Shown here: positions 1 to 64,000 of the stretch, piece by piece | Layout of the letters: each line of letters opens with the position of its first letter | Position numbering within the stretch: the stretch's first letter is position 1 | Made by a program: the position numbers and the translations under genes | The notes under the pieces: generated by a model | Databases searched by the model: none | What the model was told of the DNA's origin: nothing | What the model saw: only the letters and a program-made list of their open reading frames with translations | From: Candidatus Brocadia pituitae | GTDB taxonomy: Bacteria; Planctomycetota; Brocadiia; Brocadiales; Brocadiaceae | DNA: 64,000 bases | Assembly: GCA_017347445.1 (NCBI GenBank) | Contig: AP021856.1 | Coordinates: forward strand, 3,418,613-3,482,612 | Direction of reading: 5' to 3'

Positions 1-369
1 TTCCGTCGCCACGAGCACCGTTCCATCACGTGAAGTAATGTACACGGCTTTATATCCATACTCTTTTTTGATCGTCCCAATATAATCGTTCAACTTTGGG
101 AAACCCCTGGCCTTATCATCCACACTGCGATCCATTACGTCAGAGATGTTTCTGCTGATAACCTTTGTGTCATGTCGCCTTTCAGCAAACCACATCTTTA
201 CAATTTCCGCTTGTTTTTGCCTTACCCCTTCAAGGTTGCGTATCAAGGCCTCTTCCAAATCCTTTTGCGCCTTGGGAAATGCCATAAACCGCAACAACAG
301 TAATGGAGTAAATGAGCAGAACAAAAGTATCAGCACAAGTCTGTTTTTAATGGATCTGCGTGAAAACAT
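1..369 (-). CDS. N-terminal part of membrane-anchored sensor protein (cut by window edge)
   Basis: The reading frame is open from an ATG at 369 to the window edge (123 codons). A GAGG ribosome-binding site lies about 11 bases before the ATG. The product starts with a basic stretch (MFSRRSIKNR) and a hydrophobic segment at about residues 11-28. A charged, helical extracytoplasmic region follows, ending in YGYKAVYITSRDGTVLVATE, the usual look of a Cache-type sensor domain. This is the standard front end of histidine kinases, chemoreceptors and diguanylate cyclases; the output domain lies outside the window, so the class cannot be named. It is oriented like the next two genes but separated by 59 bases. 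Confidence 0.7.
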   Translation of the reverse strand, partial: MFSRRSIKNRLVLILLFCSFTPLLLLRFMAFPKAQKDLEEALIRNLEGVRQKQAEIVKMWFAERRHDTKVISRNISDVMDRSVDDKARGFPKLNDYIGTIKKEYGYKAVYITSRDGTVLVATE

Positions 370-428
370 GTTCTTTTATTTCCTCGACCCGGGGACTGAA
401 TCAAAGCCATACTCAATCTTTACTCTTT

Positions 429-2213
429 TCACAATCCCTTTTGCATCCTTTCCCTACGATCTCCTCTTTTCGTTTTTAATTGGGCGATATATAACAGCCC
501 GTCAGACATTGAATAATTGTAGGGGAACGGACACAACTTCTCACTTAATCGGTTTATAACATAATGGTACATCCGCTCAGCCTCTTCCGGGGACATCCCC
601 TCTGCCACTTCAAAAAAATAACCCAACCCTAAATCCTCATTGCCAGGAGCCATAATGCTTTTCAGTCTGTATTCTGAAGGGTTGTAGGTAATCGGTGAGT
701 CTTTTTCCATACCAAAAAGAGAAGGTAAACAGGAAAACCCTGGTGAATCCAGATATTCTTTCTTGAGTACAAAGTCAAGCGTTTCCAATGCTTCTTTTTC
801 CGTTTCGGTCGGAAACCCAATAATTACGTAGAGGTGGAAAGATATCCCTAATTTAAGGCATTCATCCAGGATATTCTTCACGCGATCGGCCTTTGTTCCC
901 TTCTTCATGAGATCCAATACCCGCTGGTTGTACGACTCTAAACCAAAGACCAGTTTCTGGCATCCGGATTCATGCATCTTCCTGAGCACATCGTGGCTGA
1001 GGGCATTCTCAAATCGCACCCCTCCCATCCATTTAATATCCTGTTTGTTTTCCATCAGACCTTGAGATACATCGCGCAACTGATTGACAGGCACCGATTC
1101 GTCCGTGAAGAAGAAATACGGCGTATTGTATTTTTGTGAAAGCTTGTGGATGTCCTCCAGGAGCAATTCCGGCCTGCGCAAACGAAAATTCCGGTGATCC
1201 AGATGCAAATTACAGAAGGCGCATTTCCCGTAATAACAGCCTCGTGAAGTCTGCACTGGCAAGACGGTTGCGGGGGCATGGTAGAGCCGCAGAGGAAGCC
1301 CGTCAAAATCCGGGGTGGGGAGTCTGTTTAAATCTTCAGCAAAAAATGGCTCGTTGACCCAGGTACTTTTATTATCCCGATAAATCAGGTTACGGACCTT
1401 TGCAAAATCCCTCTTGCCATTCACCTGCTCTGCAAGGTCCAACAGTGCGTGCTCTCCCTCAAAAACAACAAAACTATCAACAATTGAAAATAGCCCATCG
1501 ATCTTTTTTACATTTTCAATGAGCTTGGTAAAGACACTCCCACCAATGGTAATATGGACGTCCTTGTTCCGATCCTTTATCAATTTTGCGAGGGTCAGAC
1601 CAGGAATAATCTGGGAGGTGCTGGTAATGGAAATCCCTATGATCGCGGGAGAAAACTCCAGGATGGAAGGAAGAATATGGTCCTTGTACAGATTGAGGAA
1701 GATGTTTTCTTCTTCATCGCCGAGTGCAGTAAAAATCTCCCGTGATGAATAGACCGAATACCGCATATCGTTACTGAGTGCCGTCATTGATGAAGGGTAA
1801 TACAAGACCGACAGAACACCAAGTGCATCATTTATGGTATTGACACTTTCGATGTAGCGTTCGAGGTCATAAAAACCTTCTGACCGCAATGTTTGTTTTG
1901 CAGGTTCAACCTTTTTCGCAAGAACGGGAATTGTCTCTAGCGCATGAATTAATGCCTGGCGCTTCTCCTGATCAAAAGGCGCACCCCGGCGGGATGGCCA
2001 TGCACTGTCTCTATGTTTTAATTTATCAAGAATTTTCTGATAAAACTCACGGCATGTCTTTTCGGTAAGGAGGATATCCAGCAGTTCAATATTAATGTCC
2101 CGCTGGACAACATTGTATACTCCGTTCTGTCTTAAAAAAGCAGCTAACGAAGGCAAACTGAGGTAGGGCTGTGAAGGATGCCATGACGGTGGAAAGAGTA
2201 AGAGCACTTTCAT
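429..2213 (-). CDS. B12-binding-domain radical SAM protein
   Basis: 594 residues. The N-terminus (VLLLFPPSWHPSQPYLSLPS) and residues about 185-265 look like a cobalamin-binding Rossmann domain. A radical SAM barrel follows, with a three-cysteine cluster motif at about residues 325-334 (GCYYGKCAFCN). The spacing is CX4CX2C rather than the common CX3CX2C. Later barrel landmarks include FTDESVP, GVRFENALS and the glycine-rich IIGFPTETE. The family carries out methyl transfers, rearrangements or ring chemistry on unknown substrates, and nothing nearby identifies this one. It lies 4 bases after argG on the same strand, so co-transcription is likely. The start has no rival Met nearby. Substrate unknown; family assignment firm. 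Confidence 0.9.
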   Translation of the reverse strand: MKVLLLFPPSWHPSQPYLSLPSLAAFLRQNGVYNVVQRDINIELLDILLTEKTCREFYQKILDKLKHRDSAWPSRRGAPFDQEKRQALIHALETIPVLAKKVEPAKQTLRSEGFYDLERYIESVNTINDALGVLSVLYYPSSMTALSNDMRYSVYSSREIFTALGDEEENIFLNLYKDHILPSILEFSPAIIGISITSTSQIIPGLTLAKLIKDRNKDVHITIGGSVFTKLIENVKKIDGLFSIVDSFVVFEGEHALLDLAEQVNGKRDFAKVRNLIYRDNKSTWVNEPFFAEDLNRLPTPDFDGLPLRLYHAPATVLPVQTSRGCYYGKCAFCNLHLDHRNFRLRRPELLLEDIHKLSQKYNTPYFFFTDESVPVNQLRDVSQGLMENKQDIKWMGGVRFENALSHDVLRKMHESGCQKLVFGLESYNQRVLDLMKKGTKADRVKNILDECLKLGISFHLYVIIGFPTETEKEALETLDFVLKKEYLDSPGFSCLPSLFGMEKDSPITYNPSEYRLKSIMAPGNEDLGLGYFFEVAEGMSPEEAERMYHYVINRLSEKLCPFPYNYSMSDGLLYIAQLKTKRGDRRERMQKGL

Positions 2214-2217
2214 TCCT

Positions 2218-3510
2218 TCACCTTTTTTTATCCCCCTCTGCTTTGCCCAGAGATTTCATCTTCGTGGGCATGATCGAATCCAGATGCAATGCCTCTTTAC
2301 CTGCCAGAACGTCCATCTGTTTTTGCGCCTGTATCTTTACCGGCAACCCATATATCTTAATAAACCCAAGGGATGCGCTATGATCAAAAGTATCTTCCTT
2401 CTGATAGGTCGCCAATTTTTCGCTATAGAGGGATAACGGAGATTTACGGCCGACTACGGTGCATGTTCCTTTTGATAATCTTACACGGACCGTCCCGGTC
2501 ATAAGCCGCTGACTGCTTAAGACGTATGCCACCAGATCCTGATGAAAGGCAGAGAACCAGAGACCGTTATAAATCAAATCGGCATACTGCGCAGAGACCA
2601 TATCCTTAAAGCGCAAGGCGTCTTTTGTCATAATCATGCCTGCCAGCGCCCGGTGAGCGGCGTGCAATATAACTGCAGCAGGGGATTCATAAATCTCTCT
2701 TGACTTGATGCCAACCAACCGGTTTTCCAGGTGATCAATACGGCCAACACCGTGTTTCCCCCCACGCGCATTCAGCGTATTAATCATAACAACTCCATCC
2801 ATCTCCTCTCCGTTAAGAGCAGCGGGAATGCCTTTTTCAAAATAAATCTCTATATATTCGGGATCCTCCGGGGCATCCTGCGCGCTTTTTGTCCACCTGT
2901 AGACTTCCTCCGGCGGTTCCGCCCATGGGTCTTCCAATATCCCGCACTCAATACTTCTCCCCCACAGATTTTCGTCCGTACTATAGGGGCTCTGAATCTT
3001 TGCTTCCACCGGGATATTATGTTCTTCCGCATACCGTATCTCCTCGTCTCGCGTCATCTTCCACTCGCGGACAGGGGCAATGATTTGCAATTTGGGATCT
3101 AACACTTGCAGGGACACATCCAATCGCACCTGATCATTCCCTTTCCCCGTACAGCCATGCGCTACGGCATCTGCCTTTTCTTCATGCGCCACATCCGCCA
3201 GCAATTTTGCAATCAGCGGCCTGCCTAAGGCCGTTGCCAGCGGATAAACGCCTTCGTACAAGGCACCTGCCTGCAATGCAGGAAAGATAAAATATTTGAC
3301 AAAGGTATCCTTCGCGTCAAGAACGATCGCCTTTTTTGCCCCGATTTTTAACGCCTTTTCCCGAATGGCATCCAGATCCTTTACCGCACCAAGATCAATA
3401 GTTACCGTAATGACATCCATATTATATTTTTCGGGAATCCATTTAATCGCCACCGAGGTATCCAATCCGCCTGAATATGCCAACACTACCTTTTTCCGTT
3501 GTTCCGCCAT
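2218..3510 (-). CDS. argG: Argininosuccinate synthase
   Basis: ATP-dependent condensation of citrulline and aspartate, the penultimate step of arginine synthesis. The start is the ATG at 3510, preceded by AGGAGGG at good spacing. An in-frame ATG 96 bases upstream lacks this and would add a tail unlike the family. The product is about 430 residues, slightly longer than the usual 400 because of a C-terminal extension. Visible motifs are the ATP-pyrophosphatase P-loop AYSGGLDTSV near the N-terminus, GCTGKGNDQVR, and SPYSTDENLWGRSIECG. It lies 4 bases upstream of the radical SAM gene. No other arg genes are in the window. Confidence 0.97.
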   Translation of the reverse strand: MAEQRKKVVLAYSGGLDTSVAIKWIPEKYNMDVITVTIDLGAVKDLDAIREKALKIGAKKAIVLDAKDTFVKYFIFPALQAGALYEGVYPLATALGRPLIAKLLADVAHEEKADAVAHGCTGKGNDQVRLDVSLQVLDPKLQIIAPVREWKMTRDEEIRYAEEHNIPVEAKIQSPYSTDENLWGRSIECGILEDPWAEPPEEVYRWTKSAQDAPEDPEYIEIYFEKGIPAALNGEEMDGVVMINTLNARGGKHGVGRIDHLENRLVGIKSREIYESPAAVILHAAHRALAGMIMTKDALRFKDMVSAQYADLIYNGLWFSAFHQDLVAYVLSSQRLMTGTVRVRLSKGTCTVVGRKSPLSLYSEKLATYQKEDTFDHSASLGFIKIYGLPVKIQAQKQMDVLAGKEALHLDSIMPTKMKSLGKAEGDKKR

Positions 3511-3708
3511 GAAGAGAACCCTCCTAGTTGTATCCTGAAAAACATCAAGAAAAGCATGGTATGATACTATTCCTGCCATCTGAAGATGGCAATGACACCA
3601 TTTCAAAATGAAATTATAGCAAACAGGGGGTGAGAATCAAATGATTTTCAAGCCGGTTCCTTTTTGGCATTTACTTTTGGATAAATTTTGATAGGCTTAT
3701 TACTACGT

Positions 3709-4806
3709 ATGGATACAACCGACATCTTACATCAGGCCTTAAACTGTTTAAGCAAAGGCATCATGATACAAGACATCAACCGGCGGGTAATCTTTTTTAA
3801 CCACGCCTGTGAAGAGATAACGAAATGGTCGCGAGCGAAGGTGCTCGGAAATGATTGCGGCGACATTTTTCTGTGTCATACTTCCACGGGCATGTGTTTA
3901 ACGGAAAAATTTTGTCCCGGCATGGAGATTTTTCATGGCGGTCTCTCTCAAGGTTCGCGGGAACTCCTGATCAAGCGTGGAGACGGAACCGAATCCTGGG
4001 TAAAAATGAGCATTTCTCCTATGAAAAATGCAGAGGGAAAAGAAACGCATATTGTTTCCATAATCGAGGATATTAGTGATACAAAAAGATTTTCGGATGA
4101 GGTGCTTAGGTCGAAAACCTTGTCTACGCTCGGAGCATTTGCCGCAGAACTGGCACATGAGGTTAAAAACCCTTTGAATGCCATGAATATTCAGATGGCA
4201 GTGCTGGAACGGGAAATCCATGATATAAAGAAGCTCGGAAACAGGGAAAAAAAAGAGTTACTTGAAATTGTTACGATCGTGCAGAAGGAACTGAACCGTT
4301 TGAGTGGATTTGTTGAGGAGTGCCTGCATTTCTCTAAGACCGGCGAACTGAACAAAAGCAACGTTGATGTGGGCGACATCCTCAATGAGATTGTTTCATT
4401 GCTTTTGCCCCAGGCGCAATTATATGGAATTCATATTGAATTCAACATAATGAATGCATTACCTAAGGTAATGATCGACAGGGATAAAATAAAGCAGGCA
4501 ATCCTGAACATCCTGATCAATGGTATTGAGGCAATGCCGGATGGAGGAACGTTGCAGGTGAGTGCAAAGTGTATTGGACAGGAAATAGCTATTTCCTGTC
4601 AGGACACTGGTCCCGGGGTGCCTGACGAAATCAGGGACAAGATCTTTCATCTGTTTTATACCACAAAAGACGGAGGCACAGGGATAGGGCTTTCCTTTGC
4701 ACAAAACATCGTTCAGGCCCATGGAGGTACAATACGACTGGAGACGTCCCCCAGGGGAAGTAAATTTGTGATTGCGCTCCCCACAAGCCAGATAGTGAAT
4801 ATCTGA
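3709..4806 (+). CDS. PAS-domain sensor histidine kinase (soluble, NtrB-like)
   Basis: About 365 residues with no membrane segment, so probably cytoplasmic. An N-terminal PAS domain (about residues 5-120) holds a cysteine-rich stretch, DCGDIFLCHTSTGMCLTEKF, continuing to CPG: four to five cysteines in 25 residues. The kinase core has the H-box LAHEVKNPLNAM, N-box NILINGIEAMPDGG, G1 DTGPGVP and G2 GGTGIGLSFAQN. An alternative TTG start at 3688 adds seven residues; neither start has a strong ribosome-binding site. The gene stands alone and divergent from argG. NtrC-type regulators at 25.2 and 28.0 kb are possible partners, but this is unproven. The cysteines could bind metal or sense redox; that is inference. 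Confidence 0.9.
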   Translation: MDTTDILHQALNCLSKGIMIQDINRRVIFFNHACEEITKWSRAKVLGNDCGDIFLCHTSTGMCLTEKFCPGMEIFHGGLSQGSRELLIKRGDGTESWVKMSISPMKNAEGKETHIVSIIEDISDTKRFSDEVLRSKTLSTLGAFAAELAHEVKNPLNAMNIQMAVLEREIHDIKKLGNREKKELLEIVTIVQKELNRLSGFVEECLHFSKTGELNKSNVDVGDILNEIVSLLLPQAQLYGIHIEFNIMNALPKVMIDRDKIKQAILNILINGIEAMPDGGTLQVSAKCIGQEIAISCQDTGPGVPDEIRDKIFHLFYTTKDGGTGIGLSFAQNIVQAHGGTIRLETSPRGSKFVIALPTSQIVNI

Positions 4807-4905
4807 CGAGGTCTATGTGTCTTTCCCGCGCTGACGTATCGGCATCAAAATACCCATTATCAAAGGGGATTATTGCTGTTTTGCGGCAGGGATTTTACGT
4901 TTCTC
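4807..4905 (-). pseudogene. Decayed fragment of an Eco57I-like methyltransferase 3' end (tail copy 1)
   Basis: Read on the minus strand this stretch gives, with frame changes, AAKQ ... DADTSARERHIDLV. That matches AAKQKDPDADTSSLERRIDHLV near the C-terminus of the methyltransferase at 8.5-12.0 kb. On the plus strand, GTATCGGCATCA and the surrounding bases align directly with 8618-8630. It starts immediately after the histidine kinase stop. There is no start codon or open frame. It is a relic, and one of three such relics between here and 6.65 kb. Confidence 0.55.
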
Positions 4906-5035
4906 TTTTACTTCCATATTCTTTCACAATATTATGCCAGATAATTGGATCAGTTACGACCAGTCTCTGCTCTTGATTACTATTATATCATCCGGTTCAA
5001 TTGTTTGACAAGGTGATGAAGGAATAATTCATTAC

Positions 5036-5294
5036 TTATTTATAAGCACCTCCTCTTTGTTCAATTGCCTTTATTCTTATAGTTTTAATGTCTTCGTGTG
5101 TTTCATAAATAATTCTTATGTCGCCGAGTCTGTAACGATACATATTTGAAAGGTCGCCATGCAGTTTTTTAATATGGTGTGGTAACGAGGATTCGGCAGA
5201 ATAATCTCAAGAGCAGAATTTATTCGCTTACGCAAATTGGTATCGGCTTTTTTGTAAACTTGGCAGAATCTTTATGGAAGATTGCTTTATACAC
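5036..5294 (-). pseudogene. RelE/ParE-family toxin, frame broken twice (possibly by homopolymer miscalls)
   Basis: From a GTG at 5294 the frame reads VYKAIFHKDSAKFTKK. Shifting by one base gives ADTNLRKRINSALEIILPNP, and a second shift gives LHGDLSNMYRYRLGDIRIIY and ETHEDIKTIRIKAIEQRGGAYK before a TAA at 5036-5038. Joined, this is a normal-length RelE-type mRNA interferase of about 86 residues, with the typical YRYRLGDIRIIYE core. Both breaks fall in runs of six A (coding strand) that would be in frame with seven. The gene may therefore be intact in the organism. It lies 38 bases after its presumed antitoxin on the same strand. Confidence 0.7.
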
Positions 5295-5332
5295 TTTTCA
5301 ATTCATCCCACGCACATAGGCCTCTTTTTTTT

Positions 5333-5503
5333 CTACCTTCCAATCAAAGCATCAGCCTGTTTAATCTGAGCCATCAATTTTTTATCAGCCATTATCTCAA
5401 AGGTTTCTCTCCATGACTCTAAATCTTCAGCAATCACTTCATGGATTATAGTCTTCAACTCATCAACCGTTATGTCTGAAACTTTTTTTGCAGCTGTTTT
5501 CAA
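5333..5503 (-). CDS. Small antitoxin of the RelE-type pair
   Basis: 56 residues. The frame is open further upstream, but the start is set at a TTG (5503) because AGGAGG lies just ahead of it. From there the product reads MKTAAKKVSDITVDELKTII and continues with acidic helices (HEVIAEDLESWRETFEIMAD). Short acidic proteins of this kind neutralise the downstream toxin and usually repress their own promoter. I see no clear DNA-binding fold. Antitoxin-then-toxin order and same-strand spacing support the pairing. Function is inferred mainly from context. Confidence 0.65.
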   Translation of the reverse strand: MKTAAKKVSDITVDELKTIIHEVIAEDLESWRETFEIMADKKLMAQIKQADALIGR

Positions 5504-5616
5504 GTTAAACCTCCTTTCATATTTATTTTGTTTATACTTATAACCAGTTCTATCAACAGTCATAATCTTATCATCTACCCCTTTTACCTTCTCAAGATAG
5601 TTTTGACCCGCAGGTT

Positions 5617-5655
5617 TCATCCCTTCCCTTCCACAATGGCAATCTCATTCGGCAC
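5617..5655 (-). pseudogene. Relic of methyltransferase C-terminus (tail copy 2)
   Basis: Minus-strand reading ends NEIAIVEGKG-stop, matching the terminal DEIGIVEERG of the 8.5 kb methyltransferase and DEIAIVEGKQ of tail copy 3. Upstream of these residues the homology stops abruptly in a palindromic repeat (5653-5687). The copy is only about 13 codons long. Its identity rests on its position and on the neighbouring 95-base direct repeat shared with copy 3. Confidence 0.5.
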
Positions 5656-5687
5656 CTGCCTCTGCGTGTACGCCTCGCAGGCAGGTG
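5653..5687. repeat. Palindromic repeat, CACCTGCCT...AGGCAGGTG
   Basis: A hairpin with perfect 9-base arms around a GC-rich loop, followed at 5693-5720 by further fragments of the same kind (CGCCTGTCTGCG, TTAGGCAGGC). It resembles the element at 10244-10274 inside the methyltransferase gene, so it looks like one dispersed family. Confidence 0.6.
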
Positions 5688-5715
5688 AGGTCGCCTGTCT
5701 GCGCCGGAGCTTAGG

Positions 5716-5810
5716 CAGGCAAATAATCCCCGTCTTTTTGTGATAGCAAAGATGCGCCCTTGAACTTTTCCCTTCAGATATAATTTGTCATTTTGAAAGA
5801 TGCCACCCCT
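5716..5810. repeat. Diverged direct repeat R1 (partner at 6642-6728)
   Basis: About 95 bases that align end to end with 6642-6728, sharing blocks such as ATATAATTTGTCA and TTTGAAAGAT and ending in CACCCCT. Both copies lie immediately upstream (in transcription sense) of a methyltransferase tail relic. Read on the minus strand, both can encode a related peptide (QNDKLYLKGK in R1, QIDKLYLKEN in R2), so the ancestor may have been coding. Confidence 0.6.
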
Positions 5811-5853
5811 CACTCTTACTTTTTAACTACCATATAAGTCGCGAGACATCTTT

Positions 5854-6177
5854 TTAACAGTTTTCTCTAACGGAACCAAATCCTCCTCTATACGATTGCC
5901 ACACAATATCAAGATCAATACCAAAATATTCGTGAATGATTTTATTTCTCATTCCAACTATTTCCTGCCATGATATTTCTGGATACTTTGCCCTTACATG
6001 TTGCGGAATTTTACTTACTGCTTCTCCAATAATCTCCAGGCTTCTTATGACTGCTTTTATTGTTTTTCTGTCTTTTGCAAAATCTTCAACGGTCATTCCT
6101 TTGGTAAATTCTCTTATGTCGCTTATTGATTCCATTATGTCATTAAGGTAATCTTGCACTTGCCTTTCTTCAGACAT
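5854..6177 (-). CDS. HepT-like HEPN toxin, C-terminus frameshifted
   Basis: 107 residues of the DUF86/HepT family. The HEPN ribonuclease motif RX4HXY is present as RNKIIHEYFG near residues 76-85. The start overlaps the last 8 bases of the nucleotidyltransferase gene, the usual order in MNT-HEPN pairs. The last ten residues (RGGFGSVRENC) are unlike the family. A one-base shift just after VWQS restores IEEDLVPLEKTVKKMSRDLY and a stop at 5823-5825, so the natural gene is probably 5823-6177. This break is not in a homopolymer. Loss of this tail lies outside the catalytic motif. Confidence 0.85.
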   Translation of the reverse strand: MSEERQVQDYLNDIMESISDIREFTKGMTVEDFAKDRKTIKAVIRSLEIIGEAVSKIPQHVRAKYPEISWQEIVGMRNKIIHEYFGIDLDIVWQSYRGGFGSVRENC

Positions 6178-6463
6178 AATGTACCTCTTGAAGAATTTGT
6201 TTCCCTATATAAGGTTTCAATGCTTTTTTGGTTACAAGATCCGCCTTTATTCCAAGTAAGCGCGAAAAGGTGTTTTCTAATTTAATAAATCTTATAAAAC
6301 CTATTGGTTTTTCCAGCTCCACAAGGATATCTACATCGCTCTTCTCACTTTGTGTGTCTTTTACATAAGAACCAAATATTCCAATTTTTTTCACGCCAAA
6401 TTGTTCTCTAAAATCTTCTTTATGCCCTCGTATTAGTTCTTTAATTTCTTCAAAAGTTTTCAT
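6170..6463 (-). CDS. MntA-like minimal nucleotidyltransferase antitoxin
   Basis: 97 residues. The polymerase-beta-type motif GSYVKDTQSEKSDVDILVE (GS...DVD) lies at about residues 30-48. MntA enzymes silence the partner HepT by adding AMP to a tyrosine next to its active site. This is established for the family and fits the overlapping HepT gene. The start is the only reasonable ATG. Confidence 0.9.
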   Translation of the reverse strand: MKTFEEIKELIRGHKEDFREQFGVKKIGIFGSYVKDTQSEKSDVDILVELEKPIGFIRFIKLENTFSRLLGIKADLVTKKALKPYIGKQILQEVHYV

Positions 6464-6523
6464 GTTGCTATAGCCCCCTTTACATTCAATTATAATGCAT
6501 TACTCATTCTGTTTCTACCACTA

Positions 6524-6641
6524 TCATTGTTTCCCTTCAACAATTGCAATCTCATCCTCTGTAAGACCGTAGAGTTTATAGACAAGCTGGTCAATGTGGT
6601 GCTCGTACTCCTTTACTTTGGCTTGTTTGGATGGGGTTTTG
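6524..6641 (-). pseudogene. Relic of methyltransferase C-terminus (tail copy 3, best preserved)
   Basis: The minus-strand frame reads KQAKVKEYEHHIDQLVYKLY and then GLTEDEIAIVEGKQ-stop. This clearly matches the C-terminus of the methyltransferase at 8.5 kb (RRIDHLVYQLYGLTADEIGI). The rest of that gene is absent. Upstream comes direct repeat R2. It is evidence that the 3' end of this gene family has been copied several times in this island. Confidence 0.75.
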
Positions 6642-6728
6642 CAAGCAATCCGCGTCCTTCGTAATAACAATGATGTTCCTTGATATTTTCCTTCAAATAT
6701 AATTTGTCAATTTGAAAGATTCACCCCT
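6642..6728. repeat. Diverged direct repeat R2 (partner of 5716-5810)
   Basis: Homologous to R1, with small indels. It lies between tail copy 3 and the end of the 567-residue gene. See the R1 entry for shared blocks. Confidence 0.6.
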
Positions 6729-6795
6729 TAGACTTTCCCTCCGCAAGAGGCATCAATCTTTGATCGTCACACAATGGGTGAACCTTGTCGTTTCT

Positions 6796-8499
6796 TTATA
6801 GTTGGATTCGTTTAAGCTCTTTTATGCTTTTATCAGCTTTTTCAACAAGGTTGCGAAAATGCTTTCCGAGGTCTCCATGCTTTGCAATCAGATCTTTTCT
6901 GATTTTATCTGCTTCATCTCCAGAACTATGTCCGGCAAACTTTGTTCTCAATGAATGAATTTCTTCCAAGGGGAATATGATTTCGTTGATTTCATGACTA
7001 TCAATTCCTTTTGTCTCAAGAATCTTTTTTATTAATTTTATAGTGCCCGCTTTATCATCGTAACAATTCAATGATGTTGCTATATTCCTTAAATACGGTT
7101 TCTTAAGCCCTTCAACCACAAGCTTATCCAATGTGTGAATTTCGTCTGACCATTCTTTCACTGAATCGGTAACTGGATAATTGAGTTGTTGATATAGTTT
7201 TTCATTGGCACACGACCAAAGCGCAGCCTTTGTTTGCTCTAATTCTTTTAAAGCTTTCTTTAATGCAGATAAAGGCTCATACGATAAATCCCACTTCCCC
7301 ATGAAATCTGTTGTGAAAGCTCTCTTGGATATTTTAGCTTTTGGTTCCTCGCTATAAGACTTCCAATGAAGTTGTTCTGAATGCGGAAGATGTCCCAAGT
7401 AAATCAAATAGGTATGGACTTGGCCAGCTTCGTTAATATCATATGTTTTTAAACTCCAACTCCCCCTACAACGTATACTTCGTTGTTCAAGAGTATATTT
7501 TTCTGGATTCTGTTTATATTTTAAAAGGACATCTGGTTTAAAAAATGCAGGAGATGTCCCAAAAGGTTTATCTGATTCAACAAAATAATTGCCCAGTTTT
7601 TGGGGGTCACAGGAACATAACGCAACTTTCTTATGCTTCCAATCATAAGCAATAAACTTTTCATACTTTTGAGGATTTGAACGTCCATCGGTTAAAATCT
7701 TTATCATTTTTTTGCGTGGCTGATGATTTCGTATGATTTGAAATCCTCTCAGCCAGCCCGCAGTAGGCAGATCTTCTTTGTCAAACGCAATACCTTGGCG
7801 CGCGTATATTTTATTTTTTTTATCAGAAAAATTAGATTTATTCCTACTTTTTTCGCTAAATCTTATCCAATCATTGCAAAGCGTTCTGTCAAAAAGTCGT
7901 AACAATACCGAGTTAGATAGAAATAAATGATGATCCAGCACATCTTGTTTAATGGTAACTAAAATATTGTCAGGTGTATGGTGAATTTTAATAATTTCTT
8001 CAATATCTCCATCTTTGTTTAAGCGACAATAGGCATTCTTTTCTTCTACAAAGTGCAAATCATTAAGGTGAGTCAGTAATTGAAGAACCTCTATATAACT
8101 TTTTTGCCCTATTCTGCCTTCAAAACTCCTTAAAAAAGTTATAGGGGTTGCATTCTTTAATAATTTTGATCCCGAAAAATCAAAAGGAGCCGAAAGAGAA
8201 ATATTTTTTGCCCCCTCTTTTTTACCATAAGAATAACTATATCCCCATGAACTATCAGGACTGCAGTTCCATTCCATTAAATCATCAATATAATTCCCCC
8301 GTAGACAGTTTTGCGGCAGGAATACAGAATAAATATAGGTTCCTTTATAAGAGACATATAAAGGAATATCTCCATGACTCGTATCTAAAAGAAACTGCAA
8401 GAAATCTTTCTGTTCGAGCCATTGCTTATAATCATCTGTACCATGCCTGGGAATTCCAGATATACGACGTAATTTATCAAGTATTTTATTTATATTCAT
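6796..8499 (-). CDS. Unknown 567-residue protein of the defence island
   Basis: I do not recognise this protein. It has no signal peptide or membrane segments, is rich in Lys, Asp and aromatic residues, and is probably cytoplasmic. It starts 31 bases after the methyltransferase stop on the same strand, so it is likely the last gene of that operon. The C-terminal 120 residues are helical and contain SLRTKFAGHSSGDEADKIRK near residue 520. The R-X5-H spacing (R...H) resembles HEPN ribonuclease motifs, but the similarity is weak. It could be an effector or accessory subunit of the helicase/methyltransferase system; that is inference from position. Confidence 0.8.
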   Translation of the reverse strand: MNINKILDKLRRISGIPRHGTDDYKQWLEQKDFLQFLLDTSHGDIPLYVSYKGTYIYSVFLPQNCLRGNYIDDLMEWNCSPDSSWGYSYSYGKKEGAKNISLSAPFDFSGSKLLKNATPITFLRSFEGRIGQKSYIEVLQLLTHLNDLHFVEEKNAYCRLNKDGDIEEIIKIHHTPDNILVTIKQDVLDHHLFLSNSVLLRLFDRTLCNDWIRFSEKSRNKSNFSDKKNKIYARQGIAFDKEDLPTAGWLRGFQIIRNHQPRKKMIKILTDGRSNPQKYEKFIAYDWKHKKVALCSCDPQKLGNYFVESDKPFGTSPAFFKPDVLLKYKQNPEKYTLEQRSIRCRGSWSLKTYDINEAGQVHTYLIYLGHLPHSEQLHWKSYSEEPKAKISKRAFTTDFMGKWDLSYEPLSALKKALKELEQTKAALWSCANEKLYQQLNYPVTDSVKEWSDEIHTLDKLVVEGLKKPYLRNIATSLNCYDDKAGTIKLIKKILETKGIDSHEINEIIFPLEEIHSLRTKFAGHSSGDEADKIRKDLIAKHGDLGKHFRNLVEKADKSIKELKRIQL

Positions 8500-8530
8500 G
8501 TCTTTAGAAAATTCAATAGTTCTTTTTTGT

Positions 8531-11500
8531 TCATCCTCTCTCCTCTACTATCCCAATCTCATCCGCCGTGAGACCGTAAAGTTGATAGACGAGATGGTCA
8601 ATCCGTCTTTCCAGCGACGATGTGTCGGCATCAGGGTCTTTTTGCTTTGCGGCGAGGATTTGGTCGACAAGGGGAATTATTTTTTGTTGAGAGGCAAACG
8701 AAGGAATTTTAATAGGAACATTCTTTAAAAACATAACCTTGTAAATGAAAAATCCTCCCGCTTTCGGAACGGTAGTCTTTTTGTAGTACCACTCAATCAA
8801 TCTGGAATTTAGAACAGCCAGAAGAAACTTGTAGTCTATGCTTTGCAAGTATTTATAATTTATGATTATTCCACAAACTGTATCTCCATAAAAAACATTT
8901 TCGCCTGCAATCGCAAATCGGTTTCTCTCTGATAACTCCGGTGTTAATATTTTTACCATACTAAAATTATCCAAATCTCTTTGATTCCATAGTTCATACC
9001 ATTTCTTTTTAGATTTGACAAAATATGGTCTACTCTTTATTTTCTCGATATTGTTTTTCAGGTGTTTATGATACTTTGAAGCATTCTTTATTAGCTTTTC
9101 CTCATCAATCGGAACAGTTTTACTGTTTGCAGATTTTATATAGGGGTAAAAAAGCAATTCCTTGCTATCCTGAATATAGTATTTATCTATTTCTTTGCCT
9201 CTAACACAACGGACGAAATATTTCAATTCGAACGAATTTGTAGTTATGATTTCTCTACTAAGCAAATACAAATTATTTAAGCCTGTCACAACCCCTTCCG
9301 ATATTTTTGAGACCTCATGCAGTTTTTTTCCGCCTGACTCGACTTTTACAACCAATGCAGCATCGGTAGAAGCTGAAAATATCCAGGAAGCATCTGTCAG
9401 CTTGCTTTGCTCAATCAGCATACCGCTTTCATTAAAGCTGGTTCTATAAATGAAGGAACAATTATCAGGGCGATTTTTAATAAACGAAAAAATTCCCGTA
9501 TAATTTGTTGCACCTTCAAACACTTGATCATGCTCGAAATCCACCAATTCTTTGATGCAAACGTTTTTTCTAAGAAACTGCCTTAATCGTTCACCGTGGT
9601 CTCTCTTGGTAAACGCAGTGGGGCAGATAAAAACGGAAAAACCTTTAGAGGACATCAAAGCATATGATCTTTCGATAAAAGGAAGATACAAGTCGAACTT
9701 GCCGTCTGCTGATACATAAGTTTGTTGCAATTTTTGTTTGAATTGCTTATTAATGCCATGGAATCCTACATACGGCGGATTTGCAATCACCACATCAAAC
9801 CCGCCTTTATGATGAAACACCTCGGAGAAATAAATCTTAAAATCAAATTCTTTATGACCGTTGGTAATCTGGCTTATCAGTTCATCAATCTGCTTTTTAT
9901 AGTCCTGCTTTTTGGTGGGGTTGGTTTCATTGAAGTAGAGTGGTTTGATTTTTTCCAGTTTAGAGAAAAGATGATTGTTAAACAGGTTTTTTTCCACTCC
10001 CAAAAGTGAGTTTCCGCAGACAATCTTGTAATCCAGATTCGGCAGGGGTTTGATGTTTTTTATGTCGTCCTCATCCACCACAAGCGATAGCCACAGCCGG
10101 AGTTTTGCAATCTCCACGGCGCCGGGGTCAATGTCCACACCGTAAAGGGATTTTTCAATGCAGTGGCGTTTGAAGTCGTAGATTGTTCTCGGTGTGCCTG
10201 ACTTTAACCCTGACAGGGTTTGAAACCCTGTCAGGGTTTTTCTGCCTGCCTGTGCGTCTCCATACGCAGACAGGGAAGCTTGCGTTTCACCAGGCATATG
10301 GTCATTGCGAGCGCCAGCGAAGCAATCCCCGGTTTGAGATTGCTTTGTCGCGTTCGCTCCTCGCAATGACAAAAAGGGCGTTAGCACATTTCTTGCCTTT
10401 ACAATTTCGCCCATCATGCCCACGGGAAATGCGCCTGAGCCAACTGCCGGGTCGCAGACGGTGATGTCCGCCAATTTTTGGTCAATCAGGCTTGCGTTTT
10501 TTCGGATGCCTTCGGGTAGTTTTAATTTGTAATAAGAAGATTTCTGTTCGCCCTCTAAGATTTTTTGTTCTTTGATCAATGCTATTTCTTCATTTTCGCT
10601 AACCTGCTCGCCGAGGTGTATCAGGGTCTCGATGTCTTTAACCCTGACAGGGTTTGGAACCCTGTCAGGGTTGGGAGTGATCAATTCTGTGTGCAGGTAA
10701 TTTATCAGGCTCTGCTGGCACATATAGTGGACAATCTCACGGGGTGTGTAGTAAACGCCATATTGCTTGTTGAATTTGCTTTCTTCTCCTTTTTTCCCGC
10801 TCTTTAACGCCTTTTTATATTCTTCGAAGTTATCAGGGCGGATGGCATTGAACTTTTCATACGCCTTGCCCAGCAGTTCAGGGTCAATGGCAACCTCCTT
10901 TTCCAGAGGTTCGTCTTCTCTGACGGTAAAGTTGTAGCGGTCAAAAATATCCAGAATACCATCACCCTCATCGCCTTCTTTGGTCTTATTTTTATTAGAG
11001 AACAGGCTATCCGGCAGACAAATATCGGTATGCACCCAGTTGTACCCGCCATTGCTGCCAATGGGATCAAAGAGACCACCGTTTAAGAAGGGGATTTTGC
11101 AGTTAAACCGGCTGTAATAGTCATCAGCATGGCTGCGGTCTATACGCAGGGCTTCGTAAAAGAGCGGTTCTAAAATGTCATTGAAGAAATTGTTGTAATT
11201 GCCGTGTTTTTTCCCAAAAAGTTCACGCAAAAAGTGTTTGGAGCCTGTGCCCCATTCGGCATCACGTCCCACACCGAACCAGCCTTTTTTCTGCAAAAAA
11301 TAGAGAAAGACGATTTGGCCTAAGAGTTTTTTGGCAAAGTTTACGGTATCGATCCCCTTCGATTTAAATTCATTCTGCAGGCTGGAAGCCTGCGCTACTA
11401 GCTTGTCCAGTTCTTCTTTTGTGCGGATAAAAAGCTCACGGTACTTGATGAAAAATTCCCTGGTAACGGTTTCAATATCAAATGCCTGTTCCAGTTCGGC

Positions 11501-12048
11501 AAGGGTTGGGCTGTGTTCATCGTTTGCGAGTATGTACACCAGTCTGCTCTGGGCGGTATGGCTGTTTTCGTTTGCGCCGACCAGGAATGACCAGCGCCGC
11601 GCAGGTGTGAACTCTTCTTTTACCTTTGTTTTGCCGGTTTGGGTCTGTTCGAACTTATAGTCCATCTTCACCAGGGAAAAACGCCAGTCCATCGCATCTG
11701 GGGATACGAAGGCTACCAGCGCAGCATCCTTCATTTCACCGCCACGGCTGCCATTCAGATACCATGCGACAAAGTTGCGCTGCATTGTGCGGGCGCGTTC
11801 GAGGGAGGTCTCTTTCTGGAGTTTAATGACAAGAATGTCAATTCTGTTTTCACCATCGTTGAATTTGCCTATTCTTTCAAGTGTGCTGATATATTGTCTG
11901 TAAGCTTCAGGAATGAATTGCCCCTGATAAGTAAAGGAGGCTTCTTCAGTACGGGTTAAGAGGTTTTTGATAAAACCAGTAAACCTGCCCTTATCAAAAG
12001 GTTTTCGAAGGTTTCCTGAATAAGATGTTTTGCCTGTTGTTTATCCAT
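8531..12048 (-). CDS. Eco57I-like N6-adenine DNA methyltransferase with target-recognition domain (frameshift near N-terminus)
   Basis: The long frame runs 11785-8531 (1084 codons), but protein similarity continues upstream. From an ATG at 12048 the sequence reads MDKQQAKHLIQETFENL, and after a one-base shift in the run at 11996-11999 it continues KGRFTGFIKNLLTRTEEASF into the long frame. The run has four T (coding strand) where five restore the frame, so miscalling is possible. SAM motif I is DPAVGSGAFPVG and the catalytic motif is NPPYVGFHG. The C-terminal third is a target-recognition region, ending LVYQLYGLTADEIGIVEERG. About 60 residues after motif I (SLRGANATKQ to LKSG) are encoded by inserted palindromic repeats. 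It likely works with the PLD-helicase upstream. Confidence 0.88.
10206..10238. repeat. Palindromic repeat family P1, copy A (inside methyltransferase gene)
   Basis: A 33-base near-perfect palindrome: AACCCTGACAGGGTTT, a central G, then AAACCCTGTCAGGGTT. In the methyltransferase frame it encodes TLTGFQTLSG. It does not interrupt the frame. Other copies are at 10640, 12059, 12679 (half) and 13233. Confidence 0.95.
10244..10274. repeat. Palindromic repeat, CCTGCCTGTGCGT...ACGCAGACAGG (inside methyltransferase gene)
   Basis: An imperfect hairpin directly next to P1 copy A, encoding part of ASLSAYGDAQAGR in the methyltransferase frame. It resembles the repeat at 5653-5687. The protein region has no counterpart in the flanking conserved MTase sequence. 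Confidence 0.65.
10301..10370. repeat. Palindromic repeat, GTCATTGCGAG...CTCGCAATGAC (inside methyltransferase gene)
   Basis: A 70-base fold-back element with 11-base perfect ends and further internal pairing (AGCAATC / GATTGCT). In frame it encodes SLRGANATKQSQTGDCFAGA. It is the third repeat family stacked at this one site of the gene, beside 10206 and 10244. Confidence 0.85.
10640..10672. repeat. Palindromic repeat family P1, copy B (inside methyltransferase gene)
   Basis: The same 33-base palindrome as copy A with one substitution in the loop. Here it is read in another frame of the minus strand and encodes NPDRVPNPVRV. This shows that the element is tolerated in two reading frames. Confidence 0.95.
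11377..11393. repeat. Short palindrome GCAGGCTGGAAGCCTGC inside methyltransferase gene
   Basis: 7-base perfect arms around GGA, followed by GCTACTAG. It is read as AQASSLQ between helical segments of the MTase N-terminal region. The low-complexity peptide and hairpin make a fourth inserted repeat likely, though there is only one copy in the window. Confidence 0.45.
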
Positions 12049-12058
12049 AGCATTTTTT

Positions 12059-12091
12059 AACCCTGACAGGGTTTGAAACCCTGTCAGGGTT
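12059..12091. repeat. Palindromic repeat family P1, copy C (downstream flank of RAYT gene)
   Basis: A perfect 33-base copy, extended to 37 bases by TTAA...TTAA ends (12057-12093). It lies between the stop of the RAYT transposase gene (12094) and the start of the methyltransferase gene (12048). Confidence 0.95.
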
Positions 12092-12093
12092 AA

Positions 12094-12657
12094 TTATTCC
12101 AATATTATATCATTTGAAATGTCATCGCAACCAGTGTCATGATATGCCACAAAACTATCACGTCCTCCAAACCACGAAAGCACTTCTTTACGCTCTATTT
12201 TCGTTGGGGCGCTCGACAGCACTGCCCTGTAAGATGAGTATGGGTACTTCGCAATGTCGTTCATAATACCATGATGCCTGGGATTATTGTGTATATATAA
12301 AGTCACCTGAATCCGTTGTTTTTCGGAAACAATCACCTTACGGCGAAAGGGGCGCTCGAAGAGACCGCCCGTCCTACTCAGTTGTTTGTTAAGTCCCTGT
12401 GTATAGCTATTAAACATGTCTGAAAAATACAGATACGGCTTTCTCTTTGTATCATCACGAATAGAAACCAATAAGTGAAAGTGGTTCTTCATAAGGCAAT
12501 ACGCATAAACTTTTGCGGTGTGGAAAACATATTTGGCGAGCAAGTCCAGAAAGTATTGGTAGTTTGCCTCAGTGTGGTAAATGGTTTCGCCATTGATACC
12601 CCGATTATAAATATGATACCATTTTCCTGGTAACAATGGTGTGATAGTTGTGCTCAT
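12094..12657 (-). CDS. REP-associated tyrosine transposase (RAYT / IS200-like, Y1-type HUH)
   Basis: 187 residues. The HUH pair is HFH in YCLMKNHFHLLV (about residues 53-64). The RAYT/TnpA signature YIHNNPRHHG lies near residue 126, and GLFERPFRRKVIV precedes it. RAYTs are single-copy relatives of IS200/IS605 transposases thought to mobilise short REP palindromes. The gene sits between the helicase and the methyltransferase in the same direction. It has P1 palindrome C just after its stop and half-copy D 22 bases before its start, so it is the natural candidate for moving the P1 repeats. The C-terminus (GRDSFVAYHDTGCDDISNDI) is short, with no DnaA-like extension. Confidence 0.9.
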   Translation of the reverse strand: MSTTITPLLPGKWYHIYNRGINGETIYHTEANYQYFLDLLAKYVFHTAKVYAYCLMKNHFHLLVSIRDDTKRKPYLYFSDMFNSYTQGLNKQLSRTGGLFERPFRRKVIVSEKQRIQVTLYIHNNPRHHGIMNDIAKYPYSSYRAVLSSAPTKIERKEVLSWFGGRDSFVAYHDTGCDDISNDIILE

Positions 12658-12678
12658 TGTATTCCTCCAAGACGAAGT

Positions 12679-12695
12679 AACCCTGTCAGGGTTTT
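12679..12695. repeat. Palindromic repeat family P1, half copy D (upstream flank of RAYT gene)
   Basis: AACCCTGTCAGGGTTTT, one arm of P1. It supplies the TGA stop codon (12686-12688) and the last two residues of the helicase gene. The natural helicase end may therefore have been replaced when the element arrived. Confidence 0.8.
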
Positions 12696-15600
12696 GCCGT
12701 TAAATATAATGAGAGTATCACTTCCCGTTTGCCAAATACCGCCGGGTTCTGTTCTGCATAGTGTTCTTCAAGCAGTTTTGCCGGGATGTGGGCTTGAAGC
12801 ACCGCCAATACCTTGAGCGGGTTAATGATTTCATTCTTAAGCGCATTGAGCGCTTTTAGTGCATGGGTTGCCGTCTGTTTGGGCAGTCCGCCCTCCTCAA
12901 GCTGAGTAAGGACTTTTTTCAGGTATCGTTCCTGGTCTTCTGTCAGTTTTTGGGTGTTCTTCAGGGTTACCTTTAATATTCTCAGGATATTTGCAGCGCT
13001 GTCACGTCCGCTCCTTTGCCCGTGATGCGGCATTTCTTCTGTTGTCGCTAAGATAAATGCATCTTTGTTTTTACCCAGTAGCTCGTAAAATTGTTCGGGG
13101 AGTTTCTCCTTCGTTTCATAAGGATTACTCTCCAGTAGTTTTGCCGCAGCCAGAAAATCCAATTCTTCAGCCTCACTATTGTATTCTGCTTTAAAAAATT
13201 TCTGCAATTTCCCCCGTCTAAAATAGGTAATTAACCCTGACAGGGTTCTCAACCCTGTCAGGGTTTTGGTGGTGCGCGCCTTTTTGGGGAGGTGTTTTAT
13301 CCTTTCAAAAAGGTTGGGGTCTTTATCGCGAATCCATTTTATAACCTGGAGGTATTTCAATTCACTCTCCCCAGATTCTTCCTCGCCTTCCAGTGTTTGT
13401 TTGGAAATCAGCCGATTAAAGAGTTCATGTGAACCGATGGGTTCACCTTCAGTCAAAAGTTCTGCGTCTCCGCCGAGCAGGGTTAAAAAGGCATTGATTT
13501 TCGCCTCCGCCGCCTCTTTCAGTTTTATCTGATCATTTGATTGTCTGGTCGGGAAAAAATTAAAGGTATGAATCGTGTCAAATGCTGTGTCTACACGGTT
13601 GACACGTCCTACCCGCTGCATCATGCGGGTGGGATTCCAGGGGATATCGTAATTTATCACCGTATTTGAGCGGTGCAGGTTAACGCCTTCAGCCAGCACT
13701 TCCGTAGAGATCAGTATCCGGTAATCTTCTTTAGGATGGCGCGCCCTGGCGTCAAAATTTTCAATGACCTTGTCACGCGTTGTCTCGCCTGAATCACCAG
13801 TAAAACACAGCACCTTATCCCTATCTTGTTCATTTATGTTTTTGAACAGATAGTTTGCGGTTTCCTTTGATTCTGTAAAGATAATCAGATGATTCTCTTT
13901 TAAAACCGGATTTTTGGATAATTCCCCCAAAAATTTTAAAAGCTTCGGGTCGCGGTCAATGTGATGCCATAGTTTTTTAATCTCAAGGAGGATGTCATGA
14001 TCGTGCTGTAAATCATCTCTTAAGCCTTCTCTGAATTCAGTGCTTGCATATCTTTCAGCCTTGCCTTCGTCTATCAATTGCTGGACGGCTTCATCGTCAT
14101 CGCTCTCCAGCAATTCAAATATTTTATTCGTGTGCTTTTTACTCACATAAACATTCCCGTTATCAAGCTCTTTTATAAACATCTCGTATGAGCGCAGAAA
14201 TCTATCAACCGAATTTTTAAATGCAAAGAAACTGCTTTCGAGACGCTTCACCAGCAGGATTTTCATAAACTTACCCATGTTTCTCTGTGACTGCTGTTCA
14301 AGCTGGTCAACTTCACCTTCATAATAAAGCATGGGCATATAACGGGCGTATTTGAATTCCTTTGCTATCAATTCTATGGTTTTGTTGAATACTTCATTTT
14401 CCCTATCATTGAGTTCATAAAAGAGAGGGACTGGTTTTTCAACATTGGGGAATTTGAGGTTTTGGCTCTTTATATCATTGGAAAAGTACCTTTCGATCTC
14501 TGTTCGGGTACGGCGAACCATGAGATATTTAAGGACCTTTTCACGGAGTTCCCGCGCATTTTCTTTTACCGTTTTAATGTATTTGTCAAAATCTTTCTGA
14601 CGGTCCAGTTTTTTCAATTTTTTATCCAGTCCAGTAAAAAAGCCTTCCAGGTCCGGCAGATTTGGAATAGTGCTTTTTCTGGCCTTCTGGAATAGTTTTA
14701 AAAGGCTTAAAATATCTTTTGGCGCATTGTTATAGGGAGTTGCCGTTACAAGAACAATCCTTTTGCCACGGCAGATTTCTGCCAATTTCTCATAAGTGAC
14801 CGTTGTTTCAGTTCTAAAACGGTGCGCCTCATCAATGATAATGTTCTTGTATTTCTCTGTCCCTCTGTCAATAAGGTCGTCCAATTTGCCGAGTGATTCA
14901 AAGTCGGCCGGCACCCTGAAATCAGAAAATACGTTAGTCCAGGAACCAGGATTTGATCTTTCAATCAGTACAGGTGGGGCAATGACAAGGGTTCTGCCGT
15001 CAAGCTGACCTGCCAGCATTGCCGATATGTATGTCTTGCCCAATCCTACAACATCAGAGATAAAGACTCCGCCGTATTCAAGAAGTATTTTTCGTGCGTT
15101 TAAGACTGCCTGCTCCTGATAATCCAGTTTTTTAAACTCCCGGGGAAGGTATTTCAAAAACACTTCATCGGTTTGACTGAGTTCATCCTTGAAATACTCA
15201 TATAAAAATTTTAGATACAATTCATACGGAGTAATAGTATTATTCAGCCATGTTCTTATCTGAATGGTCTCAATGTACTTTTCTCGTACATCAACTGCAT
15301 TCTTCCATAACTCATTGAATTTTTGCAATGCAAACTCATAATCAGCCCTGTTCTTTAACTCGACATTAAACTCAAAGTTATCGATGAGACCTGATTGAGT
15401 GAAATTGCTCGATCCCGTAATGACCCTTCCGACATCCCTGTCACCTGCAACAAAGGTCATAATGTAAAGCTTTGCGTGAATATTTTCGGTTGGGTAAGCC
15501 CTGACTTCTAGTTTTCTGTTTTTCAGCCATTCAATAAACTTAAGGATGCCTCCTTCAACTTCGGGCCTATCCTCCGATTCTTCTACTTCTTCCGTGACAG

Positions 15601-15886
15601 ACTGTTCGAATTGTGCTTTTACCTCGGCGTGGGAATACGGAAGTGTTGATTGGTGATTAGTTTTTGCCTTTTGAATGAGTTCTATTGCCTGTTTGTTTGT
15701 GCTTATTCCAACTAAAATCCTTATTTTTTCGGTATTTTCAAGGGATTTGTAAATGGCATGAAACCCGCTGGTATAGAAATAACCAACGAGCACATCGAAA
15801 AATCGGGTGTCTTGAATAAGTACCCTGAATCTTTCTATAAGATTTCTGTTTTCTTCGTTGGTAATGAAGGTCAGGTCTGAATTCAT
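12686..15886 (-). CDS. PLD-nuclease / SNF2-type SF2 helicase defence protein
   Basis: 1066 residues. The N-terminal phospholipase D-type nuclease region includes IHAKLYIMTFVAGDRDVGRV followed by ITGSSNFTQSGL (about residues 138-172), the HXK...GSSNFT catalytic signature. The SF2 helicase follows: Walker A DVVGLGKTYIS (about 275-285), DEAH in IIIDEAHRF (about 350), VLVTATPYNN, and the C-terminal motif NPTRMMQRVGRVNRVDT. One P1 palindrome (13233-13265) encodes KTLTGLRTLSGL in frame, and half copy D gives the stop. With the methyltransferase and the unknown 567-residue gene it looks like a restriction-type defence operon in which translocase/nuclease and modification are separate polypeptides. 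I see no PglZ, BrxC or DUF1998 gene, so BREX or DISARM is not supported. Confidence 0.92.
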   Translation of the reverse strand: MNSDLTFITNEENRNLIERFRVLIQDTRFFDVLVGYFYTSGFHAIYKSLENTEKIRILVGISTNKQAIELIQKAKTNHQSTLPYSHAEVKAQFEQSVTEEVEESEDRPEVEGGILKFIEWLKNRKLEVRAYPTENIHAKLYIMTFVAGDRDVGRVITGSSNFTQSGLIDNFEFNVELKNRADYEFALQKFNELWKNAVDVREKYIETIQIRTWLNNTITPYELYLKFLYEYFKDELSQTDEVFLKYLPREFKKLDYQEQAVLNARKILLEYGGVFISDVVGLGKTYISAMLAGQLDGRTLVIAPPVLIERSNPGSWTNVFSDFRVPADFESLGKLDDLIDRGTEKYKNIIIDEAHRFRTETTVTYEKLAEICRGKRIVLVTATPYNNAPKDILSLLKLFQKARKSTIPNLPDLEGFFTGLDKKLKKLDRQKDFDKYIKTVKENARELREKVLKYLMVRRTRTEIERYFSNDIKSQNLKFPNVEKPVPLFYELNDRENEVFNKTIELIAKEFKYARYMPMLYYEGEVDQLEQQSQRNMGKFMKILLVKRLESSFFAFKNSVDRFLRSYEMFIKELDNGNVYVSKKHTNKIFELLESDDDEAVQQLIDEGKAERYASTEFREGLRDDLQHDHDILLEIKKLWHHIDRDPKLLKFLGELSKNPVLKENHLIIFTESKETANYLFKNINEQDRDKVLCFTGDSGETTRDKVIENFDARARHPKEDYRILISTEVLAEGVNLHRSNTVINYDIPWNPTRMMQRVGRVNRVDTAFDTIHTFNFFPTRQSNDQIKLKEAAEAKINAFLTLLGGDAELLTEGEPIGSHELFNRLISKQTLEGEEESGESELKYLQVIKWIRDKDPNLFERIKHLPKKARTTKTLTGLRTLSGLITYFRRGKLQKFFKAEYNSEAEELDFLAAAKLLESNPYETKEKLPEQFYELLGKNKDAFILATTEEMPHHGQRSGRDSAANILRILKVTLKNTQKLTEDQERYLKKVLTQLEEGGLPKQTATHALKALNALKNEIINPLKVLAVLQAHIPAKLLEEHYAEQNPAVFGKREVILSLYLTAKP
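13233..13265. repeat. Palindromic repeat family P1, copy E (inside helicase gene)
   Basis: 33 bases with perfect 15-base arms and loop CTC. It is read in the helicase frame as TLTGLRTLSG, between TTK and LITYFRR. It leaves the reading frame open. Confidence 0.95.
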
Positions 15887-15962
15887 TTTTACTTAGATGC
15901 TTTTTAATTTCCACTTCAAAGGTTAATATGTGTCTTGTTTCAAAAAACAAAACTGTTATGAA

Positions 15963-16385
15963 TTAAGGTATATCTTCAACCCATAAAACATATCCTTTGA
16001 ACGGTGTCCTTTTGATAGCATGGTATAGTTTAAGGTCTGCTGTAAACATTTGGCATGCATTTCTTACGGCAAGCGATAAATACAGACTGTCGTAAAATGT
16101 TCTTTTTACACGACAGGCTAGATTAAGGGCATCCTCTGCCAGAATTCTGGTATCCCATATTTGAAAAGGCATGGTTTCAATTGCCCTTGTTATTTTTACT
16201 GCCTTGCCATACGGACATTCAGATTTCATTACCAGTTTCCATAAAATATTGCCTGTTTCAGCAAACAAAAGTTCTGGAACAAGCAATTCAAAAAATGGAT
16301 TTAGCAGGCGATCAGCATCTTCGCTAAAATTTTCAGGCAGATACCATTTAATAGCAACGCTTGCATCTACAACAAATTTATTCAA
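15963..16385 (-). CDS. VapC-like PIN-domain ribonuclease toxin
   Basis: 140 residues. PIN acidic residues are visible in FVVDASVAIKWYLPE (Asp7), in LLFAETGNILWKL (Glu), and near the C-terminus in FYDSLYLSLAVRN and TADLKLYHAI. VapC toxins cut tRNA or rRNA and are held by a VapB/FitA antitoxin. The start ATG overlaps the antitoxin stop by 4 bases (ATGA), which implies translational coupling. Confidence 0.92.
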   Translation of the reverse strand: MNKFVVDASVAIKWYLPENFSEDADRLLNPFFELLVPELLFAETGNILWKLVMKSECPYGKAVKITRAIETMPFQIWDTRILAEDALNLACRVKRTFYDSLYLSLAVRNACQMFTADLKLYHAIKRTPFKGYVLWVEDIP

Positions 16386-16612
16386 CGGTTACGGTCCTCA
16401 CGGATGAGATTTGCACTGTCCGAGAATTTCTTTTTTCCAAAACTTGCCCGTATCTTTCTGGCTTTTATTCGCGCATCCTTCATGGACATTTTTACACTTT
16501 CTTCCAGTATCTGTTTTACCTCACCCTGCAATGAACGGTTATGCAGTTTTGCCTGATTTTTCAATAATTCAATAGTTTCTTCTTCAAGGTTTCTGATCAA
16601 TAATTGTGACAT
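16382..16612 (-). CDS. FitA/VapB-like ribbon-helix-helix antitoxin
   Basis: 76 residues beginning MSQLLIRNLEEETIELLKNQ, with the RHH pattern including AKLHNRSLQGEVKQILEES. The start is set at 16612 because GGAGG lies six bases ahead. An ATG two codons earlier abuts the GGAGG and is less suitable. It should bind VapC with its C-terminus and its own operator with the RHH dimer, by family precedent. Confidence 0.9.
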   Translation of the reverse strand: MSQLLIRNLEEETIELLKNQAKLHNRSLQGEVKQILEESVKMSMKDARIKARKIRASFGKKKFSDSANLIREDRNR

Positions 16613-16715
16613 TTTCATCCTCCCTGTTATTTTTTTTAACTGCACCTTCCACAAAAGTCATAAGGCAAAGGATTCCGTGAATGTTTTTCGATACTATTTT
16701 TGCTGTCTTTCGTAA

Positions 16716-18518
16716 TCACCCATGCCCTATCAGCTCCTCCTTCATATACACCTTATATAACTGGCTATAAAGACCGCCAAGCCGCAGGAGTTCTTCGTGG
16801 CTGCCCTCTTCCACCTTCTCGCCCTTGTTCAATACAATAATCTTGTCACAATGAAGGATGGTGGATAGCCGATGGGCAATGAGGATAGACGTCCTGCCCT
16901 GTGTGACCTTTTGAATGGCATTCTGGATCAAGACCTCTGAGATGGGATCCATACTGGATGTTGCCTCATCAAGGATGATCACCCGTGGGTCGTACAAAAT
17001 AATTCTGGAGAGTGAGATAAACTGGCGTTCACCTACGGAGAGATTTGCACCCCGTTCGGCAATTTCCATATCGAGCCCCCCGGGCATGCGATCGATAAAG
17101 GGCATCAATCCTAATGCTTCAATCGTCTGCAAAACCTTTGCATGGGGTATGGGATTGAACAGGGTAATGTTATCCCGTAAGGTGCCCGCAAATAAAAAAA
17201 CGTCCTGGCTCACTAACCCAACAATGTGCCGGAGTCCTATCTTTTCTATATTCCGGACATCAATCTGATCCAGCAGGATCGTACCTTTTTGGATTTCATA
17301 GAGACGGGTCAGGACGCTTGCGATCGATGTCTTTCCGCTGCCAGTCACCCCCACCAGCGCAACAGACTGCCCCGCTTCTATACAAAACGATATATCTTTT
17401 AATACAAAATCGCTTCCGTTATAAGCAAACCAGATGTTTTGGAATTCTATCTGCCCCACAAAATCTTTCCTGGCAATTTCTCTTGAGGGATTGGGAATGG
17501 TATAATCCACTTCAGCCGGTTCCTGCATGAGACCAAATACCCGTTCGCATGAAGCCATAGCGCCCTGAAAAATATTGTATTTTTCTACAATGTCACGGAT
17601 GGGATCAAACAAATCATGAATATACGCCAGGAATGACACCAAGATACCAAGGGTAAGGACGCCGTGCATGTATCTTGCAGCGCCATACCAGAGCACCAGA
17701 CCAACCGCCAATGCACTCACCATGTTTATTGCTGGCTGGAACACTGCAAAATAGCGGATATATTTGACCTGTTCTTTTAAATAGTCATCATTGATCTCAT
17801 CAAATTTTGCATAATTTTTTTTCTCCCGGTTAAAGAGCTGGACAACCTTCATCCCGGTGATATTTTCGTTGAGATAGGCATTAATGCGTGCCAGTTTACG
17901 CCGTATCTCCCGGAAGGAATGCTTCATCCGTCGCCCAAACCAGAGGGCAATCACTACAATAATGGGAAAGACGGAAAGGGTAATGAGGGCAAGCTTCCCA
18001 TTGAGCATCACCATAGCCACAAATATCCCGATGATAATGAAGATGTCCCCAATGACCACAATAACACCGGCAGAGAAGAGTTCCCCAATGGCTGCAATAT
18101 CGTTGGTCAGGCGTGTGACGACCCGCCCAACGGGATTTTTATCAAAAAAGGAAACAGGAAGTGACTGGACGTGGCGAAACAGCTCCATGCGCACATCCAG
18201 CATGACCTTCTGTCCAATGGCCTGAATATTATAGCTTTGAACCGCAACTAATATGAGCCGTAAGGTTTGGATTCCAAAGATAGCTAATGCCGTCCGGTAT
18301 ATCAATGCCGTATCACCCTTGCTGATGCCGTGATCAATTGCGTATCCAAAGAGATAGGGACACAGCAAAAACAAAACGGTGGTAATCAGCACGATAAAGA
18401 CAGACAACAAACCGGACACCTTATACCGCAATAGATACGACAACAGTTTTCTGATGACCGCACTGTCATATATTTTGCCCGTCAAAATGTCTTCAGTAAA
18501 AAATTCTTCTTTATCCAT
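16716..18518 (-). CDS. ABC exporter, fused membrane and ATPase domains (MsbA/MdlB type)
   Basis: 600 residues, a half-transporter. Six transmembrane helices span about residues 30-320. The ATPase domain has Walker A GVTGSGKTSI, signature LSVGERQ, and Walker B VIILDEATSSMD with the following His in LIAHRLST. The family exports lipids, lipid A or drugs as dimers. Location 88 bases upstream of a run of envelope genes (lptB, lepB) makes a lipid or LPS role plausible, but the substrate cannot be read from the sequence. Confidence 0.95.
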   Translation of the reverse strand: MDKEEFFTEDILTGKIYDSAVIRKLLSYLLRYKVSGLLSVFIVLITTVLFLLCPYLFGYAIDHGISKGDTALIYRTALAIFGIQTLRLILVAVQSYNIQAIGQKVMLDVRMELFRHVQSLPVSFFDKNPVGRVVTRLTNDIAAIGELFSAGVIVVIGDIFIIIGIFVAMVMLNGKLALITLSVFPIIVVIALWFGRRMKHSFREIRRKLARINAYLNENITGMKVVQLFNREKKNYAKFDEINDDYLKEQVKYIRYFAVFQPAINMVSALAVGLVLWYGAARYMHGVLTLGILVSFLAYIHDLFDPIRDIVEKYNIFQGAMASCERVFGLMQEPAEVDYTIPNPSREIARKDFVGQIEFQNIWFAYNGSDFVLKDISFCIEAGQSVALVGVTGSGKTSIASVLTRLYEIQKGTILLDQIDVRNIEKIGLRHIVGLVSQDVFLFAGTLRDNITLFNPIPHAKVLQTIEALGLMPFIDRMPGGLDMEIAERGANLSVGERQFISLSRIILYDPRVIILDEATSSMDPISEVLIQNAIQKVTQGRTSILIAHRLSTILHCDKIIVLNKGEKVEEGSHEELLRLGGLYSQLYKVYMKEELIGHG

Positions 18519-18606
18519 ACGGTAACCGGAAACGGCAGAAATACCGCACTATGCTTTTCATTTTTCGCGGAGCCCTTTATGCTTCAAAATTGCAGAATGG
18601 CAGCTA

Positions 18607-19425
18607 TTACTTGATAGTGGTGTCTTTACGAACGATGGGTTTTCGGTCGGCGTCTTTCGGCCTTTTGCTATGGATGTCTTTGAAATCAGCTAACCTGTGT
18701 TCGCTGGTAGGAAAATTATCCCCTAAATAGGATTGGCGTGCGATGGGATTGTTCAGGATTTCCTGGGTCGTGCCTTTAGCAACAACCGTGCCTTCACTGA
18801 TGATATATGAGTGATTGGTAATACTCAGCGCCTCACGGACATTATGGTCGGTTATGAGGAGGCCTATCCCCTTATTTTTTAGTTTCAGGAGGATATCCTG
18901 CACCTCATTGACAGCAATCGGGTCGACACCGGTAAAGGGCTCGTCAAGGAGGATCATGGCGGGAGAACTGGCAAGTGCCCGTGCGATTTCGAGCCGCCGC
19001 CTTTCTCCGCCTGACAGGGTAAAAGCCTTGTTTTTTGCCAACGATGCCAGATTAAATTCGTTCAGCAATCTGCTCAGTTGCACGTATTTCTCGTCGGCAT
19101 GATACCGGTGCGTCTCCAGGATGGCAAGGATGTTTTCCTCGACTGTCAGGCGCTGAAAGACGGATGGTTCCTGGCACAAGTACCCCATCCCTTTCCGTGC
19201 GCGTTGATAAATGGGAAAGTCCGTAATATCCTCATTCTGGAAGATCACGCGGCCACTGTCAGGACGAACAACCCCAATGATCATATTAAAAGAGGTACTT
19301 TTCCCTGCGCCATTTTGGCCAAGTATCCCCACGATCTCCCCGTCATTCACCTCGAAACTGACATGATTCACAACGGTGCGTTTGCCGTACGACTTGGTTA
19401 GTCCCTCTGCCCTGAGTAAATTCAT
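18607..19425 (-). CDS. lptB: LPS export ABC transporter ATPase
   Basis: 272 residues. Walker A is GQNGAGKST, signature LSGGERRR, Walker B MILLDEPFTGVDPIAV, switch His in ITDHNVREAL. Q-loop and sequence around YLCQEPSVFQRLTVEENI are typical of LptB rather than amino-acid transporters. LptB powers lipopolysaccharide extraction with LptF/G and LptC/A, none of which are in the window. A charged tail of about 30 residues after YLGDNFPTSE is longer than usual. It starts 4 bases after the lepB stop, so they are probably co-transcribed. Confidence 0.93.
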   Translation of the reverse strand: MNLLRAEGLTKSYGKRTVVNHVSFEVNDGEIVGILGQNGAGKSTSFNMIIGVVRPDSGRVIFQNEDITDFPIYQRARKGMGYLCQEPSVFQRLTVEENILAILETHRYHADEKYVQLSRLLNEFNLASLAKNKAFTLSGGERRRLEIARALASSPAMILLDEPFTGVDPIAVNEVQDILLKLKNKGIGLLITDHNVREALSITNHSYIISEGTVVAKGTTQEILNNPIARQSYLGDNFPTSEHRLADFKDIHSKRPKDADRKPIVRKDTTIK

Positions 19426-19429
19426 AACT

Positions 19430-20935
19430 TTATTTTATAAATTTCATGGTGTTCAGAGGCCAGAAAACAAAAAACGCCTTGCCGACGATGTTCTTTTCCG
19501 GAACAAACTTCCACACCCGGCTATCATTGCTGTTTCTGCTATTATCCCCCAGCATAAAATAGTCTTTTTCTCCCAACTGGACCGGTTTGGTTGTGCCCCA
19601 CGAGCCGGCAGAGAGACTGGTATAATAGATATCATGAAAAATTTCAATATTCGCAAAAGTTGCATGAATACGGGTACCGCCAAAACGAATCTTACTCGTG
19701 TCAGAGGGGCTCAGAACAGGTATTACCCCATCGTCGTAGTCAAATGCGAAAACCTTATTGTCATCTATCGTCAGGGATACCATGCGGTCCACATTTGAAA
19801 ACCCGATCTTGTGCGGATGGCCGGTTTGCAAACGAACATCCTTTTCCAGCACACTCGTACCGTTCTTTAGAAGACGGGTTTTTCCATCCGTGCCGTCTGC
19901 AGGAATAAGGACGGTAAATATGTCGTTATTTTTTTCCAAAACAAGCGTCAGAGATTGAGATCCTTTCAGGAGGGTCACATCAAAGCAAATCTTTGTGTCG
20001 CCCATTTCATTGTATCCCGATCGGTTATTGTAACCGTTTTGATCGGAAACACTGCGGCCAAACGTCACCAGAGATGCATTGGAATCTTCCCGGGACAGGG
20101 TATCAAGAGTTATCAATGTATCGTGAATCTTCCATGCATCGCTGTCGGTAATCCACACCGGAGCATCCTCTTCCTTTGCTAAATAATTACTGTTGTATAC
20201 CGGCAGCCATAGCCTTTTCTGCACGGGATCAGGCTTCCTTTGTATCTTATCATTGATATAGAGATCGCCATTAACAATTTGGAGCTTTTCGCCGGGCAAA
20301 CCAACAAGCCGTTTAATATAATTTTTCTTCTTCTTTGAAAATTTTGTCGATCCGCACCGGTTGCAGCGGAATCCTTCCCGCCATTCCGCTTCGGGAAATT
20401 CAGATGAGCAATTCTTGCACGTGAGATCGTGCAACGGATAAATAAATACCATAACATCCCAGCGCTGCGGATTTTTAAATTTATACCAAAATTTGTTCAC
20501 CACGATTCTGTTTCCGCCATGGATTACCCGATTTGACAGGTCTGACCAGGCAACTGTAATTTGACACTGAGGACAACGTCCCTTCCTCCAGAGCCATGCA
20601 GGCCAGTTATAGCGAATCCTGTTACTGCAAACATCGCAATACGCGGACAGATTTATCTCGAACTGACAGTTGGTGCACCGGGCGTCTTCGCTCTGGCGGT
20701 CGGCATAAAAAAACCAGCCGCAATTCGGACAGGTTACGTTCTTATGTTCACCCAACAAGGTTGGCGCCATCGAGCCCGTAGGTATTTTAAATGCCTCCAC
20801 CACAAAATAACGGATCGCAAAAGCCACGGCAACGGCGATCGCTATCGACTCGATATTTTCACGTAATTTGCCCTTCCTCTTTTTCGTCTTCTCTTTTCTT
20901 CTCGTAATTGTCTGTTTCTCTTTTATATCAGCCAC
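19430..20935 (-). CDS. lepB: Signal peptidase I with three zinc ribbons and a beta-rich insert
   Basis: 501 residues, about twice the size of typical LepB. A basic N-terminus is followed by a membrane helix (about 28-48) and the catalytic serine at residue 55 in KIPTGSMAPTL. Then come three CXXC...CXXC pairs: 68/71 with 87/90, 100/103 with 121/124, and 173/176 with 191/194. The catalytic lysine is at 208 in NYIKRLVGLPGE. A beta-rich insert resembling a concanavalin-like fold spans about 265-440. The last box reads MLGDNSRNSNDSRVW. The start is taken as GTG at 20935 because GAGGTG lies just upstream; an ATG at 20947 overlapping the lepA stop is the alternative. It cleaves signal peptides of exported proteins. 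Confidence 0.93.
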   Translation of the reverse strand: MADIKEKQTITRRKEKTKKRKGKLRENIESIAIAVAVAFAIRYFVVEAFKIPTGSMAPTLLGEHKNVTCPNCGWFFYADRQSEDARCTNCQFEINLSAYCDVCSNRIRYNWPAWLWRKGRCPQCQITVAWSDLSNRVIHGGNRIVVNKFWYKFKNPQRWDVMVFIYPLHDLTCKNCSSEFPEAEWREGFRCNRCGSTKFSKKKKNYIKRLVGLPGEKLQIVNGDLYINDKIQRKPDPVQKRLWLPVYNSNYLAKEEDAPVWITDSDAWKIHDTLITLDTLSREDSNASLVTFGRSVSDQNGYNNRSGYNEMGDTKICFDVTLLKGSQSLTLVLEKNNDIFTVLIPADGTDGKTRLLKNGTSVLEKDVRLQTGHPHKIGFSNVDRMVSLTIDDNKVFAFDYDDGVIPVLSPSDTSKIRFGGTRIHATFANIEIFHDIYYTSLSAGSWGTTKPVQLGEKDYFMLGDNSRNSNDSRVWKFVPEKNIVGKAFFVFWPLNTMKFIK

Positions 20936-20943
20936 GCTGCACC

Positions 20944-22740
20944 TCATTCATCAACAGATAATACCGACAAGAATGCCTTTTGCGGAATTTCCACGTTCCC
21001 AACAGACTTCATCCGCTTTTTGCCTTCCTTCTGTTTTTCCAAAAGTTTTCGTTTTCGTGTAATATCACCCCCATAACACTTTGCCGTTACATTTTTCGCA
21101 ATCGGGCGTATGGTTTCCCTCGCAATAACCCTGCTTCCGATTGCTGCCTGCAAAACCACCTCAAAGAGGTGCCGTGAAATTTCATTCTTGAGTTTTTTCA
21201 CCAGCCTCCGCCCTTTGATCTCTGCATCTTTCCTGTGGACAATTGTGGAAAGGGCATCCACCCGTTTGCCCGACACCAAAATGTCTAATTTTACCAGGTC
21301 GGCAGGCTCATACCCCAGGAAATCATAATCCAGGGTTCCGTAGCCCCGCGTAGCGGATTTCAGTTTATCAAAAAAATCAAAGATAATTTCAGCTAACGGC
21401 AACTCGTAGACGAGGATTGCACGCCTTTCACTAAGATACTCGGTGCTTTTATATCTCCCCCTGCGCCCTTCGGCGAACTGCATAATCGTCCCGACGTATT
21501 CTGTGGGTAAAACAAAGCTGGCACGCACGTTGGGCTCTCTAAATTCCTCAATCTCATTCACCGGTGGCACCTTTTCCGGGTTGTCGACCTTTACCACCTC
21601 TTTATTGGTCTTCAATATCTCATAGGTTACGTTCGGAGCGGTTTGGACAATATTGATGTTGCTCTCGCGCTCCAGTCGTTCCTGCACAATTTCCATATGC
21701 AGGAGGCCAAGGAATCCACACCGGAACCCAAACCCCAGCGCCTGTGAAGTCTCCGGTTCAAAGGTAAACGAAGAATCGTTCAGACTTAATCGTTCCAGCG
21801 CCTCACGAAGGAGATGAAAATCGGCGTTATCTGCCGGATACACACCGCAGTATACCATCGGCATAGGCGCACGATACCCAGGCAACGCCTCGGCAGTTCT
21901 TTCCCTATAGTGAGTAACCGTATCCCCCACCTTGACGTCATGAATAGATTTAATATTGGCAATGCAATACCCTACCTCTCCCGCTGAAAGGCAATCTTTT
22001 GCAGCCATCTTGGGCTTAAAAACACCGACCTCTTCCACCTTGAAAGAGCTGCTTGTTTTCATCATATAGATCTCGTCACCCACCGTAACAGTGCCATCAA
22101 AGATACGCAGATAAACAACAACACCACGATACTCATCATACACCGAATCAAAGATCAAAGACTTCAGGGGTACATGAGGGTCGCCTTTGGGCGGCGGGAT
22201 GCGTTTGATAACAGCCCCAAAGATTTCATCAACTCCTTCCCCAGTCTTTGCGCTGACCATGAGCGCTTCGCTGGGATCAATACCCAGGGTTTTTTCCATT
22301 TCAGTGAGCACATCATAGGGACGGGACTGTGGCAGGTCGATCTTGCTGACGACCGGAATGATCGTCAAGTTATGCTCCATGGCAAGAAAGGCGTTGGCAA
22401 CCGTCTGCGCCTCAACACCCTGTGACGCATCCACCAGCAACAACGCCCCTTCGCAGGCGCCAAGGCTCCGGGAGACCTCGTAGCTGAAGTCCACATGGCC
22501 AGGCGTATCAATTAAATTAAGATTATATTCCTTGCCATCCCGTATCAGCTTCAATGCAACCGCACTCGCCTTGATGGTAATACCCCGTTCGCGTTCCAGG
22601 TCCATATCGTCAAGCATCTGGTTGCGGAACTCTCTGGATGTAATAGTATGGGTCTTTTCCAACAAACGGTCTGCCAGGGTAGATTTCCCGTGATCAATGT
22701 GTGCAATTATGCAGAAATTTCTAATGCTCTCAGTAGACAT
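20944..22740 (-). CDS. lepA: Elongation factor 4 (back-translocating GTPase)
   Basis: 598 residues, full length. G1 is AHIDHGKST, G2 RERGITI, G3 DTPGHVDF, G4 SKIDLP (Ser-Lys-Ile-Asp form of NKXD). The LepA-specific C-terminal domain ends in CYGGDITRKRKLLEKQKEGK and KRMKSVG. EF4 acts on stalled ribosomes. The lepA-lepB gene order is common in bacteria. The gene overlaps the ROK kinase by 34 bases and lepB by 4 (if ATG is used), a tightly packed operon. Confidence 0.98.
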   Translation of the reverse strand: MSTESIRNFCIIAHIDHGKSTLADRLLEKTHTITSREFRNQMLDDMDLERERGITIKASAVALKLIRDGKEYNLNLIDTPGHVDFSYEVSRSLGACEGALLLVDASQGVEAQTVANAFLAMEHNLTIIPVVSKIDLPQSRPYDVLTEMEKTLGIDPSEALMVSAKTGEGVDEIFGAVIKRIPPPKGDPHVPLKSLIFDSVYDEYRGVVVYLRIFDGTVTVGDEIYMMKTSSSFKVEEVGVFKPKMAAKDCLSAGEVGYCIANIKSIHDVKVGDTVTHYRERTAEALPGYRAPMPMVYCGVYPADNADFHLLREALERLSLNDSSFTFEPETSQALGFGFRCGFLGLLHMEIVQERLERESNINIVQTAPNVTYEILKTNKEVVKVDNPEKVPPVNEIEEFREPNVRASFVLPTEYVGTIMQFAEGRRGRYKSTEYLSERRAILVYELPLAEIIFDFFDKLKSATRGYGTLDYDFLGYEPADLVKLDILVSGKRVDALSTIVHRKDAEIKGRRLVKKLKNEISRHLFEVVLQAAIGSRVIARETIRPIAKNVTAKCYGGDITRKRKLLEKQKEGKKRMKSVGNVEIPQKAFLSVLSVDE

Positions 22741-23666
22741 CCAGCCGCTCCTATAATCCCCGCATCGTTCCCAAGCTGCGAAAATACAATTTTCGTATCC
22801 TGATAAGATGCCTCAAATGCCCTTTCTGTAGTAACACGCCTGATAGGGTCCATCAATAATTTTCCGGAGCCGATCATACCCCCGGCCAGCACAACCATCT
22901 CCGGATTTAATACATGCATGATATTAAGAATGGCAATCCCAAGGTATCGACCGGTCTCCTCAATGACGTCCAGTGACACCTTGTCGCCCTGAATGGCAGC
23001 TTCGTTAATCATCTTTGCCGTAATTTCTGCAGAGCCTTTCAATGAGGACGATGCACCGCTTCCTAACAATTCTTTAAAACGCCGCACCATGCCCGTTGCC
23101 GATGAGTACACCTCAACGCATCCCCGGTTGCCGCACTTGCATGGAGGTCCGTCTGTTTGGATTACCATATGTCCAATCTCCGCAGCCACGTTATTGGCGC
23201 CCCGCCACAACTTATCATCAATAACAATACCGCCTCCAACCCCCGTTCCCAGAGTCAGCATTACCAACGACTTCACTGCCTTGCCCGCCCCCACCCACTT
23301 CTCACCCCAGGCGGCGGCATTGGCATCGTTTTCCAACACACAGGGCTTTGAAAACCGTTCTGACACAATGCGTTTAATGGGGATATTGCGCCAACGGGGC
23401 AGGTTGGGAGAAAAGAGGATTGTTTCGCCTGTTTTATCAACAAGGCCGGGCGATCCCAGCCCAATACCGGTAACGTCGGATTCTTTTATCTGGGCGCCTT
23501 GTACCGCTTCTGCAATGAGTTCAAGTATCTGATTCGAAATGATCTGCGGGTCTGCATTCGAGTTGGTTTTTATGGAAAGGCGATGGAGAATTTTTCCATC
23601 TGTATCAACAATACCTGCTTTTAAATTTGTCCCACCCAGGTCAATGCCAACAATACAATTACTCAA
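22707..23666 (-). CDS. ROK-family sugar kinase (glucokinase-like)
   Basis: 319 residues from a TTG start at 23666. The phosphate-binding motif is VGIDLGGTNLKAGI near the N-terminus. The catalytic region has LENDANAAAWGE, then GTGVGGGI, and the ROK zinc motif CKCGNRGCVEVYSS with its three cysteines. These features match glucokinases (GlcK), and I infer glucose as substrate with moderate confidence. The 3' end overlaps lepA by 34 bases. Confidence 0.92.
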   Translation of the reverse strand: MSNCIVGIDLGGTNLKAGIVDTDGKILHRLSIKTNSNADPQIISNQILELIAEAVQGAQIKESDVTGIGLGSPGLVDKTGETILFSPNLPRWRNIPIKRIVSERFSKPCVLENDANAAAWGEKWVGAGKAVKSLVMLTLGTGVGGGIVIDDKLWRGANNVAAEIGHMVIQTDGPPCKCGNRGCVEVYSSATGMVRRFKELLGSGASSSLKGSAEITAKMINEAAIQGDKVSLDVIEETGRYLGIAILNIMHVLNPEMVVLAGGMIGSGKLLMDPIRRVTTERAFEASYQDTKIVFSQLGNDAGIIGAAGCLLRALEISA

Positions 23667-23705
23667 TGAAATAAATCCCTATTCCAGTAAAAAGCACGCT
23701 GTTGA

Positions 23706-23909
23706 TCAAAAATCTGATAATAATGTAGCTCTTTGAAAAATTCCAATAATAACAATACTTGCCGCATCATATAGAGGCAAAGCATCTGCCTGGTTGGGTA
23801 TGAGTGTAGTTATGCCGATTAGAGCAAATGCGCTGCCCATACTTTTAAAAAAAACAAACTTGTTCACTGTTGTCGCTCTCAATGAAAGACAAATTGTAAC
23901 AAAAGTCAT
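23706..23909 (-). CDS. Small hydrophobic membrane protein, perhaps MrpF-like, possibly frameshifted
   Basis: 67 codons with two hydrophobic segments. After SDF-stop, a one-base shift in the T-run (five T; six would stay in frame) continues LINSVLFTGIGIYFIE to a TAA that touches the ROK start. The corrected product would be about 83 residues, packed against the ROK gene. Spacing of RATTVNKFV and the later LYDAASIVIIGIF resembles the F subunit of Mrp-type cation antiporters, but key acidic residues are not matched. I treat function as unknown. Confidence 0.4.
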   Translation of the reverse strand: MTFVTICLSLRATTVNKFVFFKSMGSAFALIGITTLIPNQADALPLYDAASIVIIGIFQRATLLSDF

Positions 23910-24134
23910 ATTCTAAGTCAAATTATATACCTGGCATTGACATACTCCCTGCGGTGCAGTCGCCACGAAACACCGTATTGCTATGCCAGCAGCATTGGGA
24001 AAAAACCGTCTCTTACTGTTAAGGAATTTCTAGGTTTGTATCATAGCATACCAGCCAAAGACACAGCCCCTCAGATTCTCCTTTGTTAAGGAGGACATAA
24101 AGAAATCCCCTTCTCTAAGGATGAGTTAGTGCAA
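23910..24134. other. Intergenic stretch with no recognised gene
   Basis: I see no open frame, tRNA or clear terminator here. A CTTTGTTAAGGAGGACATAA block and AAATCCCCTTCTCTAAGG may be pieces of a dispersed repeat. Together with the small open frame at 23706-23909 it fills the gap between the ROK kinase and the site-2 protease. Confidence 0.4.
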
Positions 24135-24944
24135 TTACAGTTTCAGCGGGACGGGGGTGAAAGAAATTAAAAATATGATAAACAGGATGATCCCGAGGAT
24201 CTTGCGTTTGCGGTCAAGACCAGCAACCTCATCAATGGGCGCCGGGTGTCTGAAGCCAAAGATAAGGAGCAATATGGCAAAAACCATCCAGCCGGGATAC
24301 AAAAGGATTGCTATTACACAAAAGAGAAAGATACCGATGCGATAGACAATTGCACTCTTTTTGCCCAAGAGGGCATACAGGATATGCCCGCCGTCAAGCT
24401 GCCCGATCGGCAGCAGATTAAGCGCGGTGACAAAGAGTCCCGCCCAACCTGCAAAGGCAACAGGGTGGAGATAAATATCCATTCCATCGGGCAAATGGCC
24501 AACTACTAGTTTGGAGAGAAATGAAAACAGAATTGGCTCTCCAAGTCCCAAATAATCAGAGGTATCACTGGGTACCGGGCGCACATCCGAGAGATATAAT
24601 CCAATAATAATCGCAGGGATGGAAAAGAGGAGTCCCATCAGCGGGCCGGTGGCGCCGATATCAAATAAAGCCCTCTTATCGGGTATAAGCCCCTTCATTT
24701 TGATAACCGCACCAAAGGTACCGAAGGGTGGAAAAGGAAGGGGGAGAAAATAGGGCATCGTAGCAGCAACATGATATTTCCGGCACATGAAAAAATGGCC
24801 CAATTCATGAGAAAGCAGGATCGTCATGATGGTAACGGAGTACCAGGGTCCATTAACATAATAGGTCGTCAAAAAAGTTGCAATAAAGAGCAAGACATGG
24901 ATACGTGCCTTGCTAAAGAAGTTTGCGGGGGTAAGTGCTTCCAT
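24135..24944 (-). CDS. Site-2-protease-type intramembrane zinc metalloprotease (M50)
   Basis: 269 residues, mostly membrane. The zinc site is LLSHELGHFFM (HEXXH, His46/Glu47/His50). The third ligand lies in the later membrane motif LLPIGQLDGGHILYAL. At least six hydrophobic segments are visible. There is no PDZ domain, unlike RseP, so it belongs to the compact plant/archaeal-like S2P group. Such enzymes cleave membrane-bound regulators; the target is unknown. It is divergent from the NtrC gene at 25189. Confidence 0.93.
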   Translation of the reverse strand: MEALTPANFFSKARIHVLLFIATFLTTYYVNGPWYSVTIMTILLSHELGHFFMCRKYHVAATMPYFLPLPFPPFGTFGAVIKMKGLIPDKRALFDIGATGPLMGLLFSIPAIIIGLYLSDVRPVPSDTSDYLGLGEPILFSFLSKLVVGHLPDGMDIYLHPVAFAGWAGLFVTALNLLPIGQLDGGHILYALLGKKSAIVYRIGIFLFCVIAILLYPGWMVFAILLLIFGFRHPAPIDEVAGLDRKRKILGIILFIIFLISFTPVPLKL

Positions 24945-25188
24945 AATGGTAAAATGGTATCAAAAAAAGCTCTCAAATTCAAACGCTATTTGAATGAGAT
25001 GGTCTTTGAAGCCATGATCATAAAATTTGACTTGCAATAGAAATAATTTTTCTGATTCCCAATATCCTTCTGCTGCTTTCTGCTTGACACCTACCATAGC
25101 ACAAGAATAATATGCTTAATAAGAGAAAATTTATGGTAATTAATGGTGACTCAAGCATAATAAGATTGAAATTTCTTATCATTAACCT

Positions 25189-26535
25189 ATGACAAAACCA
25201 AGGATATTATTAATCGATGACGATAAAACGGCCCTTGACGGATTGGTGAAGATTTTGTCGCATGACGGATATTCTGTCTCCGGAGCCTTGTCCGGTTATG
25301 AGGCATTAAATCTCCTCTCCAGGAAATCCTTTGATATCATTGTGACGGACATGAAGCTTCCCGGCATGGGAGGGTTGTCGCTGATTCACGAAGTACGGAA
25401 AAAGGAAGAGCCGGTGGCAATTGTGGTTATCACTGCCTATAGCTCGGTCAAAACAGCCGTTGAGGCGATAAAATGCGGGGCGGACGATTATCTGACGAAA
25501 CCCGTAAACGTTGAGGAACTGGAACTAGTATTGGAAAAGCTGTGGGAAAGACAGCAGTTGATTGTCCAGAACCGTCTGTTAAAGGAAAAACTAAAGGACA
25601 AGTATAAATCTTCAGAATTGGTAGGAAGTACCCCTCAGATGCATCAGATATTTAACATGATAGAAGACGTTGCCCCCAGCACGGCATCCATTCTGATCTT
25701 AGGGGAAACGGGGACAGGAAAAGAACTCGTGGCTAATGCCATTCACTACCAAAGCGATAGGGCATGCATGCCCTTTATTGCCCTGCATTGTGCCGCATTG
25801 TCGGAAGGCGTGCTGGAAAGCGAACTCTTTGGCCACGAAAAAGGGGCATTCACCGGAGCTGTTCAATCGAGAAAGGGTCGATTTGAATTGGCCGACGGCG
25901 GTACGCTTTTTCTGGACGAAGTGGGCGAGATGAGTTTAAAGGTGCAGGTGAAATTGCTCCGGGTTTTGGAAAAAGGTGAGTTTGAGCGCGTCGGCGGAGA
26001 AAAAACGATAAAGGTGGATGTGCGACTGATCGCTGCAACCAACCGGGACCTGGAAAAGGAAGTTTCCGAGGGGAGGTTCCGCGAAGATTTGTTTTATCGC
26101 TTAAATGTCATAACCGTCCCTTTGCCGCCGTTGCGGGAAAGGCGGGAAGACGTGCCCCTGCTTTCCAATTTTTTCGTCATTAAATATGCAAAAAAGTATA
26201 AGAAGGAGATTGAGGGGTTTGCCCCGGAGTCAATGGAAGCGCTCTGCTCATATCACTGGCCGGGGAATGTAAGGGAACTGGAAAACATCATTGAAAGATC
26301 TGTCGTTCTTTGCAAAAAGAGCATGATCACGATTGACCACCTGCCTAAAAACATGGTCACCAACAAGGAGGATATATCCGCAATCAAAATCCCCCTGGGC
26401 ACTTCGTTAAAAGAAGCCGAAAAGGAAATTATCCAGAAGACACTGCAAATGGCACAGGGGAGCAAAAAAGAAGCCGCAAAAATATTGGGTATCTCAAGCA
26501 GAAAAATTGAATATAAAGTAAAAGAATGGGGTTAG
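25189..26535 (+). CDS. NtrC-family sigma-54-dependent response regulator
   Basis: 448 residues. Receiver domain (1-120): acidic pocket IDDDK, phospho-acceptor Asp in [13 protein letters not shown], Lys in YLTKPVN. AAA+ domain (about 143-370): Walker [11 protein letters not shown], sigma-54 contact loop GAFTGA, Walker [12 protein letters not shown], arginine fingers in [12 protein letters not shown] Fis-type HTH at the C-terminus ends [20 protein letters not shown]. It activates sigma-54 promoters when phosphorylated. No kinase is adjacent; the soluble kinase at 3.7 kb is a candidate. Its receiver is duplicated at 27957. Confidence 0.97.
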
Positions 26536-26956
26536 AAGCGAAATTTTTTCATGCATCTTATTTCTGCATACCCGGTTTCCCGCAAAAATTTCACTCGCCG
26601 CAAATTTTTTATTAAATAGTTTCTTTCAATTCACCACTCAGGCCAAAACCGTATTAGCCGCAACAGCAGTTCAATACTATAGTTACAATATTTATACAAC
26701 CAAATTCTTAAGTTGGCATCTCTTTTGTTACTATGCTAAGCGTTATGAATATCGTAGCCACAGATGTTGCGCATTGCAGTTTTTTTATTGGTTTTTTTGA
26801 AAAGCAGAAAATTGCTGTTTTCATTGGAGGGGGGTGTATCAGGCGGTAAGTGTTCTTTTTGCATTAAGACAGCACCGTGTTGGTAAATTGTGAGTAGAGG
26901 CAAACTTAATAATCTTAATAGTATCTTTTTTAGATTTTCAAGGAGGATAAAAGAGC
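26536..26956. other. Upstream region of the protoglobin gene
   Basis: 421 bases without a gene. It is AT-rich, with a weak sigma-54-like site at 26714 and an AAGGAGGA ribosome-binding site at 26940-26947. I see no convincing hairpin terminator for the NtrC gene; GCAAAAATTTCACTCGCCGC followed by AAATTTTTT at 26581-26610 is the nearest thing. Confidence 0.4.
26714..26729 (+). promoter_or_regulatory. Weak sigma-54 (-24/-12) promoter candidate
   Basis: TGGCATCTCTTTTGTT matches the -24 element TGGCAY and the spacing to a TTG at -12, but the invariant GC of -12 reads GT. It lies 228 bases before the protoglobin start, with an NtrC-family gene directly upstream. Suggestive only. Confidence 0.25.
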
Positions 26957-27610
26957 ATGTCAATTATGTCAAACGCTTACATGAAAATGTTTCCGATGGA
27001 AGCGGAGAAGAAGGTCTCGGCTGGTAAGCGCAATCCCGTTTTGGAGGTCCCTGAATTCAGTAAGGCGTGGAATCTATACCGGGATACGAGTTTAGATATC
27101 GTGAAACGTTACGAATACATGGCCCAGTGCGTTGGCTTTACTGATAAGGACACGGCGGCTATTAAGGAATCAAAGGATATTATAGCAGCAAATCTGAAGG
27201 CAATTCTTGATCACATCTATTATGACAAGCTCATAAACGACCCGTGGCTTTCAAGGTGGTTCAGGGACGACAGCGGCAAAATAGCCAAGGAATATGTTGA
27301 CATTAGAAGAGCAAGACAGCAAAGGTTTCTGCTCAAGATCCTGGAGTGTAAATGGGATGAAGAATTTTGGAATTTCGTACGTTGGGTAGGAGCGGTACAT
27401 GTGCCCATCTTTGGTTTTGAAGACCTGTATATACCGATAAGGCTGAACCTCGGACTTTGGGGTTATATACATCAGTATCTGTTTAATCTTTTTGCACAGG
27501 AATTAAAAAATGATCCGGAAAAACTTCGCAGGATAACGACCGCATGGACAAAGCTTTTCTGGATAATTATCGACATTTATCACATCGACTATTTTGGTAT
27601 CTGGATGTAA
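26957..27610 (+). CDS. Single-domain protoglobin (globin-coupled-sensor family)
   Basis: 217 residues with no output domain. The helical region from LYRDTSLDIVKRYEYMAQ onward ends with FVRWVGAVHVPIFGFEDLYI. The His in VGAVHVP is the expected proximal haem ligand, and the following PIRLNLGLWGYIHQYLF matches the protoglobin H-helix region. Protoglobins bind O2, CO and NO in a distorted haem. The start is the ATG at 26957, preceded by AAGGAGGA at nine bases. Location between NtrC-type regulators and copper oxidase genes suggests gas sensing or detoxification; this is inference. Confidence 0.88.
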   Translation: MSIMSNAYMKMFPMEAEKKVSAGKRNPVLEVPEFSKAWNLYRDTSLDIVKRYEYMAQCVGFTDKDTAAIKESKDIIAANLKAILDHIYYDKLINDPWLSRWFRDDSGKIAKEYVDIRRARQQRFLLKILECKWDEEFWNFVRWVGAVHVPIFGFEDLYIPIRLNLGLWGYIHQYLFNLFAQELKNDPEKLRRITTAWTKLFWIIIDIYHIDYFGIWM

Positions 27611-27714
27611 TATTGTAACATCGTATTGGAAAGAAGTGTTTACGTAAGCGGATGTTTTCCCTCTGTGTTTACTTTGGTTACACAGGGGGGAGGCATCTGG
27701 GGAGAAAGCAAAAA

Positions 27715-27915
27715 ATGAAAAAATCCGTTGTTTGGTTTGAAGAAAGCTGTATTAAGTGCGCTATGTGTGCTGAGGAGGTTCCTGAAGTTATCGTTTTTGA
27801 AGCAACGACCGGGCCACAGCTAAAGGAAGGTGTTGATATTGTCCCTCATAGTGAAAAGATAAAACGGGCTGCCCAGTTTTGTCCGAAAGACAGCATAAAA
27901 CATCATCTGCAATAA
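27715..27915 (+). CDS. Small single-cluster ferredoxin
   Basis: 66 residues. The start ATG at 27715 follows GGGGAG; an upstream in-frame ATG would add an unrelated 21-residue tail. Cysteines are arranged CIKCAMC near residues 11-17, with a fourth in FCPKD near residue 53. This is the CX2CX2C...C pattern of one-cluster ferredoxins (Fer4_13-like). It probably carries a 4Fe-4S cluster and donates electrons to a neighbour. It lies 104 bases after the protoglobin gene and is probably co-transcribed. Confidence 0.88.
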   Translation: MKKSVVWFEESCIKCAMCAEEVPEVIVFEATTGPQLKEGVDIVPHSEKIKRAAQFCPKDSIKHHLQ

Positions 27916-27956
27916 ATGAAATATTTATAAAAGTCTTTTATTATCTATATTATCTT

Positions 27957-28454
27957 ATGACAAAGCCCCGGTTGCTGCTGGTAGATGACGATAAAAACAC
28001 CCTCGATGGATTAATAAAGATATTGAGTCGCGACGGTTTTCCTGTTTCTGGAGTCCTCTCGGTTTATGATGCTTTAAATCTCGTCTCCAGGGAAAATTTT
28101 GATATCGTCTTAACGGATATGAAAATGCCGGGCATGGGTGGATTGTCATTGATCCAGGAAGTAAGAAAAAGGAAACTGCCGGTAGCAATTGTGGTAATTA
28201 CCGCATATAGTTCTGAAAAGACTGCCGCAGAGGCAGCAAAATGTGGGGCAGATTATTATCTTAAAAAACCGGTAAATATCAAAGAGTTGGAATTCGTTAT
28301 TGGAAAGCTATGGGAAAAACAACAGTTAATTACACAGAATCCTTTGGCAAAAGAACAATTGAATGAAAGGCACAATTTATCCGTGTTACTTAGCAGAAAG
28401 GTAATCAGGCAATCTGATAAAGGGGAGGGGCAAGGCATGAACAAATTCGGATAA
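27957..28454 (+). CDS. Truncated response regulator, receiver-only paralogue of the NtrC gene at 25189
   Basis: 165 residues from the ATG at 27957; the frame is open 26 codons further upstream, without a start signal. The receiver nearly duplicates that of 25189: MTKPRLLLVDDDKNTLDGL versus [29 protein letters not shown], and Lys in YYLKKPVN. The linker matches through LWEKQQLITQN, then the sequence drifts (NLSVLLSRKVIRQSDKGEGQ) and stops where the AAA+ domain should begin. Phosphorylation residues are kept, so it could compete for a kinase or act as a phosphate sink. It arose by local duplication and truncation. Confidence 0.9.
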   Translation: MTKPRLLLVDDDKNTLDGLIKILSRDGFPVSGVLSVYDALNLVSRENFDIVLTDMKMPGMGGLSLIQEVRKRKLPVAIVVITAYSSEKTAAEAAKCGADYYLKKPVNIKELEFVIGKLWEKQQLITQNPLAKEQLNERHNLSVLLSRKVIRQSDKGEGQGMNKFG

Positions 28455-28523
28455 TTCAGGGGTTGGTAGATTCTTAAAAGGGTGAGATTATAAAGTATTT
28501 CAATATTTTTCAGAAAGGGAAAG

Positions 28524-29813
28524 ATGATGAAAAGGTTAAAAAAATTACTGGGATGTACTATTGTCGCTGCATTGACGGGGATTGCGACAACTCTCTGCGT
28601 CCCGGCTGTTTTTGCGGAAGAGGCAAAAAAAGCAGAAGACTGGAATCTGTCTCACGAGGATCTTGAAGAGCAGGCGTTAATTGATGTTACCAATGGCGAT
28701 GTGCTCGGTGTACGCGCGAAAGACGGCGCATGGGAGTTTCATCTTTACACGACCGATGGATATATAGAGATGACCAACGGCGAATTGGTCTGGGTCTTTG
28801 GTTATACCCATGCCAAGGACAGCTTTGAAAATGTGGGGGAAATAAAAACAAAGGAAGAAGCTGAACGATTGCTTGAGCCCGTTAAGGTGCCTTCAGACCC
28901 GCTTCACCTCTTTGTTGGAGAAAAGGCGCGCATCGTCCTCCATAATACGGGGATGCATCATGCCGCTGAACATTCGGGAATTAATCACGTGGCGCACACG
29001 ATTCATTTCCATGGTCTGGATTTAGCGCCCGCGGTTGATGGCGTACCTTCTTTGCCCGTAGACCCCGTATTGGAACATAAATCTTTTACTTACGAAATAA
29101 CTCCGCAACATGAAGGTTCGTTCATGGGACATTGCCATGTGGACAGCTTCAATCATATTTTGGCAGGCATGTACTTTCCCATCATTATTCATCAGGACAG
29201 GACGAAGACTGCTTATGGGTATAAATATGATCGGGACTATACCTTGTTTGTCAGTGAATTATCCTCCACAGCAAATGAGCAATTGCAAGAATCAGGGGTT
29301 GTTCACGGGATACAAGACTGGAAGGCAGATTATTTCCTGATTAATGGAAGAACGTATACCGACAACCTCTTTCATCCACGTTCCGTGGTAAATGATCCAC
29401 GTTCGAGGATTGTGGCATATGAGGATGAAACGGTTTTGATACGTTTTATGGCAATTGGCGCCGACCATGTCTTTGCATTCCATCCGCATGGTTATCACAT
29501 GGAAGTAATCGCATTGGATGGAAGAAAATTAAAGAGCACCTATGAAAAAGATACCCTGTGCATTGCCAGTGGTGAAAGGACTGACGTCCTGGTTAGGATT
29601 CCTCGTTTTGCCAGCCAAAGAAAGTGCTTGTCGTGCAACCTTGGTGCAGGGGTAACGATCATGCACGATCATAATCTCCGTGGCATGGTCTCAACCGGCA
29701 AATATCCGATGGGCGCTTTGACGATCTTCGATGTAAGAGCGAAGGTGAAGGCAGCAAAACCGGATGAACCTCTTGTAAAAGAGGGTAAACCATATAATCC
29801 ATTAGAGCATTAA
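28524..29813 (+). CDS. Secreted multicopper oxidase (two cupredoxin domains)
   Basis: 429 residues with a signal peptide (1-31, cleavage after VFA). Copper motifs are HTIHFHGLD (His158/161/163), then HCHVDSFNHILAGM (His203, Cys204, His205, His211, Met216), the classic type 1/type 3 block. The second domain has FHPHGYHMEVIALDG (His320/322/325) and MHDHNLRGM (His381/383, Met388). The size fits two-domain laccases or NirK-like oxidases acting as trimers in the periplasm; the substrate is not clear. It has GGGAAAG upstream of tandem ATG codons and a strong terminator after it. Confidence 0.92.
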   Translation: MMKRLKKLLGCTIVAALTGIATTLCVPAVFAEEAKKAEDWNLSHEDLEEQALIDVTNGDVLGVRAKDGAWEFHLYTTDGYIEMTNGELVWVFGYTHAKDSFENVGEIKTKEEAERLLEPVKVPSDPLHLFVGEKARIVLHNTGMHHAAEHSGINHVAHTIHFHGLDLAPAVDGVPSLPVDPVLEHKSFTYEITPQHEGSFMGHCHVDSFNHILAGMYFPIIIHQDRTKTAYGYKYDRDYTLFVSELSSTANEQLQESGVVHGIQDWKADYFLINGRTYTDNLFHPRSVVNDPRSRIVAYEDETVLIRFMAIGADHVFAFHPHGYHMEVIALDGRKLKSTYEKDTLCIASGERTDVLVRIPRFASQRKCLSCNLGAGVTIMHDHNLRGMVSTGKYPMGALTIFDVRAKVKAAKPDEPLVKEGKPYNPLEH

Positions 29814-29838
29814 TTGTATCTCTGTAAAATTTCGTGCA

Positions 29839-29879
29839 ACCTCCCGTAGGGATCAACCTCTACGGGAGGTATTTTTATT
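29839..29879 (+). terminator. Rho-independent terminator after the multicopper oxidase
   Basis: A perfect 10-base stem, CCTCCCGTAG / CTACGGGAGG, around a 10-base loop, followed by ATTTTTATT. Confidence 0.93.
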
Positions 29880-30368
29880 CCTCTATTCAGCCAATAATTT
29901 CAAACCAGAGTTGACAAAACACTCCCAATAGTTCATATATACCCATAAGAAGCAAGAGATTAACAAAGAGGCGGTAATCTATGCAAAAAATAAAACCAAA
30001 GGTTCGAAAAAGACGCGTGAAATTTTCTATTTATATTAAATAATTTTTCTCTATAGTGTATGCGACAAAGACTTAATCGCATTTTAATAAAGAAGAACAA
30101 AGAAAAATATCCGTACTTAATTAATTGGAGTTAACGCATGAATCCATACCTGTTCACGCAGGACTTACCTGTATTCTATCATGGCAGATACCCCAGACTT
30201 CCCACACCTATTGGATGGCAAATCCATGTCTAAGGCATGGAGCGAAAACATGGGGTTTGTTCTTTTTTTTCAACGAATCTGGAGGTGGTGACTACTGCGA
30301 TTGACAGTATATTCTTACCTTATTTTATTTCATTAACTATTACATTAACGAATCGAGAGGAAATTCAT
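29880..30368. other. Leader region of the cupredoxin-propeller gene
   Basis: 489 bases without a convincing gene. A promoter could lie in the AT-rich part around 29911-29990 (TTGACA at 29914-29919). A terminator-like hairpin at 30219-30270 lies 99 bases before the start codon. I do not recognise a riboswitch. Confidence 0.35.
30219..30270 (+). promoter_or_regulatory. Possible attenuator or terminator hairpin
   Basis: CAAATCCATG pairs imperfectly with CATGGGGTTTG across a loop and is followed by TTCTTTTTTTT. The hairpin plus U-run inside a long leader suggests transcription attenuation or the end of a small RNA. The stem contains a mismatch or bulge. Confidence 0.4.
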
Positions 30369-32216
30369 ATGAAAAAAATATCGAAATTATTTTTAATAGC
30401 TTTTTTATTCTGTTGTTTGACGAGAATGGTGCATGCAACATCGTCAGATACCATGTCACTTACGGACGAACCTGGCAACTGGTTTAAAAGTAACAACACA
30501 GGCACTTCTCTATCGGTGATCAACGCTGGTCAGGAGGTTAACTTCAAGATCAGTAACTGTTGCACCAATACGCGACATACAGTCACACTCCTGATCAAGC
30601 CTGAGGGGTCGAACCTAACCTTGGATCAGGACCATTCGATAACGGGAACGCTTTCCGCCACTTTTGATGTACCGGGTGTTTATGTGTTTGTTTGCAAAGT
30701 CCATCCCTATATGACTGGTGTGGTAGCCGTGAAAGATGCTGATGGAAATATCCCGGATGTTACGACTGGTTCGTTACCCTTTATTAGTTATTTAGGGATA
30801 ACTTCACTTCCAGCCGATACCGTTCTCGCTGTCCTCCGCACTGTCGCTTCTACTGACGCAGAAAAGGCAGCCAAATGGGATATTCGCACATCAGCCGATC
30901 AGGTAATTCCAAAGGTTCCTGGTGTAGGCGAAATCTGGATTGATACTCAATTTGAACACGTGAATAAACAAACCGACAAAAGAGGTACGCTAAAGCCTGG
31001 CACTATCACCATAGTAGATGCAGAAACTTTCACCGTAGAGCGAGAGATTAACGGTCTTGGTGCGAAAGGGATGTGGAATAATCCTCATAATATGTGGGCA
31101 GATTTTACTCTGGATACGATATACAATACGAACTGGTTTGGAGAGTGGATTAATAAGATTGACCGGCAATCGGGCAGGATTATACAGAGTATTACCGTAG
31201 GTGAGGCACCTACCCATATCGTTACCATTCCCACCCTTGGTTCATCTGAAAGGGGCGTATTAACCATACCTCTGAGTGCTGAAAATAATTTTGTTAAGGT
31301 AGAGGATGGATCTGATGGTTTAAAGGTTATTGACTCAAAACCTACAGGTGATGGACGTAATCATCCTCACGGCCACTGGCTGAATTGTGGCCGGGGAGAC
31401 CGGATGGTTGTCCCTAATGTATTCAAAGGTGTAGGGGTCGCGGGATCCGTCAGTATTTTAGATTCCCTTACCGGTGATGTTCTCAAGGAATTTGACCATG
31501 ATTCCAATGATCCTCTGAGAAGTGTGTTGCTGATGCCGATTGCTGCCGGAGAATGTCATGTTAACGGAGTAAGCAAGGCGTATGTTGCTAATGCGGTCTC
31601 TGGTTATATAACGGTTATCGACGTTGATGGGATGCAAATCAGGAAGAATATTCCTGTAACGGTAACTCCAGACGGACAGACAGGAAAAGATCTTCTCAAC
31701 ACCTTACAGGTGCCGATTCAAACGCCGGTAAGTCCTGATGGAAAGTTTGTGGCTGCGGCCATCTTATCGCTCACTGCCGTGCCGAATGCGAAGACCAATT
31801 CAACAGACTACGTTGTAATCATTGATGCCCTTACCGATGAAGTAGTGGCATATGTACCAACGCCGGGAGGAACGCATGGAATAAATTGGGGCGCCAAGTT
31901 GGGGGGAGGATATTATGCCTATGTAAGCAGCCAATTTGCCAATGTTCTTGCGGTAATAGATATCGATCCAAATGGAGACGGGAAGGGGTCTGATGCGGCA
32001 GTGGTAGGCACAATTCTCCTGGCCAACGGAAGTAACGGTGCAGGGGTGACGGATGGAACAGGCGGGCAAGGGATTAAGCCGCTTCCCATGGTACATGATG
32101 GTTGGATCCAACCGACCGTAGAGTTAGCTGGCACTGGTATCCTCTCTGCTGAAGTAGAGGACTGGATTATTCAACTTACACCAGAACAGAAAGATCCTGA
32201 AGGTCACGAACAGTAA
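30369..32216 (+). CDS. Secreted cupredoxin/beta-propeller fusion protein
   Basis: 615 residues. The start is the ATG at 30369 behind GAGAGGA; upstream codons are not credible. A signal peptide (1-23) is followed by a cupredoxin domain (about 25-122) with a complete type 1 copper set: His70 in NTRHTV, then Cys109, His112 and Met115 in VFVCKVHPYMTG (amicyanin-like CX2HX2M). Residues 185-600 form a beta-propeller of YVTN/surface-repeat type (TITIVDAETF, VSILDSLTG, ITVIDVDGM, VVIIDALTD). Histidines recur in blade-entry loops: His240, 283, 332/334/336, 397, 503, 576. Nitrous oxide reductase has the same two folds in the opposite order, with a histidine-ring copper site. The gene has its own terminator. 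Function unknown; periplasmic electron transfer or copper enzyme is inference. Confidence 0.88.
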   Translation: MKKISKLFLIAFLFCCLTRMVHATSSDTMSLTDEPGNWFKSNNTGTSLSVINAGQEVNFKISNCCTNTRHTVTLLIKPEGSNLTLDQDHSITGTLSATFDVPGVYVFVCKVHPYMTGVVAVKDADGNIPDVTTGSLPFISYLGITSLPADTVLAVLRTVASTDAEKAAKWDIRTSADQVIPKVPGVGEIWIDTQFEHVNKQTDKRGTLKPGTITIVDAETFTVEREINGLGAKGMWNNPHNMWADFTLDTIYNTNWFGEWINKIDRQSGRIIQSITVGEAPTHIVTIPTLGSSERGVLTIPLSAENNFVKVEDGSDGLKVIDSKPTGDGRNHPHGHWLNCGRGDRMVVPNVFKGVGVAGSVSILDSLTGDVLKEFDHDSNDPLRSVLLMPIAAGECHVNGVSKAYVANAVSGYITVIDVDGMQIRKNIPVTVTPDGQTGKDLLNTLQVPIQTPVSPDGKFVAAAILSLTAVPNAKTNSTDYVVIIDALTDEVVAYVPTPGGTHGINWGAKLGGGYYAYVSSQFANVLAVIDIDPNGDGKGSDAAVVGTILLANGSNGAGVTDGTGGQGIKPLPMVHDGWIQPTVELAGTGILSAEVEDWIIQLTPEQKDPEGHEQ

Positions 32217-32238
32217 ATACCAGCACAATTGAGAACCC

Positions 32239-32278
32239 CTGGGCGGACAGCTTTTTGCATGTCCGCCCAGATTTTTAT
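32239..32278 (+). terminator. Rho-independent terminator after the cupredoxin-propeller gene
   Basis: An 11-base perfect stem, CTGGGCGGACA / TGTCCGCCCAG, followed by ATTTTTATGA. Confidence 0.93.
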
Positions 32279-32439
32279 GAATATTATGGAGTAGTACCGT
32301 TAGAAAAAGTATTGAAAAAGAGTCTAAAAATTATAATAGCCTTTTCAGGCAGTCACGCTACTTTCTACCATATTTCCACTTCTCCTGTGCTTACAAAAAA
32401 CAACCTTTCAGAACGGTAAACGTATCAAGGCGAAGTGCT

Positions 32440-33198
32440 TTATTTCCGAAGAAGCGGAACAAACCGAACAGGAATAATAGACTCTTTTACGACCTTTGAG
32501 GATACATCCTTGGTTATCAGCATGAGCTCCTGTACTGCATAGACACCACCCACGGGAATAACCATGCGGCCACCGGGTTTCAGCTGATCAATCAGGGGCT
32601 GCGGAATATGCTCGGCGGCTGCAGTAACGATAACGGCATTAAAAGGGGCATGCTCAGGCCATCCTTTGTAACCGTCACCAATCATGACTTCTACATTGCC
32701 GTACCCCAGGGTTTTTAACCGATTCCTGGCTTCTTTTCCCAGATCTTCCACAAGCTCGATCGTGTAGACCTGTTTTACCAGTCTGGCAAGGATCGCGGCC
32801 TGATATCCCGAACCAGTCCCCACTTCTAATACAACATCATCACTTTCTGGCTTTAATAATTCCGTCATAAAGGCAACAATATATGGCTGGGAAATGGTCT
32901 GGCCAAAACCGATAGGAACCGGTTGATCGTAATAACTGGAAAAACGAACTTCTTCAGGAATGAATAGGTGACGGGGCACGGATTCCATGGCTTCCAGCAC
33001 CCGTTTGTCCTTTATGTCCCGGTACGCAATCTGTTCTTCCACCATGCGTTTTCGCTGGCGTGTAAAGGCGTCTTCATCCACGAAGGAGTCTCTGCCGCTC
33101 ATGGCTAAAACCTTATTTTTGTTGTATATCAATAGGGTGGCACAAGAGATTACAACAACCAAACACGAGATAATAAATACTACCATGCTTATCTTCAT
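32440..33198 (-). CDS. pcm: Protein-L-isoaspartate O-methyltransferase, membrane- or lipid-anchored
   Basis: 252 residues from the ATG at 33198, which has AGAGGA at nine bases; the frame is open further upstream without such a signal. The N-terminus (MKISMVVFIISCLVVVISC) is a membrane segment with a lipobox-like VISC, so the enzyme is probably exported and anchored, unlike the cytoplasmic E. coli form. The enzyme core has the PCMT hallmark GFGQTISQPYIVAFMTELL and SAM motif VLEVGTGSGYQAAIL. It repairs isoaspartyl damage in proteins. Confidence 0.93.
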   Translation of the reverse strand: MKISMVVFIISCLVVVISCATLLIYNKNKVLAMSGRDSFVDEDAFTRQRKRMVEEQIAYRDIKDKRVLEAMESVPRHLFIPEEVRFSSYYDQPVPIGFGQTISQPYIVAFMTELLKPESDDVVLEVGTGSGYQAAILARLVKQVYTIELVEDLGKEARNRLKTLGYGNVEVMIGDGYKGWPEHAPFNAVIVTAAAEHIPQPLIDQLKPGGRMVIPVGGVYAVQELMLITKDVSSKVVKESIIPVRFVPLLRK

Positions 33199-33260
33199 CG
33201 GATTTATTCCTCTGAAAGAATCCTGGCCCGAAAGAGACAGAATACGTAGTGCGGGTGTGT

Positions 33261-33290
33261 CCCCCCGCTGGCGGGGATTAGGCGATGGAT
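33261..33290. repeat. Dispersed palindromic repeat with CCCCCGCTGGCGGGG core
   Basis: A hairpin CCCCCGC / GCGGGG followed by ATTAGGCGATGGA. A related copy at 38939-38963 reads ACCCGCTAGCGGGGGTTGGG followed by GGTGGA. Confidence 0.6.
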
Positions 33291-33391
33291 TTCCCACAAA
33301 AATGCCGACCACAAGGGATAGGTGCTACAATTTTTTGTCAAAATATTTTTTGTAAGATATTCCTTTATGCTGATTTTCCAACAGGAATGGT

Positions 33392-34447
33392 TCATGGCGT
33401 AACAACGATAGAAACATCCCTACCCTCATACACTTCACCAACGATACTCGCCGACATAACGCCTCTCTCCCTGAGTGTTGTACAGAGCATCTCAGCCTTG
33501 CCTTCCGGAATCGAGATAAGCAGGCCACCAGAGGTCTGAGCATCGAATAATACGTCAACCAACTCTTCCCGCACTTTGGAGTCTATCGCAATGGCATCTT
33601 TCAAATATTTCTTACTAAGTTTTGATACCCCCGGTATCAATCCCATCCTGACATAGCGTTCGCAACCTTCAAATATGGGTATGCGTCCGGCAAAGAAGGA
33701 TAGCGTTACCTTGCTGGCCTCCGCCATCTCATATGCATGACCCATGAGGCCAAACCCGGTGATATCCGTACAGGAGCTGACGCCCACCTCCAGCATCGTT
33801 TCTGAGGCTATTTTGTTTAACTGGCACATGCTCCTGGTAACAATCTGTTCATCTCCCTCAAAAACCTTGTTGTTTTTAATGGCTGAGATAATCAACCCTG
33901 TGCCAAGCGGTTTGGTTAATACGAGTACATCGCCTGGTCTGGCACCCGCATTCGTCACAATCTTGTCGGGGTGAATAATGCCGGTAACCGATAATCCATA
34001 TTTGATCTCATTATCCTGCAGGGTGTGACCACCAACAACGGTTGCGCCAGCCTCATTGACCTTGTCTGCGCCTCCTTTGAGTATCTCCACCAAAATGTCT
34101 TTATCCAGAGATTTTAAGGGGAAGCAGAGGATGTTCATTGCTGTGAGGGGTTTGCCTCCCATAGCATAGACATCACTCAGGGCATTAGCAGCGGCGATCT
34201 GACCATAATCATACGGACTGTTTACGACCGGTGTAAAAAAATCCAGGGTCTCCACCAGCGCCATTTCATCGTTAACCTTGTAAATACCGGCGTCGGCGAA
34301 GGTCTTGGGACCAACCAATACCCGTTCATTGGGATATTCGGGTAAATGCCTGACTACATACGCCATGTCTTCGACGGGGATCTTGCCTGCTCACCCACCG
34401 CAGGCGGCATAATCAATCAGTCGTTTTTTCCCCAACAACACAGGCAT
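33392..34447 (-). CDS. selD: Selenophosphate synthase (selenide, water dikinase) with in-frame UGA selenocysteine
   Basis: The open frame starts at 34366, but the conserved N-terminus lies upstream. From the ATG at 34447 (preceded by GAGGGGG) it reads MPVLLGKKRLIDYAACGG, then a UGA at 34391-34393, then AGKIPVEDMAYVVRHLPEYP and on without a break. The UGA falls exactly at the catalytic Cys/Sec position of SelD (codon 19) and is followed by the conserved Lys. SelD proteins with Sec at this place are well known. The rest includes VETLDFFTPVV, ALSDVYAMGGKPLTAMNILC and GFGLMGHAYEMA. The full product is about 351 residues. It makes selenophosphate from selenide and ATP for Sec and selenouridine. 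selA, selB and selC are not in the window. Confidence 0.93.
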
Positions 34448-34535
34448 CACCCCCTCTCTTAAAAATGACAAATAAATTAAAAGTTTGGATTTATGTAAAA
34501 ATTTAGCTTTTTGAAAACATATTGCAGTTTATGTT

Positions 34536-34630
34536 GGGTGGCACGGACAAACTCCTTTTGTCCGTGTGATAACAAGACCTAGACCAATTTACACGCAATC
34601 ACGAACAAGCAAAGCTTGTCCGTGCCACCC
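34536..34630. repeat. BIME-like pair of REP hairpins, copy 1 (GGGTGGCACGGACAA...)
   Basis: Two hairpins in opposite orientation bound this 95-base element: GGGTGGCACGGACAA at the left and TTGTCCGTGCCACCC at the right. Each end folds on itself (CACGGACAAA...TTTTGTCCGTG; AACAAGC...GCTTGT). A longer homologue lies at 49202-49366. Confidence 0.9.
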
Positions 34631-34736
34631 ATGATGCCCGAAAATATGTGCATTAATTTTCAAAAATCTAAAGTGGTACGAATTTATTTGTTATTTGTGT
34701 TTTGCCGTTTGATGTTTTCGGAACTTTATCTCTTTT

Positions 34737-35225
34737 TTACTGAAACCACGAAGTCGATTCCTCTTTTGGATTATACTTGGCGTGGCATTCATCACAGCTG
34801 TTTACTACCTTGAAAAAGGCAGACGTGGCCTTATCCTTATTCTTTTCCTGACAGGCGCCAATCAACTCCAAAGCGCTCATATGAAACTTCACATCCAGAT
34901 TAATAAACTCTACCGGCAGGTCTTTTTTGTTGGCTCCTGTGAAGGCTACAGGACTCGAATCTTTGAGCTTTTTTGTATCCTTTTTGATGGCCTCCCAGTC
35001 CTGCTGATGAATTGATGTCGACAAATGTTTCAATAACACCTTGATGTCTTTCATATGCACAATGAAGCCATCTTCATTCTTGATAAAACCCAGCTCCTCA
35101 TGTTGTTTCGTCTCTGCCTGCCCTTTTTCTGCAGAAGCCAGTTTTTTCTCTAAAACCGCCGTTTCGTCTTTACTACAACCAAAGACAGCCATCAGTATAA
35201 AACTTGTTATAATGAATTTCTTCAT
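34737..35225 (-). CDS. Cytochrome c'-type lipoprotein
   Basis: 162 residues. Lipoprotein signal: MKKFIITSFILMAVFGC, with the lipobox VFGC making Cys17 the acylated residue. A helical body is followed by one haem motif, CDECH, near residue 145 (VVNSCDECHAKYNPKEE). A C-terminal CXXCH on a four-helix bundle is the layout of cytochrome c'/c556, which bind NO or carry electrons in the periplasm. The start is supported by a signal peptide beginning at its first Met. Confidence 0.9.
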   Translation of the reverse strand: MKKFIITSFILMAVFGCSKDETAVLEKKLASAEKGQAETKQHEELGFIKNEDGFIVHMKDIKVLLKHLSTSIHQQDWEAIKKDTKKLKDSSPVAFTGANKKDLPVEFINLDVKFHMSALELIGACQEKNKDKATSAFFKVVNSCDECHAKYNPKEESTSWFQ

Positions 35226-35364
35226 GCGATACCACCCAAAGCCTTCTTAAAAAATTGAGAATGGTTAACAAAACGATAATTTTGAATACTAAATCCTTTT
35301 CTCCTAAAAATCAATAGAAAGAATATCTTTACGGGAAAGACCTCCTGCACTGTCATGCTGAGCC

Positions 35365-35396
35365 CTTCGTTTTTTGTCATGCCGGGCAAAACGAAG
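35365..35396. repeat. Small inverted repeat CTTCGTTTT...AAAACGAAG
   Basis: Nine-base perfect arms in the context TGTCATGCTGAGC ... GAATCTC. The flanking words resemble widely dispersed bacterial intergenic repeats, but no second copy is in the window. Confidence 0.45.
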
Positions 35397-35479
35397 AATC
35401 TCATTTGGCAAGATCGTTTACCTTCAGCGCTGGATGTCATTTTTCATTAACCTTTGTGAGCCAAAGGCCCCTGGATATT

Positions 35480-36667
35480 TCATCGCACTATTCCCAGTGA
35501 TTTCCCAATCTTTTCGAAGCGTTCTGTTGCCCACTCAAGGTCATCCCTGCTGTGTGCCGCTGAAAGCATTACCCGGATGCGCGCCTTGCCTGTAGGTACC
35601 GTAGGGTAAACAATGGCCTGAGCGAAGATGCCTTCCTCAAATAATCGCTGGCTAAAATCCTTTGCTATTTTAACATCTCCTATCATAATCGGGGTAATGG
35701 GCGTTTTGGAATAACCGGGATTAAACCCGATCTGTTTCATCTTCTCCTGGAAAAACGTAGTGTTTTCCCAGAGTTGTTTGACCAGCGAATCAGAGGCGGT
35801 TAGGGTATCTACTGCTGCAATACAGGCAGCAACGTCGGCAGCAGGAACGGCGCTGGAAAAGAGGAAGGGACGTCCCTTCTGCATCAGATAATCCGTTAAT
35901 CTTTTACTCCCTGCAATATAACCACCCACCACACCAAACGCCTTCGACAGGGTGCCCACCTCTATGTCTACTTTTCCATGCAAGTTAAAGTGATCAATAA
36001 TCCCTCTGCCGCCTCGGCCCAACACACCTTCTCCGTGCGCATCATCAACCATGGTGATGGCCTCAAATTTTTCGGCAATCTTTACGATTTCCGGTAATGG
36101 TGCAATGTCTCCCTCCATACTAAAAACACCGTCGGTGATAATAAGGAATCGTTTAACTTTCTTTTCACCGGATATTTTAGCCTGAAGATCCTTGGGGTTG
36201 CAGTGTTCATATCGGACAACCTTCGCCTTAGAAAGACGACAGCCATCAATGATACTTGCGTGATTGAGTTCATCAGAAAAGACAATGTCATCTTCTCCGG
36301 CAATTGCTGGAATAACGGCAAGATTCGCACAGAATCCGGATTGAAAGGATATCGTACTTTCTGCCCCCTTAAAGAGTGCAAGTTTCCGTTCAAGCTCTTT
36401 ATGGAGGGTCGTTGTGCCGGCAATAGTCCTTACCGCGGCAGGCCCTACACCATACGTCTCGATGGCCCTTTTCGCCGCAGATTTTAGCTGAGTATCATTG
36501 GCAAAGCCCAGGTAATTATTCGAACAAAGATTGAAGACCTTCTTCCCGTCCACCGTGATCCATGCACCCTGAGGCCCTTCGATTGTACGGATATTTACCA
36601 ACAATCCTGATTCTTTTAACTTGTCAAGTTCTTCGGTAATAAAATGAAGTGTGTCCACTATACCCAT
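35480..36667 (-). CDS. kbl: Alpha-oxoamine synthase, probably 2-amino-3-ketobutyrate CoA ligase
   Basis: 395 residues, full length for PLP-dependent alpha-oxoamine synthases. The PLP lysine is in [13 protein letters not shown]. Other landmarks are [39 protein letters not shown] and [19 protein letters not shown] makes or cleaves 2-amino-3-ketobutyrate (glycine plus acetyl-CoA). The relatives BioF and serine palmitoyltransferase share the fold; [10 protein letters not shown] and the length favour KBL, but no threonine dehydrogenase is adjacent. Moderately sure of the exact substrate. Confidence 0.88.
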
Positions 36668-36861
36668 GCCCCCATCTTAAATTTGATATTTCGCATTTTA
36701 ATCAAGTAGCTGCATCCCGTTAGGGTGTGTTTCTGGGTTATATAAAGGAGGTTATTACCAGTTCCACACGGGCGAAAACCATGTGGCTGCCATGTGTAGT
36801 TGACATAACTATTCAGCAAAAAATGGCGATTGTTTGCCTTACGCAACACTGGCATGTTATC

Positions 36862-37145
36862 TTTTATGCCCGAAGGGCAAGCGGTGTATAGCAGGGGGTA
36901 AAGCCACCCTGCATATGAAAAATATCATGGTGAGCCCTGAAAGGGCGAAAGGAATTCAGGGAACCGGTACATTCACATTTTTAGCGATACATTTTGTATT
37001 GAGCACAAAAAATATAACTCCCATATCCACTAAATATGATTCAGGAAAGGCCTTTTTCATAGAGCCCTTTCGCTCCTTCAGGGCTTGTTGTATTTGTTAT
37101 TCAAGAACGGGTGGCTTTACCCCCTGCTATGCCCTAACGGCCTTT
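36862..37145. repeat. Fold-back (MITE-like) element of about 280 bases
   Basis: Nested inverted repeats: TAGCAGGGGGTAAAGCCACCC (36888-36908) pairs with its complement at 37108-37128, and AGCCCTGAAAGGGCGAAAGG (36935-36954) pairs with CCTTTCGCTCCTTCAGGGCT near 37066-37085. GCCCGAAGGGC and GCCCTAACGGC lie at the outer ends. It fills most of the gap between kbl and cvpA. There is no transposase inside. Confidence 0.8.
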
Positions 37146-37697
37146 TCAGTCTTTAATTTCTGTGTTTGTTATTTGATTTTGTTTGCTATGTGCGGTAACG
37201 CCTGCGGCGTAATCCTTGATTTTTTTGGAAATATTTTCGGGAATGATGGCGATGATCTTTTGCATGCCTTTTTCAATGTGGGTCGCAACTTTTGATGCAT
37301 GAACCGTTTCACAGGTTGCCGCGCTGCAAAGCAAGAAGACGCCATAAATGATTGCCCCGGAAAAGACAAGGCCTTTGATAATCCCCAGCATGCCGCCCAA
37401 CAGCCTCATTCCCATTCCCATCTCCCCTTTTCCTATGATTCTTTTTATCAGGTCTGTAAGGAGGTAAGTGGCCATGAATGCAACTCCAAAAATAATAAGA
37501 TAACCCAGTAAACCTGCTGTGGAAGCGGTAAATATGCCCTTCAGAATATTACCCAGGAGATCATGAAAAAGCAGCGCAGTAAAGAAAGAAATGAAGAGAC
37601 AGCCAATCCTGAGAAATTGAAGCAGCGGCCCGCTCGCAAGTCCCATGACCGTCGCAAAAAACAAGACAACAAAAATAGCATAGTCAATCCAGTGCAT
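37146..37697 (-). CDS. cvpA: CvpA-family membrane protein
   Basis: 183 residues. Four hydrophobic segments lie within residues 1-125: MHWIDYAIFVVLFFATVMGL, CLFISFFTALLF, GLLGYLIIFGVAFMATYLLT and MLGIIKGLVFSGAIIYGVFL. The Gly-rich region (KGEMGMGMRLLGGMLGIIKG) is the family signature. CvpA proteins are linked to colicin V production and envelope stress tolerance; the mechanism is unknown. The 3' end abuts a fold-back repeat. It starts 2 bases after the AsmA-like gene, so the pair forms an operon. Confidence 0.88.
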   Translation of the reverse strand: MHWIDYAIFVVLFFATVMGLASGPLLQFLRIGCLFISFFTALLFHDLLGNILKGIFTASTAGLLGYLIIFGVAFMATYLLTDLIKRIIGKGEMGMGMRLLGGMLGIIKGLVFSGAIIYGVFLLCSAATCETVHASKVATHIEKGMQKIIAIIPENISKKIKDYAAGVTAHSKQNQITNTEIKD

Positions 37698-37699
37698 AG

Positions 37700-38806
37700 T
37701 TAATTATGCCTCTTTTCCTTTTTTGGATTACGCAAAAAGTCATTCACCAAACCCTTGAAGAGATGTTCCAGACTCTCTTTATTCAGTTTGACCGCAACCT
37801 TTGGGTTTTTGGTCGTGCCTCGTATCTCTATGGGCACAGCATTCTGTTCCAAAATAAGCCCTGCAATTTTTTCAATACCCTTTCCCATCCGTTCTTTGTG
37901 AAGTTGAACCAGGGCATCATACAAGATCGCACCTTCAAATTCGGCCGTACCCGATGCCGTGATATTCGCCAGAGGCCCCCGCATCTCCATCTTTTGTGTG
38001 TAAATCTTACCGTCCCTGACCTGAATTTCCGCATCCATAGAGTCAAACGAATACCGGTCTGGTTCGCCCAACATTTCCAGGAGAGAGGACAAGACTTTAT
38101 TGCCCCGGATGTACCCGTCTTTTACTTCAATCTTCACGTTGGCAGTAAGCTCTTGATTTATGATCTCCTTGCCCAGTCCATTGCCCTGCAGTGTGCCGTT
38201 CAGGCTTAGTACACCCCCGATATCTCCGTCCTTTACCACAAAGACGGGAATGAGGTCAACAACGGGGATATCCCGGGTAAGATGAACTCCCTTTGCCGCA
38301 AACGTGAGGTCAAATACCGGTCTCTCCTGATGAAGGTCGATTACCCCCTGTACCGTTGCAGGACCTTCGTTTGCCTTAAAACGGGCATGGATAGTAAGAA
38401 TACCATTTTTGAAAGAAAAGGTGTCGGTAACGAGGTCTTCCACCAGTAACCGGTTTTCATAGTTCACCTGCCGGATACGAATTTTCTTTACGGCAATCTC
38501 TTTCCGTAGCGCCGGGAGCACTTGTATCGTGCCCTGAATATCCTCAAAATGTACCGGGACATCTGAGTTTTGCTCCTCTCTTTGGATCGTAAGAGAGGAG
38601 ATATTTACCTTATTCGGCCAATAAAAAGAAACCGTCCCTATTTGTTGGACAGATTTGAAGTTGTCTTTTACTGCCCGGATAACCTCTTGCTGAATAACAT
38701 CTTCAGAAATAAATGCCGGAACAATAATAATGGCAGCCAGCGGAATACCGAAGGCCAAGCCACAGGCGATTACGAACCATTTTAACCATGCCCTTTGATT
38801 TTGCAT
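37700..38806 (-). CDS. AsmA-like membrane-anchored envelope protein
   Basis: 368 residues. One N-terminal membrane helix (about 10-33) precedes a long beta-rich periplasmic part. The C-terminal block reads EVKDGYIRGNKVLSSLLEML and then IQVRDGKIYTQKMEMRGPLA, the usual look of the AsmA C-terminal domain (outer-membrane biogenesis or lipid transport bridge family). It is shorter than E. coli AsmA. Co-transcribed with cvpA. Family assignment good, role inferred. Confidence 0.8.
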   Translation of the reverse strand: MQNQRAWLKWFVIACGLAFGIPLAAIIIVPAFISEDVIQQEVIRAVKDNFKSVQQIGTVSFYWPNKVNISSLTIQREEQNSDVPVHFEDIQGTIQVLPALRKEIAVKKIRIRQVNYENRLLVEDLVTDTFSFKNGILTIHARFKANEGPATVQGVIDLHQERPVFDLTFAAKGVHLTRDIPVVDLIPVFVVKDGDIGGVLSLNGTLQGNGLGKEIINQELTANVKIEVKDGYIRGNKVLSSLLEMLGEPDRYSFDSMDAEIQVRDGKIYTQKMEMRGPLANITASGTAEFEGAILYDALVQLHKERMGKGIEKIAGLILEQNAVPIEIRGTTKNPKVAVKLNKESLEHLFKGLVNDFLRNPKKEKRHN

Positions 38807-38938
38807 AGACTATTTGACGAAAACTGGCACAAATGACCTTTAGACACCAAAAATGCGCATCCTATCCAACATCCTGGTTGACATTATAACATCAAGCGGG
38901 GAATCTTGTCCTGCCGACAAGAAGGATTCCCTTATGTC

Positions 38939-38963
38939 ACCCGCTAGCGGGGGTTGGGGGTGG
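38939..38963. repeat. Dispersed palindromic repeat with CCCGCTAGCGGG core
   Basis: Related to 33261-33290. Just upstream, CGGGGAATCTTGTC...GACAAGAAGGATTCCC (38898-38931) is a further imperfect inverted repeat in the same gap between the AsmA-like and fumarase genes. Confidence 0.6.
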
Positions 38964-39034
38964 ACATTCATGTAACATACCCTTCAAAACTTTTCCGCCC
39001 TTGATAGGATAGATCGAGTGCGGGCGATCTCCTT

Positions 39035-39592
39035 TCATGCCCTTTTATACTGTGCAATTCCGTCCCTGTATAAATCATTTCCGTAGATATCGTTGGCAAC
39101 CACGACAGGAAAATCTGCCACTTCAAGCCGCATAATAGCCTCAGCGCCCAAATCCTGATACGCAATAACATCCGCCTTTTGTACACTCCTTGCCAGTAAG
39201 GCAGCAGCGCCTCCCGTTGCGGCGAAATAGACCGCCCTATACTGTTTCATTGCCTCAATAACGTCCTCAGAACGATTACCCTTACCTATGGTGGCCTTCA
39301 GTCCCATTGCCAGCAATTTTGGGGTATAGACATCCATCCGGTAGCTCGTGGTAGGACCGCACGACCCAATAGGTCTCCCGGGCCGTGCAGGACTCGGGCC
39401 TACGTAATAAATAATCTGATTTTGCACATCAAAGGGCAATTCCTTTCCCTGATCGGCAAGTTCTACAAGCCGTTTATGGGCAGCATCCCGCGCCGTATAG
39501 ATAATGCCGGTTATCAGAACCCTGTCACCTATCCTAAGGCTCGCAATTTTCTCGTCTGTTAGGGGAGTTTTGAGAGTAATTATATTTGGCAT
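39035..39592 (-). CDS. Fe-S fumarate hydratase, beta subunit
   Basis: 185 residues, the C-terminal half of class I (4Fe-4S) fumarase/tartrate dehydratase encoded as a separate subunit. Landmarks: LRIGDRVLITGIIYTARDAA, PGRPIGSCGPTTSYRMD, LLAMGLKATIGKGNRS, and FAATGGAAALLA. It catalyses fumarate-malate interconversion in the TCA cycle with the alpha subunit encoded just upstream (84-base gap). L-tartrate dehydratase is the alternative; fumarase is favoured by the two-oxoacid-oxidoreductase neighbour. Confidence 0.93.
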   Translation of the reverse strand: MPNIITLKTPLTDEKIASLRIGDRVLITGIIYTARDAAHKRLVELADQGKELPFDVQNQIIYYVGPSPARPGRPIGSCGPTTSYRMDVYTPKLLAMGLKATIGKGNRSEDVIEAMKQYRAVYFAATGGAAALLARSVQKADVIAYQDLGAEAIMRLEVADFPVVVANDIYGNDLYRDGIAQYKRA

Positions 39593-39675
39593 ATCATTGT
39601 TGACTACCTGGTTAAACAGCTTTGTGGTTATTTCTCATCGGTAAAAATTTATGTTTTACAGAGGATGACTTGTGT

Positions 39676-40533
39676 TTAAATACCCAATACCACTGTCCTG
39701 ACCCGGTGTGCATGGCAATCGATATTCACGGCCACCGGAAGACTGGCGATGTGGCAAGGAAACCATTCCACGTGAACTCCAATGGCGGTAATCCTACCGC
39801 CTAACCCCTGAGCCCCAATACCAAGGTCGTTTACCCTTTTCAGCATCTCCTTTTCCAAAGCGGCAGTGTCAGGGTCGTGGTTACTTGTTCCCAAAGGTCT
39901 CAGGAGAGACTTCTTGGCCAGAAGTGCCGCGTAATCAAAGGTGCCGCCGATCCCGACGCCCACTATTATGGGAGGACAGGGATTTGCCTTTGCTATCCTT
40001 ACCGTTTCTACGACAAAGTTCACCACCCCTTCCCTGCCATCAGCCGGCGTTAACATGGCAACTCGGCTCATGTTTTCACATCCCCCGCCCTTTGCCATAA
40101 ACATAATCCTTACATGATTTCCGGGAATAAGCTCCGTATGGATAATGGCAGGGGTGTTATCACCCGTGTTGATACGTTTGAGGGGGTTAGCAACCATCGA
40201 TTTTCTTAAAAAACCTTCTTTATACCCCTTGCGTACACCGTTGTGAATAGCATCATACAGCCGGCCTCCGGTGATCTCAACGTCCTCACCCAATTCAACA
40301 AAGACAACGGCAACCCCCGTATCCTGACAGATGGGCATCTGGCATGTGCGTGCAATCTTTGCGTTCTCTAATAAATCTGCAAATACCCCCTTTGCAACAG
40401 GGGACGCCTCTGTTTCACCTGAAACTCTCAATGCGTCAAGCATGTCACCAGATAAATGGAAATTGGCATCCATACACAGTTGAGATACCTTTTCCACGAT
40501 TTCTCCTGAACTAATCCTGGTACGTGTACCCAT
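39676..40533 (-). CDS. Fe-S fumarate hydratase, alpha subunit
   Basis: About 285 residues. The three cluster cysteines of class I fumarases are visible in MPICQDTGVAVVF, GGGCENMSRV and NPCPPIIVGVGIGG. The conserved ending GGRITAIGVHVEWFPCHIAS is present. The start is taken as the ATG at 40533 (MGTRTRISSGEIVEKV), which places the conserved region at the usual distance. An ATG at 40557 is also possible, and neither has a strong ribosome-binding site. It overlaps the 3' end of the acetyltransferase fusion by 23 bases, so the three genes form one operon. The enzyme is oxygen-sensitive, fitting an anaerobe. Confidence 0.94.
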   Translation of the reverse strand: MGTRTRISSGEIVEKVSQLCMDANFHLSGDMLDALRVSGETEASPVAKGVFADLLENAKIARTCQMPICQDTGVAVVFVELGEDVEITGGRLYDAIHNGVRKGYKEGFLRKSMVANPLKRINTGDNTPAIIHTELIPGNHVRIMFMAKGGGCENMSRVAMLTPADGREGVVNFVVETVRIAKANPCPPIIVGVGIGGTFDYAALLAKKSLLRPLGTSNHDPDTAALEKEMLKRVNDLGIGAQGLGGRITAIGVHVEWFPCHIASLPVAVNIDCHAHRVRTVVLGI

Positions 40534-41524
40534 AGCGGATCGCTTTAATATTTTCATTGAGAAACTGTGAGGGAAATTCAGAGGCGAAATTTACCTTCTC
40601 GATATTAATGCCGATCTTGCTTAAGAGCCTCCCCAGGGCAATCATGTTGACAAAGATCGGGCTGCTGAACTGTTCTACCGCAAGTTTCTCAAAGGGGATA
40701 CGGTCGCTTGCGGGGCATTTGATCTCACACTTTTTACACTCTGCATCGCATGCAGACGATTCAATGAGCATAAGCTTTGCCCGTACCGCGGGATCGAGTG
40801 TCTTCGAGAGCTGGAGGCCAATATCAGCCTCTTCAAAAAAAGGAACGTCAATAGGATCATTGGAATAAACAATTTCTGCCCGGATATTGCCCCCGCGCAC
40901 TGCCGCGTCGTAAACAAGATTGAGCGATATCTCTTTCCCTAATTTGGCAAGGATATTCGCCAGCGCATGCGCCATAAGTTTTATTCCCTGCCCTGCCTCA
41001 CCCGCCAGGACGATCTTTTTTAAGCGGTGTTCTTCAGGAACCGGGGAAATCTTGCGTACCATGAGGATAATATTTACCCCAAAAAACCTGCTGTCAACAA
41101 AGGCCGTTTCTTTGAATCCGTGTTTTTGGAAAAGATCATATGCTGACTTTTCTGCAGAATACGTAAACAGCTTGACTTCATAACAACCCTTATTGGTAAA
41201 CCTCCTTATCGCCTCTGTCAGGAGCTTGTCTCCGTATCCCTTTTTCCTGTATTCAGGCGCCACACCCATCCAGTGAATGCTGCCCACGCAGTCAGCAATC
41301 CAGGCAAACAAAAAAGAGACAACCTTTTCCCCCTCTTTGCCAGCAAGATAGATACAGTCTTTATCGTCCAGACGCTTCTTCACGCCTTCCACAGGATACA
41401 TCTCCTTGAAGTGCAGGCGTTCAACCTCAAGGCTCTTAGCGTGCAACTCATCTATAATGTTACGAAAGAGGGCTACCGTTGCATCTACGTCGGATTCTTT
41501 AAGGTTCTCGATAGTAAAAATCAT
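40511..41524 (-). CDS. GNAT acetyltransferase fused to 2-oxoacid:ferredoxin oxidoreductase gamma-type domain
   Basis: 337 residues from the ATG at 41524 (MIFTIENLKESD). Residues 1-155 are a GNAT fold, with the acetyl-CoA loop in MGVAPEYRKKGYGDKLLTEA. Residues about 165-337 match the gamma subunit of pyruvate/oxoglutarate:ferredoxin oxidoreductases: KKIVLAGEAGQGIKLMAHAL, AAVRGGNIRAEIVYS. Between them and the end sits ACDAECKKCEIKCPAS, a CX3CX2CX3CP pattern that could hold an Fe-S cluster. No alpha or beta oxidoreductase subunits are adjacent. It overlaps fumarase alpha. The fusion is unusual; the two domains are each clear, the combined role is not. Confidence 0.85.
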   Translation of the reverse strand: MIFTIENLKESDVDATVALFRNIIDELHAKSLEVERLHFKEMYPVEGVKKRLDDKDCIYLAGKEGEKVVSFLFAWIADCVGSIHWMGVAPEYRKKGYGDKLLTEAIRRFTNKGCYEVKLFTYSAEKSAYDLFQKHGFKETAFVDSRFFGVNIILMVRKISPVPEEHRLKKIVLAGEAGQGIKLMAHALANILAKLGKEISLNLVYDAAVRGGNIRAEIVYSNDPIDVPFFEEADIGLQLSKTLDPAVRAKLMLIESSACDAECKKCEIKCPASDRIPFEKLAVEQFSSPIFVNMIALGRLLSKIGINIEKVNFASEFPSQFLNENIKAIRYGYTYQD

Positions 41525-41767
41525 AAGAAAGTGTTGTGCTACTTGTTGAAAATCTTGGCAGGATGATTCAACAGGGATAAAACCGCATGAGGCAGTATAT
41601 AACATAAACAGCTAGCGTACCCATTTACCTGCTGTTCATTCCAATAGCTTTAACATATATCAATCATAGAAAAATTGCAAGGCAAATTTGCCAAGAATCC
41701 TTGACATTGAACAACGATTTTGGTATGAAAGAGAGCAAGGTACACCTTTTCTGAAGCCATACATGAC

Positions 41768-44005
41768 ATGAGGAACTTTTCTATGGCCAGTCTGCTCCAG
41801 TTTGAAAAACGTCTCCTTCCTTTTCACCTTCTGAAGTTCTTCATGCGGATGACCTACATTTTTTTTAACTCATTCGCAATTTATGCAGGCGAAAAAGAGA
41901 TATCCCCTGCTTCTATTGATGCACCGTCACCTCTTGCGCAAACTCCATCCAGCTTCCGTAAGCCGCAGAACCATAGAACAGAAACCTCTGTTACCGAAGC
42001 CCTTTCAACGGAGGCGCTCTGGTTTGGATTCTCTGAGGAGGTAAGCATTGCAAACCGACACAAAACCCCAATCAACAAGGCGCCGGGTATCATTACAGTA
42101 CTTACTGCCGATGAGATAAAACACCAGGGGTATCGTACCTTTGCAGAGATCTTGAGAGCCGTGCCGGGGTTTGAAATTTTAAAGGATGCGTCCTTCGGGG
42201 CCGTTTCACCCGCGGTAAGAGGATTGACAGGTTCTGAGAAAATACGGGTTATGCTGAACGGACACCTCGTAAATACCCCGCTGAGCGGTGGGGCGTTCAC
42301 CCGGTTTGACGATTTCCCTGTGGAAAATATCAAAAAGATTGAAATCATCAGGGGGCCTGGCTCTGCCGTATACGGCGAAAATGCGTTTCTGGCAGTAATC
42401 AATATCATTACCAAGGATGCAAGGGATATCGATGGTGTGCGGGTTAGTAGCGGTTACGGGAGTTTCGATACCTATGAGGAAAATGTCGTGTTTGGAAAAA
42501 CATACGGTAAGATTGATATCTCCGGATTAGCACACTACCGGCAAACTACTGGCTTTCATGGCATCGTCGAAAGTGACTACCAAACGGTCTTAGATAAAGA
42601 GCTAAACACTTCGGCCTCACAGGCGCCGGGAAGAGTACAGGACGAACGACAACAATTTACCCTAAACCTTAAGATGGTTTACAAAGATTTCTATGTTGAG
42701 GGAATGTACCTGAATAAGGACAAAGAGCCCTTTATTGGCCCTCAATTTGCTTTAACGGATGAATCCGATATTGCAAACAACTATGTATTCGGTGAGATCG
42801 GGTATAAAAAGACCTTTGAAGAAAAATTTACCCTAAAACCCAGGCTCTATTATGACCAATTCGATGATAATTTCTTCATTAAATCCTTGCCTGATGGTGC
42901 GACAATACAAAACACCCTGGGAAATCTCGTTACATTTCCTGATGGATTTATTGGCAACGGCAAGGTAAGTGAAAAGGTGGTGGGCACGGAGATCCCCTTC
43001 GATTATGCATTGTTTGACAACAACTTACTCACGATCGGCTTTGAATACCGTTTAATAAATCAAACCAATATCGATTATTTAACCAATTTTAACCCCAAAA
43101 CGCGTGATCCTTTGCCACAACTTCAGGACTTTTCGGATGAATTTCCCTTCTTAAAAGAGGTCACGCGAAGGATCTGGTCGCTGTATTTGCAGGATGCATG
43201 GGACATCACCGACACCGTAAATCTTACCCTGGGCATACGGCACGACCAGTATAGTGATTTCGGTGACGCAACCAGCCCGCGATCCGCAATAACATGGGCA
43301 TTCATGAAGAATGCATCCCTAAAAGTTCTTTATGGTAAGGCCTTTAGAGCACCCAGTTTTGAAGAGATGTATATCTCTGAGCAACCTGCCATTGAGGGAA
43401 ATGAGAATCTGGATCCGGAAACGATTCGTACCTATGAGGTGGGACTAAGTTATCAAGCAAACAAATATTATGCATGCTCTGTTAATTATTTCTATAACGA
43501 TATTGAAGACCTTATTGGCCTGCGTAGCTTGGGAAATAAATCAAGTACTTCTCAGTTCGAAAATCTTGGAGATGCCCACGTACAGGGAATTGAGATAGAG
43601 GGTAGGGTTAATATAACAAAACGAAATTACCTTCTCATGAATTATACCTATCAGAACCCGGAAGACAATCGCGGGGATAACCTGCCGTTTGTTGCAAAAC
43701 ATTATGGCAACTTTGGTATAAATACACACCTCTGGAAATATGTCAATACCAACCTGAGTGCTTTTTTCAGCGGAAACCGGTCGAGGGACAATGATGATCC
43801 CGATGAAAAGAGAGACGACCTGCCATCCTATGCATTGTTAAATCTTTCTATTATTGCAAAGAAATTCTTTAAGACCATGGAGGTGCAGGGGACGGTGTTT
43901 AACCTGCTTGACAAGGACTATAGCGATCCTGGTCCGGTTGTCATACCAGATGATCTTCCCAGGCCCGGGCGGACATTTTTTGTTGGCTTGAGCTACCAGT
44001 TTTAG
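41768..44005 (+). CDS. TonB-dependent outer-membrane receptor
   Basis: 745 residues. Plug domain at about 95-230: TPINKAPGIITVLTADEIKH, then VRGLTGSEKIRVMLNGHLV and KKIEIIRGPGSAVYGENAFL, the last being the strongest family signature. A 22-strand barrel follows and ends in Phe (FFVGLSYQF), as expected for BAM-assembled proteins. The export signal is unusual: hydrophobic residues only near 17-40. An internal ATG at 41783 is another possible start. Ligand class cannot be read; siderophore, cobalamin or copper complexes are all possible. The gene stands alone. Confidence 0.93.
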   Translation: MRNFSMASLLQFEKRLLPFHLLKFFMRMTYIFFNSFAIYAGEKEISPASIDAPSPLAQTPSSFRKPQNHRTETSVTEALSTEALWFGFSEEVSIANRHKTPINKAPGIITVLTADEIKHQGYRTFAEILRAVPGFEILKDASFGAVSPAVRGLTGSEKIRVMLNGHLVNTPLSGGAFTRFDDFPVENIKKIEIIRGPGSAVYGENAFLAVINIITKDARDIDGVRVSSGYGSFDTYEENVVFGKTYGKIDISGLAHYRQTTGFHGIVESDYQTVLDKELNTSASQAPGRVQDERQQFTLNLKMVYKDFYVEGMYLNKDKEPFIGPQFALTDESDIANNYVFGEIGYKKTFEEKFTLKPRLYYDQFDDNFFIKSLPDGATIQNTLGNLVTFPDGFIGNGKVSEKVVGTEIPFDYALFDNNLLTIGFEYRLINQTNIDYLTNFNPKTRDPLPQLQDFSDEFPFLKEVTRRIWSLYLQDAWDITDTVNLTLGIRHDQYSDFGDATSPRSAITWAFMKNASLKVLYGKAFRAPSFEEMYISEQPAIEGNENLDPETIRTYEVGLSYQANKYYACSVNYFYNDIEDLIGLRSLGNKSSTSQFENLGDAHVQGIEIEGRVNITKRNYLLMNYTYQNPEDNRGDNLPFVAKHYGNFGINTHLWKYVNTNLSAFFSGNRSRDNDDPDEKRDDLPSYALLNLSIIAKKFFKTMEVQGTVFNLLDKDYSDPGPVVIPDDLPRPGRTFFVGLSYQF

Positions 44006-44077
44006 TTTTTATCTGCTGCTTTTATCTAATATCTTCTCATCTCTAAGCTAAATATTGCTTTTCAAGATATGTGTATT

Positions 44078-44163
44078 AGGGTGGATCAAGGCATCGGTTT
44101 TTACGCCATCCCTACTTTCAATATTTTATGATGTGGTGGATTCGCTTCGTTTAATCCACCCTA
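44078..44163. repeat. Inverted-repeat element TAGGGTGGAT...ATCCACCCTA
   Basis: Outer arms of ten bases bound an 86-base stretch in the gap between convergent genes, with an extra GGTGGATTCGCTTC...TTAATCCACC pairing at the right end. It has the look of a dispersed intergenic repeat; only one copy is in the window. Confidence 0.65.
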
Positions 44164-44219
44164 CTGAAAACCGCATAAATAAAATGAACCATCCGGATAC
44201 ATCATTCAGGTTAGATCTT

Positions 44220-46520
44220 TTATGGCACAAACGATAGCTCAACTTTGTGTGATTCATAGTCATTTTCTTCCAAGGGAATGACATATCCATTTAGAGCAGC
44301 AAATTCCAAAGTACCCTTGGGGAGAAACCGATAGATGAGTCTTGCGGTTATGGTGACCTTGCCCGTATCAATAGTCTGAAATTCATAATGAGTCGTGTCC
44401 GTTTGGTTTGCCTTGATCCTCGTGTCATACAACTCTTCAACGGCCCAGGCATACAAGATGTCATTAAAGAAGGGCGCAAGGGCATCATTATCCACGAGCA
44501 TCCTGTTGTGTTTCATAAAGATCTTGCCTGACCTTCCGGCATAATCACCTTTGCCTTCATAGTAACCTTCGGGAAAATTTCCTCCCGGTGTATCTATGGT
44601 CTGATCATTCCTTTGATTAAGAATCATACCCGATTGGGAGGCCTCTACCAGCAGGACGACATTTCTCTGAGTGACCCCGGAAGGATAGGTATGACCCGTG
44701 TGGGAATTTACGACGTTCACATCGAAGGTCAACATACCATCTTTTACCTGAGTGTTGGCGACCGCAAGGTCTACTGCCCAATCCAGATATCTCTTCCTTT
44801 TCCCGGGTGATAAATTCTGATTGGTGCCTTCGAAGCGATGGGGATAAAAGGTTCTTGGGTCGCGTTTGGCGGCATAATCTCTTTTCTCTTCTGAAATTAT
44901 ATAAAAGGGATCGGTAATTTCTGTATAATCTGCTATCGATTTACCCGTGATTGGATCAGGTGGAGGGTCTTTCATGTGGCAATCCTGGCACTGCAGCACC
45001 TTGCCGGCATAATTATCCACCGGATACTCAGACTCCAGTCCACTATATCCGCTAAAACGCCACTCGCGATAGGTGTCCTCACTCCAAAGGATACGCTCAA
45101 TCTTCTCACCCTTGGGCTGGTCATTTTTATCTACCGGCTGCAGATAAAGCTTTCGCGCATCCTGATGACAGGGTGAACATATCTCACTTTTACTAACCTG
45201 GGGAACATAGGCAGCCTGCATGCCTTTATAGATAACATCGTCTAGTGACCCAAACATCACTCTTCCATCAGGCGAAGAACCGAGTAGCGGGTCGGGGCGT
45301 AGAAGCGTTACCTTATAATTTACCCCCGGCTCTGTCCAGAATTCTTCTTCTGCACGAACCTCACGTATTTTATGGCAAAAGTCACAATGGACTCCCTGCT
45401 TGTCAACGAAGGAAAGCGTATCGTCTTCCGTCAGTATGCCTGCCCTCATATCCCACAGGGGAGTAATGCCGTCTGCCTGGGTTTTTGAGGCGTGAGACGG
45501 GGAATGGCAGTCGGCGCAATCGTGGATATGCCCTGCGTCACCCAGGATTTTGTACCTGCCCGTTGCATCCTCGAATATCTTTCCCTTATCTCCGACAAAC
45601 GGGGGGTTCGGATCGTCAAAGATGGAACTGTCCATAAAATTGCCCCGGTCACCAGTAACGTACCACGATGTATACAGAAGAAAGACAAGTTGGTTAAGTG
45701 GATTAACAGCCGCACTTGCCATATCGCTCTCATTCCATTCATGGTAAATATTATCGTGACACTTCTTGCACGACCCTGCAGACCGGTATTCATAGTCCGG
45801 GTGATCCTCCGCAGGAATTGCGGCAAGGCTGATGTCAATATCTTTTTCCTGTCCTAAAATGATTTCTTTGACTCCGTTTTTAAAACCTTCTTTGCCTGCG
45901 GTAACCGCAACAGTCTGTCCGGAGATGCCTTCATAATCCAGAGAAAATTTTCCCTGTAGATCGGAAGAGACGAATCGATCTTTAGCCTGAGGGTGATAAC
46001 TTGCATCCTCAGGGTTAATATCTGCAACTCCTTGCACCCGCACACGGGCATCGACGAGCAACGCTGCACCCGTATCTCTTTTTTCAGAAATGGTACCCGT
46101 TACCCTCCATTGTCCGGTGTTGCCAATAACAAAGCGGTCTTTCTTCGTACTTTCATCCTCCACCCTTTTTCCCCGCAAGGTTATTTTGATGGTCACCTTG
46201 TCTCCAACCGGGTAATTTTCAAGGGGGGCAAGGCCGGTAAAGAAACCCAGGCCGGCGTCCCAATGTAACGGATATTTTGCTTTCTTTTTTGTTGTGTAGG
46301 ATTTCAGGGTAAAGAAAGATTTTTTTATCTCCCGGTAGTCAAGAACATTCTGCAATACCTTGACGTACAGGGCATCTGCCGGAATAAATGCGCGATCGTT
46401 AGTCGAATAGTCCGCATTCCTGCTTAGGGTGTAAAACACCCCGGCAAATGCCGTTTTCCAGGCTGGAGACGCTACTGCAACAACGAGCATGAGAGCGTAT
46501 ATTTTAACAAAATAGTTCAT
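44220..46520 (-). CDS. Secreted pentaheme cytochrome c with Ig-like N-terminal domain
   Basis: 766 residues from the ATG at 46520 (AGGAG seven bases ahead). Signal peptide: MNYFVKIYALMLVVAVASPA. The N-terminal part is beta-rich, with a carboxypeptidase-regulatory-like domain (FVSSDLQGKFSLDYEGISG). Then come five haem motifs: CKKCH, CADCH, CDFCH, CSPCH and CQDCH. Between them, many additional His residues could be sixth ligands. The C-terminal region reads VDLAVANTQVKDGMLTFDVN and is beta-rich again. Multihaem cytochromes of this layout (cytochrome c554-like) work in periplasmic nitrogen- or metal-oxide electron transfer; the partner is not evident. Confidence 0.92.
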   Translation of the reverse strand: MNYFVKIYALMLVVAVASPAWKTAFAGVFYTLSRNADYSTNDRAFIPADALYVKVLQNVLDYREIKKSFFTLKSYTTKKKAKYPLHWDAGLGFFTGLAPLENYPVGDKVTIKITLRGKRVEDESTKKDRFVIGNTGQWRVTGTISEKRDTGAALLVDARVRVQGVADINPEDASYHPQAKDRFVSSDLQGKFSLDYEGISGQTVAVTAGKEGFKNGVKEIILGQEKDIDISLAAIPAEDHPDYEYRSAGSCKKCHDNIYHEWNESDMASAAVNPLNQLVFLLYTSWYVTGDRGNFMDSSIFDDPNPPFVGDKGKIFEDATGRYKILGDAGHIHDCADCHSPSHASKTQADGITPLWDMRAGILTEDDTLSFVDKQGVHCDFCHKIREVRAEEEFWTEPGVNYKVTLLRPDPLLGSSPDGRVMFGSLDDVIYKGMQAAYVPQVSKSEICSPCHQDARKLYLQPVDKNDQPKGEKIERILWSEDTYREWRFSGYSGLESEYPVDNYAGKVLQCQDCHMKDPPPDPITGKSIADYTEITDPFYIISEEKRDYAAKRDPRTFYPHRFEGTNQNLSPGKRKRYLDWAVDLAVANTQVKDGMLTFDVNVVNSHTGHTYPSGVTQRNVVLLVEASQSGMILNQRNDQTIDTPGGNFPEGYYEGKGDYAGRSGKIFMKHNRMLVDNDALAPFFNDILYAWAVEELYDTRIKANQTDTTHYEFQTIDTGKVTITARLIYRFLPKGTLEFAALNGYVIPLEENDYESHKVELSFVP

Positions 46521-46772
46521 AGAATACTCCTGATACAAATGAGTTGGACGAGAGAAGGGGCATGGTCGTTTCAATGATAAATCTTGAACAATTGTCAAGA
46601 ATTTTTATACATGTATACTCAAAAGGTTCATAGTTTGTGATGTATCCATTGGCACAGAGCTGCCTTTATAAAATTCACATCTTATGAGCATCTTGAATTT
46701 ATCCATTCTGGCTTTAAGACAACGCCAAACCCGGCGCTTGTCTGTTGCAACATGGCTTGTTTCACGGTAGCG

Positions 46773-47090
46773 TTACGGTAAAAAAACAGATAATCCTACT
46801 TTTTTTAGTTGTTGCTGGCATTCCTTCATTTTCTGATAAATGGACGACCACGACCTCTTTGCATAGACAACGGGGATGCTCTTTTTTTCGGCAATATTCT
46901 TTACCTTATAGGCAAGGTTGTGATTTACAAAGTCGTACAGTACGATAATAAAATCCATGGTCTCCGGAATCCCGTCACGAATCTTTTGTCCGCTCCTGCC
47001 CGTTACGTGGCGAATCTCGGTAACCCCGATTTTATCAAGCTCCCTGGGAATACTCCCTAAATGGTCACCTCCAACAATAAGTACCGACAT
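46773..47090 (-). CDS. DUF2325-family small protein
   Basis: 105 residues beginning MSVLIVGGDHLGSIPRELDK. The start ATG at 47090 has AGGAGGGG nine bases upstream; a TTG two codons earlier is too close to it. Conserved features include the GGD near the N-terminus, RHVTGRSGQKIRDGIPETMD, and YDFVNHNLAYKVKNIAEKKS. DUF2325 proteins are small Rossmann-like proteins of unknown function, often beside metal or redox genes; here the neighbours are a multihaem cytochrome and a RAYT element. Confidence 0.85.
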   Translation of the reverse strand: MSVLIVGGDHLGSIPRELDKIGVTEIRHVTGRSGQKIRDGIPETMDFIIVLYDFVNHNLAYKVKNIAEKKSIPVVYAKRSWSSIYQKMKECQQQLKKVGLSVFLP

Positions 47091-47256
47091 GTTCAATCCC
47101 CTCCTAAAAAATGAGTATGGCGACTGAGACTAAATCTCAACGTTATTACTTTACGTGAAAATTATGAGATGTCAACAAAAATATTTACCATTTTTTACTA
47201 CAGCAAGTCACAAGGCATATGGATTGAATCTTGCAGGGAGAATGCTGAGAATGCTG

Positions 47257-48341
47257 GGGTCGCATCTTAACTATTAAGTATTGACATCTTCTACTTTAGT
47301 ATTATAATAATTCCTTGATTTTCTTTCACTTCAATTTTTATAGAGAGAAAGGATTCATGGCAAGACCTTTACGCGTAGAATACCCCGGCGCTTATTATCA
47401 TGTTATTAATCGCGGAAATGCCGGAGAAAATCTCTTCATCGATGAAAGAGACAGAGAAAAATTTCTGGAATATCTTGCAAAAGATGTAGAACGATTTATA
47501 ACAAGAATCCACACCTATTGTCTCATGACCAATCATTATCATCTACTAATCGAAACACCTCAGGCCAATGTAAGCATAGCAATGCAGTGGCTTAATGTGA
47601 GCTACTCAGTGTATTTCAACAAAAGACACCGAAGAAGAGGACATCTCTTCCAAGGCAGGTTCAAAGCTATCCTGTTGGATGCAAATGAATATCTTATCCT
47701 GCTATCACGGTATATTCATCTTAACCCTGTTCGTGCGAAGATGGCGACACATCCCCTTGACTATCCATGGAGTAGTTACCCTGTATTTGCGGGAAAAAGG
47801 CAAAAACCCGAATGGCTTGTAACGGAAACCGTATTGCCATATTTTGGGAAAGAAAAAAAGGAAGCCACGAGGAACTACACAAGCTACGTAGAGAAAGTTA
47901 CCAGGGAAACCATAGAAGATCCAAATAAAAATGCGACTGGGGGATTTATCCTTGGTGGGACAGGTTTTGTAAGCTGGGTGAAAGATAAATTTCTTTCCAC
48001 AAGAAATGATGAAAAAGAGATTCCTCAGCTCAAGAAATTAAAACCAAAGGTGCCTCTTGCAGCAATAATTCAGTCAGTATGTAATGAATTCGGCTGTAAC
48101 GAAGAGCAAATAAAAATCAGGGGATGCAAGAATAACAAGGTAAGAGCAATTGCGATATATCTTGCCCGAGATCTGAGCGGGGTATCTGGCAAGGATCTTG
48201 GTGAGTTTTTCAATGGGATATCAGGTGCGGCAATTACCATGAACTATAACCAAATGAACGCAGAACTCCTGCGGAACAAAAAACTGAGTGATAAGATAGC
48301 AACCTTGAAAAGGCAATTGCTTAATATTTAAGATGCGACCC
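47257..48341 (+). mobile_element. RAYT element with 14-base terminal inverted repeats
   Basis: Left end GGGTCGCATCTTAA (47257-47270) and right end TTAAGATGCGACCC (48328-48341) are perfect inverted repeats. The transposase stop codon lies inside the right repeat. The right boundary cuts a DNA methyltransferase gene. The sequence beyond the left end does not continue that gene, so the insertion came with a deletion or the flank has rearranged. Confidence 0.82.
47357..48331 (+). CDS. RAYT-type (IS200-like) transposase with DnaA-like C-terminal domain
   Basis: 324 residues from the ATG at 47357 (MARPLRVEYPGAYYHVINRG). HUH motif HYH in YCLMTNHYHLLIE; YIHLNPVRAKM carries the RAYT tyrosine signature. 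LFQGRFKAILLD is also typical. The C-terminal about 100 residues (LAAIIQSVCNEFGCNEEQIK ... ITMNYNQMN) resemble the DnaA domain IV helix-turn-helix found in one RAYT group. Unlike the smaller RAYT at 12.1 kb it sits in a bounded element. It ends 10 bases inside the right element boundary. Confidence 0.92.
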   Translation: MARPLRVEYPGAYYHVINRGNAGENLFIDERDREKFLEYLAKDVERFITRIHTYCLMTNHYHLLIETPQANVSIAMQWLNVSYSVYFNKRHRRRGHLFQGRFKAILLDANEYLILLSRYIHLNPVRAKMATHPLDYPWSSYPVFAGKRQKPEWLVTETVLPYFGKEKKEATRNYTSYVEKVTRETIEDPNKNATGGFILGGTGFVSWVKDKFLSTRNDEKEIPQLKKLKPKVPLAAIIQSVCNEFGCNEEQIKIRGCKNNKVRAIAIYLARDLSGVSGKDLGEFFNGISGAAITMNYNQMNAELLRNKKLSDKIATLKRQLLNI

Positions 48342-48937
48342 TTCCTCGGTGCTTTGTCCCGATATTCGTATGCCTTGAGTACCTGATCGGTAACCGGCCT
48401 TTGAGGATCGCCAAAGAGTTCAAACAAGGGCAATTGTTTGAACTTCTCTTGTTTTTTGTGGTCTTTCAGGGTTTCAATAATCGCCTTCGTGGAAAGACGC
48501 TCATGGACAAAGAGCGGGAGCGTCGGCACATCAAAGGAAAGCCGCTCTGCCTTACCCGTCCAGTCAAGAAAAGGTTTTTGGAGACGTTTCAACTGCTCCA
48601 CGGCATCATGCAGTCCCCCGACTGCTGAAATAACATGTCCTGCAGAATTCTTGAATTCCTGGGGTTTATCAAAGATATGGGGTGGAGGAAGTGCAGCCGC
48701 CTTTTCAATCATCGCAATAAGCCACTCGCCCAATTCACGTGCAGAGTTTTGACCGTCCCAGTCCAGGGCAGGGGAAAGCGAAGAATCATAACGGTAAGTT
48801 TTTGGGGGTTTTTTCTTCCTGAACTGCGCCTGCGTGCCTACATCCGGACGTAAAGGAGAATCTGATTCTAAATGACGATATGTCTTTGCTTCAGTCTGGT
48901 CTGATTGATTAGCCTGCCTTCTTCTTCCCCGCGCCAT
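48342..48937 (-). pseudogene. N-terminal fragment of a site-specific DNA methyltransferase, cut by the RAYT element
   Basis: The frame starts at an ATG (48937) with a GGGGGAAA signal. It carries the conserved N-terminal block of a large type III-like adenine methyltransferase family: ALDWDGQNSARELGEWLIAM, then LDWTGKAERLSFDVPTLPLF, VHERLSTKAIIETLKDHKKQ and FELFGDPQRPVTDQVLKAYE. In full genes this is followed by the SAM and DPPY motifs; here it breaks off at the inverted repeat of the RAYT element and runs on in an unrelated frame to 48221. No downstream part is left in the window, so it is dead. Confidence 0.85.
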
Positions 48938-49201
48938 CAATTATTTCCCCCATCAAATTTCCACTATTTTTTCACTCTGCGAAATGGTTGTATCATTATA
49001 TATTCAGTTATCTATTTTCCACGATAACTGTGAACATGCGTTTCATAGGTTTGCAAGAGAGACATGAAATCCCATTTTCATGGCGACTGATTGATTATGA
49101 TAGCACTTTACAGGCACAAATCAACACAAAATTACGGTGTTTATCAAGCCACTTTCAGAAACATGATACCCTCAAAAACGTTTCCTCCTAATAGCTAAGG
49201 A
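48938..49201. other. Gap upstream of the truncated methyltransferase
   Basis: 264 bases, AT-rich, with no gene or hairpin that I can support. It leads into the BIME-like repeat at 49202. Confidence 0.35.
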
Positions 49202-49366
49202 GGGTGGCACGGACAAACTCTGTTTGTCCGTGTTGCACTTGCACAACGTTGTTTATGAATTATCCATTTTGAAACGTAAATATATAACACCTGTAACTAT
49301 ATACAGGTATAAAACCATACGCAATATTGCAGAATCACGGACAAGCTAAGCTTGTCCGTGCCACCC
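49202..49366. repeat. BIME-like pair of REP hairpins, copy 2
   Basis: 165 bases bounded by GGGTGGCACGGACAAACT and AAGCTTGTCCGTGCCACCC. Internal hairpins are CACGGACAAAC...GTTTGTCCGTG at the left and CACGGACAAGC...GCTTGTCCGTG at the right. The same ends occur at 34536-34630, where the middle is much shorter. It lies 0.9 kb from the RAYT element. Confidence 0.92.
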
Positions 49367-49607
49367 CTTCATAGCACACGGTAAAAACACTTTTCTGTAA
49401 GTTTTTCCTCGTGCCCGTCGTGTTCTTCGTGGCAAAAAGAGACAAGAGATAAATTGTCTTGAAAGCCTTGAAAATACTGATAGAATCAAAAGAAATAAAA
49501 AACATAAGAAGACGTAAAAACCCCTGAATATTAAAGTAGAACTATTAACGTGCAAAAGTAGTTCTTTCCCTGAGTTTGATTGGATGAGCCCATGAGGTTA
49601 TTTTCCC

Positions 49608-52226
49608 ATGATTACTGAAACACCCATGATGCGACAATACAACGAGATAAAAAGACAGCATAAAGACGCTCTGCTTTTTTTCCGTATGGGGGATTTTTAT
49701 GAGTTGTTTTTTGAGGATGCAAAGCTCGCCTCAAAGGTGCTGGGGATTACCCTCACCTCCCGCTCCAAAGGCGAAAGTGCAGTGCCCATGGCGGGTGTGC
49801 CACACCATGCAGCCGAGACGTATATCCGGAAATTGATTAAGGCCGGCCTTAAGGTGGCTATCTGCGATCAATTGCAAGACCCTGACGAGGCAAAAGGCAT
49901 TGTCGATCGCGGCGTTACCAGGATTATTACTCCCGGTACGGTAACCGAAGATACGTTGCTAGAGGACAAAAGCAATAACTATCTCATGGCGGTATTTGAG
50001 GCAAAAAATCTGCTGGGATTGTCCTGGATCGATTTATCTACCGGCCAATTTGAAGTTGAGGATGTCCCACGGGAAAGACTTTTTGATGAATTTGCAAGAC
50101 TGAATCCGTCGGAGGTATTACTGCCTGAAGAAACCGTAAGGAATAATGTCTCCTTTATGGAGCAGATTCGGGCAGAATGCAACGGAATGATTACCTCACG
50201 ACCTGATTGGGAGTTTTCCCCCGATACCGCATATAAGACACTGACAGAACACTTTGGAACAGCGTCCCTGGAGGGGTTTGGTTGTGAAACGACTGGACCG
50301 GCCATTGGCGCTGCCGGTGCAGTAATCCACTATCTGAAAGAGACACAAAAGACATCACTCCGGCATATTACCAAAATTCAGCACCGCCAGATAAACAACC
50401 AGGTGCTCATGGATAAGGCCACACAGCAAAGCCTGGAGTTGACGCAAACCATCAGGAACAGCGACCGGGAAGGTTCCCTGTTGGGAGTAATCGACCAGAC
50501 AAGGACGCCCATGGGTGGCCGATTGCTCAGGGACTGGGTCATCAGCCCACTTCGGGTATCTGCCGACATCAAATACCGCCAGCTTGGAGTAAGGGAGTTA
50601 TATGAAAATGCGGCACTACGCCGGGAGATCCGTGATATGCTGGGCAATATCTATGATATCGAAAGGATTGCAACGAAGATAAGTTGCGGCCGCGCCACCG
50701 CCCGTGACCTGGTTAGCCTGAAACAATCACTCTCAAAACTCCCGGCACTGAAAGAAAAATTAGCATTCTGTATTGCGGATATCTTGATTTTCTTAGAACA
50801 GCAACTGGACGTCCTTGAAGAAGTTCGAATTCTGATCGGCACCGCTATCGTACCTGATCCTCCACCCACGATTAAAGAAGGGGGGCTTATCAGGGAAGGC
50901 TACGATGCCTCCCTCGATGAATTGCGATACATGAGCAAAAACGGAAAGAGCTGGATTGCGAATTTTCAGGCAGAAGAGATCGCCAGGACGGGAATTCATT
51001 CCCTCAAGGTAGGGTATAACAAGGTGTTCGGATACTATATCGAGATCACCCATGTACACAAAGATATTATCCCCCAGACCTATATTCGGAAGCAGACCAT
51101 CAAGAATGCCGAACGTTTTATCACTCCGGAACTCAAGGAGTATGAGTCGAAGGTGCTGACAGCCGATGAACGCGCACGGGATCTGGAGTACGATCTCTTT
51201 CTCCAGATACGTGAGCAGGTCAGCGCCTATACGGCACGGCTTCAAAAAACAGCAGAATCAATTGCTGCCATCGATGCGTTATCAACCCTTGCGAATCTCG
51301 CTGCAGAGCATCGATACGTCATGCCCGAGATTACCGATAATTTAGAATTAAAAATCCTGGACGGGCGTCACCCTGTGCTGGATCGGCGGCTGGGGAGAGA
51401 GAGCTTTGTCCCCAATGATATTCATCTGGATGGAACACGGGATACCGTTATGGTAATTACTGGCCCAAATATGGCCGGGAAAAGCACGTACATCCGTCAG
51501 GTAGCGCTCCTTGTGCTTATGGCACAGATGGGGGGGTTTATCCCCGCGAAGGAAGCGGTTATCGGAACGGTTGACAGGATCTTTACGCGGGTGGGTGCAT
51601 CGGATGAACTATCAAAAGGACAGAGCACCTTTATGGTGGAAATGAACGAGACGGCAAACATCCTGAATAACGCGACAGAACGCAGCCTGATCATCCTGGA
51701 TGAAGTGGGACGGGGTACGAGCACCTTTGACGGCGTCAGCATTGCATGGGCAATTACCGAATATATCTATCAGCACATCCGCGCACGGACACTCTTCGCT
51801 ACCCACTATCACGAACTTACCGAGCTGGCATTGCTCTTTCCGGGAATTAAAAATTTCAGCATCGCCGTCAGGGAGTGGGGAGAAGAGATTATTTTTCTGC
51901 GAAAGATAGTGGAAGGCGGAACGGATAAAAGTTATGGAATACACGTTGCGCGGCTTGCAGGAATCCCGAAGGAAATTATCCAGCGGGCGCGCATAATCCT
52001 TAACAACCTTGAAGCGGCAACGCTGGATGTAAACGGCAAACCAAAGTTTGCCCCCCTGAAGACTGCTCAGGATAAAAAACAACCGAAGCAATTAAGACTC
52101 TTTGCTTCCAAAGAAGACATGATAATCGAAGAGATCAGGAAGCTCGATATTTCCAGGATCGCACCCCTTGATGCCCTCAATAAACTCGATGAATTAAAGA
52201 AAAAATTGGAGCGTGAAGAAACGTGA
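49608..52226 (+). CDS. mutS: DNA mismatch repair ATPase MutS
   Basis: 872 residues, full length. The mismatch-reading Phe-X-Glu is in FFRMGDFYELF near the N-terminus. ATPase: Walker A TGPNMAGKSTYIRQ, GASDELSKGQSTFMVEMNET, Walker B IILDEVGRGTSTFDG and FATHYHELTEL. It detects base mismatches and small loops and recruits MutL, which is not in the window. The C-terminal FAPLKTAQDKKQPKQLRLF resembles the clamp/linker before the tetramerisation helix. Confidence 0.98.
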   Translation: MITETPMMRQYNEIKRQHKDALLFFRMGDFYELFFEDAKLASKVLGITLTSRSKGESAVPMAGVPHHAAETYIRKLIKAGLKVAICDQLQDPDEAKGIVDRGVTRIITPGTVTEDTLLEDKSNNYLMAVFEAKNLLGLSWIDLSTGQFEVEDVPRERLFDEFARLNPSEVLLPEETVRNNVSFMEQIRAECNGMITSRPDWEFSPDTAYKTLTEHFGTASLEGFGCETTGPAIGAAGAVIHYLKETQKTSLRHITKIQHRQINNQVLMDKATQQSLELTQTIRNSDREGSLLGVIDQTRTPMGGRLLRDWVISPLRVSADIKYRQLGVRELYENAALRREIRDMLGNIYDIERIATKISCGRATARDLVSLKQSLSKLPALKEKLAFCIADILIFLEQQLDVLEEVRILIGTAIVPDPPPTIKEGGLIREGYDASLDELRYMSKNGKSWIANFQAEEIARTGIHSLKVGYNKVFGYYIEITHVHKDIIPQTYIRKQTIKNAERFITPELKEYESKVLTADERARDLEYDLFLQIREQVSAYTARLQKTAESIAAIDALSTLANLAAEHRYVMPEITDNLELKILDGRHPVLDRRLGRESFVPNDIHLDGTRDTVMVITGPNMAGKSTYIRQVALLVLMAQMGGFIPAKEAVIGTVDRIFTRVGASDELSKGQSTFMVEMNETANILNNATERSLIILDEVGRGTSTFDGVSIAWAITEYIYQHIRARTLFATHYHELTELALLFPGIKNFSIAVREWGEEIIFLRKIVEGGTDKSYGIHVARLAGIPKEIIQRARIILNNLEAATLDVNGKPKFAPLKTAQDKKQPKQLRLFASKEDMIIEEIRKLDISRIAPLDALNKLDELKKKLEREET

Positions 52227-52351
52227 TGTGTCCGCCGGCGCCGTGCGCAACCGTAAGGTGCAATAGAAGAGATATTCTTTATTTGCCATTGACTTTAGTT
52301 TTTAAAATGTTTAGTATTTGAAATTGTCTTCTTACAATAAGGAGTTTTTAT

Positions 52352-52915
52352 TTGATAGATAAAAAAAAGATCAGAGAGTCTGTCCGCCTGTTCATTGAAG
52401 GCATTGGCGATGATCCAAAACGAGAGGGTCTTATAGAAACACCGGAAAGAGTTGCCGACATGTGCGAAGAAATTTTTGCGGGGATTGGGCAGGACTCTCA
52501 TGCAGAAATCAAGGTGTTGAAGTCTGAAAAATACGATGAAATTGTGCTGATCAAAGACATTCCCTTTTATTCAATATGCGAACATCATCTCCTTCCGTTC
52601 AGCGGGGTGGCCCACGTAGCATATATTCCGCAAGGAAACCGGGTAACGGGGATCAGCAAACTGGCAAGGGTGGTAGAAATTGAGGCAAAGCGCCTGCAAG
52701 TCCAGGAAAGGCTTACTACCGATATTGCGGAATCCATTATGAAGGCTTTACATCCCAAAGGGGTACTTGCCATTATTGAGGCTGAGCATCTCTGTATGAC
52801 GATGCGGGGCATCAAAAAACCAGGCACCAGAGTGAAAACCTCTGTGGTGCGTGGTATCTTTCGTGAAAATCCAGCTACCCGCGCGGAGGCCCTGGCATTA
52901 ATTAAAGGGCAATGA
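52352..52915 (+). CDS. folE: GTP cyclohydrolase I
   Basis: 187 residues from a TTG start at 52352 with AAGGAG ahead. Zinc and active-site motifs are YSICEHHLLPFSGVAHVAY and EHLCMTMRGIKKPG (Cys/His/Cys zinc set). LIETPERVADMCEEIF is the usual N-terminal helix. It converts GTP to dihydroneopterin triphosphate for folate and pterin synthesis. It lies 125 bases after mutS. Confidence 0.97.
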   Translation: MIDKKKIRESVRLFIEGIGDDPKREGLIETPERVADMCEEIFAGIGQDSHAEIKVLKSEKYDEIVLIKDIPFYSICEHHLLPFSGVAHVAYIPQGNRVTGISKLARVVEIEAKRLQVQERLTTDIAESIMKALHPKGVLAIIEAEHLCMTMRGIKKPGTRVKTSVVRGIFRENPATRAEALALIKGQ

Positions 52916-53076
52916 TCCGTAACGGAATACACGCGAATCAACAAGCTTGTTTTCCCCGCAATCAGGCATATTCTCTGCCACACACAAGGTACGGGGATAA
53001 TCAAAAACGGATAACATGTAACTATTGTAACAATCTGGTTTTTTGAAAACATTTTGCATGAATGGTTTTGTTTATT

Positions 53077-53105
53077 GTAGGGGCAGGTTTGAAACCTGCC
53101 CCTAC
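53077..53105. repeat. 29-base palindrome GTAGGGGCAGGTTT / AAACCTGCCCCTAC
   Basis: Perfect 14-base arms around a single G, in the 300-base gap between folE and the TolC-like gene. The structure (arms plus one central G) is the same as that of family P1 at 10-13 kb, but the sequence differs. Confidence 0.85.
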
Positions 53106-53224
53106 ACGGCATGTAAAACGTTGTTATTTTGGAAATTTTTCAAAAAGCTAAATTGTTACTAAATAATTTATAGTACCCTTGTTGTATGGTAATAGTATGA
53201 AGAAAGTACGAAAGAGTGATAGTA

Positions 53225-54820
53225 ATGTCTGAAAGAAAAAGCATCCTGTTCCTTATGGCTTTGAGTATTGCTCTCTGGTGCGGGAAAATCACCTTCGGGA
53301 GCGAACATCCGTCCCGCATGCAGATGCCTTCCGCAACACCGTCGGCAGGCATTGAGATCGACTCAAATCTGAAATTTGTGCGTCTGAGTGTAAAGGATAG
53401 TGTCGCCTATGCCTTGCGCAATAACTTCGACATCGAAATGTCAAAGCTGGATTTAAAAATACAAGATTATGGTATCACGAAAGAAAAATCAAGGTTTGAC
53501 CCCATCCTTACATTAGCAGGTAATATTCAGAACAGCGAAACACCCAGCAGCAATCTCTTGCAGACGGGGAGTTCTACCTCGTCGGTTATCAATCCGTTTG
53601 TTATGGATGGGCGTACTGCCGATGCCGTGTTGAAGTCCCTCCTTCCTACCGGTGCAACGGCATCTTTGGGCTACCATGTATTCAGGAGTTTTTTGGACCC
53701 CAGTCCCTTTCAGTTACTCAACCCATCATATACAAATTTTATTGAGGCAAGCATTACGCAGCCTTTGCTGAAGGGCGCCGGTTGGTTTTATAACAGAAGC
53801 CCTATCTACATAGCCAGAAACAATAAAAAGATTTCCCTGGCTCAATTTAAAAGCAGGGCACTCGATGTGTCCAATGCCGTTCAGGAGGCATATTGGAATT
53901 ATGTACGGGCAATGGAAAACTTAAAGGTGGCAAAAAAATCCCTGGAACGTGCAGAGGATTTATTGAAGAAAAACAAGATACAGGTAGAAGTTGGCACCCT
54001 TGCACCAGTTGAAATTATCGATGCCGAATCTGGTGTGGCATCGAGGGTAGAAGCGGTCATTTTAGCTGAAAATACGATCAAGGATAGAGAAGACGAATTG
54101 AAGAGGATCCTGAATTTCGCAGATACAGACATTATCTCCGATGCAACCGTTGTTCCCGCTGATAATCCTTACTTTGAAGCAAAAAAAATCGAAGTAAAGG
54201 ATGCGATCAGGATCGCCATGGAAAAGCGTCCCGAATTAACAGAGCTTCAACTGGTTACTGAAAATGCAGGCATACAAACCAGGAGAAGAAAAAATGAATT
54301 GTATCCCCAGTTGGATTTTACCGGTGGCGTGCGTTATACAGGTCTTGGAAGCGAAGCATCAGACGCCAATGATGCTGTTTTTTCAGAGACATATCAGGGA
54401 GAATTTCTCGGGCTTACGTTATCAATTCCCATTGGGAATCGGTCAGCAAGAAGCGAATACAATAAATCGAAGCTCAATGAACGGCAGGCTACTCTCAATG
54501 TTCGAAAGAAGGAACTGGATATTGTTGTAGAGGTAAGGGCATCCGCGCGGCAGGTAACGACAAACATTGAACGGGTTAATGCCACGAGAAAGGCCAAAGA
54601 ATTGGCAGAAAAAAGATTAGAAAACGAGGGAAAAAAATACAATGTCGGCAGGTCTACAAGTTTGGAAATCCTGCGTGCACAGGAAAATCTTGCCATTGCG
54701 GAGTTTGAAGCGACAAGGGCGATTATTGATTATGAAATATCCCTGGGAAATCTGGAGAAGTCAAAGGGTACAATCCTCGACCTTTACGATATCAAGCTGG
54801 AAGAAGATACAAAAACGTGA
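53225..54820 (+). CDS. TolC-family outer-membrane efflux protein
   Basis: About 531 residues. Signal peptide: MSERKSILFLMALSIALWCG with cleavage near FGS. A GTG three codons upstream is another possible start. Two OEP repeats are seen: VAYALRNNFDIEMSKLDLKI near residue 60 and AIRIAMEKRPELTELQLVTE near 330, with long coiled-coil helices such as ENLKVAKKSLERAEDLLKKN and NEGKKYNVGRSTSLEILRAQ. It forms the trimeric exit duct of tripartite efflux or type I secretion. No periplasmic adaptor is adjacent, so its pump is elsewhere. Confidence 0.93.
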   Translation: MSERKSILFLMALSIALWCGKITFGSEHPSRMQMPSATPSAGIEIDSNLKFVRLSVKDSVAYALRNNFDIEMSKLDLKIQDYGITKEKSRFDPILTLAGNIQNSETPSSNLLQTGSSTSSVINPFVMDGRTADAVLKSLLPTGATASLGYHVFRSFLDPSPFQLLNPSYTNFIEASITQPLLKGAGWFYNRSPIYIARNNKKISLAQFKSRALDVSNAVQEAYWNYVRAMENLKVAKKSLERAEDLLKKNKIQVEVGTLAPVEIIDAESGVASRVEAVILAENTIKDREDELKRILNFADTDIISDATVVPADNPYFEAKKIEVKDAIRIAMEKRPELTELQLVTENAGIQTRRRKNELYPQLDFTGGVRYTGLGSEASDANDAVFSETYQGEFLGLTLSIPIGNRSARSEYNKSKLNERQATLNVRKKELDIVVEVRASARQVTTNIERVNATRKAKELAEKRLENEGKKYNVGRSTSLEILRAQENLAIAEFEATRAIIDYEISLGNLEKSKGTILDLYDIKLEEDTKT

Positions 54821-55030
54821 TATTTCGTGCATTTCACCGCAAGGGCACGATGCACTGCGCTCACACGGGCTTTTTTCATTCTTTCACAAAATTCCATCGG
54901 GTGCCCTTGCATCGTGAACGACACAGGAATATAGTCATTGCAAGAGCGATAGTACGAAACAATCTCTGAGGGATGGCTTGCTTAGCTTGCCCGCAATGGC
55001 ATTTACCTGTATACCTATTTAAGACGTTCA

Positions 55031-55996
55031 CTAAAGTCCCTGCCCCTGCAACTCCTTTAATCTTTGCATCCGGTGCAGCTTTCTTTGCTCTGCCTCAGCC
55101 CATCGTCTCTTCCCTATATCGGTAAGCGGTGTAAATGGCATAAGAGGGATTGGTTTGCCGTTTTTGTCCACCTTGACGCAGGTGGAATAGGCTGTGCAGG
55201 CATGGTGTACGATGGTGCCGACCGGATCTTCAGCCAGCACCTTAACCCCAATTTCCATAGAAGACCTGCCCACATAATTGAGTGACGTTGCCAGGATGAG
55301 CACATTGCCTACATAAATGGGATAGTAAAAGTCCAGGGCGTCCAGCGAGGCCGTCACGATAGTTCCTTTCGCGAATTTCATTGCCATGATGGCCATAATC
55401 TCATCAAGAATGAGGAGAAGGTTCCCCCCATACATGATATTGCCATAAATAGCATCTTCGGGAAAGACCAGCCGATGAACGCAAAGGCTCAATTGCCCTG
55501 CGTCTTCTAAATTCGTATCAAACACCCTTTGCTTTCTTTGTGCTATCCGTGCAAATCGCCCTTCCCGTATCTCCCTGGCATACTGGTACATTTTCATTTC
55601 AGTATCATTAGCCGGTTCGATACGCTGTTCTATCAACATAGGTTTCCCCAGAACATCGCTGGAAACAAAGGACATCCTGGCACGGGTGCAGAGTTTTTCC
55701 TCGTCGTTAAATGCCTTGCAAAATACCACGGCCTCTACCTCCAGGGAGGTGTTTCCTATATATTCAACCATAGCCTTTACGGTAACCACGTCACCAATGC
55801 GAACGGGATGGAGAAAAAACAGATCCTCAAGGGAGGCAAGGAGCAAAGGTCCTTTCGTCAGCCGCAAAGCGGCCAGATTCCCTGCCGTAACGATCCAGTT
55901 CATCATCCATCCTCCGTACAAAGTGCCTGCGGGGTTGGCCTGCTGGGGGAAGACGTGATGAAGCGTTTCTACCATGGTAGAGTGAATGCTGGACAT
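55031..55996 (-). CDS. Double-hotdog acyl-CoA thioesterase
   Basis: 321 residues. Two hotdog domains are visible as a repeat: PQQANPAGTLYGGWMMNWIV in the first and YGNIMYGGNLLLILDEIMAI in the second. Each starts with the Asn/Gly-rich motif of the BACH/YciA acyl-CoA hydrolases. GDVVTVKAMVEYIGNTSLEV and GNVLILATSLNYVGRSSMEI are the paired core strands. It hydrolyses acyl-CoA, chain length unknown. The C-terminal RRWAEAEQRKLHRMQRLKEL is a charged helix. Confidence 0.92.
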   Translation of the reverse strand: MSSIHSTMVETLHHVFPQQANPAGTLYGGWMMNWIVTAGNLAALRLTKGPLLLASLEDLFFLHPVRIGDVVTVKAMVEYIGNTSLEVEAVVFCKAFNDEEKLCTRARMSFVSSDVLGKPMLIEQRIEPANDTEMKMYQYAREIREGRFARIAQRKQRVFDTNLEDAGQLSLCVHRLVFPEDAIYGNIMYGGNLLLILDEIMAIMAMKFAKGTIVTASLDALDFYYPIYVGNVLILATSLNYVGRSSMEIGVKVLAEDPVGTIVHHACTAYSTCVKVDKNGKPIPLMPFTPLTDIGKRRWAEAEQRKLHRMQRLKELQGQGL

Positions 55997-56207
55997 AGAA
56001 AGAAATTACCTGGTTTGAAAATTATAAAATGACAGAAAGTCCGGCTTCTGTATTGTATTCCAGTTTTTGCGTGATAATCAATAAGAATTTCTCGCTGTCA
56101 TGTGTTATGTTATGAATGAGCCCTTTTCCCCTGTACTTATTCTCGGTTATTTTAAATCCAGGTTTCTTTTCTAAAAGATCAAGAGTTAGAAAACAGCAAC
56201 TCTACGT

Positions 56208-56933
56208 TTAATAACTCCAATTTTCATAGCACAAAGGACTTTTATTCAACTCCTCTTTGTAAAATCTCCACCTTGGTAAATACTTATCCATGTATGCGAT
56301 AAATATTTCATTATGATGACGTTCTAACAGATGCACCATTTCATGTACAATGATATATTCAATACATTCTTTTGGCTTTTTCGCCATTTCAAGATTTAAC
56401 CAGATTCTTTTCGCCTCTCTGGTACACGTGCCCCACTTCGTTTTCATCTTTTTTATGGCATACTCAACCTCTTCCAGTCTCATCTTTTTCTTCCAATAGG
56501 CGATATATTCCGGCACAATTTCCTTCAGTTTTTGGCGATACCATGCATCCAAAACAACCCGTTTTTTTTCTACACTTGTATCAGGTCTTACATACAATTC
56601 AATAGCGCTGTGCTTTAAAATAACTTTCGGAGCAGCATTATGCTCAATAACCTTCATCAGGTACCGCTTGCCCAGGTAGTAATGACTTTCCTGTGTTAAA
56701 TATTCCATTAGGGCTTCCCGTTCCTGATTGAGCAGTCTTTGCTGCTGTTTTTTTATCCAACTTAATTTTGATATAGCGAAAACCCTAATAGTTTCCAGGT
56801 CCATGCGTAAGGGAGCGGAAATTCTTACCCTGCCTATTGGTGGATAAACACTCAGATGAATATGCTTAATATCCTTTTGAATTACATCAATAGGTAAATT
56901 ACTCAATTGGATTTGATGCATATTAATACTCAC
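56208..56933 (-). CDS. YgjP/SprT-like zinc metallopeptidase (DUF45)
   Basis: 241 residues. Zinc motif HEMVHLLERHHNEIF (HEXXH plus a further His) near residue 193. KMKTKWGTCTREAKRIWLNL is the family signature upstream of it. Its start overlaps the hsdR stop by 11 bases, and members of this family are commonly found at the end of type I restriction operons. Its role there is not established; cleavage of HsdR is one idea but is inference. Confidence 0.92.
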   Translation of the reverse strand: MSINMHQIQLSNLPIDVIQKDIKHIHLSVYPPIGRVRISAPLRMDLETIRVFAISKLSWIKKQQQRLLNQEREALMEYLTQESHYYLGKRYLMKVIEHNAAPKVILKHSAIELYVRPDTSVEKKRVVLDAWYRQKLKEIVPEYIAYWKKKMRLEEVEYAIKKMKTKWGTCTREAKRIWLNLEMAKKPKECIEYIIVHEMVHLLERHHNEIFIAYMDKYLPRWRFYKEELNKSPLCYENWSY

Positions 56934-59900
56934 TCTGCTGTTTTATGACCGGAAAAATACGTTCTACTTCTTTGACATCCTTCAGAATATCATAAAGCGC
57001 CTTTTTAATCTCTCTTTCCTTCGCATCATTTCCACGCCAGTCAGCCTTCTTTACATATCTGACGGCTTCATCCATTACAACGGCCAATTCCTCATCGTGA
57101 TTGAGGTTGTTGTATAATGCCCGTCTGGCGTTACTATTTTTAATACTTTCCGGCAAAGTATCTTTTGCAGGATTATTTACTTTCCTTGCCAATTCAGCGA
57201 TCTTCTGTAAATATGCTTCATAACTGATGGCGTTTGTCCTTCTCTCTTTAATAATTTCATGTAAAAGCCTTGACATTTCTTCAAAGTAAGCAGGGTCTGC
57301 CAAATGCTCCTGGATAATTTTCTTCCGCACGTTGTTTTCAATAGTTTCCGCCACCGCTTCTTTATTGCGTTTAATTCCTTCGGGCAAACTGTTAATAGCG
57401 TCAGCAATACCGGAATTAACGAGTAAATCCAGCAATGATATACCGGCAAAAGGCGAAATTATCCTGGGTTCTTCCGCCTGTATGTACGTGTCAATTAAAT
57501 GCCGCATATCAGCTTCATAGGTCTTCATATCGAGCGTTTCGCCGCTGGCATTCCTGATTTCTTCCCGGAGTTTCAGATAGGAATCCACTCTCTTCTTAAT
57601 ATCTGCAATCTCTGCCTGCGTATAGCCTGCTTCTTCCATCTCTGCGGCAATATTGGCGTAAGCACGTATCACAGCCACCGTTTGTTTATAAAGAGACGTT
57701 CTCTTTACTTCATTGGCTTTCAGGTCTTCTTCGTTTTCCGGATCACCACAGAAGTAGCGGATGTGCGCCAGTGAGTCTTTTGGCGGCGCTACCGGTTCGC
57801 ATAATAAGGCCATTTCTTCCAGGGCATTATCCAGCCGTTCCCTGCCCTTCTCCAGGCGATCTTTTAATAACACATCCACGTCCCCTTTCTCAAACATATC
57901 ATAATCCAGTTCCGACGTGTACACGGCAACGGCATTTTCAACCTTCCTGAACAGGTCTTTATAATCAACAATGTAACCAAACTCCTTATCATCGCTGTCG
58001 AGCCGGTTGACCCTGCAAATAGCCTGGAATAAGCCATGATCCTGCATGCTTTTATCGATATAGAGATAGGTGCAGGGAGGCGCGTCAAAACCGGTAAGAA
58101 GTTTATCCACCACGACAAGCAGTTTCATATTTGGCGGTTCTTTTATAAACTTATCCTTCGCCTCATCTTCGTATTTCTCAGTGGGCTTGTTTCCGAGCAA
58201 TGCTTTATAGATGTTGTAGATATATTCCTTTTCTGTCTCTGTATTTGCGCCGGTATCTTCCGTTGTTATATCCCTTGTTGACGGGTTGTATGAGGTGACA
58301 ACGGCGCATTTACCTTTCAACCCGGTAATTTGAAACAACTCAAAGTACCTGCACGCTTCATAAATACTCGATGCCACCAGAATGGCATTTCCCATGTCCG
58401 CGTTCAAACGCGGTTTTACATTGAAATCAAACACGATGTCGCTAACAATCTTTTCCAGCCTGGAACGGGAACTCAGCACCTTCTGCATAGTGCCCCATTT
58501 CTTCTTGAGTTCAGATTTCTGAAAGTCATTCAACCCGCGGGTCTTGGCCTCAAACCATTCGTCTATCTTTTGAGGCGATGATATCTTCTGGTCTATATCA
58601 CGGGCTTCATATACCAAATCCAGCACCACTTCATCTGCCACCGCCTCGTTGAACTTATAGGTGTGAATATATCTGCCAAATACCTCAAGACTGGTTTGCT
58701 TATCTTGTTTTAAGAGGGGGGTTCCGGTAAAGCCAATAAAGATGGCGTTTTTTAAAATTGCCTTCATCGTTTTGTGCAGCTTGCCTGATTGGGTACGGTG
58801 GCACTCATCCACAAGAATAAATAATTCACCAACAGTATGGGAGTGACTCCTTTTTATTTCTTCAATGAATGCATCAAAATTGTCGCCCCCCCTTCTGCCA
58901 AATTTATGCACCAGCGAACACAGCATGCGGGGCAACGCCTTGCCCAGTTGAGCCATCAGGTCTTTACCGTTGCGGGTGCGCACCATGCGTTCACCAGCAT
59001 CGGTAAATATCCGTTCTATCTGTTTATCCAGCTCGTCACGGTCGGTAATAACCACCACGCGTGCATTGGGGTTGTTTTCAAGAATCCATTTGGCAAGCCA
59101 CACCATTACCAGGCTTTTACCGCTGCCCTGCGTATGCCAGATAATTCCACCCTCCCGCCTTTTCACATGCCCCTGCGCGGCCTTGACTCCAAAGTATTGA
59201 TGCGGACGGCACAATTTCTTCATGCCGCCGTCAAACAGGGTAAAGTCGTAGATGATTTCAAGAAACCGTGCCTTATCGCACAGTTTTAGAAGGTATTTAT
59301 CAAGGAGATTTTCTCCTTCGCCTTCTTCCTTCCACTTCAGAAAATATTTTTCAGGTGTGCCGATAGTTCCATAACGGAGACCCTGGGTATCATTCCCGGC
59401 AAATACCCATTGGATGGTGGTAAAGAAGGACTGGATAAATTCCTTCTGCTGGTTGACAATGTTCTGCCGGATACCGTCGCCTATGGAAATCGTGCTTCGT
59501 TTCAGTTCCAGCACCCCAAGCGCTATGCCGTTTACATAGAGCACAATATCAGGGCGTTTTTCGTGATTGCCCTGAATAGTAACTTCTTCGGCAATGGCAA
59601 ATTCGTTTTCAAGCAGATGCTTCCAGTCAATAAGTTCTACGGTCTCATAGTTTTCGCCGGCTTCTGCCTTGACTTTTACGCCGTAACGGAGCAGTTGATA
59701 TACCTTTTTATTGGCGCTATATAAACCATCGCTCAGGTTATTAGCCGCCTTGCCGAGTTCATATAAGGCCTTGCTGATAAGAGTGCTGTTGTAACGTTTT
59801 CTCTCGCGTAAATATTTGCGAAGGATTTCTTCTTCAATATTGCTATTGTTCGGGCGGTCTTCCCAATTGCCGAGATAGGTATATTTCAGTCTTTTCTGAA

Positions 59901-59952
59901 AGAGTTCAACAATACGATCCTGCGTTTCTCGTTCTATTTGTCCCACATTCAT
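56923..59952 (-). CDS. hsdR: Type I restriction enzyme R subunit (endonuclease/translocase)
   Basis: 1009 residues, full length. The N-terminal nuclease is seen as RPDIVLYVNGIALGVLELKR (PD-ExK type). Translocase motifs follow: Walker A HTQGSGKSLVMVWLA, DEAD-like LFILVDECHRTQSGKL, IFIGFTGTPLL, and LLTGFDAPPCTYLYID with AICRVNRL. It cuts unmodified DNA after translocation with HsdM and HsdS. The start overlaps the preceding DUF1016 gene by 4 bases. hsdM is not in the window and presumably lies beyond 64 kb. Confidence 0.97.
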   Translation of the reverse strand: MNVGQIERETQDRIVELFQKRLKYTYLGNWEDRPNNSNIEEEILRKYLRERKRYNSTLISKALYELGKAANNLSDGLYSANKKVYQLLRYGVKVKAEAGENYETVELIDWKHLLENEFAIAEEVTIQGNHEKRPDIVLYVNGIALGVLELKRSTISIGDGIRQNIVNQQKEFIQSFFTTIQWVFAGNDTQGLRYGTIGTPEKYFLKWKEEGEGENLLDKYLLKLCDKARFLEIIYDFTLFDGGMKKLCRPHQYFGVKAAQGHVKRREGGIIWHTQGSGKSLVMVWLAKWILENNPNARVVVITDRDELDKQIERIFTDAGERMVRTRNGKDLMAQLGKALPRMLCSLVHKFGRRGGDNFDAFIEEIKRSHSHTVGELFILVDECHRTQSGKLHKTMKAILKNAIFIGFTGTPLLKQDKQTSLEVFGRYIHTYKFNEAVADEVVLDLVYEARDIDQKISSPQKIDEWFEAKTRGLNDFQKSELKKKWGTMQKVLSSRSRLEKIVSDIVFDFNVKPRLNADMGNAILVASSIYEACRYFELFQITGLKGKCAVVTSYNPSTRDITTEDTGANTETEKEYIYNIYKALLGNKPTEKYEDEAKDKFIKEPPNMKLLVVVDKLLTGFDAPPCTYLYIDKSMQDHGLFQAICRVNRLDSDDKEFGYIVDYKDLFRKVENAVAVYTSELDYDMFEKGDVDVLLKDRLEKGRERLDNALEEMALLCEPVAPPKDSLAHIRYFCGDPENEEDLKANEVKRTSLYKQTVAVIRAYANIAAEMEEAGYTQAEIADIKKRVDSYLKLREEIRNASGETLDMKTYEADMRHLIDTYIQAEEPRIISPFAGISLLDLLVNSGIADAINSLPEGIKRNKEAVAETIENNVRKKIIQEHLADPAYFEEMSRLLHEIIKERRTNAISYEAYLQKIAELARKVNNPAKDTLPESIKNSNARRALYNNLNHDEELAVVMDEAVRYVKKADWRGNDAKEREIKKALYDILKDVKEVERIFPVIKQQSEY

Positions 59953-60989
59953 TCGGATGCCTCCTCGCTGAGACGATTTCGCGCAATTTCTATAGCTTTA
60001 TGCAGTTTTGCCTGAAGTATTTCTTTTGGCGGTAATTGTGTCAGATAGTCGGCGACTCGTATATTGCTCTTGTGAAGCTGTAACAACTCAACATGCTCTT
60101 CATTCTTGCCGGCGCACAGAATAAGACCAATGGGCGTGTTCTCATCTCCGACCATTTCGTACTTTTCCAAATAACGCAGGTACAGTTCCATCTGTCCTTT
60201 AAATGCGGCATCAAACTCACCGATCTTTAGGTCAATTGCCACCAGGCACTTGAGTCTGCGGTGATAGAAGAGCAGATCAATATAATAATCGCGGTTATCT
60301 ATCGTAATCCGTTTTTGCCGGGCAAGAAAGGCAAAGTCCTGCCCCAATTCAATGATGAACCGTTGGAGTTCAACGATAATCGAAGATTCAAGGTCTTTTT
60401 CAGAATATTTATCGGAAAGACCCAGAAAATCAAGAAAATAGGGGTCACGGAAAATCATATCTGACGAAATTTTGTCCTGATCCCTTAGCATTTGCAATTC
60501 CTGCTTGATGGTTTCTTCCGGCTTTCTGGATATGACGGTTCGCTCGTAGAGCTGTGAGTTGATACGTTCACGGAGCTGTCTCACGCTCCAATGCTCCATG
60601 ATACACATCTGTGTGTAAAAATCACGCTTAAGCGGATCTCCCAGTGGAATTAAGGCAATCAAGTGAGTCCAGCTCAATTGTCGTATCAGCGATACGACAA
60701 TCTGCTTATCGGGATATACCTCGGCAAATTGTAACATTCTTCGTAAATTTTTTTCGGAGAAAGCATTACCGTATTCCTCAGTCAATTGCCGCGACAGTGT
60801 CGCGACAATCTGCTTTCCATATTTAGCGCGCTCACCATCAAGTATTTCAGTGCGTATGCGTTTGCCGATATTCCAGTAAAGCATACTCAACTCCGTATTA
60901 ACGGTAGCGGCTACCTGTGAGCGTGCCTGTTCTATAAGGTTTCGTATTTCGTTAACCAAACCCGGATTCCTGGAAATCTTTTCTTTCAT
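59949..60989 (-). CDS. DUF1016 / YhcG-type PDDEXK nuclease-family protein
   Basis: 346 residues. The N-terminal DUF1016 region includes ARSQVAATVNTELSMLYWNI and QLSWTHLIALIPL. The C-terminal PDDEXK fold has FYHRRLKCLVAIDLKIGEF and KGQMELYLRYLEKYE. These proteins often travel with type I restriction genes; their role is unproven. It overlaps hsdR (ATGA) and starts at the stop of the hsdS tail fragment. A second family member is cut by the window edge at 63815-64000. Confidence 0.92.
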   Translation of the reverse strand: MKEKISRNPGLVNEIRNLIEQARSQVAATVNTELSMLYWNIGKRIRTEILDGERAKYGKQIVATLSRQLTEEYGNAFSEKNLRRMLQFAEVYPDKQIVVSLIRQLSWTHLIALIPLGDPLKRDFYTQMCIMEHWSVRQLRERINSQLYERTVISRKPEETIKQELQMLRDQDKISSDMIFRDPYFLDFLGLSDKYSEKDLESSIIVELQRFIIELGQDFAFLARQKRITIDNRDYYIDLLFYHRRLKCLVAIDLKIGEFDAAFKGQMELYLRYLEKYEMVGDENTPIGLILCAGKNEEHVELLQLHKSNIRVADYLTQLPPKEILQAKLHKAIEIARNRLSEEASE

Positions 60990-61156
60990 ACCAACCTCGT
61001 TTTTCCGGTCAAGAGTTCCTGCATCATCCCCTGCTTAATCATCCTATACTTCTCCAGCTTCCGCTCCAGCGCATCTATCTCTGCATCCATGTCACTGAGG
61101 ATTTGGGCGATAACGATTTGCTCGACCTTGTTATGAAAAACAGTTGACCTCTGCAT
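60986..61156 (-). CDS. Duplicate HsdS C-terminal fragment (56 codons)
   Basis: The frame starts at an ATG at 61156 (MQRSTVFHNK) and continues VEQIVIAQILSDMDAEIDAL then ERKLEKYRMIKQGMMQELLT. This is nearly the same as the C-terminal coiled coil of the full hsdS (residues about 380-424 there). The first ten codons are unrelated. The stop TGA overlaps the DUF1016 start, exactly as the full hsdS stop overlaps the AlbA-domain gene. It could make a small HsdS-dimerisation peptide or be a recombination scar. Confidence 0.7.
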   Translation of the reverse strand: MQRSTVFHNKVEQIVIAQILSDMDAEIDALERKLEKYRMIKQGMMQELLTGKTRLV

Positions 61157-61201
61157 AACTACACCACCCTGTTCTGGGTAATCCGTTCCGGTTGTCCAAT
61201 G

Positions 61202-62551
61202 TTATTCATGGGTATTCCCTTGTACTTTCCAATATCCGCCTTTTTTTGGTCCGACATGGCGGAGACTGCCTTCCCTAACTAATTTGGAAGTAGCCCTTTC
61301 AACAGCGCTTAAGGACTTTCCTGTTATTTCAGCTACCTCGACAAGTGACATATCCGGATGAGCGCTTAATATCTGTAGTATGAGTTCAGGGGTCTTGGCT
61401 TTTTTTTCTACCTGCGTTTCTACCTGCGTTTCTACCTGCGTTTTACCTTTGGTGCCTGCCCGAAAGGTTATCATCAACCCGGCAAAATCATAATTGATCT
61501 CAGGCGCAGGAATACCGGCAAGTTTGCACTCATTATGTATCTTTTCTATTCCCCTGCCCCATGCCTCAATGAGTCCGGTTCTGAAAAAAGTGTTGGCGAT
61601 GAGGGGGTTATACGGTTTCGATGGATGTTTTTCCTGCAACTGCTTGACAGTCCAGTTTTCCGGCAGGTACCCGTCATTCCAAAAGATGATTTTATCTTCG
61701 TACACGCTGATTTGAATCGGCGTCCCGCTGCTATAATCTTTATGAACGAGGGCATTCAGCAGGGCTTCGCGCAAGGCATTTTTCGGGAACGGGTATTTTT
61801 CAACCCTCGTAATGCCCTCGTAGCTGATATTGGCTCTCAGGTACTTCGTCAACAGCAGGTCGAGGGTTTTATCCGCCTGCTGGAAGAGATTGCCGTGGAC
61901 TTCATCCTGGTATAGCAGGTCGGCGTCGGTTCTGAAAAAACCTATCTTCACATAAGCGCCCGGCACATACTTTTCAGGGGCATGGTGAAACAGCAGTATC
62001 GCCGCCCGCTTGAGATAAGGTTCTTCTACCAGTTGCAGATTCTCCAGCAGTGCCTTATTGCTATCTCCGAGCACTTCATCGCTCATGCGCCCGCTTTTTG
62101 CCGCTTTTGTCCGGAACAGTTCGAACGAATCACTTCTGAAATCAGCAACACCGACCTGTGGCACCGGAACACTGTCCCAACGCTTCCCCTGTTTTTGCAG
62201 CAGGAACTTATCAAGAGCCGCGCCCTTGAGCTCCTGCTTGGTGCTGCCGCTTCGATAATGATACTCACCCTTGTAGCTCACCGGATAAGGATATGGCTCT
62301 ACCAGGATTTCAAGAAAGTCTTTACCCCTGGCTGATTTTAAGTTGACGTCAACAATGATGCCCAGAATATCCCTCACCTTGTTGGGAATATCCACCATAA
62401 GTTTCTCAGCATGGTCAACACCCGTGATAACCCCTTTGTTGTTTTTCCCGATAACGAGCGTACCGCCCATGGCATTGGCAAAGCCACAAATCCACTTGAT
62501 ATACTCATCCCGCCAGGTTTCTTTCCATTCGATGCTCTGATTTTCTTTCAT
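61202..62551 (-). CDS. Schlafen-AlbA_2 / ATP-binding regulator with C-terminal HTH
   Basis: 449 residues. AlbA_2 domain: IEWKETWRDEYIKWICGFAN followed by AMGGTLVIGKNNKGVITGVD. A GHKL-like ATP-binding block contains NALREALLNALVHKDY and IIFWNDGYLPE. The C-terminal winged helix reads VEVAEITGKSLSAVERATSK. A linker holds three near-perfect copies of a 12-base unit (TQVETQVETQVE). It overlaps the hsdS stop by 4 bases. Such proteins are frequent riders in restriction operons and may regulate them; the exact function is unknown. Confidence 0.9.
   Translation of the reverse strand: MKENQSIEWKETWRDEYIKWICGFANAMGGTLVIGKNNKGVITGVDHAEKLMVDIPNKVRDILGIIVDVNLKSARGKDFLEILVEPYPYPVSYKGEYHYRSGSTKQELKGAALDKFLLQKQGKRWDSVPVPQVGVADFRSDSFELFRTKAAKSGRMSDEVLGDSNKALLENLQLVEEPYLKRAAILLFHHAPEKYVPGAYVKIGFFRTDADLLYQDEVHGNLFQQADKTLDLLLTKYLRANISYEGITRVEKYPFPKNALREALLNALVHKDYSSGTPIQISVYEDKIIFWNDGYLPENWTVKQLQEKHPSKPYNPLIANTFFRTGLIEAWGRGIEKIHNECKLAGIPAPEINYDFAGLMITFRAGTKGKTQVETQVETQVEKKAKTPELILQILSAHPDMSLVEVAEITGKSLSAVERATSKLVREGSLRHVGPKKGGYWKVQGNTHE
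61408..61445. repeat. Short tandem repeat, 12-base unit x3
   Basis: The unit is CTACCTGCGTTT in plus sense, three copies, coding for the (TQVE)3 linker of the AlbA-domain protein. Copy number could vary by slippage without breaking the frame. Confidence 0.8.
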
Positions 62552-63822
62552 GCCAACCTCGTCTTCCCGGTCAAGAGTTCCTGCATCATCCCCTGCTTTA
62601 TCATTTTGTATTTCACCAACTTCTTTTCCAGGGCTTCTATTTCAGCATCCATGTCCGAAAGGACTTGGGCAATGGCGGTTTGCTCGATTTTGGTAGAGGG
62701 AATGGGAATTAGTAATTGTTTTAACTGACTTCCTGTTATTAGCGGTTGTCCTGAACCAAAAACCAACTTATTTAAGTTGAATAATCTCAGAAAAAATACA
62801 GCATATAAAAAACAAACATCATTTTTCAACTGAACCATTAGTGTATTATCAGAAACACAATATTTTCCGTTAACCCAATTAACTGTTCCTGCATTTGCAC
62901 CAACCCGTGCTACTAAAAATTTCTCGCCTTCGTAATCATATTTATTACTCAAACCTATTATTCCAGTTGAACCGTAAATTGGATATATTCCATTACTTGG
63001 TTTTGTGTCTGACTTGCCAGAAGCAATTAATGATGAGATTGAACCTAATTTCTTCACATCCCAATCACTTGGAATAATCCCTACCTCGGTCTGTTTATAA
63101 TCTTTCTTTTTTTCAAACCCCGGCAGGCGTTTCTTACCGGTGAGGAGTTGTTGCATAGCCCCCTGTTTGATATTCCGCTTTTTTGTAATGAGTTTTTCCA
63201 GACTGCTGATGAGCGCATCCGCATCGCTTAAGGCAGTGGCAATGCCGGTTTGTTCGGCTTTGGTGGGAGGAAGGGGGATTTTATATTTTTTCAGATTAGC
63301 CATTGAAATGGCAGGCTGAGCACCAGTAGTCCTTAATATCTCAAAATTTCTTATTGTATGATGCCTCCATAATATTTGAGCAATCAATTCTGTTGAAAAT
63401 CTGTTTTCGTCAATAGTTATTTTTAAAGAATTACCAGATAAAATGCCCTCAGGATGTTCTTTTGGCAGAATCGCACTTGCACCACAGCGTTCACCAATTT
63501 TAGCCATAACAATATCGCCACCTTTTACTGCACTTCTTCTCTCTTGTTTAAACTTTTCAAGGTCAACATATAAGTATTCCGAAGCAAAAAATTTACCATC
63601 TGTTACATAGCCGCTTGTAATGATTGGAATACCGGATTTACGATAATGAATAGTTTTTAAATTTGAACCAAAGGGTCCATCAACAATAGTATATTGTTTG
63701 TTCTTTGGTGTTAATTCCGCAATTGGTAGTATAACCCAATCACTTGGAATCATCCCCACCTCGGTCTGCTTATAACCTTTTTTCAATTGAGAATTGACAG
63801 TTAGTAATTGACAATTATCCAT
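62548..63822 (-). CDS. hsdS: Type I restriction specificity subunit
   Basis: 424 residues from the ATG at 63822, which has AGGAAAG ahead; an upstream ATG at 63861 lies inside the preceding gene. Two target-recognition domains begin KQTEVGMIPSDW and KQTEVGIIPSDW, each followed by a coiled coil: QTGIATALSDADALISSLEK ... IKQGAMQQLLTGKKRL and QTAIAQVLSDMDAEIEALEK ... IKQGMMQELLTGKTRL. Each TRD reads half of a bipartite DNA site. Its ATG overlaps the stop of the upstream DUF1016 gene. Confidence 0.97.
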   Translation of the reverse strand: MDNCQLLTVNSQLKKGYKQTEVGMIPSDWVILPIAELTPKNKQYTIVDGPFGSNLKTIHYRKSGIPIITSGYVTDGKFFASEYLYVDLEKFKQERRSAVKGGDIVMAKIGERCGASAILPKEHPEGILSGNSLKITIDENRFSTELIAQILWRHHTIRNFEILRTTGAQPAISMANLKKYKIPLPPTKAEQTGIATALSDADALISSLEKLITKKRNIKQGAMQQLLTGKKRLPGFEKKKDYKQTEVGIIPSDWDVKKLGSISSLIASGKSDTKPSNGIYPIYGSTGIIGLSNKYDYEGEKFLVARVGANAGTVNWVNGKYCVSDNTLMVQLKNDVCFLYAVFFLRLFNLNKLVFGSGQPLITGSQLKQLLIPIPSTKIEQTAIAQVLSDMDAEIEALEKKLVKYKMIKQGMMQELLTGKTRLA

Positions 63823-64000
63823 TGTCTTTCCTTCCGCCCAGCTCCGCTTCGATCTCCTCAATGCTCGGCAGGCTGGACTTCAGGTTATCGGGCAGGGAGC
63901 GGGTCAGTTCGTACTCAGATATGCCGATGGGTTTATGCACATCACGCAAGGCATACTCGGCAAGGATTTTGTCTTTGGTCTGACACAAAATGAGCCCAAT
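63815..64000 (-). CDS. C-terminal part of a second DUF1016 nuclease-family protein (cut by window edge)
   Basis: 61 codons ending in a TAA at 63815-63817. The sequence IGLILCQTKDKILAEYALRD continues VHKPIGISEYELTRSLPDNL and ends PSIEEIEAELGGRKDNG. This is the standard C-terminus of DUF1016/YhcG proteins. The stop overlaps the hsdS start. Comparison with the full DUF1016 at 59949 shows the same family but low identity, so this is not a recent duplicate. Confidence 0.88.
   Translation of the reverse strand: MGLILCQTKDKILAEYALRDVHKPIGISEYELTRSLPDNLKSSLPSIEEIEAELGGRKDNG

What the first reader, a model, noticed from the sequence alone, without database searches (positions are those of the whole stretch)
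30369..32216. Cupredoxin joined to a histidine-rich beta-propeller: a possible new copper enzyme
Seen: signal peptide, a complete amicyanin-like type 1 copper set (His70, Cys109, His112, Met115), then a propeller with a His in the entry loop of most blades (240, 283, 332/334/336, 397, 503, 576), each set in a Gly/Pro/Trp-rich motif. Known: nitrous oxide reductase combines the same two folds in reverse order and binds its CuZ cluster with a ring of propeller histidines. Inference: this protein may carry a second metal site at the propeller axis and be a periplasmic copper oxidoreductase, not just an electron carrier.
Basis: partly seen in the sequence, partly recalled or inferred. Interest (0 to 1): 0.8.

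Follow-up and report, generated by a model that had tools for sequence, protein, structure and literature searches.

The report
Copper protein with histidine-ringed propeller
An anammox bacterium carries a horizontally acquired, undescribed secreted copper protein (a blue-copper domain joined to a seven-bladed propeller ringed by invariant His and Gln residues) whose relatives in ammonia- and methane-oxidising bacteria are encoded with, or fused to, a multicopper oxidase, so it is probably a two-site copper redox protein of unknown substrate.

Summary
The observation largely holds. The ORF (window 30369-32216) encodes a secreted cupredoxin plus seven-bladed YVTN-type propeller (AlphaFold pLDDT 92.7). 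In 72 relatives the type 1 copper set is conserved (H70, C109, H112 in all; M115 in 71). One residue sits at the same place, the start of the innermost strand, in each blade: H240, H283, H334, A392, Q451, H503, Q567. All seven are invariant; H336 is 93%. It is not a nitrous oxide reductase: no CuA site, only four His among the seven ring residues, L-NosZ model 24 bits (cut-off 700), no NosL in the genome. The gene is a patchy acquisition; congeners have an empty site. The neighbouring multicopper oxidase is conserved anammox furniture behind a terminator, not a partner. The main new result lies in the relatives. In methanotrophs the gene directly follows an intact small-laccase-type oxidase. 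In Nitrosomonas/Nitrosospira that oxidase is split: the separate gene keeps only domain-1 copper motifs, a second copy fused to this protein keeps only domain-2 motifs. Best reading: a two-copper-site periplasmic oxidoreductase exchanging electrons with a multicopper partner. A metal at the ring, and the substrate, are unproven.

The parts
30369..32216 (+). Gene T: secreted cupredoxin + seven-bladed propeller, 615 aa
30355..30362 (+). Shine-Dalgarno-like GAGAGGAA before ATG 30369
   Evidence: read
30369..30437 (+). Sec-type signal peptide, residues 1-23 (no twin arginine); H22 lies inside it
   Evidence: sequence; low pLDDT for residues 1-22
30441..30743 (+). Cupredoxin domain, about residues 25-125
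   Evidence: pseudoazurin/amicyanin-like profile matches; strands
30576..30578 (+). His70, type 1 Cu ligand
   Evidence: invariant in 72 sequences
30693..30713 (+). Cys109, His112, Met115 (CKVHPYM), type 1 Cu ligands
   Evidence: C109 and H112 invariant, M115 in 71/72
30909..32093 (+). Seven-bladed YVTN-type propeller, about residues 181-575; strands B-D of the last blade come first (velcro closure)
31086..31088 (+). His240, ring position of blade 1
   Evidence: 72/72
31215..31217 (+). His283, ring position of blade 2
   Evidence: 72/72
31368..31376 (+). His334 (72/72) and His336 (67/72), blade 3
31542..31544 (+). Ala392, ring position of blade 4 (no His; an invariant His lies just before it in the ammonia oxidisers' fused copies)
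   Evidence: 72/72
31719..31721 (+). Gln451, ring position of blade 5
   Evidence: 72/72
31875..31877 (+). His503, ring position of blade 6
   Evidence: 72/72
32067..32069 (+). Gln567, ring position of blade 7
   Evidence: 72/72
29847..32439 (.). Interval holding T that is absent from congeners (about 2.6 kb here; 206 bp in G378, 181 bp in G122)
   Evidence: blastn of flanks
28524..29813 (+). Neighbouring two-domain multicopper oxidase; conserved in 32 of 33 genomes of the family, so judged NOT a partner of T
29839..29870 (+). Intrinsic terminator (13 pairs) between the multicopper oxidase and T

Best explanation
T is a secreted (periplasmic) two-site redox protein. Its N-terminal cupredoxin carries a type 1 copper for electron transfer. 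Its propeller carries a second site at the mouth of the central channel, built from His240, His283, His334/336 and His503 with Gln451 and Gln567, most likely holding one or two copper ions where a small substrate is converted. Electrons pass between that site and a partner protein through the type 1 copper. In methanotrophs and ammonia oxidisers the partner is a small-laccase-type multicopper oxidase made from the same operon, and in Nitrosomonas/Nitrosospira partly from the same polypeptide. In the anammox genus Jettenia it is probably a copper nitrite reductase. In the window's genome T was acquired without such a partner, so its redox partner there is unknown (a periplasmic cytochrome c or another cupredoxin protein). 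Shown by computation: fold, conservation, ring register, operon and fusion, split motifs, empty site. Inferred: metal at the ring, copper as that metal, catalysis, direction of electron flow, substrate.
For: Type 1 set and ring residues conserved over 72 sequences from Planctomycetota, Verrucomicrobiota, Armatimonadota, Chloroflexota, Pseudomonadota, Nitrospirota and archaea. High-confidence fold. The multicopper oxidase gene lies immediately upstream (gap -23 to 89 bp) in 38 loci (14 methanotroph-type, 24 ammonia-oxidiser); it matches small laccases (E 1.1e-31). In ammonia oxidisers Pfam finds multicopper-oxidase domains in the N-terminal 280 residues of T itself, with complementary loss of ligand motifs. 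A Planctomycetota relative carries a cytochrome c domain before the cupredoxin. An intact-looking NirK sits 39 bp upstream in Jettenia. Ring analogy with NosZ-type propellers.
Against: No metal data and no coordinates. Most members of the window's own clade have no multicopper or nitrite-reductase gene nearby, so the partner is not general. Two of seven ring residues are Gln and one Ala. Other YVTN propellers bind non-metal ligands (e.g. cobalamin in the BtuG-type hits).
Confidence: 0.5

Rival explanations
1. T is an electron carrier or docking protein: the cupredoxin shuttles electrons to multicopper partners, and the propeller is a scaffold whose conserved His/Gln ring is structural or binds a partner, with no second metal.
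For: YVTN propellers are common non-catalytic scaffolds; the best fold and profile relatives include S-layer protein 1l0q and hydrazine synthase beta. In ammonia oxidisers T is physically fused to the oxidase.
Against: Invariant His and Gln at the equivalent position of six blades, kept between clades about 35-40% identical, is more than a scaffold needs; hydrazine synthase beta keeps one His there.
Confidence: 0.25
2. T is a copper-handling protein: the propeller ring captures or stores copper, and T delivers it to the neighbouring multicopper oxidase or helps assemble it.
For: Copper-rich context, i.e. multicopper oxidase or NirK next door and copper monooxygenase hosts in much of the far clade (20 of 50 genomes tested, none in the near clade).
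Against: An invariant type 1 site is an electron-transfer site and not a typical chaperone site; most near-clade members stand alone.
Confidence: 0.12
3. T is a divergent nitrous oxide reductase.
For: Same two folds; weak NCBIfam L-NosZ match (E 1.5e-5); hhalign 92.6% with true L-NosZ.
Against: 23.7 bits against a cut-off of 700. The same model rings in 7 of 14 unrelated control genomes, so the match is generic propeller similarity. No CuA cysteine pair, four His in the ring, no NosL.
Confidence: 0.03
4. In ammonia oxidisers T with its split oxidase is the missing enzyme that oxidises nitric oxide to nitrite.
For: [quoted passage not shown] T occurs in 81 of 120 Nitrosomonadaceae genomes, often in two or more copies, and is tied to a copper oxidase.
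Against: 18 of 67 genomes with ammonia monooxygenase lack T, so T cannot be the universal enzyme; many relatives are not nitrifiers.
Confidence: 0.06

Closest known systems
Nitrous oxide reductase, especially clade III lactonase-type L-NosZ
   Same: Seven-bladed propeller plus cupredoxin; His-bearing motifs (PHGH, PHN, GPLH) at the start of innermost strands; same velcro closure.
   Different: Cupredoxin at the C-terminus with CuA in L-NosZ, N-terminal type 1 here; ring H,H,H,A,Q,H,Q here; no nos accessory gene found.
Thiocyanate dehydrogenase (TcDH)
   Same: Periplasmic seven-bladed propeller with copper in the central channel, bound largely by His (PMC9456337, PMC6504805).
   Different: No cupredoxin domain and a Tat signal in TcDH; only a marginal profile match (6sji, E 0.23); ligand-by-ligand match not established.
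Small laccases / two-domain multicopper oxidases (the partner)
   Same: The upstream gene in methanotrophs has all four ligand motifs and matches 3t9w.
   Different: In ammonia oxidisers the ligand set is split between two proteins, one of which is fused to T.
Amicyanin, pseudoazurin
   Same: Type 1 copper loop C-x-x-H-P-x-M.
   Different: Far below the family cut-offs (17.5 against 110.2 and 12.1 against 109.9 bits); fused to a propeller.

Membership tests
L-NosZ (clade III nitrous oxide reductase) | NCBIfam NF052460 score above 700 bits | tested here: not met
   23.7 bits
L-NosZ (clade III nitrous oxide reductase) | C-terminal cupredoxin with CuA (two Cys) | tested here: not met
   Cupredoxin is N-terminal with a single loop Cys, C109; L-NosZ rows show C-terminal YCQxFCGPLH
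L-NosZ (clade III nitrous oxide reductase) | Near-complete His ring for CuZ | tested here: not met
   Ring is H,H,H,A,Q,H,Q in 72/72
L-NosZ (clade III nitrous oxide reductase) | nos accessory gene NosL in the genome | tested here: not met
   PF05573 absent from G000
Thiocyanate dehydrogenase | Sequence relationship to TcDH | tested here: inconclusive
   6sji at E 0.23 over 39 profile positions
Thiocyanate dehydrogenase | Tat signal peptide | tested here: not met
   MKKISKLFLIAFLFCCLTRMVHA has no twin arginine; TcDH has Tat (PMC6504805)
Thiocyanate dehydrogenase | Trinuclear copper centre | not testable with these tools
   Needs a structure with metal
Type 1 cupredoxin | His, Cys, His, Met ligand set in a cupredoxin fold | tested here: met
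   H70, C109, H112 in 72/72, M115 in 71/72; strands
YVTN/YncE-like seven-bladed propeller | Seven four-stranded blades, fold match | tested here: met
   1l0q Z 33.0, rmsd 2.0, 297 residues
Methylamine dehydrogenase heavy chain | Pfam PF06433 above cut-off | tested here: not met
   14.9 against 21 bits

The most novel reading that the evidence does not exclude
A previously undescribed class of propeller copper enzyme with a His4-5/Gln2 ring site wired to a type 1 copper, working as a two-component oxidase with a multicopper oxidase whose active centre in ammonia-oxidising bacteria has been split between two proteins that must assemble.
Probability: 0.35. Interest if true: 0.85.

Novelty: new variant of a known kind. 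Interest (0 to 1): 0.62.

Why it matters
If the ring binds copper, this is a third kind of copper propeller besides nitrous oxide reductase and thiocyanate dehydrogenase, widespread in organisms that drive the nitrogen and methane cycles. It is found in 81 of 120 Nitrosomonadaceae genomes sampled, often in several copies. The split multicopper oxidase in ammonia oxidisers is a sharp, testable prediction: two proteins each holding half of a trinuclear copper centre. The enzymology of these bacteria still has open steps, such as oxidation of nitric oxide to nitrite (PMC13170337).

Tried and rejected
L-NosZ membership, suggested by NCBIfam E 1.5e-5: rejected after fetching true L-NosZ sequences and seeing the model ring in half of the control genomes. 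Profile-profile alignment with L-NosZ: related propellers, but the register comes out one blade shifted, so no ligand-by-ligand homology is claimed. The adjacent window multicopper oxidase as partner: rejected because it is nearly universal in the family, is followed by a terminator, and congeners lacking T have it. A link of the whole family to copper monooxygenases: 0 of 18 near-clade but 20 of 32 far-clade genomes, so not general. A universal role in ammonia oxidation: rejected by 18 monooxygenase-positive genomes without T. AlphaFold of the fused 921-aa Nitrosomonas protein: failed (pLDDT 54.9), nothing concluded. Fold searches list no NosZ or TcDH among the rows shown, which excludes nothing. 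Literature: no paper found that describes this family; the library is open-access only.

Full report
What was checked. The ORF at 30369-32216 (+) encodes 615 residues. A longer ORF from 30237 exists, but GAGAGGAA stands just before the ATG at 30369. The genome is one 4.08 Mb contig and holds hydrazine synthase beta, so it is an anammox bacterium; the genus (probably Brocadia) is my inference.

Sequence families. Pfam finds nothing at E 0.01. NCBIfam gives only sub-threshold matches: L-NosZ 23.7 bits against a cut-off of 700, amicyanin 17.5 against 110.2. PDB sequence matches are pseudoazurin for residues 90-132 and, with a profile, YVTN propellers such as 1l0q and hydrazine synthase beta.

Relatives. 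In the phylum sample 8 of 392 genomes have a match. A scan of one genome per species found 228 relatives, best 80 kept. The tree has two strongly supported clades. The near clade (about 59-79% identity, plus one divergent archaeal row) holds the window protein, Jettenia, a betaproteobacterial MAG, Planctomycetota, Chthoniobacterales, Armatimonadota, Chloroflexota and Methylomirabilis. The far clade (about 33-41%) is mostly methanotrophs and ammonia oxidisers, with comammox-type Nitrospira and Nitrososphaera. Copper monooxygenase genes occur in 0 of 18 near-clade and 20 of 32 far-clade genomes tested.

Fold and ring. AlphaFold on 72 sequences gives pLDDT 92.7; the propeller matches 1l0q at Z 33.0, rmsd 2.0 over 297 residues. 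Lining up the start of the innermost strand of each blade gives P/G-x-residue sites: H240, H283, H334, A392, Q451, H503, Q567, each 72/72. All four invariant propeller His are ring residues (naive probability 3.5e-8). H336 is in 67/72. H332, H397 and H576 fail. In the ammonia oxidisers' fused copies an extra His before the blade-4 site is invariant.

Comparison with nitrous oxide reductase. True L-NosZ sequences from Nitrospirota show His motifs DLHEP, GIHH, NPHGH, GPLHT, IGHI and EPHNA at strand starts and a C-terminal CuA domain. T resembles this in layout but differs in domain order, type of cupredoxin and ring make-up. hhalign finds the propellers related (92.6%, E 4.5e-7) in a register shifted by one blade. 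NosL is absent from the genome. T works, at most, like such an enzyme; it is not a member.

Local context. A two-domain multicopper oxidase lies upstream (28524-29813; nearest solved structures 2zwn and 3g5w). It is followed by a 13-pair terminator and occurs in 32 of 33 genomes of the family. In congeners without T the same flanks are 206 and 181 bp apart, where the window has about 2.6 kb. T is therefore a patchy gain (or a loss elsewhere), and the adjacent oxidase is not its specific partner. In Jettenia T follows a NirK with all expected ligand motifs by 39 bp (ligands read by eye); the window genome has no orthologue of it.

The partner in the far clade. In 38 loci the gene directly upstream, same strand, gap -23 to 89 bp, is a small-laccase-type multicopper oxidase. 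In all 14 methanotroph-type loci it keeps the four ligand motifs tested (H.HG.H, YHDH, H.FHLH.H, HCH...HM..GM). In all 24 ammonia-oxidiser loci it keeps only the two domain-1 motifs. In the 23 of these where T is about 910-980 residues, T starts with its own multicopper-oxidase region that lacks the domain-1 motifs and keeps domain 2 (the last motif misses its exact pattern in four). In small laccases the trinuclear centre forms between domain 1 of one subunit and domain 2 of the next (established knowledge of that family), so the two halves are predicted to assemble into one centre. This is inference from sequence; the fused protein could not be modelled. T is found in 81 of 120 Nitrosomonadaceae genomes, often in several copies, but 18 of 67 monooxygenase-positive genomes lack it, so it is common but dispensable. 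A Planctomycetota relative carries cytochrome c in front of the cupredoxin, which also points to redox work.

Verdict. Most likely a periplasmic copper oxidoreductase with a type 1 site and a ring site (confidence 0.5). The substrate is unknown. No published description was found in the open-access library.

Noticed in passing
L062 6041-9833 and 23 other Nitrosomonas/Nitrosospira loci (L056-L088): Complementary loss of copper motifs: the separate multicopper oxidase keeps domain 1 only, the copy fused to T keeps domain 2 only.
   Followed up: yes
window 28524-29813: Two-domain multicopper oxidase of the 2zwn/3g5w kind, present in 32 of 33 genomes of the anammox family, with a 56% identical paralogue at G000:C1:3118918; a conserved anammox copper protein in its own right.
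   Followed up: partly
window 25189-28454: Sigma-54 response regulator, protoglobin (gas-sensor-type globin) and a response regulator upstream of the conserved multicopper oxidase.
   Followed up: no
window 8531-15886 (- strand): Type IIG restriction-methyltransferase (PADLOC PDLC03596, 1041 bits) beside an SNF2-type helicase: a likely defence island.
   Followed up: partly
L006 1483-3261 (- strand): Planctomycetota relative with cytochrome c, cupredoxin and propeller in one chain.
   Followed up: partly
L009/L041 downstream of T: In Methylocystis the oxidase-T pair sits between a sigma factor and a GTP cyclohydrolase gene (folE); in one lineage also near NnrS and a gene that reads like a quinol NO reductase (by eye).
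   Followed up: no
L033 988-2926, L036 2587-4936: T is broken into two frames in these MAGs (frameshift or assembly error).
   Followed up: no
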